From Litomosoides sigmodontis (Eukaryota > Nematoda > Chromadorea > Rhabditida > Onchocercidae): a stretch of DNA of 64,000 nucleotides. The translations under genes and the position numbers were made by a program. The notes beneath the pieces are model-generated. The model made no database searches. It was not told the origin of the DNA and saw only the letters and a list, made by a program, of their open reading frames with translations. The stretch spans positions 9,955,652 to 10,019,651 of the forward strand of contig OY718805.1 of the NCBI GenBank assembly GCA_963070105.1, given 5' to 3'. Positions 1-64,000 of this stretch are shown here, one piece after another; position 1 is the stretch's first letter, and every line of letters begins with the position of its first letter.

Positions 1-131
1 CCGTACTTTTTACTAGTCCTTCCTAACTGAACTTGTTGTTCCACACGTACCATTTTTGTTGTTATGCTATGAAGAATTTGCGGTAAATGAATTGCGGCAA
101 TGATGAAGACCAGTTGTATTGACTTTTTCAT
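1..131 (-). CDS. Start of a secreted-protein gene, cut by the left window edge
   Basis: Reading the minus strand from the ATG at 131, the frame stays open to the window edge for 43 codons. The first 22 residues (MKKSIQLVFIIAAIHLPQIL then HS) have two lysines followed by a strong hydrophobic core, the pattern of a cleavable signal peptide. A good donor (ATG followed by GTACGT) lies 26 codons in at about position 53, so the first coding exon may end there and the remaining open frame may be intronic. The product is therefore probably secreted or membrane-anchored, but nothing identifies its family. The rest of the gene lies to the left of the window. A chance hydrophobic frame in A+T-rich DNA cannot be excluded. 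Confidence 0.4.
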   Translation of the reverse strand, partial: MKKSIQLVFIIAAIHLPQILHSITTKMVRVEQQVQLGRTSKKY

Positions 132-1326
132 TTTGCCAAGCTTTTGTTTTGAACAAAATTCAGTCATTAATTCTTTATCTTTTAAAAATCGAAAAAAGGA
201 AAAGTATGTGAAATTGGAGAAAAGATGTGAAGATGTATGGATGAAAATGAATAAGTAGGAAGCAAAATTTTTATTTCATTTTTATTGATTTAAAATTTTC
301 TATTCATCGTTTTCGTTTTGCTGTGGAACTAGTTCTTCTCTTCCGTTTTCTCTCTTCTCCTTTTGCGAGGTTAAATCAATAATAATTCTTTTTAATCACC
401 GTAATTTACCTAGTTTTATTTTGCTTCATTTTCATTGCATGAAATCATTTGTGGTTGGAATTTTAATTTCATATCCTTCGTATTTTAGACTTCGTCTTAT
501 TGCGCATGGTTTTTAACTGATTAGAAAGAATTTTTTTACACATTTAATCTGATTTTGCCACAGCCGTCTTTTTCTGTCAAATACTTTTGAGCTTTTCAAA
601 ATTGGAATTAGAGAAATTGCACTGAAAGTGACGATTCGTGAAAATCTCTGTGTGTTGTCTTCATTTCAAAATTGCAATTGTTAACCGTTTAATAGAAAAA
701 ACTGTTTCAGATCATAATTATTAAATTGTTAGTTAATGAATATATTTAATTAGGAGGTGAACTGTTAACGAAATAACTGTGCAAATTATTAGAAGGAAAA
801 TAGCGAGAAATATTAGTACTTTTGCACAAAGTTGGATTATCTTTATCGTTCCGGAAAACTTTCTTATATTGTTAAAAAGACAGCAATTCACGTAAATAAT
901 ATTTCCCTGTAAGAAATGATTCAAAGTACAGTCGTACAAAAATGTCAAAATGGAGGAAAAAAACGGAAATCAAAAGGCCAAACTATGATCATAAATTACA
1001 TCCTTGAAAAAAGTAATTTCCGGTAGAATATAAACCTTTCTTTCCTTCCTTGTTTTTTCTGAAATTTATTCAATCGAAATTTGCGTGAATTTGTAATGAC
1101 ATAGCAATTAATTCATTATGATTGTTAGCGTATTATCGCGTCATAGTACGATTATCATCCTACCAACCAATTGTCATTAAATTTCAATTTGCTAATGAAA
1201 AAGATAAAAGTATGCTAAATATTTGGAAAAACGGTGCTACGAAATCACATTCGTCTTGAAGTTAGAAAAAAAGGAAAATGATAAAGAAAGAAAATATTTA
1301 AATGTAAATGTACTTGCAACTGTTAT

Positions 1327-1330
<4 letters not shown>

Positions 1331-1392
<62 letters not shown>
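1331..1392. repeat. (TA)n dinucleotide microsatellite
   Basis: About 31 uninterrupted TA units are visible. The overlapping open frame at 1,223-1,411 translates the repeat as alternating Tyr and Ile and is not a gene. Confidence 0.97.
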
Positions 1393-1396
<4 letters not shown>

Positions 1397-3889
1397 TTAT
1401 TTATATGGTAGTGTTTGCTCCAGTGAATTTTATAATTCGTATTTGAAATATGATTAATGATAAAGTTGATGTTGACGATCTGTTTGCATTAAATTTGAAC
1501 AATCCTATCATTATCATATCGATATGAAATTTCAAGTGTAACAAGAAAACTTGTTGGATATAAAAGGTGCATCAAAGTGAACAAGCAAAAGTACCGATCA
1601 TCTCGATTACGATAATTAGCAAGTAATTTATTAATTAATAAACTTGTAGTTGGTTAAATGCTACGTTCTAAATTCATTACATTTTTTTTCCTAGTAAAAG
1701 TCAATTTTTCTGCGTTAGGTATAATATAATGTAACGAAATGGATTAAATTACACTTCTACTATTAAGTAATATGCAATTTAAATTATAAATAAGATTTAA
1801 TTTGGCAAAAAAAAATCCAAAAAAGTTTTTGCAAGAAATTGTCAATGTTTGGTGACACAAACACACACACACACGGAAAATCAATTTCCTTCCATTCTGT
1901 CCTTACTGTCAAACATACCCCGTCGTCAACAATTCTCATAAATTCTAATGGTGAGCTTTAAACGACGTTCCACCACTTTTGGATGTGTAATTATGCGCAT
2001 GGCTCTGCCTTTCTCTCTCTCCCTTTCTCTCCCTCTCTCTCTCTCTATCTCTCTCTCTCTTGAGATTGCTACACATTGGACTGGGAAAGAATTTTATACT
2101 TTTAAATGAAAAATGTTTCTCATTCTTAATTTTTTCCTCGTTCGATGTCAGAAAAAAAACATGACGATGAATATTTGGCGAAATTAAGTGTGCTTGAAAG
2201 CTTCTCCCTTGTTCAATTATAGGATTAGTGTGATTTATAACATCCTACCCTGTGATTAATTTTGAAATTGTCTCTCTTTGAAAGCGTGCACTTCTAATAT
2301 ATTTTATTTTAAAAAAAATTTCTCCACTAAAGAAGAAAAGAAAATCAAGCGAATTAATTAATTTTTGACAAATAACCAAACAAATTATATTAATTTCTTA
2401 TTTATCACCTAATTTTTCTTGATATTTGATAATATCTATTAATTTTTTCATTAATTTCACTCATGCTTCTATGCTTTATTTCGTTCGGTTTTCATTTTAT
2501 CCAAATTTCATTCTGTTTCCGATTTAATTATTTTAAGAACTTCACTCAATTAATTGAAAAAAATTATTTCTGGAATTAACCGATAAAGCAAGGGAAACAT
2601 CAAATTTTGTTCGTCGAAATGTTGAAGGACAAATTTGGAATGAGATAATCTTGATTGTTTGTAAAATATTTTTAAAAAAAAAAGGATGAGCAACATTTAA
2701 AAAAGAGTGAAAAAAGAGTGACATTTTAAAGAATGGAAATATTTTTCGTAATTTAGCAAATGTTTTTATGCTAACTATTCTACGACGACCCTTAAAATAT
2801 TTCGCTAGCATTCTTGCAAAAATAATGATTGATGAAAATGAAACCTTTTTTTAGCATTTTTCAGAAGAATTATATGAAAGATTGATAATGAGATGTTCCG
2901 GAGAATTTTGTCTTTGAATTTAAAGGAAATATGCGAAGTATGTTAGGGTTAACTCAAATTAGATCGATTTTGAATTTATCGATGTCAATTTGGTATCTAT
3001 TACTACCTACTTCTACGAGGCAGAAGGTGACAGGTAAAAGATATCAAAGCTTAAGTGGGCAATTAATAATTTAGATTGTTTCGAACAACATAACACGATT
3101 CATTCTCATCTTTTAAAATTCTGCTAATTATTTAATCAAACTTTTCCGCTCAAATGCAATCGTTTAAACTGACCAACACTACTTCTGAGTACATTCAACT
3201 AATTAGCATAGAAGAATTTCTGAGAAAAAAGGAGACCTGAATCTCTCGTATGAATTTATTAGCACTGCTTGATGCTTCATTAATTTTGCTAATGCACTTA
3301 ATGATTAGAAATGATCATTCTGGCATTGATAAAGACGAAAGAAGAAGAACTGCTTCATTGTAGAATTTCTTCCTAAAGAAATATCGGTCAAGTGTCTTCC
3401 TGTAAAACAATGTGGAAAAAGAAAACGAAAAAAAAATTGACGTCAATTTAATGAGAAAGAAAAGGCGTGAACTGAAGTGATAAAACGATCGAAAGATAAA
3501 ATAAGACAGAGCTGTTGTATTTGAACCAATTTCAAAATGAAATTATTTGTCCATCTGCATTTTTCTAAAGCAAATAGTGCGAGATAAAAATATATCCTAT
3601 CACTCGTAAACGTAACGTAAAATAAACGTGGAAACAGTTAAGAATTCTGTCGGTATGATGAAAGATTTAGCAATAATGTATTATTTAAATGAAAGAGTAT
3701 CGTTATGAAAAGTGCGAGAAAGTATCACTCCAAAAAAAAATTCAACATGAAATTTATTAAAATATTATTAAATTTTTTTTAACAGAGGAATTTAACAGTT
3801 AATAATCGAGAGGTGAGGAAAGCTAATAAATAAATATTACTGCAAAGTATTACTCTAACAGTTGCGCCCGTAATGATGACAGACATTAT

Positions 3890-4709
3890 ATAGAAGAGTG
3901 AAAAGATTAAATTACCTGTATGGAAAGAAAGTAAGAGACAAGAAAGCATATGGAAAGAAAATAAGACACAGAGGAAAGTTTTATAAACGTGAAATTTGCA
4001 TAAACATGCACAATTTGCCGTCATTTCATAATATTCAAATATCTCACATTTTCTGTCCCTCTCTTCAATAATTTCAATTCGTAAATTTAATACTTATAAT
4101 TGTACCTAATTACGTTCTGCACTACTAAATTTTTACTTTAATCAATACTATGATGCATTTCATGCTTTTTATTTTATTAAATTTATAAACTAGTGAAAAG
4201 TTGAGTTGCAATCTGTGGAGAAAATTGAAGTACTGCTGATGAAATTGATCAATAATATGAATATTTGGTTGAAATAAATAAAATTAAGGATATTTCTTGA
4301 TTATGCCTGATAATTCACTCATTTAGTTTTCATGGAAATAAAATTACCGCAGAAATGCAATGAAAAAGGGAAATTTTATAAAATAGACAAATGGATGTGT
4401 AGTTTCCAACATTTGTTGCAAGGAGCGTTAAACTGAAATGCATCGTTTTCATCACATTCATTTTTCCAAGGCTATTAGTTTCACCGGGAAAGTTGAAGGG
4501 AAGATACTATAATTTGTTAAATTTTGTGAAAATTTTAACAAATTTAAAATGGTTTATTTTTGGCGGTGATAGGTTTATTTTGGTGATAGGTAATTTCACG
4601 TTTATAAAACTTTCCTCTGTCTCTTATTTTCTTTCCATATGCTTTCCTGTCTCTTATTTCCTTTCCATACAGGTAATCTGTAATTTTTTTAATCTTTTCA
4701 CTCTTCTAT
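3890..4709. repeat. Foldback inverted repeat with arms of about 110 bp
   Basis: The left arm (3,890-3,996) and the right arm (4,592-4,709) are reverse complements over about 105 bp with few mismatches and one small insertion of about 10 bp in the right arm. Examples of shared arm sequence are AATTTCACGTTTATAAAACT and CTTTCCATACAGGTAAT read on the right arm. Each arm contains two imperfect copies of a roughly 27 bp subunit with the core CTTATTTTCTTTCCATA. The arms are separated by about 595 bp of unrelated A+T-rich sequence without an open frame. The layout fits a MITE or foldback element, or a rearranged duplication. No target-site duplication was identified with confidence. Confidence 0.8.
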
Positions 4710-5973
4710 TTCATAGGTTTATTTTTAGCGGTGAAAGCATGAAATTCAATTCAGAACAGTTAGAGGGTAATTTGATGCTTTAAATTTGTATGTAAAATTT
4801 TACACTTTATATACTGTCAAAAAAATATTTCTCGTTGTAATTTGGTATTTTTAGCTTATTAAATTTTTGTCTTCAATTTCCAATTTGAAAAATATTGCTC
4901 AAAATATTTTCGTTTTTGAAAATTTAAAACTTCCGGATAATTTCGCTAATAACCTATGCTAAGAAAAGTTAAAGATTTGAAGTTTTTTTTTTCAAGCATT
5001 CAAATAAATTATTTCATGCTTTTTGATTTCTGTCACTGCACGACGACACACAGTGTGTAAATTACAACTCCTTATCAGAGTATGCAAAAAGTTCACTGAA
5101 TCGTACCTCGTTCTTTTCTCCTAAGGTTTCTTCCTTAGCGAGTTGAAATTTGAGCGTGAAAAGTTCAAAGTTCTTTCACTAAAGTTCCAGCTCACATTCA
5201 CTGTTTGGAATGTGCTTTTCGTGTTAAGTGAAACGCCACAGAGGAACAGCAAGGACAGTTTCAAACAGTCAATGAACAGTCATCAATTGACTTCCACCCC
5301 ATAAAACTGCCCCCACAAATTCACACTCACTCATTGATTGATCTAATTTAATGTGCGATGCGTTAGGATATCATAAAGTTATGCTTTATTTCCGATCAAC
5401 ATTTTTCTCCATTTTTCCGTATTTCGGTAATCAGGATGTGCAATTCAGGATGTGAGTTTTGTGGTGCGCCCTTCTTTCCTTTGCTACTTCCTTCATACTC
5501 TGAATACTGCTGTTGTGACATCAATCCGGACTTCATAGTTCTAGAAGCAGTGCTTCCTCCTTCTTTTTTTTTGCACTCTAAATCCAGCACCATCGATATG
5601 CTCAAAACTTTGAAGCTTAACTTAGGCAATGTTTAATTCATCCAATTTGCATCAAATTCATCAAATTTCATCAAATTTTACACTTCATCATAGCTATGCA
5701 ACGTTGAGAAGTAATTCGTAGCCGAATTTAAATGAAATAATTATACTCTAAATTGACCCGTTACTGTGTAGAACATCACGCTGATAGAATTAAAATCAAA
5801 CGCATCAGACAGATCAAGTCAGGTGGAAGAGTAATTTTTCTCGCATTAGAATTTCAAACAAAACGAAACAACCAGTGAACTATCCTATTTAATATTTATT
5901 TTCAATGTTTCTGACAAGAATTCATTTCCAGTGACTAATATGTTGAAGTTAAATGAAATGTTTTCATTTCGAA

Positions 5974-8900
5974 ATGAGGACTGCTTATCATCCAGTTGTT
6001 TTCACAGTTTTCCTCTGCTTTTCACGGTGATCTTATCAATCATATAAATCTGATAATTTCCTTTTCAGTTATAAAACTTCGCATCACTTATTTACATATA
6101 TTATTGCAATCAATAATTTTTTGAAAGGTAAAAAATAGGCAAAAGTAAATTTCTGAAGTAAACTTTCTGCAAAGATCACTTGATTACCATTTACATAATT
6201 ATTAATTAATTCATCAAAAATTAAGCTTATAGTTAAGAGTATTGATCTTTTAAATTACATGAAACGAATAAGTCATCACTTCAATCTTTTCTTTATAGTG
6301 GAGTTGAAAAGGTAGAAGTAAATGAGGAACAGAGGGATGATTACAACCGTAAATTGAACAGCTATTATCGTTGTATGAAAGGACAAGAGAAATACGTCAA
6401 AGAAAAGGTGACGCCAATTCAGGCAATTGTCGCATTACGAGATGCTGAACTGGAATTGCAGTGTTTCAGATGGTAGTTGTTCACGTCCTGACTGCCGTAG
6501 ACAGTTGCAGATACATAAGTGATACTTCTTAACGTCTTGGTATGGATGAGATGAGAGTAAATATCGTTTGGAGAAAAGAATTTGCTGAGGAATCACTAGT
6601 TGACACGCATTCCGATCACTTTTTTCCGTTTATAGTTTAAGTCCGGAAGAGCAAACGGAAGTGGAAGAAGTTTGGAAGCCAAATGAATCATTTATAGGAA
6701 AAAAAATTCGTCAAATTATTGATAAAGTAAAAGAGGTATAGCTATCATAGAAATTATTGCTTTTTTTAGCAAAACAAAAATTCATTCCTTTTCTTGCTTT
6801 TGAAAAGTCGCTTGTAACGTTTTCTCAAAATGGAAAAACTAAGAAAGTTGGATAAGAAATATTGATTTATTCTTGCAGTTTATCTTATCGGAAGTTCAAC
6901 GTGAAGGAAAGGAGAGGGCAAATGAGTGGGATTTCAACTGGGAGAAAGCCAGTTTTCAGGAAGGTACGGGTGGTTGGTGGCGAGCTATAGCTTACGTTGA
7001 TCCTACCCTATCCGTGGCCGAAAAAACAATATCTCTTATTAAAAAGTAGCGTTATTATTACTCGTACCTGACCTAATTTAATAGCCACCGATAGTACCAC
7101 AAGCAGAGGATATACGTTTCCTAGAAGACTGAAGGTACACGTGCTGAAGACGTGTTAAAAGCGTGTCCAGTAGTGTAACTCAAAGAGTACTCGCGAAAAC
7201 AACTACGCAGCAATCCGGAGGTGCTAAATTGTACAACTACGCAGCAATCCGGAGGTGCTAAATTGTTGGGGACATTTCCTACGCGCAATAAAACTGTGCA
7301 GGACAAAATGTTGACGTGGTAGAGACTGACCACTGCGGAATGTGGTAAGCAACGACGCATTCCTCAAGTGGCTCTTTTCACTTCCTCCCTCACTCACATT
7401 TGCTCCATCGGTCATCACTTTCTGGCGGTATTAAAAAAAAAAAGGAGGGAGCTTAGTTTAAGCGGACGCATGGATTTGTTTAGGCTTATTTTGGAAAAAA
7501 ACTGCAATCTTTTTTTGAATTTTTCAGCAATGAAAAGTATCGTTTTTGACGGAAAATTTAAGTTCCTATTTGAAATTTGAACTTTTTTTACGAATATATC
7601 TTTGTGAAAACATTTTAATAAATGATTTTGATTTTGGTATATGCTTAGGTTCATGAAACGTCAAGCAAGTGAACCCAAACTTGGTGATCATTTTGAGCTT
7701 ATACTACCAAAAGTAAGTCGAAAAGACACGGGTTGGTATCGTTGTATGAGACGTGTGAACAATGCAGTACACATTGCTAATATATATTACGTCGATGTGA
7801 TCACCAATTCAACACCTCGAATTGTTAGCTTATAAAATTCGAATTTGACTGCATTTTATTTCGAATACAATATGAATTTTAATGGATGCATCAGTTAAAT
7901 CAATTAAGCTGTTTTCAGATAATAAACGGTCCTGTGGCGGATGAAATGAAAGCTATGCGACATGAGTTCGCACATTTGAAATTGCAATCAAATGCATTCG
8001 CTACTCCATGGAGCGAATGCAGTAATTGCGGCACAAAGGAAGGCGAAATGCGTCGCAAAATTGTTTGTCATTTATCGGTAATAACATTTTACATTTACTT
8101 GCCTCGCACACAGTGGAACGTCTAATTGACCAAGCGCTGACCCCTCCGTTGAATAACTCCAACCGATTGTGCTCATCGAAAAAGTTCAGATTGGGCCTGG
8201 CATATCGTATGCTGAAATTGCAAATTCCACGATGTCATACATGCAACTTTTCTCTCACATTCCTTGTCGCAGCTCATTGGTACCAATTCAAATACGCAAT
8301 ATCCTATGGCCCATTCAAGATATCGTCCACGTCAGAAATTGCTTTGTAAGAGTAATTAACCGGTAATTTTCAGAAGAGCTAGGACAAACTGTACAATGAT
8401 AGGTTTCGATCTTAAGTTTTTTTTGTACACGTTAGTCAGCTTACTGCTGTGGAAAATGATTGCGTAACACTTCGTTTCCATTTATGTCTCTGTGTCTTGC
8501 AAGGACCTGAGGTCACACGATAACACTCTCAAGGACCAGTGGTCACACGATAACACTCTTCCTCTCTCTCTCTTTCTCTCAGGTACCATGCAAACAAGTG
8601 AAAGTAAGCCAGACACGTCTAGTGATGGCTAAGAATGAATTTGGACGAAACATTATTGCTGACAAAATTCCACCAGGTGAATATCAAATAAACGAACGAT
8701 TACCGCCTCTTCGCAAAGCTGTAAAACGGGAAGCCATACAGGTCTTCTGATACAATCCCGATAAAATTGGCTCAATAAAATTTATTTCTTTGAAACAAAT
8801 TTTTTATTCTACCTAAAAATTTAGTCTAAATTATGCTAGTTCAATATTTCAAGTGGAACATTGCACAGTCGCAATTTGCTGAGGACACTTTTCAGGCTCT

Positions 8901-9755
8901 TGAAAATGATCCGTATATTTTATCTTGTCCACAAAAGGAATTTGGCATTTTTTGGGCCTTAAATGAAACTTATATCTCATCTACTTCACTCTTGGCACGG
9001 TATCCCGATAAGAGAATTTATATCGATGGCGATAATCAGCTAATCATTAATTACCTCAAGTTAGAAGATGACGAAAACTTCTTCAGGTAGAACTTAAACT
9101 CATCGAAATCATTAGAAAGATGAGAGAAAGCAAACTGAGAACAAATTTCCACATCCCCAAGACGGCTTGAAATTCTACGATTGGTTTAATCAACGCTGAT
9201 ATCTAATTAATTCGCCACTTCCCTACATGCTCAATTCTAACAGCACGTAAAATGAACATTATTTTTTAGCAAAACATCCCAATAATTTTCAAATTTTTTT
9301 GCAGTTGTCATCGAGCATACGACGGTGATGTACTACGAACATTTAGTCTCATTGTCAACAAAGGCAAACAACGTCAGGAAATTGTTGAATATATTAATTT
9401 TGGTATCAGGTTTGCATCGATGTCCATCTCTTGCAAGCAAATTCTAAACTCACTGCAAAAACTTTTGCATAATTAAAATGTAAAAGTTGTGTTTTCTTAG
9501 ACCATTACCTTAACCCTACTAGAATTATCGTAAATGTAATCTGTTTGATCATTTTTGATTACTCTAACGGATGTTATCATAATTTTCCTATTCACACTTT
9601 TAAGGTACGGTGCATTTCTACTTATACTATTAATGGTACTATCAATTACTTTGAATGTAAGTGTCCAGTCAGAAAAATACAGACGTGAAGTTGCAATCAA
9701 ACAACACATCAACAAACAGATGCACAAAGCGAATAATAATGTAAACTCTGAATAA
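5974..9755 (+). CDS. Single-pass membrane protein with two Ig-like domains and a WSxCxxC motif (FAM187-like)
   Basis: Predicted exons are 5974-6026, 6299-6472, 6636-6735, 6879-6963, a tentative 7085-7151, 7649-7823, 7919-8077, 8190-8345, 8583-8741, 8869-9086, 9305-9409 and 9605-9755. All junctions are in phase and give 533 residues. Residues 1-18 form a signal peptide. A first Ig-like region runs to about residue 205, with paired cysteines near 73/76 and in DTGWYRC (192). A TPWSECSNCG segment (247-256) resembles the thrombospondin-like WSxC motif of FAM187-type Ig proteins. A second Ig-like domain lies at about 385-465, with Cys396 pairing with Cys450. A membrane helix at about 486-505 precedes a 28-residue basic cytoplasmic tail. 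The product is expected at the cell surface as an adhesion or recognition protein. The fifth exon is the least certain: it is needed to satisfy phase but has no independent support, and its intron neighbourhood carries a 34 bp tandem duplication. Assignment to the FAM187 group is by motif layout, not by a search. Confidence 0.8.
7199..7266. repeat. Exact 34 bp tandem duplication
   Basis: The 34 bp unit at 7,199-7,232 is repeated without mismatch at 7,233-7,266. The core is CAGCAATCCGGAGGTGCTAA. It lies in the predicted intron between the tentative fifth exon and the sixth exon of the Ig-domain gene. The lack of divergence points to a recent event. Confidence 0.95.
8501..8560. repeat. Imperfect 30 bp tandem duplication in an intron
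   Basis: Two 30 bp units (8,501-8,530 and 8,531-8,560) share GGTCACACGATAACACTCT and differ at about three bases. The duplication lies 23 bp before the exon beginning at 8,583 and is followed by a CT-rich polypyrimidine tract. Confidence 0.9.
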
Positions 9756-10262
9756 CAGCAACAGAGGCGTGGATGAGATCTTCAGTTTCACCTAATTTTT
9801 ATAAGATGTAACTAATTAACTCCAATAGCACGTTCCAAAACTTAGCTTTTTAATGCTAAATGAATACGTGTTTCCCATAAACTGGCCATATGCAATACTA
9901 TATTCTTTATTGAATCATCTAATCCATTAATGAACTAAAGTGAAATCTTCGGTAATTTGCTGTTTTCTTTAATGCTAATACAAAATTTGATACTGATATT
10001 TCGTTTTTGCTACTTCACTTGTTTCCACACGTACAGAAATGATAAAATCTTACACTGATATCTCCGCGTTGCGATTATTTTCCTCTTTTCTTTCTTACAG
10101 GTGAGTTCACAATAAAATTTTAAGCAGTATGTTATATGTTATATAAGCATTTTATACGTAAATTCCGTGACGTACAGCATAAATACGCTTCACTGAAGGG
10201 ATAAGTTTATGCAGAGAAATTGATGATATAAAAAGACGAGAAGTGTGCCAACTTCTTAATTA
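9756..10262. other. Convergent intergenic gap
   Basis: About 500 bp of A+T-rich sequence lies between the 3' ends of the Ig-domain gene (plus) and the STAR gene (minus). It would hold both 3' untranslated regions. No further feature is seen. Confidence 0.6.
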
Positions 10263-11736
10263 TCAGCGCTCTCCTCTCATTTTATTACCATCGATAAAGT
10301 GCTTCATCATAAAATATTTCTTTATATGTCGTACGCCACTTGCAAGTTTCATAGCGCAAAGTGCAATCGTTGAGTCATTTGCGCGCACAAGTAAATGAAG
10401 CGGCTCGAGTAAATGCTCCCAACCCGCGTAATTCTTCAAACGAAATTCTAGGCGACGATCCTGAACATCATGCACACTTAACGTCCTAATACTGCTCGTC
10501 ATATTGCTGTAGTAGAATCTAATCAAATCATGGTGCCACGACATCTATTCAACTAAAGTAAACAGTAATAGTCACAGTTATCATTTATCCTAAAATTAAA
10601 ACAGACTTAATTAAACAGTGGCAAATTTCTTCCTCTCTCATTCGCATACGTAACGTCAAGGAATTAGTTAACTTCTAGTTGTAACTTACCAGCAGTGATC
10701 CTCTTCCACGTATCAAAATCTGGCAGTTTGTTTCGTTTTCTAAGCGTTTTAATAAAATAGAGCGCAAGTTCCTTGCTTTTCGTACGTAATAGCAACTTTG
10801 TTCCTTTGAAAACATAATTTTTTCCTGCAGTGTTACACTCTCTTCCTCCTCAATTTTTGATTGCCATTCCTGCATTATTACAGTTACTACAGTAAATTAA
10901 TAAATGACAATGAAATTGAGAGTGAGCAGTTTAATTTTCATTTTTACGTTAATGAATGTAACCTAATTTAACATCCATTAATAAAATAAGTAAAGTTTCC
11001 CCAACCATTTAGTTATGAATGATAGAGAAAAATTGAAATTGCAGAATTAGATATAATGTTAAATTGAAAATGGTAAGCCATTTTGTTCATATATACGCAG
11101 TATATGATTGACGTAAAAAAAATTAGCAACAGATCTGTCTAAGCTAAGAGTAGTGAAGTGTACTAAAAGCTCATGAAATTAGATTTCATGCAGTGTTACA
11201 GAAGAAAACTTTAGGACAAACATTTCCGGATGAACCCATCTGATCATCGTCTTGCTTGTTACACAGTAAATTCCACACTTTGTTTAATTCAGCTGTAAGT
11301 AGAGCATCCGCACGCAGCAATAACCTCGGAGATCGAATTTTAATTTCATTCAATTGTTGCAATTCCAAAATAAGTTCTTCCAAATATCTAAAACTCATCG
11401 AGCATTTTTCATTATTATGGAAAAGTCCCGAGAACTAGCAAGAGATCACTCGCTTATTTTTGCACTTTTCTTCCTAAACTGATCATCGCCTTGCTTGCAA
11501 TAAACATTCTGAGATAAAATTTGTCTAAACACAAAATTCTGTGGTACCTATTTCAGTATGAAATGAGTTACGTAATAAAAGAAACAGAAAATGAGAATTC
11601 GAAAAAGGATTGGATACCGTGCTTTTTGTTGGAAAAACTTTAGGCGATTTACTAGCTCATGGAAATAATGATTGGAAGAACTGTCATCAGCTTCCCCACT
11701 GTCCCAGGAACAGTTCGCCAGCCAGAACGAATCCAT
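10263..11736 (-). CDS. Small STAR-family protein: Qua1-like helix plus KH domain with altered GxxG loop
   Basis: Minus-strand exons are 11618-11736, 11222-11387, 10690-10869 and 10263-10460, all in phase, giving 220 residues. The segment starting YLEELILELQQLNEI (41-55) and ending in a LLLRADALLTAELNKVWNLL helix resembles the Qua1 dimerisation region of STAR proteins. The KH domain follows at about 108-208: KRLENETNCQILIRGRGSLL (136-155) is the typical STAR/KH strand and GRGS turn, and the final exon carries the GWEHLLEPLHLLV motif. STAR proteins bind RNA as dimers and act in splicing, translation and mRNA stability (GLD-1, Quaking and Sam68 belong here). Where other members have GPRG, this protein reads NLRS (129-132), so the usual RNA-contacting loop is lost. 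At 220 residues it is shorter than GLD-1-type members and no clear Qua2 was seen. The exon 3 donor is a perfect GTAAGT. Confidence 0.85.
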
Positions 11737-12688
11737 TCAACCACACAGCAAAACAAACTAACGATACAATGAAGCGCTCAAATTTTTAAGAGGAAATAAC
11801 TCTTAGAACGAAAGCTTTACGTACGGTAGTTGATTATTTGCTAACAATTTGTGCGTGCTACCATCTGCAGTAACGGGATATACAACAGTCCTGGAGGAGT
11901 GGGTGGGGGAGGGGAGGAGAGGTGTAGTTATTTTGGTTAGAGATTAGGGGAGTGGAAGTGATAATGTAATAACAAGAGAGAAATGAGGGTTAACAAGATT
12001 TCGGATAAGAGCGATGCCGTCTATTGTAGAAAATTGAGATACGCAATGATAGCAAAAATGAGGAGTATGAGAGTAGAGGATGCGATGGGGAAAGAAATGT
12101 TTTAGTGATTTAGAAAATGCATCAGATAGTAGTAGCTACTAAAGAGTGAGAGGTTGTTAGAGAGCTGATAGATGGTAGAAAGAGTAAGGTTTTACTTACT
12201 TTCAACATTTACTTTCAATTTTCACGTCATGTGAATTGATTATTTTGAGATAATGTTAAGTGTAAACTTAAATTACGTTAAAGATCTGTAGATAACACGT
12301 TGTGTAGGTAGAGGTTAACGTAATTCTGGTAAGGATGTCACATTGTTATATTATAAGGTATTGCCGTTGATCAGTTTCGGAACTTGGAGGAAGGGTCTTT
12401 TTTGTCCTTCGCATAAGGTTATCGGCTTTTAAAATATGTTGAAGTTTCAATAAAAAATTTAGATACCAGATGAGTGAAAAAGTAACTGACAGAAGTGGAG
12501 CATTTTTCTCCCAGTTATTCCTCTCTGCTCGGTATCGATGCTTGCCCTTAAGTACAATTTCGTTTTGTTTTTCAGCGCTAATTTCGAATTCATTTGATGA
12601 TGTCGATTATGGTTATAAAAAACCCAATATCGATTTCAGCTGAAGGTAGCCACATATCAATTTTAGCTGACGAGAAGAAGTTTGACAT
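11737..12688. other. Divergent intergenic region with a G-rich tract
   Basis: This 950 bp gap separates the divergently transcribed STAR gene (minus) and the first Cys/His-module gene (plus) and should hold both promoters. It contains the G-rich tract at 11,892-11,922. No open frame of interest was found. Confidence 0.6.
11892..11922 (+). promoter_or_regulatory. G-rich tract able to form a G-quadruplex
   Basis: The sequence GGAGGAGTGGGTGGGGGAGG followed by GGAGG has at least four G runs separated by one or two bases. It is about 155 bp upstream of the STAR-gene start codon and is conspicuous in a window that is about 70% A+T. A regulatory role is inferred from position only. Confidence 0.4.
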
Positions 12689-15584
12689 ATGACTGGGAGG
12701 AACCGGTTACTATCATCTGAAAAAAGTGTTGCCTTCGATGGACAAAATGAAATTGACGTAAATGTTGTGGAAGAAGAAAGCCTCACAGAAATATCGACAA
12801 ACGGTTCCCTGAAAAGGTTTGGTTACTTTCTACGGCACCTTCACAGTTAGTATTTTTTCAATTTTGCAGGTAGGGGTTAGTGAGTTAAATCGACATTAAA
12901 ATTTATCCATTAACATTTTCATTTTAACGGTTCTTTTTTTAATCTCATGATAACAGATATTTCTTTAGCAATGAATATGAATTAACTGCATTTTATTTCC
13001 AGCTTTTCTAATTCTTCTATACCATCAAATTCTTCGATAGAGACAAGAAAATTAAACATGTCATCGATTGCAATTGCGGAAAAAGATGATCCACGAAAAT
13101 TTCGAATTTATCGTCCATTAAATTGTGAACAATCAGATTCAATGATATATTACCGGTGTTCAAAGTGCGAATCACTGGAAAAGAAAGGTTTTGGTAGTCC
13201 ATTATAAGGCAGCATAATAAAGCAGTGAACTGCGTTTAGTTAATCACAAACGAATTAGTTAGAACCAAGTCTTTGCGTATTTTTTGTGTCTCACTTAACT
13301 CTTATCATCCAACCACCTTCACCTTATTTCGTCATAAATACTGTTTGTCACGTCTTATCGATTAAAGGTGGTATCAGATCAAAACATTACAAACCGTATG
13401 TGAAGACGCTAAACGGAAAGCTGATTGGAAATGCACATCCAGTGCATCATCCCAGCTGTCGTGCAGTAACTAAAGAAATCCAAGAGCTGCAAGAAATGGA
13501 TCGCGCTTGTCGAGCTAAGATTAAGGCTAGTTGTCTAGCACGCGAACATTCGGAAAAACTCGTTAGTCTCTATGTCGTTCATTTGAATCTATTTGGCTGT
13601 TCTATCGCCAAGTATTTCCAGTTGTATCTTCAGCTGAAAATCTATGCTGATAGAGATTTCCAGTAACGCTTGATAACGAATAAAGTTATTCGGAAAATCA
13701 TGTTCGTTGAGATTGAAAAGCTTATCTTCTATTATAGAGCCAACAAAAGATTGTATAAGCTAAGTTTACTACTGGAGCGTGGAATTTGGACATGATATTA
13801 AGTTTTCTTTTAATGGAGAACTTAGGATTGTTTATAACTCATAGTCTCGTCGGACATAATTATTTAGGAGGGACATGCATTTGAACAAAGTTCCGACATC
13901 GACTTCCAGTCAAACTGCAGTTTGCTTAAGAGACCAAAGAGAATGAATATTAAATTCGGTGCTTCGAGTCATGATATAAATGAAAGTGAGCTGTCGGAAG
14001 TTGACCATTTATTGAGGTATTTTTTGAAAAAATAGAACTGAATTTACATGCTTTTGCTTTTAAAGGTCGACCGAAATTGTTTTTCAGTCCTAACTTGCAG
14101 AATAGTGTAGATAATTTGTGTGACGATTTGTTCAGGTTTATAAGCGAAGCCTCCATCAATGATGCTGCGCAAACAACAAATCAAATTGGGTAAGTACATA
14201 AGTTACAATAATTATGGTACTTTTCAAAACTTTCCAGTTTTTTGCGTATCATGATTTCTAATTTCAGTATTTATCCTACCGCCACTTCATTGTTGTCCAA
14301 GAGTATTGGTTATTCTTCACTGATTGTACCAGAGCCTGACGGAATGTATGTACGAATTTATGATGCAGATGATAAACTAGCTGACAAGGAGGTATCGTGC
14401 TATCACTGTTCTCAATGTGATGATTTGTATCAAAAAAGTGATAACGGTATGTACGAGAAAGTCTATTTCATTTGAAGTTCTGGAAACAGCTACTCAGCAC
14501 TCAGCCTTTCTTCATTTTCTAACTTTTGTCAGTAAATATGCTATGGATCTCTGCTTTTTGGTGTTTAAGAATGATCATCTCTTGAAAAGAACTAGTTTAT
14601 GTGTTTAGATATTTCGGAACTTTTTCACACTTTTCAGACTCTATGCGCACTGTACTGAAAGCAGAAAATGATTTAGTGATTGATTATCCAACGCATCATG
14701 CGGAATGTTCTCCAACATCACTGGAATCGCTGAGACAGCTGGGCGACGATTTGAAGAATTTCTGCGTTGTAGCAAATCACAGGATTATTTCTCTGAAAAC
14801 AGTACTTGTATGTACCATTACATTAGTGAAAACATTGATGAAGGATATCATTTATGAGAACCAGTTTGTCTGCGGCGAAGTAAAGGAGATAGAATTCTTC
14901 ACTTAAGGGGAAGGAACGATTTGTTACCTTTATGGGCCATGATATTTAGCAAATCTTGTAGTTTATGGAAGATTTTGTACATATATATTTTTATCAAATT
15001 TGTTCAGACATTTCAGTATGAAGAGTACAAGGATTTCAGGCATCTGACGGGTTAAGAAAGTTTTTTCAGGAATCTGAATTCGATGTTTTTCATGAGCCCG
15101 ATGAAGACTTCCTTATTGGTGGATCGGATGAACAGAGTTGGGATACAACAATTGTAGATGAAGGAATGTTGGTGCTATCAAATATTTAACAATCATCTTT
15201 TTTTCAATATTACTTAAATTTTGAATTGTTTTACTTTATAAAGGACTCTTTAGCTTGTAAAAAAGTTTTAGTAGAACTTTCTTGTCATTCCACGTTTTTC
15301 CCTTTTGCTATGTCGTAGTCGTTTATAGCCGAACATCTTTTTTCCATTTCAGTGTCATAAATCCTGCATCAGTTTCGAAACCTCAAGAACAACGGTGCTT
15401 TTGCAGACGTCTTTATGAAGAAAATTTAGAGTTATATCAAGAAATGTTGAGGAGTGTGGATGAAATGAGATCAATGGTCAATGAAATGAAGCATATTTCT
15501 GGTGCAAATGCTGAATATTATATCGATGATAGCCAGATTTTGGAAGAGGGTGATAATAGTACACTGTATGTTGTAGATGAGTAA
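12689..15584 (+). CDS. First tandem paralog with two Cys-x2-Cys...His-x3-Cys modules
   Basis: Predicted exons are 12689-12816, 13003-13187, 13368-13561, 13868-14016, 14088-14189, 14268-14446, 14638-14801, 15070-15171 and 15353-15584. Exons 1-8 join in phase. Module A has IYYRCSKCESL (Cys95, Cys98) and, after the next splice, NAHPVHHPSC (His131, Cys135), followed by a charged helix with the core ELQEMDRACRAKI. Module B has SCYHCSQCDDL and then DYPTHHAEC. Each Cys pair is preceded by E(K/P)D...RIY. The C-terminal exon encodes an acidic probable coiled coil (about LELYQEMLRSVDEMRSMVNE). Spacing suggests a zinc-binding finger loosely like FLYWCH or other C2HC types, so a nuclear, nucleic-acid-binding role is plausible but unproven. 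The last junction (15171 to 15353) does not close in phase with a GT donor. The downstream paralog has a good phase-2 donor at the matching place. Either an unusual splice is used or the 3' end has decayed. Confidence 0.7.
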
Positions 15585-16404
15585 TTTATTTTTATTAGTA
15601 GCTTTTATAAATTGTTTGAGTGCATGCCTTGCCAAGCAGTTTGTGTTGAGCGGATTTTTGCATCCACTCTATTGCTCGCATTGTTACCGCCATTATGCCA
15701 AGAAAAAATGTATTATTTGTTTCTTTGGAGTGTGATGTTTCTGAAGAGGAGAAGTCAAATTTACTATAAATCTAAGCTAATGAGATTGAAGTAAGCTGAT
15801 AAAACTGAAAAAGCGGTAACCTTGTTGAAAAGAAGTTTCATGATCTGTTTATACCTGTTAATGGGTTACACAACGCATCATTATTTATCTTTGTAAATTA
15901 TTATCACTAATTGAATGCTATGGTCGCTTTATTATTGTCTTTAAGCCTTCTCTTGACTTACAGATAATAATAAAGCTTGGCATTCACATAATAGTAAGTT
16001 ATACAGAATTTAGTTGCACGAAAGCGTTAGCAAAACTGTTATCTAGGTTATGTGAGAATGCTAAGCGTTTGAATTAATGAGATCGGAAATCTCTTCCAAC
16101 TGGTTCTTGCTTGCGTATATCCATTTTTTTATCAAATGACAAAAATCTCAACAAACGTGGCATACTTTTGTCACAATTGTTTGTACATTGTATTTGTCAA
16201 ATTTTTATTGAAGTAAATTTTTTGACATTCTCTTGAAGATGGACGAAATTGAAATGTTTTATGCATAATTTCATTATTTGAAAAATTGGTTTAGCTATAT
16301 GTTTTCGTAAATGAATGGGCCATATAATTTGTATTTTTCATGTTCGGTACGTTGGAACATTTTTGTAAAAAACAAAATTTGGTGGTGCACATAGTTGGAG
16401 AGAT
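15585..16404. other. Intergenic gap between the tandem paralogs
   Basis: About 820 bp without a credible exon. It contains an AATAAA-like signal near 15,969 and is A+T-rich throughout. It presumably holds the 3' untranslated region of the upstream copy and the promoter of the downstream one. Confidence 0.6.
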
Positions 16405-19400
16405 ATGTCGGCAGTCGCGGAAAAAGGGTTACTTTATTTTTTATTCAACCAACGACTACTTTGAAGCAACGCTTGATAACCACTCAGTTTAAGTGTACTT
16501 TCCTACTGCTACGGGAAAAGACCTGTATTAGCTTCGTATCTTTAATTACTAGGGAAAATATATACTTTTTCCTTAGAAGCTTTTTATTTTGAATTTCTCT
16601 TCAAGTTTTGTTATTTAGCAATGATGATTCTTCACTAGCAGAGCAACCGTCCGAACAATTTGATGACAAAGAAGAAATGTCCTCAACTGTTTTTCTGTCG
16701 GAACAAGGCACATCGAAACAAGTAAAGGAGTTATTGGCTATTAACAATTAAAAAATTAGCAGAATCTGACTGTTTTATAAACGTTTAATTTAGTCTGATC
16801 ATTTAGTTATGGTTTTTTTCTGCCGCAATTACTCTTTTCTTGCCTAAAGACATTTGTTTCCTCTGATACACGCTGTATATATCAGACGTTACAGGTCAAA
16901 AAATTGCTTTACAATTATATGGTTACCTTGAAGCTCCAACCAACTTATGAGTTTAATAAAGGTGCTGAGTTCTTTTTAGGATGACGAAACGAGCCTTAAT
17001 GGCGATAACACGTCTATTAATACAATGGCGATGCCCCTTAGCCGTAAACGAAATCGTCGTATTTGGACTCTTGTCAGTGGAGATGGTCACGATTTTAGAT
17101 GCAATGCATGCAAAAGAATTATCAAATGCTGTTCACCTACAAATATAACTCGACACTATGCAAACAATCATCCCGAAGTACTGAAAACGGAGGAAATACC
17201 AGTCGATGTGGCGAAAGAATCGATTGAACCCGTTTTAGAGGTGCACCTCCTTTACTGTAGTTGTAATGTTCGATGTGCAGTGTACAGTTATTTTTTGGTT
17301 TTTTTTGTATTAATTTCTCACATATTTACGAGTTAGAAACTTTTTCCAAGAGTGGAAGGAATGCATTATCGCAAAAAATTGCGGATTTGCGTAACACGCA
17401 TGAAATTTGGGGACAAAACATTAGGCAGTAATAAAATAAAAAAATCAGCACTACTGTAGAAGCGATGGAATCATCTACCGTTAAGTGTTTGAGAAGTTAA
17501 ATTTTTTCTATTGTGATAAATTTGTTGCCGTCCAGATCTTTCATGGTTCCATGTTAACTAAATGCAATATGATTGCGAACTATGAAGTTTTCTCTAATTT
17601 TGAAAATGCTGTCTTAAATACAATTTCATTTTAAGGAAAATTTTAAAGATGCAATGGTAACTGCAAATGATATACCGATGTCTAGTGGCACTAGAATGAA
17701 GTAAGTAAACTTTTGAACTCTATTATTTGTAACGTAATTTCGTTTTTCTATTCTGGGTTTTGCAAATTTCATTTACTATCACCAATTCGTAGTTGATAAG
17801 CTCGTCTAAGAATAACATAAAGTGATATATTTATGCCGTTTTCATGAAGGTTCTTTTGAAAATAGTTTTTTCGTTGATTGCTTGAACACTGCTTTTAGGT
17901 AAAAAACTACGAGGAAAGCAATTAGCTATAATTTTCTTCGTAATTTCTATCGTATAATTTTAATTATTCAAGTAATGTATGAAAATCTGCTAAAAAATTG
18001 AAACGAACTGTAGCGACAACATTGTGCATTTAATGTGGTGTAAATTTTGTTTCCTTCTCACTCTCCGCGTTGTTTTAATGAAGGAACAGATTTAGTTCTT
18101 GAATGAAATTTAATATGCAATTCGAATTTTCTGACGCTAATGGAAATCTGTTTGTACCAAAAATATGCTGATTTAATATCCATATACATATGAGGTTATT
18201 TATAGTACTGGCAAAATAGATTGGTCTTCACCATCTATACAGAAGATTTTGGAAAAGATCGCATCCAGAGAGTTAACAGAAAAAATGGGAACAGATATGA
18301 TTGCATATAAAACTGGGTGTCAACTGTCACAGTCAACCGTTCGGAAACGAGTCCACTGTTTACTCGAAGATAGAGTAAGTCTGACTCTTTAGCGATCTTT
18401 GAGATTTCTTCGCTATACAGTTTTGTTGTGCTAACTCGTACGGACTTCTCATTTTTTTCTTCATTTGCAACACCATGTTGCGTTTTATCTATTAGTAAAT
18501 GGAAATGAACACTGTTCAAAAATGTATATGTATATAGCTTCAGTATAAGAAAACGTGAGACCAAATTTATCCGGGATTTCTCGCCACTTGTATTTGTTAA
18601 AATTTAATCCAATTTCAGTTTGGAACATATTCATTATCAAAAAAAAATAATGCAATAATGGCACAACCTCTGCAAGTGAATGATATAAATGAAACAGTTA
18701 CCTATGTGGGTGTGGATAATGCTATTGGGGGGAGGAAAAAATTGATGAAATTAGATGGCAAGAAGAATCGAGAACAACAATTATCGGAAGGGTAAGTCAT
18801 GTCATAAAAATTTTGGGGGAAATGGTCAGATTTTGGTAATGGTCAGATTTTCATACTAGTATTTATAGAACTGGGAGTTCACTTCCTGTACCGCCAATAC
18901 CACGACAGGTTCGTTCTCTACGACTAAGTCGTTCGTCTATAGTAATTCCGGAAAAAGATGATCCATCGAAAGTACGAATATATCGATGCAGTGCTTACGG
19001 ACGAGGTAAGCAGGGTGCAACGTGCTACTATCGGTGCTCCAAATGTGACTCACTTGCGAACAACAAGTTAAAAAATTCCGGTGTGTTTTGCTCCCTTCTC
19101 GTTTTAACAATTTTCAAATGTTGGGCTTAAGTAATTCAGCGAATGCTGTTCATCTTGAAGTGAATTTTTTTTTTATACAGGCGCATCTGCAACTGAACGT
19201 ACAAAGCGTTATTTTGCTCACATTAAGACGAAGGATGGGAGGATAATCGGAAATGCTTACCCAGAACACTTGCCGGAATGTAAGCCAGTACCAAAAGAAG
19301 TTCAGCAGCTTCAGGAAATTGATCGCGCTTGCCGGGCCAGGATTCAAGCTGGTAATTTAACGCCCGAAGCAGCCAGAAAGCTAGTTCGTTTTTTCATTTC

Positions 19401-21748
19401 ATTCCATGCTTTGAAATGAAATAGTAAGCGCGAGTGTGAAAATTGGATATATGGAATTTCCATTTTTTTTTGCATATTTAGGGAGCTTTAGTGGCGCAAA
19501 AAAACCGTGAACTGAAAAGGCATATCAAGGACGACGACACTTTTCCGGACAAATGGAAATCACTTCCTAAGAAATACAGTCGGCTGTGTCATCAAGCTGA
19601 AAGGATGAGGAAGCAAAAGAATCGACAACTTTTAAGGTTGAGCTGGCTTCTATGCATGATGGAAATCTATTTACCTCACAAGTGGAGATTGCTTGAAAAC
19701 TCGACGCAATTTCGAGCTTTCAGTGTTGATCCTTGAAAAAGTGTATATGGCTCAAAACACTAGAAATCATTTCACATTTCTATACTGGGCAATGCCTTCT
19801 TGTGTATAAAATTTCCCTTCCTTCCTATGCTTTTCTGTAGTAGGTAAGATGCTGGAAACTGTGGTTATAGTGAAGATCCGATGCAAATGAGTAAGCTTTT
19901 CCTACAAACAAGTGCTTGAAATAATCTTTCTATAGTTCTAGTGTATTGTTTCAGAATGATGAAGAATGAACAAGGTGATGGTGAAACTGAAGAAGATCAA
20001 AGGTTTGCTTTTGCCTTTCTCTGAGAAGCTTGATTTTCCAGCTTAACCAATTTAGTTGTAAGTGCCAGTAAAACCACATATATGAAACTGAAATATTGAT
20101 ATCGAAGAATTCCTAAGTTTTCATGCGCGTTCGGGTTATGAAAGTGGGGTAATTTCGTAAAATTGCAGCGGTGTTGCACATGAAGCAGAAATTATGAGTG
20201 GGCGTTTCAAACATCCACCACTGATCATCTTTGAACCAGACGGTCAGGCGGCTCGCATTTACCGTATTAATGGAAAATCGGATAAGCTTGGTATCGTCTA
20301 CTATCGATGTTCAAAATGTGATGTTCTTTGCCGAAGACACAGAAGGATGGGGAATGTGGAAGGTTCGATTACTTTCCTTTCAAATAACCTCCTGTGAATG
20401 CATTGCTATCATCGCATACTAGCTGTTAGAAGAAAACTGAAAGCCTTTTTAAAAAACAAGTGAATTCTATATCTTTTCATTTATGTGCCTTAATTTGCCC
20501 TTTTTTATCACAGGACTTTCTTCATCCAGATTATTTCATCGAGGAATGAAAGTATAAAATTAAGGCACTATGTTACCAATTTTTGTTCCACATTTATCAA
20601 AAAGAGGGATAGGGATCCACGGTAGCGTAATTATACGATTTTATCAAAATGCAGAGATTTCGTATTTATAATTGTTTCATGAATATCGGCTTCAGCGGGA
20701 AGAAGTAAACAAATAAAACTTAGAGCCAAGTTTTACATCTTCAGGAATGACTCGGGCAACGGTAAAGGTTGAACAGAATGAAATTCTCGAGAATATGTAT
20801 CCTGCACATCATGACGAATGCGAAGTCTTTACACTTGATATGGTTAAAAATTTGGCAGAAAATCTCGATCGTTTCTATTTTGCTAAAGATTATGAATCTA
20901 TTATCCATGATTCTGCTAAAACGGTATTTTTTTCAATTCTTGTAACTTTGTAAATTGACGATCATCAACTGACTGATTTATCATAAATGGGTGGGTAGCT
21001 GGATTCGCATTCACAATCTTAAATATGCGATCCGAAGATCTTGTATATTCAGCTTTCTCTCTGCCTCTATTTGCGTTTTTAGGCCATTGTCAGTATTAAA
21101 CTAGTGAAAACTTCCCGCTGCAAAAAATCAAAAATTTCAGGATCTCCGGTTTGCAGATGGTACACTAATCTCAAAAAATCAGATACCCATTGTTTCCGCA
21201 GTTGAACATGTTGAAGATGACGTAGTAGTGGACATTAGTAATGTTGCAAATACTGAAGAAGTGGATGACGATGCATGGGAAACGATTCTGAATGAGGATG
21301 TATTGAACGTTAGGTGAAAGTTGTTGTTTACTCGCAATTTTTAATTTTTAAACGTAATTTACAACTTTTTGTTTCTTTTTATCTACATTTTGGTCAACGT
21401 ATTAATTTCACTCTAAACCGTATTACAAGCTGCATTTAGGAGACCTTTTCATAAACATAGTATTGTGACATTAGGTTGTTTTCCATCGACATTATCGTTT
21501 ATTTTTTCATGAGTTTTATTTGATCCTTTTAATTTTGCAGAGCGGAAGATCATGAAGGACCTATAGGTTCCACATGCCAAGGTTACTATGAAGCAAACAT
21601 GGCATTGCGCCGCGATATGGTTCGTTGTCTGGAAGAAATGAGAACACTGCGAACAGAAATGAGAAATATGTTAGAAGAGGGGAAATTGCAGTATGTGGAA
21701 GTAGATGATGATCATTACGAAGAAATTATTGTTGATGAAAATGATTGA
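16405..21748 (+). CDS. Second tandem paralog: BED zinc finger, HTH-like segment and two Cys/His modules
   Basis: Fourteen exons are predicted: 16405-16427, 16619-16721, 16980-17240, 17636-17700, 18206-18374, 18619-18791, 18869-19080, 19181-19383, 19482-19636, 19955-20002, 20169-20362, 20745-20923, 21141-21313 and 21541-21748. Every junction is in phase, giving 721 residues; the 23 nt first exon is the least certain. Residues 63-107 form a BED finger (Trp71, Cys83, Cys86, His101, His106), a DNA-binding fold typical of hAT-type transposases and their domesticated descendants. QLSQSTVRKRVHCLLEDR near 190-207 looks like a helix-turn-helix recognition region. Module A uses Cys321, Cys324, His365 and Cys369; module B uses Cys518, Cys521, His557 and Cys561. 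The region around 600-650 is acidic and the last exon is a probable coiled coil. Exons 7-14 correspond in content and mostly in splice phase to exons 2-9 of the upstream gene, so the pair arose by tandem duplication. A chromatin or transcription role is inferred, and no transposase catalytic domain is seen. Confidence 0.85.
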
Positions 21749-23601
21749 TAACAAAATTGATATGATATCTGTAACATGCACTGTATTCGGAAGCCTTATT
21801 TAAAAACACAGGATTAATTCCGTCTCTTTTCTATCTCGTTCCTAATTCCATATTCTTGAAATTACATTTTATACTTCAATTTGTTTGAGGAATGACGTAA
21901 GTTATATATTTTAGATATGAAATGGAACTCTGTACTGTTGATGAATTTTTCTTTTCTATCCATATACGACGCAGTTTTTGCTTTGTATCAAGAGCATATG
22001 TAAAATGACTAAAGGATAGTCAGTTGTTAGGATAAATTTATATGCATCAAAATTGTATAATTAAATAAGGACCAACAAGGACAGGCAACATTTTTTGTAA
22101 TGCAAAAAGTAGCAATATGCAAATACAAAGCTGTAAGATAGTATCGGTAAAAAGCGTCAAATCTTAGTAAAATCAGTAAGTGTGCTTCCATCAGGAGTTT
22201 AGGTTATTCGGTCGTTCAGTGGAGAAAGTTTATGCTATAATATAGCTGTGTCTATCTAGCTAAGTAATAGAGCTAAAGAACTGTCAAAAGTTCAAGACCA
22301 TTTGTCTTGTAGTAGCATTATTCACTTGAAGTGACATGTCATTTTTATTGCAAATTCCCCCAAAAAAGTTCAATGTTTACACTTTATGTTTTTACGTTCT
22401 CATTTTCTTTTATTTGGATAGATTTCCATGAAGCGAGGGCAGAAGGAATGGCTTGAGATTTGTTGTACAATTAGGTAGGTGGTAGTTGATGTATTATGTT
22501 GAATCATTTTTTTATAATTAAAATAAAAGTGGGAGATTCAGTGATCAAATTTTGATTTTTGTAATCGTGAATATTTCTAACGCATTGTATGCTCCGGATG
22601 ATGATAATATACTTTGCATATGATTGTTTTATCCTTCCAGAAGTAATTGGAAATAATGAAGCTAAGTGATGTTGTCATTTCCAAACGTCTCTTTTCATTT
22701 GATTGAGAACTTAAATCATTCAGTTTACGCTAATTTTGATTATTTTAAAAAGTATTAATTTAGTACACTTTGTTTATCGTTATCATTATTCTTTCCTTTT
22801 TTCCTCTTTCCCACTCTTTCCTAATCATTTTATCACTGATGTAATAATTCTTTAAGTTAGAAGCAATACTGTAAATAAACGAATTATACTTCGTATTTTG
22901 CTATCTTATAGCGTTGTTTTACTATTTTTATTATTCATAATACTTCCAGGGTGAAGAGGCTTCAGTGATGTTGAGTAGAATGAGTGAGAGATTAGTCATA
23001 AGTATTTAATTGCTCAATCATCTTGAAAGGAGTGACAAAGGAATAGGAGTAAGCAGGTAATAAAATTGTTTTATTGTTTATCTTAAATCTAAAACAGTTC
23101 AATATCTTAGTTTCACGTTGATGTATTTTCTAAATTTTCATTTCAATTTTGCTCCCATTAACATGTTTCTGCTTTTCATGTTAATATTTTAATATTGCTG
23201 TGTGTATTTCGTTTTTTGGCAACTAATCGACATGTTAGAAAAAGCTCAAAAAAAAAACGGTCACATAAATGTGTTTTATCTTTGTATGCAATGCCATAGA
23301 ACTTTAGGCTTTAATAATTTGATAGAAAAAAGGAACTTGTTGGTGCCATTTTCTTTTGAGTATATTTAATGCTTTTAAAATTCATTTCCATTTTGCACTG
23401 TCCGACAATCAAATTATAATTTTTTCATAGAAATTCTTATTTAAAGCCTAAAAAAATTGATGAATTATGTGTAATACGCTGCCGATTACGTACTGTTTTA
23501 TCGATTTCCATTGAACAATTGTCAATCTTTCACATGATAGAACAATTGATTTTATTCTCATTTAAATTAAATTAGTTGAAAATGTCCTTTTTTGCAGTAT
23601 T
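21749..23601. other. Intergenic, no gene seen
   Basis: This 1.85 kb A+T-rich stretch lacks any credible exon. Its right end supplies the TTTTTGCAG acceptor 4 nt before the SFT2-family start codon. Confidence 0.6.
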
Positions 23602-26600
23602 ATGTCAGATCTTCGAGAGTTTGTCAGTCAGCAAAAGGCTAAAAATTCACCTTTTGGTGCAACTACGATATCAGCTTCATTCCCATCAATTAAAACTATA
23701 CGATCTAAACTTACATGGAGCTTGAATGGATTTTCGTTGGCTGATTCTGACCAAGAAATACTGATCGAATCAACTGGCGAAACGAATGGGCAGTTGCCCC
23801 AATCACGTAATCGTAGAAATAGTGGATGGTTCGGTTCCATCTCCAGTGACGAATCCGTTTTTGGGTCTTTTTTTTATTTCGTTTTTACGAGTAATTCGAA
23901 TATGCAATATTGGAATTTTAGCAGCTTTCAAATATCTTGAACATTTACTTTAAATCTCAAAACTGAGGATATTCAAGATTTAAACAACAGAAATGTTACC
24001 TTTATGAATTTATGGGTACTTCTGGGATCGTTTTCTGCACGTTATACTTAAAGCATTCATTAAAAAGTTTTATTTCACCTGGCTAATTACTGTGAAACCT
24101 TAATGGTATGTTAAATAATAGTGGAGAATTGTTTTCAGCAAAAGTTATCAGTGTTGCAGGATGTCAAAAATGCAAAGGATTGTCGCATTTTTCATGTCAA
24201 TAGGAGCGGCTTTTATTTGCTTCGGAATAGTTAGTAAATTTTGATTCACAAAATGATTGCATATGCCACCTTGCATTATACTTTAAAATGATGGAAGGAA
24301 ATATTTTAGGCGAAGTACATTTGGATGCCTTATTTCAGAACAATCATCGACATTTTGTAATTGGTTCATACTTATGAGGAATGGAAAATGATTCGTTAAG
24401 CAGGTGTATTTTTTTCCATTTAAATTATGAAAAACATTTCTAGGCTGTTGTTCTGCTACCCGCTATAGTTATACAAGCTCGGAAATTTGCTGCTCTTAAT
24501 AGTCTTGGATCGATCATGTTGATTTTGAGGTTCGTTAATTTGTTCATATTTTCTTACTCCCTCTTCACATCTTCCGGATTTAAGAAAGTTTTAAACTGTT
24601 ATAAATTACAAGAACTGCTCGATATAATTAGAAAATTTAATCTGACTAAAAAAGATTTAACATTTCTCTAAATGTCGCTTTACAAAACTGAAATGAAAAA
24701 GATTATTGCAACTGGAAATAAGTAAAGATTAATTCCACCTGCTCCCTTATTTGGAGAAATGGATCGATAGATGGTGTAAATTTTGTCTGTTTTTTAGTTT
24801 CGGTTTTTTATGGGGGCCAATGAGCTATTTAAAACATATGTTCTCGGAACAACGAAGGCATGTTACGGTAGCCTATTTATCAACCGTTGTAGCTACACTG
24901 TATTCCGGTCTATGGGTATGTTCATATTTTTTTAAATGTGCTTGTGTGTTTTTATCGTATAAGTTTTATTAGACTGTACAGATGAAGTTTAGCATAATAG
25001 TAGATGAATGTAAGAGAAGACAGTTAAATTTTATAATTAGGATTTCTTGGTTTTCTTTCATTCACTTATTTTTTTCGAACCTTGTTCCCCTTCCATTTTT
25101 ACTTCCATAAATAAAAAATTTTAGTTTCTTTTTGTGGTTACACTTCAAGGAAACTGTCACAAATTGTGAAATTGAGGAGGTTCAGAAACAGTTTTATATC
25201 AGCTTTACTCGTTTTAATCCGGTTATTTTAGGAGTTAGATTGAATTTTTCTGAGCTGATAAAGGAAGAAATCATTCAGATTTATAGCACATTTCTTGCTT
25301 TTATTTTAACTAACGGTAATTTGGAGATTGTGTGAAATGCATTAGTCACTCGTGTTAAAAGTATGTGGATGATTTTATCAGTAATCGGAAATTGACAAGT
25401 AAATAATGACAAATGGCAAGTCTTAATCGCTTTCTCATTTTTATAACTTTTTTATTAATTAGTTTCTTTTACATATGCTTCCTTAGGAAAGAAGAATTTG
25501 AAAACTGAACTAAGCAAAAGTTTCTTTCTTTGGAAGCGGAAATTAAGCGATAATTTTCTGATATGTATTAGTGATATTAAATAGCGATGTATGTAACAGA
25601 TTTATTTTACTACTCTGATGAGATTGATTTTTCCCTTTCGCATACTTTTTCCTTTACATCATCACTAAGCTGACCGATCGTTTATTTCATTCGGATTCGA
25701 TTTTATACAACTTGATGAAAGACTAAATCGTACCGATATGAAGCTATGTTGTCATCATTTTCACGAATTCTTCATAATTAATCTGTAAAATTTTCGCTAA
25801 AAGCAATTGTTAATATTAACCTAAAAAAAAATATAAATGAAACTATTAGTTTATGACTTATTAGATTAGCATTTTGATTCAGTACTTATCAATATCATCA
25901 TTCATTCATCTGATCTATCTTAGTACTATTAATACTTCACAGCAAATCTAACCTGTCCATCTCCATCAATGTCAACTTCAGCCATAATTTCGTCTACTTC
26001 TTGATCACTGAATTGTTCACCCATATGAGTCATAAAATATCGAAATTCTTCAGCTGTAATGTATCCATTACCGTCTCGATCGAATACCCGAAATGCTTCC
26101 CTTATCATTTCACTATCATTTTCCTTCAATAAAAAGAAAACGTTTGTTAAAAAGTTTTTAGAAAAATAATTTAGAATTTTGGATTTTTCTGTTCTAAATT
26201 TTTTGAAAATCTTCATTATTTCACGAGATATAAAAGGACTCAAAAAAAGGTTGAATGAAATCAGTGAGCAATGAATGTCTGGTAAGATGAGATTGCAGCT
26301 TAATTAGTTAATTGACAAAGGTGCGAATGGAAACTTTTTCCAAATTTCAATTAATTTCCTTTCGACTTGTACAACTGTTTGCATTTTTGAATTTCCTTCT
26401 TTCACTGATAGCATTGATATAACATTGTAGTCATTGATAGATAACTAACCTTGCTCATTCGTTTCATCATTTGGCAAAATTCCGGAAAGTCAATAGTACC
26501 ACTACCATCAATATCCACCTCATTAACCATATCCAGTAATTCTTGCTCTGTTGGATTTTGTCCAAGTGATCGCATTGCAACACCAAGTTCTTTTGATGAT

Positions 26601-29600
26601 ATCGATCCATTCCCATCCTTCAAACTCAGATAAATTTCAATCAACTTCTTCCACTATCATATTATGAGATGACAATGGTGCTATATGCTGCGTGCGAGCA
26701 TAGATAGTTTTATCTTCGTCATTTATCTCTGTGTAAGTTGTAAGTTTGCACATGCCAAAATGAATTTGTAAAAATTTCAAAGTCTGTTTTGTTTTGTTTT
26801 GCCATTTTTTCAAATTTAAATATTCAATATTGCTAGAAATTACTTATTTGCTGTGAGAATTACAAAAAAAACCCGTTCTTCAGCCTTTATTTCTCTTTTT
26901 TTCATTTTAAACTAAAGAAAAAATGATTTTGTTGTTGTTGTTGAAAGGCATTATTAGCGATTAGTTGTTGGTGGGAATGTTTGCTGAAATGATGAATCGA
27001 ATTCTGCCTATCAATTATTCATCTTTTATTTACTCACTTATTTCCTATTAGTAATTTGTTGGAGTACATTTGATGTCAGTGAGTGGGCAATTTTCCAGTC
27101 CTTTTTGGAATTATTCAAATAGAAAACGATGAAGTGAGAGTTCATCAGATTCTTTTACTTTTTGCAAAATATGAAATGAAGGGGTAAAATTTGTCATAAT
27201 TATATTACATCGATGGAAGAAGTATATTTAAAGACTACAACTAAAAAAGATAGTAAGCTTGGGAGACTTTCACTTTGAATATTTTTATTTTAGGAGAGCC
27301 TGTCGTAATTATCCCAATTTATGCTATTCGGTCAATTTCCATCCCATAACAAGGTGATACTTTAATTAGTAAAAAAAAAATCTCAAAATTACGCCTGGCA
27401 TACTTGGAAAGAGTTGACGAGGAAAAGAAAAGAACGCAATGCCAACTTTGTCAAAAAGATGAAATGCCTCTTTGTATTCGATCATTTCTTCCTCCGTTAT
27501 CCCCTCGAACTCTTCATTTTTATTTTGTTGCTTCCAACGGTTGAACAGCGATGATTGACGTCTGCTACCCATTTTGATGCTTATTTTACCTGTTATAGTA
27601 TACCACAAGAATTACGTCATATAACATCATTTTTGCGCAAGCAGACGTATAATTTTCATCGATATATTAGCACGTTAACGTACCTAAAAGACGTGAATAA
27701 CGAGGATTTAATCCTACAAAAGCGATTATTTAAGAATATACTTCAGCGTGTAGTACAGAGGTAAGAAAATTTTCGCATAGGCTAAATTACGGAGAAATGT
27801 AGAATACCAGAATACAAAGCTTTCTAGTATCAATAGCAATGAGATTCATTCTGCCCACAAAATTATTTTATTTATTAGCATTGAAAAAAATTAAAATCTA
27901 AAAAATTTAAATCAACAATTTGTATGAATTTCTGATTTGCTAACTTTCAATACGTTTGTTCATCGTGAATATTAATTCCTCAAATACTGTCCCAAAATAT
28001 TTATTAATTTTGAATTTTATCGCTCTAAATGCAAATGGAAGATTTTAAAAATGAATAAAAGGAAAAGGCAATAAAACATATATGAGAGGAGGTTTTAGTT
28101 ATAGTATATCATAACTCAAACAGAATTTTGCATTATTTCTCATTTTTGTTTTCCAGTAGTTGTTAATTTTCACTTACAAACTGTTTTTTTCTTTCATTTC
28201 ACTCTTTGGAATGCTATCACACAGTTTACTGCAATATCAAACAGATAATAGCTTTTTGAGAAGTCGTAAAATTATCATTTATTAATGAATGGAGCAATGT
28301 GCTCTATTCAATACGTAGAATTGTAAAATTTCATCTTCACGTGTACGACAGTTGACGAATAGGGCGACTTGTTTTTTTTTTCTTCTTTTATAGATAAATA
28401 TGAAGATTTATAATGATTGCGCGTGATTTAAAATTGTCTATCATCGCTATTATTACTACTACTAATTTTAATTATAATTACAGTAATAATAATATTATCA
28501 GCACTGTACATTACCAGCAATTATATTACTATGTTATCAGTATATTATATTAGCAATTATATTAGCATACATTGTATACTATCAGCAATTATAAATTACA
28601 TTAGCGTATTTATTCATTGTGCTAATAAATGACCATTCTTTCAGTGACGTAAATCTTCAAATATATTTATTGTCGAAGAATTGGCATTTAGTGGAAATTT
28701 GAATTTTTGATAAATTTTCGACGGAATAATGAAGTGATATGAATTTGCTATTAACGTACGATTTTCATTTTTATGTTTCAAAATACCGGTTAATTCATGA
28801 TAGTTGCACACGAAACAATAAATTATTATAATTAAATGACGAATTCCTATACAAACCTTAATTTAACACAAATATATGTTTGAGTAAAATATATATGAAC
28901 ATTGAAAATTTCGTATAAATGAATATTCTCAAAAATAATTTTCAAGTAATAGGGCGTAGTAAATTTGACAAATAATATTGGATATCGAGTTTTTTTCTTT
29001 CAAATTTTTAAAAATTTGAAGCAACAAAGAGGAAAGCGTTTAAAAATTCTACTATTTATTTGTGTCGTATTTTATTATTTAGTGTTTTGTAGCTACTTCT
29101 CTCTTGTCAAATTATTCGGAGAGGATAGAAATATAAATCTTCGACTTAGACTTACTAATTAAAGGTGATAATGATATTATTTTTTGAATTTTATAAAAAC
29201 GAAAAGGAAGCGCACGACGGGTATGGATGCAATTTTTTATTCGTTCATATGTTAATATGCTTGTGAACCAATTAGCATAAGGCTGTGATCATAGTAAACA
29301 TACTTCAATTAGGCTTCAGCTAATTGAAAGCTATCATATCTCAATGTCTCACACTCACTTCCATTAATTCTCAGCTAACCGAAAGCTATCATGTCATCAA
29401 CATCTCACACCCATTTTACTTTCAAATCCCTTCCGGATTTATTCATGAATAAAACGAAATTTAATAAATGATGGAATGGAATTGATGAAAAGTGATGCGA
29501 TGCTTTGTTGTTAGTAAAATGTATGATTGAACTAAGTATATCATTGGTTTAAAATGAAATACATTTCTTAAGCTGTTCGATTACTCTAATTTCCCATGCA

Positions 29601-32600
29601 GTGCTATTACATTTTTTTTTTAATGTAAAATCACATTCTCCTAAATGGGATTGAAATAATGCTAAGGAATGTATTTTACTGCTTTTCTTCATTTTATATT
29701 TTATTTTCAAATATTTTTACAAAAAATTTAATAATGTGATAAAACTGCTTAATAGGAAGAGTGTAGATGAATGGTTTTTGCAAAAAATTGAGCGTATTTC
29801 GACTATTCGTGATTGATTTTTAGTTAGATTTGGCTTAAAAAAATGAGTTGCTATTCAGCTATTTTATTTTCCTCATCAATTTCTTCCTCTCTTCGTTATT
29901 ACAATCATTTTTTAGGGCAATTTATTTTAAAATTTAAAAAAAACGCATATTTATGATAAATATTTTTTTCTCTCTTTCCATACTGGAGGATGTAATATAC
30001 AAACTGACATTGATGTAGAATATGCTATCATCTAAGAATTACATGAATGAAGTCATGTAGTTGTAAGGGATTGGAGTGATTGAATGTGAAAATTTCGAAA
30101 TTATTAATTTCTCTAATCGAATTATTTATATTTTATGTTTTAAAAAGTATATGAGCTGAAGTAAGGAAGAGGAAAAAAAGAGCAGTGAGCGAAGATTATC
30201 GTTACGTCAAGTGAAAATGTGAAGTATTCTTTTCTCGTTTTTTTTTGTTAGAAAAATGAACTTTTTAACGAATTAACTAGAAGGAAGTGCGAACTGCTGT
30301 TATTGGTACCTGTTGAAAATTTTCTGCAAAAAAAAGTTACTGTAAAGTTTTGAAAATTTAATAGGATTCTTTTTCTTTGCTTGCCATTTCTAGTTGAAGT
30401 CAGTTGCATTTTTTGCTGAAATTTACAGTCTGAAATTTACAGATTCATCCTGAAATTTAGATTGCATCATCCACAGAAAATAAATTTTCAATTTATATAT
30501 TAGCATTTTCTATTTCAGATGTCTTTTTTCTTTAAAAAACATTTAAAGCACTTTTTAAAAAATTGGTCTTTTTTTGACAGTTTATTTTAATTGTGCGAAA
30601 GCAGGTGCAAATGTCAATCAGTTAACTTCTAATTAAACTAAACTTCTAATTAAACTGATTTTGATGTACAGTGTGGCATTTAGAAATGAATGCGAAGTGT
30701 TGATGTAAATAGTGAACAGCTAATCGTTCTAATTGATTTTGTTCTGGTTGATTAAAATTTGTCATTTGATTTTGTTAAATCACGGAAGAATATGTATGTT
30801 AATTAATTAATTAACACATGTATAGATATGCCCCTGTATAATTGAATGAAACTCTTAAAAATTTAGCTCTTAAAACTTCTAAAACGATCAATTTTTTTAA
30901 AAGTGATATATGTAATCTTTTTTTAAAAAAAAGAATGGAATTCTTTAAAAACGAAGGAACAGACTTCTAAATCATAGGAATAAGTGAGAAGAAAAAAATA
31001 GAAAAAAGTGGATCTAAAAGCTGAAAGGGATAAATTATCGTTTTTAAATATTTCAAAAGCTATGATTAGTGACTACGGTAGGAAAAGGAGGAAGGGGAAT
31101 AATGATTTCCATGATTTGATTAAAATAGCTCAAACTTTTGTATAATATTGTGGGTAGAATGAATTAGAAACGAAGTTATAAAGCTATCAGTGAATGGAAA
31201 AATTTGTAAATAATTAAAACTTTTTATAAGCATGGCGGTGCTCAGCCATTGATTGGGTGATTGATTATCATTTAATAATTATTTTGATAGTCAATTAGAC
31301 GGAGCAGTTTAATAATCTAATAATAGCATTTAAAATAGCATACATTCTACTTGTGTTAATTGAACAAATGTTAACTGGCGGTGCTATTTAGCCTGAAAAT
31401 AAGACAATTGATAATATCAAATATTATTAGATGTCAGAAGATCGGTCAAAATTCCATCAGTAAAATTTGGTATCGGCAGAAAACCATTATTTTACATTTT
31501 ATTCATTTTAAATTAATTAATATCAAACACTGGAGGATGAAGGAGAGGAGGAGGAGGAGGATGGGAATCTGCAATGTCCTTCAAAAGAACTATTAGTGAA
31601 GGAAAGGGAAAGATGAAATGAGGGGCAAAGGTTAACAAAATATGCATGAAATGAATTAATAAATGTTTGTTTGTTGATAAATATTTTTTTCTTCTCTTTC
31701 ATCTCTCTTATTTTCTTTTCCCTTTCTTTTTTCCACTCTTCGAGGAAAGACAATTTTAATGCATGGGATAATTTGAGTAATAGGTTAGAAACGAGAGATT
31801 TAATCTCGTTTCTAACGTGAAAAGTGAAATGGAAAAAAAGAGATGCGCGTGAGTGTTTATCAAGCATGTTACTTATGAGGAAAGAAATTCGTGTGACTAA
31901 TTAAGATAGAATTTTTTAGCACATTAATGAAATGGGAAATAATTTTTGGAATGAGAGAGGAAGAAAAGAGAAAATAAATTATTGTTAGAGAAAGCTTTTC
32001 TTTTTCTATGGTTTCTTTGAGAACAAATGTTTCGTTCGTTATTATTTATGCATGAATTAAGAAGTTTTTTCATTTTCATCTAGTCTAACCATTTAGTTTT
32101 TCATCAAATTACTAGTACTTTTCATGTGAAATGAAACAAAAAAAAAGACATACGCTTATTCATATAAGTGTTTTACACGTGTAAATACGTCAAACGATAT
32201 GTATTTTATATTTTAGTTACGAAATACGTTGATAACGATATTATGTGCAATATTTCAATCGATGGCACTATTATGGTAACTATTTTTTTTTTCGTTTCAC
32301 TAAGATTATTTAAAACGTATGAGCACTGTTTATTTATTTTGTAAATATTTAAATTAAAATAACATTGAAATTAAAGTTAATAATTGCTGAGAAAGATGTC
32401 GAGCGTGTGTAAGAGAGCGAGAGAGGGAGAGTGCGAGTGAGAAAGAGGAGAATGAAATGGAGAATTATAAGGTTATTTCGAATGATTGTTAGCTTAACGT
32501 TTGTGTCTATTTACTCTTCAGTAATATTACAATTTGAATTGGTGTTTTTTTTTTCATTTTTTTTCCTACTTTGTTCTTCCATTTCAGGTATGTACTTAGC

Positions 32601-32693
32601 TATGCGCCAGGTGGTGAACGTGGCTTGCGTTTTATGGCTTACCTGTTGAAGGGATTTTGTATTTCCAAGTCAACAACTGTACTGCCTATTTGA
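23602..32693 (+). CDS. SFT2-family vesicle transport membrane protein, with a 7.3 kb intron
   Basis: Exons 23602-23864, 24139-24229, 24444-24529, 24798-24915, 32217-32275 and 32588-32693 join in phase and give 240 residues. After a Ser/Asn-rich cytosolic N-terminus of about 100 residues come four membrane helices: about 102-123, 133-155 (ending in the family-typical [12 protein letters not shown]), 168-186 and 190-210. The last two exons encode [16 protein letters not shown] and [16 protein letters not shown], matching the Q...ALLWY-LSY-PGG...LRF signature of SFT2 proteins. The family functions in retrograde endosome-to-Golgi traffic and SNARE-dependent fusion. The ATG lies 4 nt after a strong TTTTTGCAG acceptor, consistent with a spliced 5' end or spliced-leader addition. 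The intron 24916-32216 is far longer than others in the window and contains the calmodulin-like gene on the other strand. The first 87 residues are not recognisable as a domain. Confidence 0.9.
25744..27572 (-). CDS. Calmodulin-like protein with four EF hands
   Basis: Minus-strand exons 27447-27572, 26450-26617, 25953-26123 and 25744-25782 are all phase 0 and give 167 residues. An N-terminal extension of about 22 residues ([20 protein letters not shown]) precedes the calmodulin core. The four loops are canonical: [12 protein letters not shown] (41-52), [12 protein letters not shown] (77-88), [12 protein letters not shown] (113-124) and DIDGDGQINYEE (149-160), with acidic residues at positions 1 and 3, Asp/Ser/Asn at position 5 and Glu at 12. 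All four should bind calcium. The last coding exon is tiny (39 nt) and supplies the ending [12 protein letters not shown], the usual calmodulin C-terminus. Reading straight through the preceding donor gives a false ending instead. The protein is a calcium sensor related to, but distinct from, canonical calmodulin, like the nematode CAL group. The start MGSRRQS is a weak candidate for N-myristoylation. The whole gene sits inside the long SFT2 intron in antisense orientation. Confidence 0.92.
29315..29413. repeat. Two imperfect copies of a unit of about 44 bp
   Basis: The copies start near 29,315 and 29,370. They share TCAGCTAA, GAAAGCTATCAT and ATCTCACAC or GTCTCACAC with small differences. 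Confidence 0.6.
31784..31816. other. Perfect 13 bp inverted repeat (hairpin) with a 7 nt loop
   Basis: The arm GTTAGAAACGAGA (31,784-31,796) and its exact reverse complement TCTCGTTTCTAAC (31,804-31,816) flank GATTTAA. It lies about 400 bp before the fifth SFT2 exon, inside the intron. Any function is unknown. Confidence 0.85.
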
Positions 32694-35136
32694 TGTTACT
32701 TGTACGCTTTAACGAGTAAAGATAGGCGTCTATAATTGCATTCATACACGAACAAATGCCTATAGCACACATTGAGCTTCAACGTGTAAAGAATAAGAAC
32801 ACAGTTAATAACATTAATATTGAACATTTCTCCTTTTTTAATTGTAATTTTCGTTTTCCCCATCAAATTCGGCGATTAGTCATACTGTTTTTACGAAAGT
32901 AATTATTTAAATAATATATTATTTATTTTGAAACGAAGGTAACGCTGATTAATTTTATATCAAATATTGAAATTTCATTTCACTTCTTAAATGCTATTCA
33001 AATAGAAGAGCATTTTTTGCGTAGAAGGAGCAAAAATTTAAGTCTTGGTCAATTTTTGATGAAATTTTTACAACGTCCCCGGACGATTTTTCATATAATT
33101 GAGTGTTCCTTCGCTCTTTTCCCAGGCTTTTTCCCTTTCAAATACTTTTGTTGTTTGGAAAATGTAAATAACCGAGGAGAACGACGAAAAAAATTCCAGC
33201 GTTTCGAAATTGGCTAATTTCTGCCAGAAATTAATGAAATAAGCAATTTGCTCTTAAGTAGCATTTTTGTTGAGCATTTTTGGGTCTCAAAGCTACAATA
33301 ATTTTAATTGTTCTAGCTTTGAGAGTTAATTAGAAGTGATTACTTCAAAAAGGATATGTTAAGAAAAATATGCTATGGATTATTTAATTATTCCTTCAAA
33401 AAAATTAGATCTCCAAATTAAAATATTTTTAAAATATTAAAATATTCGGTACAATACCGAAAATGCAATAGAAGTGAAAAAATTTAAACAAAAGGGGAAG
33501 AGCCACTTACTGCTAAAACGAAATGTGAAATTAGGTAATTATTATAAATGTAACTGATCCACTGAGTTAATTTATGAATTTTAATAAATATCAGTGTAGC
33601 AATCAAATTATTAGAATTATAAATTCCAAAACAAAAAAAAAAAGGAGGAAAAGGCAATCATCGATGATGATACGAATGCATGGGAAGTTAAAAAGCGTGA
33701 ATGGAAATGAGGTAAAAAGATTTGCAAAGGAACTGGGAAAAAAAAAGATTTGGATCCTTAATGCTCACAAATTATCTATTTCTCTTTTTTTTCCTATTTT
33801 TTCATTTCGTTACCCGGACAACGAAAGTTCGATTCCTTCTCCCTTTTCTCTCTCCCTTTTTTCTCGTCCCTCTCTCTCTCTCTCTCTCTCTCTCTTTACA
33901 TGCTCAGAAATAATTCCGCTTGTTGAGTTCATTTCTCATTTTGTCAACAACAGTAAATGATTAGCTAAAACTAATGAGTTAGTTTAAAGGAGGAAAGAAG
34001 TGGTGGAGAAAAAAAAAACGAGAGAAACGGAAAAAAAAAACAGGGATGATAATAACCGTTGGAATGCTAGTTGTTCGGCCTCTGAAGACTAATCCGATAT
34101 TACCGCTTAGCAAAGAAATTCCTTTCTCTTTTTTTTTTGAGAAATACGTTCGGCCTAAAGGAATGAAACAAAAGAAAAAGTGGGCGAGAAATTTTTTTTT
34201 ATTTTAACAAAGAAAAATTAAAATAACTAAAAGCTTTCATCTCCTCTTTCTCTCCTATCATTTGAACATTTTATTCAATCAATTATGATGTCAGCAAGTG
34301 ATCAATTATGCTTATGCAAGTGTCATAACCCCTTATTATTCACAGAGTATGTACTTATGGCATATGAAAAGCATGTGGGAGAGAAGAGAGAAGGACAAAA
34401 AAAAATTAAGCATAAAAAACTGTTGTTCAAATGACCAAACTAGGGTGGGATTGATCCCAAAAAAAAATGGAGGAAAATTTTAAAATTTTTGTTTGAAATC
34501 AACATATTTCAAAAATGGCATTGCTTAGCATAATTTATCACATTTGTGAAGAATTGATTGCATTGAAATTTTGGTTTGAAACTATAAAAGATAATTTTGG
34601 AATAGTGCTGTTTGTACGATTTTCATTTCTCCCCTTCCTCTTTCACATTTTGGAGCACTAATTTTTAGAGCATTGAAAAAATTCGTCGACCAATTTAACA
34701 ATTTAATTTTAAAACTAATTGTGGAATTTTGATGAAAATTTCAAAAAAATAACCTCTGACTTTTCTTTTACTTTAATTTGCATTCATTGCTTCTGCGGAA
34801 TACTTTGCTATTTCATAAAATTCACTGTTGAACTATGTTTTTAGTTCAAATGAAATTCTTTTCTTTTAAATGAAAAATTGCAAAATTGCTGGTGTTGTTT
34901 CAATGAAGCAAAAAGACGCAAAAGCAACATTGTTGCAAATTTTAAGTGGGGAAAAAAATGGAAAAGGAAAGTGAAAAAAGTTTTATTAATTTGCTTTTGA
35001 AAACGTCAATGTTCAAAATTTCGCTAACTTTTTGAAGGAAGCCAATGGCAAGTGTGAATTCAAATGAGAGCAATGAAATGCACGCTATCAGTTCACCGAT
35101 CATCTTTTAGTAGTCATTTTGCGAGTTGCCTTCTTT
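32694..35136. other. Convergent intergenic region, no gene seen
   Basis: About 2.4 kb lies between the 3' ends of the SFT2-family gene (plus) and the SH2-like gene (minus). It contains a CT array at about 33,869-33,895 and several poly-A/poly-T runs. The open frames at 33,017-33,217 and 33,574-33,960 are low in complexity and lack splice or family support. Confidence 0.6.
33869..33895. repeat. (CT)n microsatellite
   Basis: An uninterrupted CT run of about 13 units is visible, embedded in a longer pyrimidine-rich tract. Confidence 0.9.
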
Positions 35137-38100
35137 TCAGTCAATTTCATCAAAGTCAATTACAGCGCCTTTCCAAACAGGGAATGTGTCGATGGTGTCT
35201 GTTTTCGGATCCATGTAGGAGTAGATTTTGTGGTACTTCACCAGCGCCGAGAGTGTTGCAAATGAGGAAGGTCTGGGATCGCCGTACAGCACACGCCAGG
35301 ACTCCTTTCCAGTTCTTTCGTCTACTGTGCACGCTATCGGAAAGTGGTAGATCTTGAAAGGGAAATTTTTCTTTTCATCTTAATTTCGTTTTGTTTTTCA
35401 ACATTATATTTGTAGGTATGGATCTTCTTCTCGAAGTTATTAAATTTAATTCAAACTTTTTTCTTTAGAACAATTTTCTCTCTATCACATATTTCGCTGC
35501 TAAATTCAATTGAGACATTAATTAGTCCACTAATCACCTTTCCCGCAGAACTCATATAAGCCAAGCAAAGTGGAATACGAATTGGTATAGCATTTTCGCT
35601 TGATGATGGTATCTGATAGTACAGGCGGAAATCATTTTGACGGAGCAACTTTGATACAGCACTCATTGTTTGCGCACCTCAATTAATATCTTTCAATTAA
35701 AATTTGATAGTGAAATTTTCTAAAATAAAATCTATGTTAGGTAAAAGATAGGATGATGTTGATTTTAATAAATCATTTAATCATGAATTTCTCATTTTAA
35801 ACGTTTTTTCATTTGGAAAATTCATCACTTACTGTGTTTGTTAGAAGTAACGAAAAAAACCTATTTTACAAAACTTTTCTTAAATTGTAAATGCTTTTTT
35901 CTATTTCTAACATTTAACTTTAAAGTAATGAAGGAGGAAGAGAAGGGAATAGAGGAAAAAGAATTGCACTGTAATCAATTAAGAAGAAAGCAAAGAGTGA
36001 TGGAATAATGAAAATTTTGAAAAGAAGTAAACAAGCTGATTTATCTGTCTCTCTTTTTCTGACCAAAAAATTTTAAACTTTTAAATCACTAATTACTTAA
36101 GCTAACTCAAAAATCCTTTATAATACTTCCATCGTTTCAAAACTACACCTCTTTAACAATTATTGCTAGTGGAAAAGCAGAAAAAACGGCTCCATTTTTT
36201 CAAAACGCTTTAAAAGTATTAATCAGTTACATTCTTCAAATGAACAAAAAAAAAACGAATTGAAATAGGAAGATGAGAAGAAAAAAAAAAGGTTCCAATG
36301 AAAAGATTGGTACAGTAAGTTTTCGCCATGCTACGTGCATATCAGCGGTGCTTCCTGATATGCTTCTAAGCGGTGCGATAAAAACAATGGATGAGTGAGA
36401 TTAATTAGTGATGACAGCAGCAAATTTGCAAAACTTAATGTAATCACTTCCGCCATCAATCAGGCGCTCGTTGAGCTGTTTGTTTGTGGAAAACACTAAA
36501 GAGTATTGGATGAGCTCCTCCAGCATCACTAGTGCTATCCGCCGAGCAGAGGAAGTGAAATGTAAATGAACAACTAATTCGGACAGTTCAATACATGCAA
36601 CGACTAATAATCTGATGAAAAGAATTTCAATTTAAGGAAATTTTGTTCAATTCCGAAAGACAATAGTACATTTCATTGATACATCGTTTAAGAACAGAGC
36701 TGCGCTAAAATCCTAAATTTTAAAACAACGTTAAATTTTATTTCGACTAATCTTCACCATGTACGATTTATTTCTTGTTTTTCGTCTTTGAAAGATTGCA
36801 AAAGTTGCTGTTATGAGAAGTTTGAAAACTTCGCAAGTTGAGGAAAGGAAAAAGCAGATTACTCACCGACAAATAAATAATTATCCTCTCCATCATTTTC
36901 CACTGCTTCATCAAGTTTTGTCTAATAAAACAATAGTGTATTTAAGTAGGAAAGCACATGCATGAATTGTTAAATTTCAATCAAATTAAATTAGCACGCT
37001 TAGAGTGTGCATAATTAGTGAAAATGATGATCGAGAAACTAGACGGATTAAGCGATGCATTTCACTAAATTAATTAAGCAGAAAGCATTTTTTTTCTTTT
37101 TTTCTAACACTAAAGTATATATATATATATATATATATAATGTGTTCGAGTAGAAAATTGTCTGCTTAGTTTTTCTTTACTATTTCAAACTTTAATTTAT
37201 AAAAGATGAACTTTTAGCTGACCTTTTCGAGTGAATGGCCATGATGAGCACTGGTTGAGTGGCCTTTTGTTTTTCTGCGATGAACATTGTCTCTCAAAAG
37301 AAGATTATGCCAATTATGAATGATTAGAGGGATATCAATTACGAAGCTTTTTATAATTACAGACGTTTTTTCGCCCACATTCATTTTGCTCAATTTGCCT
37401 TCCAATTCTCTCCCTTCCCTCCGCTTCTTTCTATTTTCATTAATTTATATGGAAATAGTGACAAGACATTTATTAATCTCTCTCATTATCTTTCCCTCCT
37501 AATTAGTCTAAGAAGCCCAAGCATACGTGCTTCGTTTGCTTTTTGTACGACTGTGTCGTCGATGATGCTTTTTGGATTTCTTAGTACGTGGTGATGATGA
37601 CGATGTCTGTTCCTATGAAATTTGACACTTTCTCCCTTTGGTAAAGTTTTTCAACTTTCTCTTTAAGTACATTTGAAGTGTTGAAAAATCTTACAAAGCA
37701 AGAAAAAGAAAGACAAAGTTTAATTGTTAGATTTCTTTTTGGAGAAGAAAAGAAGACATTCGGGAATTCATGTTTGGTCACCAGTTACTATTTATTTATT
37801 TCTTTCAAAATTTGCAATACATCGCTTCCCTTCGCATATCGGCCAAATTGTGGACGTCTTGGCCATTCAACTTCGCCGTCATCACTTATCTGTTAAGTGA
37901 AAGGGCAAAAAGCATTAAATTGGAAGCAGAAAAAATGATGAGCAACCTTTTAATGTTGAGCTCAGGGAAACAAGTAATCATTTCTTCCCATCAATGATAA
38001 AGTGAAATTTAAAACTTAAATGTTACAAAGAAAAATAGCGTAGTGCAGACATTGTAAAAAGAAAAGTTAGAGAAGAGATAATAGGATTAAATATGATAAT

Positions 38101-38591
38101 CCTAAAAATTATTGAAATTAAAATCTCTTCCTTAATTAATTGTTCTAATATTGGGTGCTTTCTTCGGTTTTTGATTTATATGTGTTAAATAATTTGAAAT
38201 AAATTAATAATTCATCATACCAGTCGTCCATCTTTCGATTCATGGACCAGATAATCTGGCAATGTTTGTGAAGTTTCAAATTGCGCTATTGACTCATAAT
38301 CGCTTAAAATTGAAGTAGACAGTTAATGATATCATATAATGGAAATAATTAGAACTAATGCGGCATGCATACGATGCATGGTTATGCGTATAATTTCCCT
38401 CGAACAAATAGTTGTATAAAGCTAATTTTAAGAAGGACAATTATAAGCATTGATGAAAATAAGCGCAGTGCATTAATCCTAATTAATTCGATCAGTTAAT
38501 TAAATCAGTCGAATCACAGGATAACACCACAATCATACTTCCGTCTGATCGAATTCGATTCAAATTGTCTCGTTCCCTTACGACGGTACAT
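35137..38591 (-). CDS. SH2-like domain protein with a basic Lys/Arg/His linker
   Basis: Minus-strand exons 38539-38591, 38221-38302, 37821-37889, 37527-37612, 37223-37274, 36867-36921, 36448-36534, 35472-35677 and 35137-35352 join in phase into 301 residues. The first exon is inferred from phase and a GTATGA donor. Residues 69-114 form a strongly basic, Ser-rich stretch (RTKKSKKHHRRHSRTKSKR and a His-rich part). The C-terminal half resembles an SH2 domain: an N-terminal helix LVMLEELIQYSLVFS, a segment NDFRLYYQIPSSSENAIPI where the FLVR strand is expected, IYHFPI (βD-like), then FATLSALVKYHKIYSYMDP, the F-sL--Lv-yh helix typical of SH2 C-termini. SH2 domains bind phosphotyrosine through the FLVR arginine. 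Here that motif reads DFRLY, so classical binding is doubtful. No kinase or SH3 domain is present. The protein may be an adaptor. The final exon could alternatively end at a donor near 35,163 and continue. Confidence 0.7.
37117..37139. repeat. (TA)n microsatellite in an intron
   Basis: About 11 TA units lie in the intron between exons 37223-37274 and 36867-36921 of the SH2-like gene. Confidence 0.9.
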
Positions 38592-39361
38592 TTGTGAAAT
38601 AATTGAACAGTCGCAGCCGTGTAGCGCTACGTTGCCACCGCTCGGTGAGAAAAAAATCTGCAAATATCACTCGAGCAGTAGCAAACTTCTCCTCAAATAG
38701 TCAGCCAGTGAATTAGCAGCAGAAATTTCATTCCTACTCAAATTTAATTAGCATCCATTGAATCATAACTGATATTTCGGGTGAGAAATTTTTGCATATT
38801 ATCGTTTATGCTTTCCTTTCATCGAACCACCTGATTTTCTAATAATACAAAGGAAAGGAAATGAAATTACTTTTATTGGAGCGCAACGAACTGAGAGGTT
38901 TGATGTCGTTTAATTTCCTATTTAAATTTGCTAATGCGTCGATTGTGTGATTTAATTAAGCCCATTAATAGTACTTTTTTCCGATATCATTTTATATCTC
39001 TTTTTCTCTCACTTGGAGAATAACACATCATAGATTAACGCAACCTTCTCTTATTTTGCTTTTTCTAAAAATTTAGTTCAATTATTTAAAATTATAAATA
39101 AAAAAAAAGCGCCAAGAAAGGCGTAGTAATAAGTTTAAAATATATGATTAAAAGGTGGAAATTTTAGTTGACAGTGAAATGCGAATACTAATATCAAGCA
39201 TTAGCCTCCTAGCGGTAAACATAGTTGTTAAATTCATTTTCATCTAATCGCTGCCAGCACTGAGATGAGAAAGTGAGGCAGAAGAAAAGCATAACGAAAT
39301 ACGCGGATTTTATGGAAAAATTTTTTAAATTAGACTTTGGAGAAATAAAATCTTTTGCAGA
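38592..39361. promoter_or_regulatory. Divergent promoter region
   Basis: This 770 bp separates the starts of the minus-strand SH2-like gene and the plus-strand 73-residue gene. It should carry regulatory elements of both. It ends in TCTTTTGCAG, a strong acceptor one base before the downstream ATG. No specific element was identified. Confidence 0.4.
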
Positions 39362-39802
39362 ATGTCGGAGAAGAAAGGAATTCTGTCACGTGGCGGCAGC
39401 GGTCATCAGGCTCACGTAAAAATAATTGCGGAAGAGAAGGTGCAAAATCCATCGCCAACATCTCCACCACCGTCACCTTCAGCAGTAATTCATTTTTCGC
39501 TAATTTCAAGAGAATTTCCACTAATTTGAATGGAATTTTTGCTAATTCTAATTATAATTAAAATTTTTATAAAATTGCCGATAAACTATCTGATTTATGA
39601 AATGATAAAATATCCTATTTTTGCACATTCTGCAGTAGCTGGGAGGAATAAATCGGTCAAACATGCATTCTTCTGATTTCATAATAAAAATATTTTCCCC
39701 CAGATAACAGCGCCAAAAGTGAACTTTGGCGCAAAGGATGAAATTGAATTGCTACGCGAAGGTGCCAAGAACATTCATGGCCAACAGATAAAGAAAATTT
39801 AA
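39362..39802 (+). CDS. Small two-exon gene, 73-residue hydrophilic protein of unknown function
   Basis: Exons 39362-39484 and 39704-39802 join in phase 0. The protein starts MSEKKGILSRGGSGHQAHVK, has a proline/serine stretch (PSPTSPPPSPS) just before the splice site and ends in ...VNFGAKDEIELLREGAKNIH and a short basic tail. There is no signal peptide or membrane segment, so it is probably cytosolic or nuclear. The PPPSPS stretch could be a docking or phosphorylation site. The ATG lies one base after a strong TTTTGCAG acceptor, as expected for a trans-spliced message, which supports a real start. The second intron acceptor (TTTTCCCCCAG) is good. I do not recognise the family. Confidence 0.65.
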
Positions 39803-42209
39803 ATGGACTTTTATCACTCTGCTGATAAACACTCATTTTATCATCAATCCTTAACCATTCATCGCCAAAATGGAATGAGAAAATTTGGCTAAATTAGTCT
39901 TTCGTTTTTTGAATGAAATAGTTTAATTGCTAAAAATTGCAATGCTATTATTACTGCTGCTATTAATTTGATCTGTAAACTATTGAAATGGGATAATACG
40001 AGAAATTAGCAAGAAATTATGATGAAATAAAAGCAAATTTAAATTGACAAAATTTAACTCTTCGCCTTCCACGCACTTCCACCACTGAAAAATAACTATT
40101 CAAAAATTCCCAACTTTTATATCAAAAGTATTAAAAAAAGTATTAAATCGAATTTGTCCACAATTAATTTATTCGATGCGCGATATTTTCAAGAAAACCG
40201 AACGCCAAGTGATAATGCAATTTGCGCAGAGTACACAATGAACGCTTAACTTCCAATTCACACACAAACATCGGCAACCGGAAAGTGAACAAAACATGCA
40301 CTTAGAGTTCTAAATCCTTTACACTGTTAATTAAATTTCCGAATTTATTTCACACCAAAACAACCAGTGCAATGAAAAGAACTAGGATAGTGCAGAAGAG
40401 AATTTTCCGTCTTCAAAATTAGCGCATTTGCTTAGCAATTAGCAATTGTGAAGAGATTGTTATGCAAATTTATCTCTTACATCACTGATATCAGATGTCT
40501 CCTGTACCCAGGGCGTGTGAAATACACTTCTCCTAAAATTCGATAACTGCTGAGTACGTGAGTGTATGAATTTGGAAATTATAAGTTGAAAGTGATGGAC
40601 ATACGCGAGATGGCGATTATAAGTTAAATTGATGAAAAACTAAATGAAACATTTTGTAATTACCTGTCCGCTACCGATCTGGAAAACTGAAAGATTACCA
40701 ATCAATCGGCTTAGCCGGGAAGTGAATTTATTTCTGCCATACCGCATATTCAAATTAAAATGAATTTTGCAACTATAAACACTACCGAAATTAAATACAC
40801 AATTTTATGAATTTCAAAATTCATTCACTTTGGAAATCTGACGATAGTGTGATCAATTTTACTGTTACATTTACTTTTTTTAATCTTTTATTTTAAAGTA
40901 TAAGTAAGGAGAATTATTTTTTTAACTTATTCATTTTATCGGCTCAATGTCGGCTATTGCTTGGTAAGCAGTAAATTAAATTGAAAAATCAATAACACGA
41001 TTTTAAAAATGGAACTAACGAAATGTGCTACTTTTAAGCGAATGAAAAATTACGTGAATAAAACTGACGTACGTATAGTTCATCAACGTTCGTCTCATAC
41101 CAGTGCGATTATCAGCTTATCAAATCTTTTCACATCTATTTTTCCAGGCACTATCACTGTCACAATTGCGCAATGTATTACAATTACTTATCATTTTACT
41201 TTGACAGAAAGGACGTTCGTTATTATCACTTCATTTTACCACTTTCATCTCGTCTTCGACGTGCTTTGGTCGCATTTGTAGTCGTTTATCAATCAAATTT
41301 CTCATTTCATAATTCATTCATTTCATACGACAATTAAAATTTCAAAATTTTTCCAACAAAAAAATTTTCATTTATCAATTTTATTCCTAACAATCGCCAA
41401 TTTGCGCTTTGTAGAAACGAAGAGAAACGTTTTTGGACACATTCGATGAAATTAGTAATTTCAGTGTAATGGAATTCTTCTCAACTATTATTATTTTTTT
41501 TAAAGCAAAACCTAATTCTTTTTCTTGGTAAACTGTAACGGAATATTTGTTGTTTCAGGTCTGCCCAAATTTGATTTATCCAAAAGTGCCCAAAATATAT
41601 GAATTACATCTTTTTTTTTCCTGGAAAATATCATTTTTGCAGATGAATTCAAAACACTGGTTCCTTTGATGTGAGGAATTGAGGTCAAAAATAGCACCGA
41701 TCGTGCCGGATTAGTTGTAGGAGGATATTTTCGAGACACAAAACACGAATATTACCTGTTGAATAGTTGAAATGGATGAATAAAATGTGTGTTTGTGCTC
41801 AGCGGCGGTCTATCAACCACTAACTTTCAAAATTCATCTTTTTCGAACAAAATTTTCGAGCTGGCAGGATGCACCACTAATTTGTCGGGCGAAGCTTTTT
41901 CATTTACCTCAATTCTCTTTCTTCTAATTTTCCTCATTTACTGTTTCTTCGTTTTCTGTCCGAAATTTCACTTCAATTTGCAAAATTATTTCTTTATCGA
42001 AGCACTTTTTTTTTGTAAAAGCTGTATTTTAACAAAGTGTAGGAAAACAAACACTGTTATGATGAGAAAGCTAAGTTAAATAATTTAATTTTATTTCATT
42101 GTTTGTTGCATATTTCGAAAAAAAAAAGTTTTGTAAGTTTTTTCATTTAAGTACTGCCCGATATCATTAGGATATTTTTAGCTATCGAAGTGTTCGGTCA
42201 AAATAATCA
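39803..42209. other. Intergenic, no confident gene
   Basis: About 2.4 kb with no confident exon. Frames at 41,009-41,281 (plus), 41,512-41,739 (minus) and 41,789-42,079 (plus) are open. A minus-strand segment near 41,830-41,892 also reads coding-like (SPDKLVVHPASSKILFEKDE), but these pieces could not be joined in phase. They may be chance frames or relics. Confidence 0.5.
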
Positions 42210-45200
42210 ATGATTACGAGAAATATTAGTGCATTTTCCACCGCCATTTTCAGCTTAGTATTTTTCAAAGGTCTATTCATGTTTTTTGCAAATTAAAATT
42301 TTTTCTTCAAGCTTTTTTTAATATGAAAATGAAAAATGAGGAAAAAGGTAAACAATTAGAATCAATTAGCATCCACAGACTGATCAAGTTGTTCATTTAA
42401 GTGTAGAAGACATTTTCCAAAGAGTGTAAGTTTTTAAGAAATGGTTTTTAAAATTACTAAAATTTTACAAAAATTCAGACGTCGCAAGCTTAGAGTGTTA
42501 TATTTGTGGTGACGAAAATTTAAGCGAAGACGGTGATTGTTATGCGCAATTTCGCTATGATTGCACGAATTATGCGAAAAGCTTTGAACCAGCCGAATTA
42601 ATTTACTGTCGAACAATGCGCAAACGCATAGGAAACGGTGGAAATCTTTAGTCATAATTCAAACCCTTTTTGCCATTTTCTGAAGCAAACAAATAGCCAT
42701 GAATAGGTGCTAATCAATTTTGCAGCAAAATTAATTAATTAACTTGTCCTAGATTGCAAGGTGTAATGCTTTCAGAGATGTAAGCACGTGATATTTCAAT
42801 GAATATTTGAATGGTAATTGAGGTAAGACTGTTTCAATGAATAGGAATTGATCATTACTACTGTATCACTTAACTGTTGTCTTATCAGGTACCTATACAA
42901 CAATGAAGGAATGTATTAGCGAACAAGATCATTACCGATTATTTCCACCAAAGCAGCACTCATTCGACGAGGATTGTAATTTAATTGAAATTGATGGCGT
43001 TGAATTAGCATATTGCATATGTCGGAGAAATTTTTGCAACATGAAGAACATACTCAATCAATTCACTGATTTTGAAGAAGTAATTAGAAAGCATTGCAAT
43101 TAAGAAAATTTTGCAGCTATTTAAAAGTTATTCATTTGAAATTTTTCATTTTCAAGGAGAGCGAAAAAATAGTTCAAATGTCGTTTAACTAAAATTAAAT
43201 CTAAAATTGCAATTTGGGAAGAAGTGAAAAATCACCAAGATACTTTACGGATGCTCAAATTTTGAGAAAAAATTTCACAAATATTTTCAGAATCATCCGG
43301 AAATTTTCGTACCTCCAAAAGATGATAGCATCAGTGATAAGAGCAGTGAACGATTTCCAATCCTATCACAGTCATATCCAACACAAATGATTTATCAATC
43401 AATTCGAAATTCTCATCAGGTGTGCTGCAAACTGCTTGACAGCAATCAGTGAAGACGGAAAATTTTTTTTTAATTCTTTCCAGGAACTAGCAAATATTCC
43501 GTATGGAATATTAAATTCCATGCAATCTGATAAACGATTCAATGGCGATAGCGTTGGAGAAACTAATTCAAATTACATAAGTACTACTTCCCGCAATACT
43601 TCACGTAAGTAAATGATTTCTGTAAGTGGCAAAACGCAGCTAATGTTATCAGTGATATCAGGAACACAAGGATATTATCAGGACATTGTATAATTTATTG
43701 TTCGAAATTATCACTGAAACAATGGGACGTGTAAGCGCTTTGAAAATGTAATTGAAATTTGTTAAATATAATAGAACAAAGCTTCAGGCTTACTTCATCA
43801 AATACCAAATTATCCATCAGAGGAAAGTTATTATCATCCATCAGCAATGGTCACTGGTACTGTTGTAACGAATATTTCAGTGGGAAAAAATAAGCATAGG
43901 TTAATTAATTAATTAATTAATTAATTAATTAACTAATGAAATTAACTTGCTCTTCCACTCTGTCTCATCATAATTCATCAAAGAGAAAACTTTGAGCTAA
44001 ATGTAAGTTTATGCATTTCCAAATTTTAGTGGAGGAACGAGCAAAACTATTGGGAGATTTACAGCACCGAAACAAATAGCAACAATCCATGAAATTGAGC
44101 AACAAAATACTGTAAGTTAATATTGTGCTTAATTAGCTCGTAATTTTTTCCTCATTTACTCCAAAATTTCCATATTAAATTCAAAAGATGAAAATTGCAA
44201 TAAACAAATGAACGCTCATGAAAGTTAGATCGGTAAGGAAATGAAAAAGATGAAAAGAATTGGTGAAATGAAGTTTTTAAATTTGTTTATATTTTATTGA
44301 ATTTTTAGGAGATAAATAAAAATTTCTGCTATAGCTGTACGGAATATTTGAATGATCCGACAGAAGATTGCTTGGGCGCGATGGTCATTCAATGTTCTAT
44401 TTCAACGTTTAGTGGACGAAGTAAAATGTGCCTCACCAAGCAAACCTTCGAAGCGGACACTAGTTTGTTCTAAAATTTTCAATTTCAATTTCGCATGCTG
44501 CTCTAGATTACACGAGGATTTAAATAGAATTTCGAAATGCGCAATTCGGTTTTCCTCGTGTTTTTCAGTCTTAAGAAGATCTTCCAAATTTCTTTCCATA
44601 CATTTTACTATAACTTCTCCATTGCACATAAGCAACGCAGCTTTCTCTTTCTTGCTAAATATGTTTGTTCAAAATTTTGCTAAATGGTATTTACCTTTTT
44701 GCAAGAAAATTTCAAATAATTCAACTCCTTTTTTACATTTTTACTTTTACACATAAATTTTCTACTTTCGCCTTTCTCCTCGTACATTTTAGAGTTGTAC
44801 AAGTTGGAAAAACGGTGCAGCACGGATATTGAAGAAAGTGAAATTTCATTCGACGAATTGCTTACACGAAAGATCACGTGTACGAAGACGTTCGATGCCA
44901 CGCAAGCCTATTGCTTATGCCTGGGAAGTTACTGCAACGGCGATAGCTTATTGGAACAAGTTGAAAAACTCGTTCAAAGGTTAAAAAAAAACCGTTTGTT
45001 TTCCCCCATTGATTTAAATTACAACTGATATAAATTTCGTTTTTTTTTCAATAACGATAATGAATTACGGTCATAATCATTTTGCGCTCGAAAACGATTC
45101 AAAGTTTTTGTTTCATTTTATAATAATTATTATTATGATTACGGCAATGTACTGTAATTTTTAATTGGTGAATTACAATTCGTGCTTTTGCAGCATCGAC

Positions 45201-45800
45201 GAAAGCCGTCCATTGATTAATTCGATTTCCGACGAAAATACCGACTCGGTGCTTTCACAAGCCAGTACTCAATCTAAAATTCCATCAAACAATGTAAGAT
45301 AAAATGCAGTTTGAAATATAAAATGAGGAAAGCGGTTAGTTATAAATGAACAGCTAATTTTAAACGAGCAGAATAACAGCTTGTTTATTTCATTATCTTC
45401 AGGAAATGCTAATTTCAACAATTTCATATGGCGTAGCACCATTTCCAAACTTGGTCAGCAAATCTAACGCATGGTAAGTCGGTTGATCAGATTACAGAAA
45501 CAATTTTAAAATTCAACATTAATTCAGTACAGGTGTTGTAAAAAATGTTAATAATTCAATGGGTGATTGCACGATAACATCTTGTGGTCCAACGATTATT
45601 CGTTAATTGAAAAAGATACTCATGAAATGCTCGTTAAAAAAAAAATTTGTAATATTTAAAATTTGGAAATTTTCAGGACAGTAATGGAAAGTATGGAAAA
45701 AGACAATATTGTGAGCAATATTGCTTCAATTAATTATTCAACCGCACATTCTATTACAATGACTTTAATTACAATCGTACTGTCATCTTTGACCTCTTGA
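42210..45800 (+). CDS. Secreted, probably GPI-anchored protein with two LU (Ly6/uPAR) domains
   Basis: Thirteen exons join in phase into 521 residues: 42210-42270, 42479-42637, 42889-43079, 43291-43419, 43484-43604, 43782-43899, 44030-44111, 44309-44462, 44793-44979, 45194-45293, 45403-45473, 45528-45601 and 45682-45800. Exon 1 encodes a signal peptide (MITRNISAFSTAIFSLVFFK). LU domain 1 starts LECYICGDE (Cys27/Cys30) and ends AYCICRRNFCN (116-124). LU domain 2 starts NFCYSCTEY (Cys294/Cys297) and ends AYCLCLGSYCN (379-387). The Cys-x2-Cys opening and the C-x-C-x4-C-N ending are hallmarks of three-finger LU folds. About 160 residues of Ser/Asn/Pro-rich linker separate them, and about 110 residues of similar sequence follow. 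The C-terminus (ITMTLITIVLSSLTS) is hydrophobic and ends at the stop, as in GPI-anchor signals. LU proteins act as surface ligands or receptor and channel modulators. Two LU domains with long spacers is an unusual layout. The acceptor before the last exon was chosen over one 6 nt upstream because only it keeps frame. Confidence 0.85.
43902..43932. repeat. (TTAA)n tetranucleotide array in an intron
   Basis: About eight TTAA units begin directly after the splice donor of the sixth exon of the two-LU gene. Confidence 0.9.
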
Positions 45801-48382
45801 ATAAACGTTTTCACTCACGCACTTTGAACACAACAAGAAATTGACGTTGACAAAATAAACATTCAGGGTAAACAAACATTTCACGCATTGCCACTCCATA
45901 TAATTAATTTCCCAAATGCATTTTGAATAATAAGAACAATAGCAAATTAATAATAATAATTAAAATATTAACAATAATAATAATAATAATGAATGACACA
46001 TCGTTATATCAGTGCCATTTAGGGTATTATTATTTTGCTTCTTTCTGATATAATTTTAACTTGAATTTCATTTTTCAATTCGCAACGCATTAGTATGCAT
46101 GGAGTTGTTGTTTCCTCACTTTTTTTTCCGCTTTTCATCTTATCCCTCGAATTCAGTGATTTCTTGCAAAAAATTCAATTTCATTTCAAAAATAGCAATA
46201 ATTACAATCATAAAAAATACGCATGGAAATTTAGGAGAAAATACAAAAATTAGTTCCGGGTCCGGGTCCGGGTTCACTAAAGGTTTGTTGCACGACGTGC
46301 TCACTTACGACAGACAGATAGCATTCTGTTTGCAAACATTTCAACAACAATCAACCCATTGGCAGGTACGTACCACTCACGCACACACACTGAGTACCTT
46401 CGCAAACCATCAGCATCACTTATCCTGAATAGCCCAACGCAAAAGTCCACCACCGATTACGCAAACCTTTGTTATCACCGACTCCTTTCACCTTATTTCA
46501 ACTAACCAACTCATCTCGCATCCGTGCTCCAGTTTTCCGAACTCTGCCTACCGCACTTCTAACTCTCACTCATTTCATGAATGAGGCAAAGTCCATCCAC
46601 TGATAATTTTTTCGTTTAATGTGAAATTCGAATAGTTAATTTAGCAATGATGATGATGATGATGGAAAGGATCAAGAAAACAGGCGACGATGAAGACGGA
46701 TAGTGCCGACAGTTTTTGTGGAGAGCAGATAGCACGTTATGTGCATGTCCACCAATGAGTTCATATTAACTTAAATTTTTTTTTGAATTTATGTAAGTAT
46801 GCTTTGCACTTATGAATGTAATGAGCTTGGAACAAGCGATTTCATATCATCCATTGCGGGGGAATGATAGTGGGAGATATCGGAATGTAGCCAAGAATAG
46901 CTACTTGCTCAATTCAAATAGGAAACTGAAATCTTCCTTGTCACCTCCATTAGGAATGAAATTCGAAAATATTTTCCTTCCTTCTTTATCCTCACACACT
47001 TTGTCTTCAACGATGCCCGTAACATTTAGCGGTAATTGTCCACCAATTAACTGATTGAATCACATCTTAGCATGGAAATACCGTGAATGCATTTGAAAAA
47101 TTAATTGCAATTAACTTTTAAGTAAATTTTAATATAAAAGTGTAGTGGAAATTAAAGGAAAGAAAAGGATGAGGAATGAGTTGCAACAATGAAAGTGACT
47201 TGATCAGCGCAAACTGTAAAAGTTACAGCAATCTCTGGTACTACACCGCTGTTGTGAGGGAGAAGGTGAAGTTCGGAAAGTTTGAGGCGCGTGGGAAGAG
47301 GATTGATGGAAGAGATAAAGGAGAGGATAAGGCTGGATGGCACTGACAGGACCGCCACAACCTAGCACGCATTTCAACCCTTTCCTCTTCCTCCGACCAC
47401 ATCTCACTCGCTCACTCATTCACTCATTCTTCGAATCCTCATCGAATCATCTTTTTTCAATTGAATTATTAAAAAAATGAATTAGGGAAAGAGAGAAAGG
47501 TGTAGAAGGAAGATTAGGAGGAGAGAGGGGAGAGCAAAAAAAATTTTTTAATTTGTTAGGTAAATTATTTCAAAATTACTTTTTTCCACCTTTCATTCTC
47601 CTGACTCTTTTCACTTCATATAGTTCAACTATTCTATGTTTTATATTTCAATGGTAATCGATGGTTTGCATTTAATTCATTGATTAATTGGTCGAGCGAT
47701 TAATAAAGTTAGCGGTGGTGAAATTTCAATCCAACACTCTGTTTAGTTGAAATGTAAATTCGCTTATATTGGAGTGCATTTATTTATACTGCAAATTAAC
47801 TCATTTTTTCTTGCTTACTGCCACTCATATGATTGAATTGATGTATAATTGATTTTTTCGGATTTCAGTATTTAACCATTTGATGTTATTAGTCGAAATT
47901 CTGCGTAGTAAGTTATCTAACTGTTTTTGCATACGAAAACTTCTTTTTCGTTTTCAGCACAACCTGAAAATGCGAAAGTTATTGCTGGACATTTTCGGAT
48001 TTCATTTAGTTTTGCTGTTCTTTGTACTTCTCTGCTCATTTGCGTTTGAGTAGTAAACAGTGAAAAAGTTAGGTACAGAAGATGGATGAATAGCACGCTT
48101 AGACTGTAATTCGATTGATTTAAGTAACATTGCAACAAACAGTGATAAGCACAAATTGTACTTTTAAATTTGTTGAATTTACTAAAAATAGAAGGTGGAA
48201 TTGAAATGAAAAAAAAATGAATTTCATTTTCTTTCCATTTTTATTTTTCGCGATTTATTTCGTCGCAAATTTGATGATCTTTGATCAGGATGTGTTCTAA
48301 TTTCCATTAAATTGTTTCAAATTGTTTTTCGACTATTCCAAAAAAGAAAAATTTTACTTTAATCCGAACATTTCAGATAAAA
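45801..48382. other. Intergenic, no gene seen
   Basis: About 2.6 kb. It contains AAT-rich repeats near 45,940-45,990, a short GGGTCC repeat near 46,257-46,275 and a GAT run near 46,646-46,664. Frames at 46,099-46,428, 46,812-47,054 and 47,152-47,419 have no splice or family support. Confidence 0.55.
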
Positions 48383-49023
48383 ATGGATGAGAACGATCAA
48401 ACGATGCGTCCGATTGATGCTGACTTACTTAGTTCGGAAGAGGAATTGAATTGTCCATCTGATTCACAACCATCAACGTCATTTTTTGCCACACCAGACT
48501 TACTGCTAAATTCCTGTCGACATCATAGCTTCCGCCTTCAGCAATTTTCCTCATCACCGACCAGCCGAACACTGCAATATTTCACTGCGCCGCTATCAAT
48601 TGAAACTGAAATGCCCATCGTCCACTCGCAGTTAATTTCTTCCTCGTCCGAATGCTCCACATCAAGCACCGCACCGTCAGCGTTATCGATAGCGCCATCA
48701 CATGAATTGTTAAATTCATTCCTTTGGGATCAGTGGCTGTGCTCGTTAGCTACGTCATTGACACCAGCACAGTGGCAGTTGTATTGGATGAACTATTTCA
48801 CAATATTTGGCACCATCGGCCTACCGCAACACCTCGTCAATTTTTTTGCTACCGCCGCTACCACCAATTTCTCCTCCGATAATTTATTAGCATCACCACA
48901 AATTAATGCTAATTGGACGCTTCTCCAACAGCAATTCTATGGTTCGTACGTTTACTTACCTTTCTCCAATGTTTTTTTCTTTCAGAATTTCCATCAGAAA
49001 TTTCAGAGCTGTCAAACAGTTAA
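48383..49023 (+). CDS. Orphan 198-residue Ser/Thr-rich protein
   Basis: Two exons, 48383-48941 and 48986-49023, are joined across a 44 nt intron (donor GTTCGT, acceptor TTTCTTTCAG). The unspliced frame runs a little further with a low-complexity Phe-rich ending, whereas splicing gives the more typical ending YEFPSEISELSNS. The first exon alone holds 186 codons without a stop, long for this A+T-rich window. The N-terminal half is acidic and Ser/Pro-rich (for example SSEEELNCPSDSQPSTS), as in disordered regulatory regions. The middle has an aromatic-rich block at about 110-150 (LWDQWLCSLATSL, QWQLYWMNYFTIFG) that could be a small folded module or a protein-binding helix. There is no signal peptide. 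The ATG lies 6 nt after a TTTCAG acceptor, consistent with a spliced or trans-spliced leader. I do not recognise the family; a transcription-related role is only a guess. Confidence 0.65.
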
Positions 49024-49958
49024 TTTTGTTCGACTGTAGTGAAACTCATAAAAGTAATCAATTTTAAATTAAAAACTTGAGCGAATCAAACTAAACTGTA
49101 ATGATTTGTGAATTGAAAAGTAAAATTTGCTTTTTTTTATCGTATAATTTGAATTATTTTTTTTCATTGCCACTTTTTAGAATTATAAAACATTTTAAAC
49201 ATTGTTAATTTTACATTTCATTAAAAATCACAGTAAATTTTGAATACTTTTAAATGATTCCTCCTTCTTCTGGCCCTTACCATAACAGTAATAAATTAAT
49301 TCATTTAAAAAAGAATTCAACGAAAAAGTTATACAACTCATAAAGGTATTTTTTTAAGCGAAATAATAATTACTATCACTTCCATTTCGCGCTTCCTCTC
49401 TTTTCCTTCTCTTATTCCTTCTCACTCTCTCTTTATCCTTGCAATAATTTCTTTTTCTTTCGAAAATTTTACATTGTTTTAAAAACCGTTAATGAATTTG
49501 ATGAACTGTTTTCCCCTCAATAACATTTCAATTTCTTTCGTTTTTTTTTTTAAAATAACAACCGAAACTAACAGCTAATTTGTACCCAAAATTTTAGATA
49601 TATTTTAAAAGTCCATGTAAGCATACATGTATATCACACATGTATGGGGGAGAAATTTTCAGCTAATAATTACTATGCTTCTCTTCAAACCATCTAAATT
49701 TGTATAAATTTGATTATTTCACGCTTATCAATGCAGATAATTAGCACGAAAAATAATTCACTTCTCAGTTTTACACAATCAGCGAAATTAATTAATAATT
49801 TCGTCACATTCTGCAACGAAACTCTTGCAAAGCTCAGAAGCTCTCAATTATTCATTAATGTGATAATCAGTGATTTATTTGAATTTCAACAGCCATTGAA
49901 AATTCAGCGTTGGATAGAAGGAATAAACAAGCGCTGTGTTCCACATGTGTCGTCGAAA

Positions 49959-49982
49959 GTTTAAAGCATTTGTGCTTTAAAC
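49959..49982. other. Perfect 10 bp inverted repeat (hairpin) with a 4 nt loop
   Basis: GTTTAAAGCA and its exact reverse complement TGCTTTAAAC flank TTTG. It is isolated from any gene model and its function is unknown. Confidence 0.85.
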
Positions 49983-52183
49983 ACAAATGTAATAATCGCA
50001 TGTGCAAATGTGTTACTTACCTGAAACGTAATTTTATATGCATAAGCATGAGTAATGCAAGCACGCGAATCAGTGATGGAGTGATTTATGGAAGTGAATT
50101 GCTTCATTTGTTTCTTCATTTTAATTTTCTCGAAATCTCACATTTCACTTTCCCTTTCCTTCCTTTCTTTTCTCTTCAATTCTCGAATTGACAATAAAAA
50201 TTTAATTGTTTATTTAGCAGTGGTAAGAAGTGATAGCATTCATTTTGCTACAATAACCTCTCCTTCTTCTATTACAATTTTTACCATGTGATTAAATATC
50301 CGATGAGTTGATTAAAATCAACTTTTAAATTGAAATTAACTGTGCTGTGTACATTACCATTGGATAGTTATTTCTAGACGAAATTTGTATAAATGGACAG
50401 TTTTAAAATTTTGCACATACGACGTACACAAATTAAATAATATATTTAAAAAGAAAGCTTTTCAAATGTTCTTATATCAGTATACTTGTATTTAAAAAAT
50501 GAAAATTCATTATTTGAATATTAAAATAAGGATTAATTCTTCTGATATGGGAATCATTTTTTTTTCGGGACACGCGTATTGTTACAATAATATTGATTGC
50601 AATATTTTAATTTAGCAATAAATGCCATGTGAGTCATTTCATGTGACACATTTCAACGATGGCTTTTTAAATTACCTAACTAATCTTTTTTCTTCGACTT
50701 TTCCAGTTTTTTGCAAGTGAGGAAAATTAATTGGAATAATTGAGGAAAGCACACATTGTCGATTTGCTAATTCGTTCATTAAATTCGATTGATACGCAGC
50801 AATTAATTAACCTTTGGGGTTTTCATTTTGGAACTAAAATTTCGACTTGTAATACGTGAGGCATTGCTTTCATTGATTTAGTTGAGTGAAAATCATATGA
50901 CATCTTAATAATGACTGGTCGTATTCGATAGCATACAACTTTGTTATTCAACAGGTGGCGTTGATGTCGCATATTAGACAATTTTATTTTCAATTCCTTG
51001 CAATTACACATTTAGCAATTTTTGCAGTTTTTACTTTTTTCCTCTTTGTGAAATTGTTATTTTAACGCCAGCAATTTGACGTCATTCGTTCTTGTCACAT
51101 TTATTGTCAAACAATGCAAAGATGTAGTCAGACGGGACGGCCGATCGGTCGTCTATAAATGAATTGAAATTGAAACAAGCCGAGAAGGAGCGAACGAGCT
51201 AAGAGAATAAGTAGCACGCATAGTATGAAATCGCACTTTCATGCATTCTTGCACGCAACATGCAATTGCTGTAGCACTACGGGTTATTGCCAACGAATTA
51301 ATGGTATCAATTTAACTGTTGGAAATCACCTGCTTAATCTATGATCTTGAAATTATCTAAAACATGAGATTCTTGGATTTGAAGTATTTTTTGAAAAAAA
51401 ATTTAATTTCAGGAAAGAAAGAAGATATCATTTAACGAATGCTTTATTATGATTATGGGTTTTTAAATTCAAGAAGTTTTTCAGAGAATTACGCAAACTC
51501 TTTTACAGTATTATCAAGGCAATTCATCCTGATTTATTAATAATTTAAAAAGACATTGAACTTTTTGCTAAAAATGTTACTGTCATATGTTCTTCTCATA
51601 AATTGCAGCACTAATTAAATAAATTATTTAATAAAGAGTGCAAAATTGCCAAAAATCTCCATTTATAATTTTCACTGCTTAACGTAATTTGTAGTATTTT
51701 ATTTTTGAAATTAAAAATTGAAATCTTGGCTTGGGAATTAACACTAATTCAAAAAGCTATTTAAAACTATGTAAAATTTAAAAAAGAAACGAAAAACGCA
51801 AAAGCTACCAAAAATTGAAAAAAAAAAAAGGAATTTACTATGTAGTTGCGCACACTCATTTTAGCCTCCCATTGCAAACAGGCACTTTCACTTGCTAGTA
51901 AATTCTTGGAAATTGAATTAAAATGCATTTTAGTTCTATGTCTCAATAGGAGAAAAGCTGATAATAACAGATCATTGACCAGCGATTGACTGAGAATAGC
52001 AGTAGCGGTAGTGGTGGTGGTGGAGGGAACTGATACTGTTATCACCACCGCTATCACTGCTATTGTCATTATTGTTTTTGTCATTTATCACTGATGTTAA
52101 CGGTGCCAGTGATAAGCATCTTTGATCGAAAACTTTCCGTACGACTTTTCGCTAACAAATATATAAGGAAGAGAAACGAATGA

Positions 52184-52584
52184 ATGAATGATTGAATTGA
52201 ATTGAATTGAACTGAACTGAAATGAAATGAAATGTTCAGTTAGAGGAAAAGGGAGTTGCGGGTGGGAGAAATATTTACTTATCTATCAATGTACCATATC
52301 ATCATATTTATCAATATGTGGACGTGAGGAAGGAGTAATATGCAAAGTTAAGAAGGATTGATCTGTTATAGCAGAAAGACGAAAACAATAGATCCTCCTA
52401 TTCCTCCTCCTCCTCCTCCTCTTATTCCTCTTCCTCTTCCTCTTCCTTCTCCTCTTCCTCTTCCTCTTCCTCTTCCTCCTCCATGTATCATTCACACAGC
52501 TACGTGAAACGTAGCTAACTAACCAGCTAACTGCGACTAAGTGTAAGTGAGTGAGTGAGTGAGTGAGTGAGTGAGTGAGTGAGT
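52184..52584. repeat. Cluster of simple-sequence tracts
   Basis: Three tracts lie within 400 bp: GAATG/GAATT-type pentanucleotides (about 52,184-52,235), a CCT/CTT polypyrimidine tract (about 52,397-52,488) and a GTGA array (about 52,543-52,584). The Arg/Lys-rich frame at 52,286-52,495 is a translation of the purine-rich strand, not a gene. Confidence 0.9.
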
Positions 52585-53605
52585 TAGACTAATTGATGAT
52601 TGTGTTATCATCAAATCTAGGAAGTTGGAATAATGAAATCACCAAGCCCTCCAACGCTGCTCCACAATTTCTCTACCGTTATCATCTTCTCTCCTTTTTT
52701 TTTTCTCCCTGCTTAGCACGTACTGCTATGAAATTGCTCTTTCTAAATAATTTGCATAACAGATGAAGTTATATTTGTGATAATTAATAACTCGTTTTTT
52801 CTTGTTCAGTTTGTATTCCAGTTAAATTAATTTTAATTAAATTTTTTGCAATTTTTAGCACTTCTTTTTTCCTTTGTCTAAGTAAAGTTTTTGCACTGAG
52901 AAATACTTCAATATTCTTTTTGTAACTAAATTTTAGCTTAACTCACTTAAAAGTTCATTTTATATGCAAACGTACTGTTGGACTCTTGACCTGCGTTACA
53001 ACTAGCATCAAGCAATTTGCCGCTCCTCACTTCTTCCAAAATAATTCGTTATTTTTTTCATTTTTTTCACTAAAATACTTTGTTGTAGCGATTAGCTGTA
53101 TAAAATTTGTAGTGAAATATGAGCAAAATGAAAAATTTATCAAAATCTTATGCAATAATTTTTTCAAATTATAAATCATCAATTAATCCTTTTAATTTTA
53201 TTTTCATTAAATCACACTAATACTATCATTGCATATGTTTTTTTTCAAAATTTCAAAATTCGTTTCATTTTACGCCTATTCATTTACAAAATAAGAGGAA
53301 AAAGAATGTTTCGGTTCAGGTTCGATAGAATTTTTTTGCTTTGAAAAAAGTTAACAAACAACGCCAACGCCAACGCCAACGACAACAACAACGGCGTGCA
53401 ATTATTTCATTTTTTTTCTTCCTGGGAAATTCTACTCATTTGCTTGAAAGGAAAACGAACTGCTTGTGCTGATTAATTTTTACCTCAATTTCTGCTAGAC
53501 AGGTTATTTTTGGAATAACTTTTCCGTCATGGTTTAATTCACGTTAGTAAAATTCATTCCAAAATCTTCCACCCACGGAATTATTTTAAAGAAAAGAATT
53601 TGCAA

Positions 53606-53930
53606 ATGGGCAACTCGGTGACCACCCAATCGAGCAGCTCAAAATCAACGTGTCGTCGATTGAAACAAAAAAATAACGTAGGACATTCTAATTATCACAA
53701 AGGTTAGCTCATTGTTTTTGCATTTTTGAAAAAATTGCGTTTTTGTTAGAGACAATTTAATTAATTTTATCACAAACAAAAAACAAATTTAACTTTTGCA
53801 TATTTATTAATTTAAAAAATATCTGCCTTTCACAGTTTATTTATTCGTTGAATACTTACGACATTACAACTATCTGGTGATTTATGCTCTCACAAATCAG
53901 CCAAATCAATTTGTGTTTCATTTAGCCTAA
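53606..53930 (+). CDS. Candidate short gene with a myristoylation-type N-terminus
   Basis: Exons 53606-53702 and 53836-53930 join in phase into 63 residues. The start MGNSVTTQSSSSKST fits the N-myristoylation pattern (Gly2, Thr6) and is followed by a basic Cys/Arg/Lys patch (TCRRLKQK), a combination that can anchor proteins to the inner face of membranes. The second exon is hydrophobic and aromatic (VYLFVEYLRHYNYLVIYAL) and ends in a stop. The first exon looks more credible than the second. It may instead splice, in phase 1, to a distant exon beyond the AAT array. Family unknown. Confidence 0.35.
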
Positions 53931-54322
53931 AAATGGCTAATCCTTAATTGGTAGTTGAAAATAAATTAAACGTTGATCAGTAATGATAACAGCTACTAAC
54001 TTACAGTAAGTATGCGAATTCTCGTACATTCCTAATTGGTATATCATTGGTGTTTTTACACACATATAATGAACGATTTATTTTATTGCATCATAAATTA
54101 TTTAAATATTTTAATTGCTCTTGAAGATGAAAAAATTTTTTTCAAATTAATTGATTTCTTAAGTGAAAAGTGAAAATAACCTTTCGTTTATGGTCATTTC
54201 TCAACCAACAATGGCAGCAGGCGATATGTGAAATTAAAAATTAGGTATTAATAATAATAGTAAAAATTAAACAATAAATTAAGTTGTAGCAGTTGTACAT
54301 CTCACAAGTAGCAATAGAAATA

Positions 54323-55632
<1,310 letters not shown>

Positions 55633-58600
55633 GTCATAGGAACAGTTTAATGAGTGGAAAAGTAAGAAATGCTATAAGCGCTTATTTTCAATTATATTTT
55701 AAATTTGAAGTTGAGGAATGTTTTTCCAAACTATTCATTAAGCCATTACTCATCGTCGTAACAGTTGGTTGGTATTCATTCAACTTTTTTTCCTTCAAAA
55801 AACATTTTTAGATTAATTTAGGCATTAAAATTCAATTTTAGTTATTCTAGCAGCTAGGGTGATAAACGGAATTTAAGTGGGATTTGTATTAAAATATGAA
55901 TTAAAATGATCCTCTCTACTTTTAGCTCATTTACTTTCGATAAAGAATTTCGATCTCACAACTTGCCATTACTCTTACAGTTTGCTGGAAGTATTCTAAT
56001 TCTAATTTTAATAAATTGAATACTTTGATTAAAAAGTGATTTATTTCTTCCTGACTTTTCATTTGTTTAATGCAATCAAATTAGTCGAAAGTATGATAAA
56101 TAGTAGGCAGAAAGTATGTGAATAAAATTTCGAAATGATTCCTATTATTTATCAAATTTAAATGAACAGTTGGTGAATTTTTCACATTCCCTCGCTTATC
56201 ACTTATCACTTATCACTTCTGCATTTTAACCCGCTGAAATAGAACTAGCAAACGCAATAAAATGACAACTAATATTTATCATTCTTAATCTTTTAATAAT
56301 ATCATTATTTTCTATCCAAAATTCATTATTCATTGAGCGCAATTTTTAAAGTAAAAGTTTTTGTTTAAATTTAATGATAAATACAATTATTAGATGATAA
56401 GTATCCAATGGCTAAATTTTATCTCAAACAAAAATATTTTTTTTTCCTTGCAAAATTTTACTTCACATTTCTCTCAAATTTTCCAATCGATAAGTGTGAA
56501 TATTGGAAAATAGATATTTAAAAATTTAATTTTTATTCATCTTAATGAGCTCCCTCCGTAAATTTCAGTAATTTTCATCGTCTCTTTAACTTATAAATTA
56601 AAAGTAAATTTAATTTACGTTTTTTTTAAAAAATATTTCAGTGCTTTTTTTATCTCTCTTCCCTCATATTGCCATCTTTTTCTTCCTTTCATATTTTTTC
56701 AAAAAAAAGCGAATTCTTTCCTCCTTATTTTTCTTCCCTTCCTACTTCTCCTGCTTATCTGTCATTCTTTAAGTTTGATCTAAGCAGCTAAGCGTTTCAC
56801 GGCATTTGTTTTTGATCGGTGTGCTTCGTTCGCTGTGCCTTAGTAAAATTAAAATTAACTTCGTACTACAGTTGAGCGTAATTTTTCATTTTCAAATAAC
56901 ATTCACAAAACGAACAAGTTTTGAGAGTTCAAGAGGATGTATTATAATTGAGAGGGAGGGAGGAAGAGAGAGAGAGACAGAAAGTGAAAAAAAAAAGGTA
57001 GAACATGTGGGAAGCAAAAAAGAGAGAATGGAATATAAAATTCTTCAAAAATAATATATTTATATTTTTCGAGCAAAAAAAATGAAATTTTTTATTTTCT
57101 AACAAATTTCATCACAAACTGTTATGCATGCAAAAATTTTCTCAACGAAATTTTTATTTATTTTTTTTTGATTAACTTATGCAATTTTAAATTCTTTTTC
57201 TTTCAAACAAAGCAAGAAAAAGACTGATAACAATAAAATGAAATATTTTACTCCCATAATTCAATAGCTCTGATTGACCAATCAATCAATCACTCATTGT
57301 TCATCCAACTAATGGATGAATTAATGTAATTATTGTGTAATTTACAGTGATCACATGACAAACGTATAGCTATCGGATCTTTCCACAAAATCTAATTAAT
57401 TTAATCGTTCACTTTGATTTATTACACTCTTCAAAGAAAAAAAATGAGGGAAAGAGAAGTTAAATCATATCTATTAAGAGTTACACTAATTACTCAAACA
57501 AACGATGGAAAATTAATTGAATGAAAAACACAAAGGAATCCTTTCTCTCTCACTCCGACTCTCTCCCTCTCCCTCCCTCTGTCTCTCTTTCTCTTTATTG
57601 CTTTTTTCACCTTTCCTTTCTCTTTTCTTCCTCTTATATGCGGTTAATTCTGCCACTTGTAATTTTTACATAAAAGTAATAATTAATTAAAGCAAATCCA
57701 TTTCACCACAGAGGAAGATAGTTCATTTATGAATTTGTTTTGATTGAAATTAAAATGAAATATAGAAAAGTTTAACGCCTATTTTCATTTCATTTCATTT
57801 ACTCAATAAATTTACTTTCTTTTTTAAAAAAAGAAAAAAAAACGAGAAAAACAAAAAGACGAGAAAACGTGATGAAACAATCATTTGTTAATTACCAGCA
57901 AAATTTCATTTCATTCTCTCTTCCTTTCATTAACAGACAGTGAAGCTCGTCAATAAATGTTAACAATGATAAGGGAACTGATAAATATTTAAGGAGGAAG
58001 TGATGTACTGACAAATATTTCATTTTTGCAAACGCTCTTCCATCCTTCCCACGTTCTCCCTCACTCTTTTTCTTCATTGCACAACAATCACCGTTGTTAC
58101 TTCATTCCTGATTTCCACATATTTTCCGGTTCCTGTCCACCATTCATGTTTGATTGTTACTCTGCCCCTTTGACGAGGATTCCAAATGAGTTCCTATTGG
58201 TAAACCTGTTTTTTAATGTCATTTCATTTCTTTGCATGAATAATTAATCCATTTGGAATATGCCATATTTTCCAATTTTCTAATTTTCTTTTCCGTTCAT
58301 CGCTTTTTGTTGTGAAAATTACCTAATTTTATCGCATTTATCATTTGCCCAATAAATAGTTAAAACAACGAATAGTAATAGTTTGTGGTATTTTTACCTT
58401 TTTTTTTTGAATTTTACACATGAACTACCTTAAAAGACATTTGGCAAGCAATTGTTTCATTTCTTTTTTAGTTTCAAATTAAGTATTGGATTACTTGCAT
58501 TACTTTGCTACATTAAGAAGAGAAGTTTCTGAAACCAGTCGAACCCCTTTTCAGATATTCTCTCAATTTTACATCCTAAAAATTCGTACTGCCTAAATTA

Positions 58601-59964
58601 CAAATAGAAATTATTGAAGGATTTTTTGAATTGAATAGAAATTTTTTTCAGTTTGTGCATAATTTCAATTCTAATATTTCGTTTTGCTTAAATCGTAACA
58701 TTTGATGTGAAAAGCTTTATGTCAGGAATATCACATCGCATTAAAAATTTTTATTTCATTAAATATGCTTATCATTTGCAGTGAAACAATTTTTCTAACA
58801 AATAAAAATTATTCACAATAAGAAGATTGATAAAAAAAAATGAAGATAATAGGATTAATCACAAAAAATTGACCGATAAATTTCATGTGAATTTAAATTT
58901 TCACGATAATTAAAATAGGAATGAATAAAAATTGGAAATTTTCCGAAAATTTTTGAGAAATAGAAGGCGTAACGAAGCAATTTCAATCCCCCAAAAATGA
59001 GAATCTTATTTTTATTACAGAAATAATTTGTTACGTATGAGACGATTGAGAGCTGCAACAAGCATGCAGAAACGCATTCTTTTCTTACTGCCCTTAACAA
59101 GCTATCAGTTCGGTGAAATGCCAACTGGAAATGTACTGGAAATTAAATACCGAATAGGAATTAGGCCGAAATTTAAATAGTAATCCTCGAAAAAAATTAA
59201 TTACCAAAAATGTAGTAAATAGCGTGTTTGCGGAATGGAATTAATTTACTGCATCGAATTGCGTGATAAAACATTCTTTTTTCGTTTTCATTGAAATTTC
59301 AATGATATTACTCTTTTTTAAGAGGGAATGTAATTAATTACTGCGTAGGAGGGTAATATACTTTTAGCATATTTGATATGGATAATTTAGTTTAGCACCG
59401 ACATCATTCAAATCCTTCGTATCTACGTACCGATAATGCAATTGTGTTGGCGATAGGAAATGACTGATTATTTCCCTCGTGATAATCGCAATAAAATTAT
59501 GAGCATATGCAAACGATTTATATAAAATGAGCCGAAAATAATTTTGTACATTTTGAAATCAAATTTATACAGAATGAAGTGAAATGGACAAGTTCGCTGC
59601 TAATTATGGAGATGAAAGACTTTTTTTTTTTGTTTTAAAGACGATTATGAGAGATTCCTTCAACTCATTTCATCTTCAAACTTTTTAACGGTTTGCCACC
59701 AAATAATTAAATTGTAGTAAATTTATCAAATTACATCTTGTTTTTCTTACGATGGAAACGACAAATAAAAGAAATATTAAAATTAGAGCTGTAATTTTCC
59801 AATCCAAGGAAATGTGCAATTTTACTTTTAATAAACTTTGAACGGACAGAAAGAAAAATTGTCTATGAATTGAACATCTGCTAAAATTTGAGGACTAAAA
59901 TTTGAGGAATGTTCTACTCTTTTTTTCCCTTCGTGTTTCTAATTTCTACTAAAATGATTGATTA

Positions 59965-60006
59965 CGTCGTGTTTCATCGCTATTTCGTCGTGTTTCATCG
60001 CTATTT
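59965..60006. repeat. Exact 21 bp tandem duplication
   Basis: Two identical adjacent copies of a 21 bp unit containing GTCGTGTTTCATCGCTATT lie at 59,965-59,985 and 59,986-60,006. Confidence 0.9.
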
Positions 60007-62071
60007 CAAGCATTTAAGTTAATGGAAATGAAAAATAATGTTTGAAGTGAGCGATAGAAATGCGAAGGCAAAACAAACCGCAAGTTTAATTGAATTTATA
60101 GGAGCGAAAAATAGTGAAATTCAAAACTAATTCCATTGGTTAATAAGCATGTATTTTATCATTTTTCATCTAACTGAAATGCACAGATGTTGTTTTACAA
60201 CAACGCATCATTTTTTAAGTTTTGACTTCCATTTTTTCTCTCCTCTCTTATTAAGTTAATTTAAAACTTTCTATTAGCTTACTTGAAATTAAACTTGAAA
60301 TTTCAATTTGTTCACTGAGCTTGCTATCCGTTTACTATCAAAATTTAATTATAAATCAACAAAAAAATTTTTTTGTTTGTAAGTGATTAATTGGTTTTTT
60401 ACTTTTCATCCAATTTTGTTGTAAATTTTAGTTGTCTTAGTTTTTATTCCACTTAAAATCAGTTTTTTAACCTTTTTCTATTTCATTTTTCATTTTTTGA
60501 GATTTTCTTCATTTCGTTCTTTTTTTTGTAAAATGTTCTTTCACATTTATTTGACAGCGAAACTTTTTTCCCAACAAATTTTAATTGATTCAATTTTCCA
60601 TTCACAGTGAATGTTTACTTTAATGAATTTGTCATGAATTGAGGGATATTTGTTTTTTTTTTGTCTTCGTCATCAACTTCCTGAAAGCGACGAAAATTTC
60701 TTCGACCTCAGCAATGTGACGATGACGATGATGATGATGGAAGGAAGGACAAAGGTCAGGGACTTATTGCTTCGAGGAAATTTCATTTCGCGAAAAGTGG
60801 AAATTTTTTAATTCACTAATTGGAAAAGTTTGAAGTTTCAAGTCAGCCGAACGAGAAAGTGCAAAGATTAATGGTTCGGAGCAACAATCCAGCCTTGTAA
60901 TCGGCCATATGTTCGATCAAGATTTCAATAATTAAACATTTGTGCGAATTGCCAAGTTTCAATGATCAATTCCCATTCAACCAATCATATATGAAATAAA
61001 TTTTGAAATTCACAAATGATAGATAAAAAAATGAATGGTTCGTACGAATTCAAATCGATGACATACTTCAAGAAAAAGAGACGAAGAAAAATTGAAATGT
61101 AAATAACCAGTTTTTAAAACAGATTATTTCATTTTTGACCCATAGTGGTCTTCGTGTGATAGATTTCAATTAAGGATGATGAAATGTTAGGCTTGAAATT
61201 TAGTAATTGTTAAATCGGACATGGTGAAATTTTTTTGTTAAAGTGTGATTGATTATCATTCCTAGTAAACTTTTGCTACCTAAGCAACTTGAGAAGTAGG
61301 GAAAAGACTTTTCTTGGAAAATTTTTTTGCTTGATTTTTGCTAAGACATTGTAGGTATTCCTTTGAAGTAGCAAAATTTCACGAAATTTCAACATTGCTG
61401 AAATTGTTCAATGTAATAATACTTTTTTCCTTTAATAAGCTAACATTTTATCATTAGCATCCCTTTTTCTTTTTAATTTTCGTCATCAAATTTTAAATCT
61501 CACTTTTTGATGACACAATTTACAATGCAATTTTTTCCATCTTCACTTATCACAAAGAGGAATGATATGGAATTGATATGATTAGACTAAACTTGTAATA
61601 GTCAAATTGCAGTGGGAAACAAATCCCATTTACGTCATTTGTAGAAAATAGATATTTAATAAATCAAATTCGATTCGCGTCATCTCTTTTGCTATTCCTG
61701 GAACTCTTCGATAGCCTACAAAAAGTGTTTATTTTTGAAAAATTCAAATACATCAATCATTGAAATTTATTCAATACGTTGATGCAAAATATAATAACTT
61801 AATCGAAGTCATACAATGATTAATTACTTGACAAATGCCATTCCTCTGTTTCTCTCTTATCATTCATTTCGTGTAGGATTTGAAAAAAAAACGAAACAAA
61901 GAAAACGACCGCTACGGTACTTTGTTTTTGACGGTTAGGCTCGTAAGCTTAGCTGCGGTCAGCAAAGACTACCGCTCCTCTTTCATCTTTCTCGTCCATC
62001 TTTCTTAAAAGTCTCACAGCTTACGAAGCTGTCGTTGCAGTAGAAATACAGATGGACGATAGCCATGGAAT

Positions 62072-62085
62072 TGCTATAAAATAGC
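62072..62085 (+). promoter_or_regulatory. TATA-like box in a GC-balanced patch
   Basis: The motif GCTATAAAATAGC is a near-palindromic TATA box, preceded by a patch richer in C and G (61,900-62,060) that contains the perfect hairpin CAGCTT-ACG-AAGCTG (near 62,018-62,032). About 100 bp downstream an ATG opens a 34-codon frame without clear coding character. Promoter activity is only inferred. Confidence 0.25.
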
Positions 62086-64000
62086 CACTAGCATTTTTCC
62101 ACTTTCATCGCTCAACTGATCTTTAGCTCATTCCTTATTACCTTTACTAATATTACTTTGACTTATTTGCCTGAAAAATGAGGAAAACAGTCACTTTTTC
62201 GCCTCCTTTTTTGGCTATTGAGATTAAATCGACCATACAGCGCCTCCTCCGTTTTCCTTCTTTTCATTTTAAATTTTTCTAAAAAAAAATTCTTTTTTTT
62301 TGCAACAATTTCAATTACGCTTCCTTCTGTTTACTCCACTTTGCATTAATATTCGTTATTATTGAAGTAATGCCCTTTTCCTTCCTTTTTCCTTCTCTTT
62401 CGCAAATATATTTGAGTATATTCACCACTCACTCTATAAGAGTAAAAAAATTGTGACAAATGAGTAAGCTTAGTTAGTCGGAGTTCATTGCATTTTTGTC
62501 GAAGTGTCCATAACGTAACGCACGCGGTTGTAAAGTTCGCATATTCTCCGTGGGACATTTGCGCTCCTTTTCCTTCTTATTCTTCGCTCTCTCGCCATAT
62601 ATGTGATGTGCTGGTTGAGATTGAAGTTGAAATATTTGAAGTGAAAATTTCCAACGATTCATTATCCTTTCCACAAAAAATAATTAGTCCTTTTTGACTT
62701 TAGCAAAAGTTGAAAGTAAATTAATTGACCGAAACGAGAGATCCATAGTGCGCTAGCGCAACTGCAACATTATCAAAGTGATAGCACATTGTTTTATGAA
62801 GTAATTTTATCAAAAATCATTTCGTTTTCACTTCTTTTTCAGCAAATTTGGCGATTACAGTTTGCCACACGTAGTTGCAATTTACCAAAATGAATTCTCT
62901 AAGTGACCAGCGCCACCAAAATTGCTATCGGCAAATTTTAAGACAAAAAAGATATTTGCAACATAGGAATCGCCATTGACAGTACCATCACTACAACAGT
63001 TCCAGTAGCAATGACAGTAACCCAATAACATCGCTTATCACAACTACAAGCAAGCATTAATTACTACTAATTGATACTGCAATTAATTACTACTAATTAC
63101 CGCTTTCTGATATTACTGTATTATTGTTCCCTTTAATTCTTCGTGTATAAATATTAGCTGAAAGAGAAGAAGGAAAAAAGACACACACACACACAGCAAA
63201 TTTTTTGCGAAATATACGATATCTAAAAATTTTTTTTGAACAAATTTAAATGCGACGACTCAAAAATTTATGCTCAGCGCCGTACGAATTTTTGAATGAT
63301 TTATTTCACACAGCACCAGGTTCGTTCGCTTTTCCCTTTTTTTCTTCTTCCTTCTTTTTTTTTTACTTTTTTCAATTCTAAAATTTTAATGATAAATTTA
63401 AAATTTTGCAAAAATCAACATCTTTGCTACAGCTAACATACATCCTTCAACTTTCGCATCAATTCATTAACTGTGGAAGATTGTCAAAGAAAATAGTTTG
63501 AGCAAAACGAATTATTATTATAACGGTTATTGATAAAGGAGCTACTTTACAACCATCCTATTACGAGCATTTCATTCATCACTAATATGCAAATTTTTTG
63601 AAATATTCCACTGAATGCTGGTGTATTCAATCAATCTCATTTATCACTACTGCTACACTACTACTACTGCTACTATCACCAATACTATCATTTGCCATCA
63701 GTTATCAATCAATGCATGGTTTTTTACAAATCAGTGTTAGTCGTCGTAGCAAGCAATGGAAGGATACTTGAACTTTTTGTTAAATCCAAAGGGTACAAAT
63801 AATTGGTAAATAATTGGTAAATCATTTCATCGATTATCAAATTATGTTGCTAAATTTTACTCGAACTTCTGTGATAGCACTTAGTTTTGCTACTTTATGG
63901 AATTAAAAATTACAATTTAATTGCTTTCTTTCGTTCCTTTCTTTCACGCATATATCCCTTATTACTTGTATTTTCATTTCTTGAAATTATCAGGTCGAAT

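Follow-up and report, generated by a model that had tools for sequence, protein, structure and literature searches.

Two neighboring genes on the plus strand of the 64,000-nucleotide stretch of Litomosoides sigmodontis DNA analysed here (the window) each encode two copies of a finger-like module that belongs to Pfam family PF23674, RYYR-CCHC, and is therefore already catalogued, not new. Gene structure, family membership, domain order and the paralogy of the two genes were established computationally. On this basis we propose, with moderate confidence in the account as a whole, that these duplicated RYYR-CCHC genes encode self-associating DNA-binding regulators whose modules have a WRKY-GCM1/FLYWCH-type fold.

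Both proteins match PF23674 far above its cut-off of 27 bits (gene 1 scores 152.8 bits and gene 2 scores 151 bits, in two stretches per protein), and the corresponding E-values of 2.3e-45 and 8.6e-45 exclude chance for the modules. The public L. sigmodontis protein P0001 scores 259.1 bits over four stretches, and the precomputed PF23674 label is carried by 30 of 33 related proteins, the exceptions being P0027, P0029 and P0033. The first-pass annotation had proposed an undescribed domain family, and that proposal falls to so strong a match to a named one, the outcome set down beforehand as refuting it. Its description of a tandem gene pair with a repeated metal-finger-like module, two copies per gene, is borne out by the splice models and Pfam; by eye, E(K/P)D...RIY, Y-x-C-S-x-C-(D/E)-x-L and P-x-H-(H/L)-x-x-C succeed one another in all four modules, and in each gene the DRACRA helix comes after module A but not after module B. 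The gap of 30-40 residues that it gave between the second Cys and the His holds for three modules (32 in gene 1 module A, 40 and 35 in gene 2 modules A and B) and fails for gene 1 module B, where a manual count gives 28 and an automatic pick of an earlier Cys pair gives 31. It was also right that the spacing does not resemble that of classical C2H2, BED or THAP fingers. A THAP, BED or classical C2H2 identity was dropped, since Pfam placed none of these families on the modules; for THAP there was none in gene 1, gene 2 or eight relatives, and the hhalign probability to THAP1 was 0.11. A search of open-licence papers for RYYR-CCHC, PF23674 or Bm10634 found no paper naming the family.

Gene 1 (12689-15584), defined by the splice model, Pfam, orthologues and P0001, has nine coding exons and encodes 478 residues. 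The first half of module A (EKDD, RIY and YYRCSKCESL; 13003-13187) is separated by a phase-1 intron (13188-13367) from the second half (HPVHHPSC), which shares 13368-13561 with the DRACRA helix, and module B is divided likewise into 14268-14446 (CYHCSQCDDL) and 14638-14807 (YPTHHAEC) by a phase-1 intron at 14447-14637; the module halves are placed by both the splice model and Pfam, and the introns by the splice model. The last exon (15353-15584) encodes a helical stretch, CFCRRLYEENLELYQEMLRSVDEMRSMVNEM, that aligns with the C termini of gene 2 and of ascaridoid proteins and that, we infer, forms a coiled coil. No helix-turn-helix was seen in gene 1. Protein searches identified P0008, P0009 and P0013-P0018 as its orthologues.

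Gene 2 (16405-21748; splice model, Pfam and protein comparisons) has 14 coding exons and encodes 721 residues in the order BED-like finger, helix-turn-helix, two RYYR-CCHC modules and C-terminal helix. From sequence, its first exon is probably 16405-16427, and the resulting start, MSAVAEKG, resembles MSVVPEK of Wuchereria P0005 and MSVVSKE of Loa P0004. The BED-like finger exon (IW...FRCNACK...HYANNHP; 16980-17240) matches zf-C2H2_12 (Spin-doc) at 16.4 bits against a cut-off of 27.3 (E 0.0072), with no zf-BED row in Pfam; its motif is present in all six filarial gene 2 proteins, the UniRef names of P0002, P0003 and P0005 contain 'BED-type', and the P0005 model has strands and a helix at this position. 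The helix-turn-helix exon, IDWSSPSIQKILEKIASRELTEKMGTDMIAYKTGCQLSQSTVRKRVHCLLEDR (18206-18374), aligns with ascaridoid and paralogue stretches; the Pfam scan assigned it to no family above cut-off, and none of the 20 rows returned when its alignment was compared with solved structures was significant (best E 0.3, DNA-binding protein Rok). Module A comprises 18869-19080 (YYRCSKCDSL) and 19181-19383 (YPEHLPEC plus the DRACRA helix) around a phase-1 intron at 19081-19180, and module B 20169-20362 (YYRCSKCDVL) and 20745-20923 (YPAHHDEC) around a phase-1 intron at 20363-20744, on the same evidence as in gene 1. Between them lies a charged helical linker (19482-19636), equivalent to approximately residues 400-451 of P0005, a region where the P0005 model has helices at 393-413 and 422-456. 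The last exon (21541-21748; splice model) encodes the C-terminal helix, YYEANMALRRDMVRCLEEMRTLRTEMRNMLEE, corresponding to helix 660-699 of the P0005 model. Sub-threshold Pfam rows in gene 2 are DUF7097, over the C-terminal helix, and Mg296. All introns of both genes are GT-AG, and phases are consistent throughout.

Elsewhere in the window, a search with Rfam at gathering thresholds and a tRNA scan found nothing. Approximately 1.3 kb at 54283-55647 is nearly pure ATT/AAT trinucleotide repeat with several frames open, and an open frame on the minus strand at 25932-26303 was recognized by eye as calmodulin-like EF-hand sequence.

P0001 (1161 residues) bears on whether there are two genes at all. 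It agrees with gene 1 at 473 of 478 residues and continues into gene 2, to which a protein search found 96% identity and which it matches from NDDSS on, apart from a single residue and a piece that it skips. To join the two, P0001 leaves the last gene 1 exon at a GTATGT donor (after 15565), loses the gene 1 stop in doing so and resumes in gene 2 at 16619; by eye, the D. immitis model P0006 likewise starts within the last exon of gene 1. A single gene of this form nevertheless seems very improbable to us: an in-frame stop closes gene 1 in the splice model, and the two proteins are separate in Elaeophora, Setaria, Loa and Wuchereria, all of these being gene predictions, as is P0001. In D. immitis, too, gene predictions give two locus tags, DINM_007164 and DINM_007165, and since these are consecutive the tandem is probably common to both worms. 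P0001 also uses an in-frame inner donor (G|GTAAGC) after 19005, within the first half of gene 2 module A; joining 18869-19005 to 19181 in this way keeps the frame and leaves the module without its Cys pair. One module of the Toxocara P0010 and Dirofilaria P0028 models lacks the Cys pair as well. Either these gene models are in error or they represent isoforms in which one finger is dead.

The intron that separates the Cys pair from the His-x3-Cys was described in the first-pass annotation as ancient and precisely conserved, which is partly borne out: within the window all four modules have it in phase 1 in the loop ahead of the second hairpin (splice models), and the pattern does not extend to the domain at large. 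Among ten other loci of the genome, in which the placement was read from the sequences, only C3:7149882 shares both loop and phase with the window modules. C1:266704 has an intron in the matching loop, but in phase 0; at C4:6469180 the intron lies in the last hairpin, and at C2:1438668 it lies just 5' of the first Cys and has what looks like a GC donor. The ligand region of the remaining six (C1:11518602, C2:9469130, C2:1437201, C5:8580004, C1:11215338 and C5:4197808) is in one exon. The intron is a mark of a subgroup, not of the RYYR-CCHC domain in general.

The R-x-Y, C-x2-C and H-x3-C residues of PF23674 are conserved in the window modules. Across alignment A1 (15 rows) R, Y, C, C, H and C are invariant; in alignment A2, which is A1 without P0008 and P0010 and with two H-x-C rows added, only C, C and C are. 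When the gene pair, its relatives and paralogues are taken together, 18 of 20 modules end in H-x3-C, 27 to 54 residues past the Cys pair, two end in H-x-C, and none has the H-x-H closing pair of FLYWCH. The H-x-C endings belong to C1:11215338 (31.6 bits, above the Pfam cut-off) and C5:4197808 (23 bits, below it), in regions C1:11211000-11220000 (L029) and C5:4193000-4202500 (L031); the latter paralogue is part of an open frame of 427 codons that includes an Asn-rich run. An H-x-C ending occurs in some WRKY-type fingers, and the two modules may be bridges toward these.

The proteins of gene 1 and gene 2 are identical at 132 of 488 positions (E 1e-46), and since they can be aligned over much of their length they are paralogues. 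With E values up to 10 allowed, a PF23674 search of the L. sigmodontis genome (65.9 Mb, 7 contigs) returned 21 matching exons: seven in the window pair and 14 in 11 loci. One of the latter, C1:1459539, was dropped as noise (E 0.107, two stops), leaving ten further loci and, with the pair, twelve genes; C5:4197808 is under the Pfam cut-off. A second tandem RYYR-CCHC gene pair, each gene with its own helix-turn-helix exon, is located at approximately C2:1436600-1439400 (region L025, C2:1432500-1442000). Three word-limited protein searches (7989, 92 and 7992 candidates scored) found 33 proteins, of which the 27 with an organism name are all filarial, thelaziid or ascaridoid, a result that carries no claim of absence from C. 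elegans or other animals. Gene 1 has orthologues in Setaria, Elaeophora, Brugia, Acanthocheilonema, Wuchereria, Loa and Dirofilaria, with fragments in Onchocerca, and gene 2 in Elaeophora, Setaria, Loa, Wuchereria and Dirofilaria. In a tree of 39 modules, A of gene 1 groups with A of gene 2 (99/96) and B with B (99/93), so the two modules arose first and the gene duplication came later. Judged from these sequences, that duplication would predate the split of the sampled filarial genera. In the same tree the filarial A modules fall together with both ascaridoid modules, A and B (95/92); the deeper joins are unsure owing to long branches.

Members of the WRKY-GCM1/FLYWCH superfamily have a four-stranded zinc-finger fold, and the superfamily is reportedly the subject of a 2006 paper by Babu et al. 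Pfam scans with E allowed up to 10 gave no PF04500 (FLYWCH) row for gene 1, gene 2 or eight relatives (HMMER filters discard most rows beyond an E of about 0.1), and the sequence of 2rpr itself scores 67.4 bits; an alignment of the modules compared by sequence with solved structures found no close relative, only two unrelated rows (E 0.98 and 1). In profile-profile comparison, the module matched WRKY with a probability of 45.4, a score reached by none of 300 shuffles and above that of three control fingers, and FLYWCH with a probability of 2.72, reached by one of 200 shuffles; WRKY and FLYWCH compared with each other in the same set-up gave 1.25. A VIA search with the predicted P0024 model placed FLYWCH (2rpr) first of 995 chains, weakly, with three WRKY entries among those listed, and a search with the P0005 model listed no finger, its matches being helical and over residues 365-453, which is uninformative either way on the module. 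The exclusion of FLYWCH by spacing in the first-pass annotation is correct as regards Pfam membership; as regards fold, FLYWCH is the best-ranked solved structure, albeit weakly, for a predicted relative. FLYWCH is otherwise found in the L. sigmodontis genome as one exon on contig C4, away from the gene pair. The superfamily is treated in passages of PMC4350883 and PMC12265568, and those of the latter give Mutator-type transposons as the reported origin of the FLYWCH branch.

There are two other readings of the module. RYYR-CCHC could be an independent nematode zinc finger that has converged with FLYWCH and WRKY on a YYRC strand and hairpin: Foldseek searches of the P0005 and P0024 models against the PDB, and of P0024 against viral models, gave no matches at E <=0.001, Pfam scans of the gene pair and its relatives, P0023 and P0024 included, had no PF04500 or PF03106 row, and the C-x2-C, H-x3-C spacing is unlike that of both families. 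We regard this as a serious but somewhat doubtful possibility, given the first rank of FLYWCH with WRKY entries also listed and a WRKY profile match above every shuffle and control finger. Compatible with either fold, the modules might instead be protein-protein or RNA-binding fingers (as part of a chromatin or silencing complex, for example), a role to which the long charged helical linker and C-terminal helix of the P0005 model would be suited; the DRACRA helix after module A only would also allow the two modules to differ in job. What speaks for DNA is the repeated pairing of modules with a helix-turn-helix, together with the BED-like finger that gene 2 has, and we consider this second reading unlikely.

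Our preferred account, a superfamily fold in DNA-binding regulators, takes the gene pair to be two diverged copies of one nematode RYYR-CCHC family gene. Each module would be a small, predicted beta-rich finger with one putative zinc, held by C-x2-C, where the YYRC strand ends, and by H-x3-C past the last hairpin; the fold would most likely be that of the WRKY-GCM1/FLYWCH superfamily with altered ligand spacing. The probable ancestor had a helix-turn-helix, module A, charged helix, module B and C-terminal helix, an order that ascaridoid worms still show. After tandem duplication, presumably on the line to filarial worms, gene 2 would have retained the helix-turn-helix, alongside its BED-like finger, and gene 1 would have lost it. 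The combination of a helix-turn-helix with two fingers and a C-terminal helix suggests self-associating, sequence-specific DNA-binding regulators as the most likely role, with DNA contacted by the helix-turn-helix and fingers and subunits joined by the C-terminal helix. If the fold link is true, a motif-labelled family joins a large DNA-binding superfamily, and about a dozen genes of filarial parasites can be treated as candidate transcription factors and examined with ordinary binding assays. For specialists, the interest lies in the possible kinship to DNA-binding FLYWCH/WRKY fingers and in the frequent pairing with an unnamed helix-turn-helix.

Set against known fingers, the module resembles FLYWCH (PF04500; 2rpr) in that LYR...YWxC aligns with its VYR...YYRC, as well as in the top-ranked structure for P0024. 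FLYWCH differs in having a wider Cys pair and an H-x-H ending instead of C-x2-C and H-x3-C, in the missing Pfam row and in the weak sequence match. The WRKY domain (PF03106), a plant family, aligns with the module by profile over its YYKC strand and the next hairpin, and three of its entries stand in the VIA list; the module is without the WRKYGQK strand and has other Cys/His spacing. THAP fingers have the order C2CH, whereas RYYR-CCHC modules have the His ahead of the last Cys. The extra N-terminal finger of gene 2 is like BED-type and Spin-doc (PF18658) fingers in its C-x2-C...H-x4-H and leading Trp, but it lies under the Pfam cut-off and is distinct from the RYYR-CCHC module. With PF23674 itself the window modules share the C-x2-C...H-x3-C signature, at scores far above cut-off, and there is no essential difference, the module intron, BED-like finger and tandem pair being features of the window genes.
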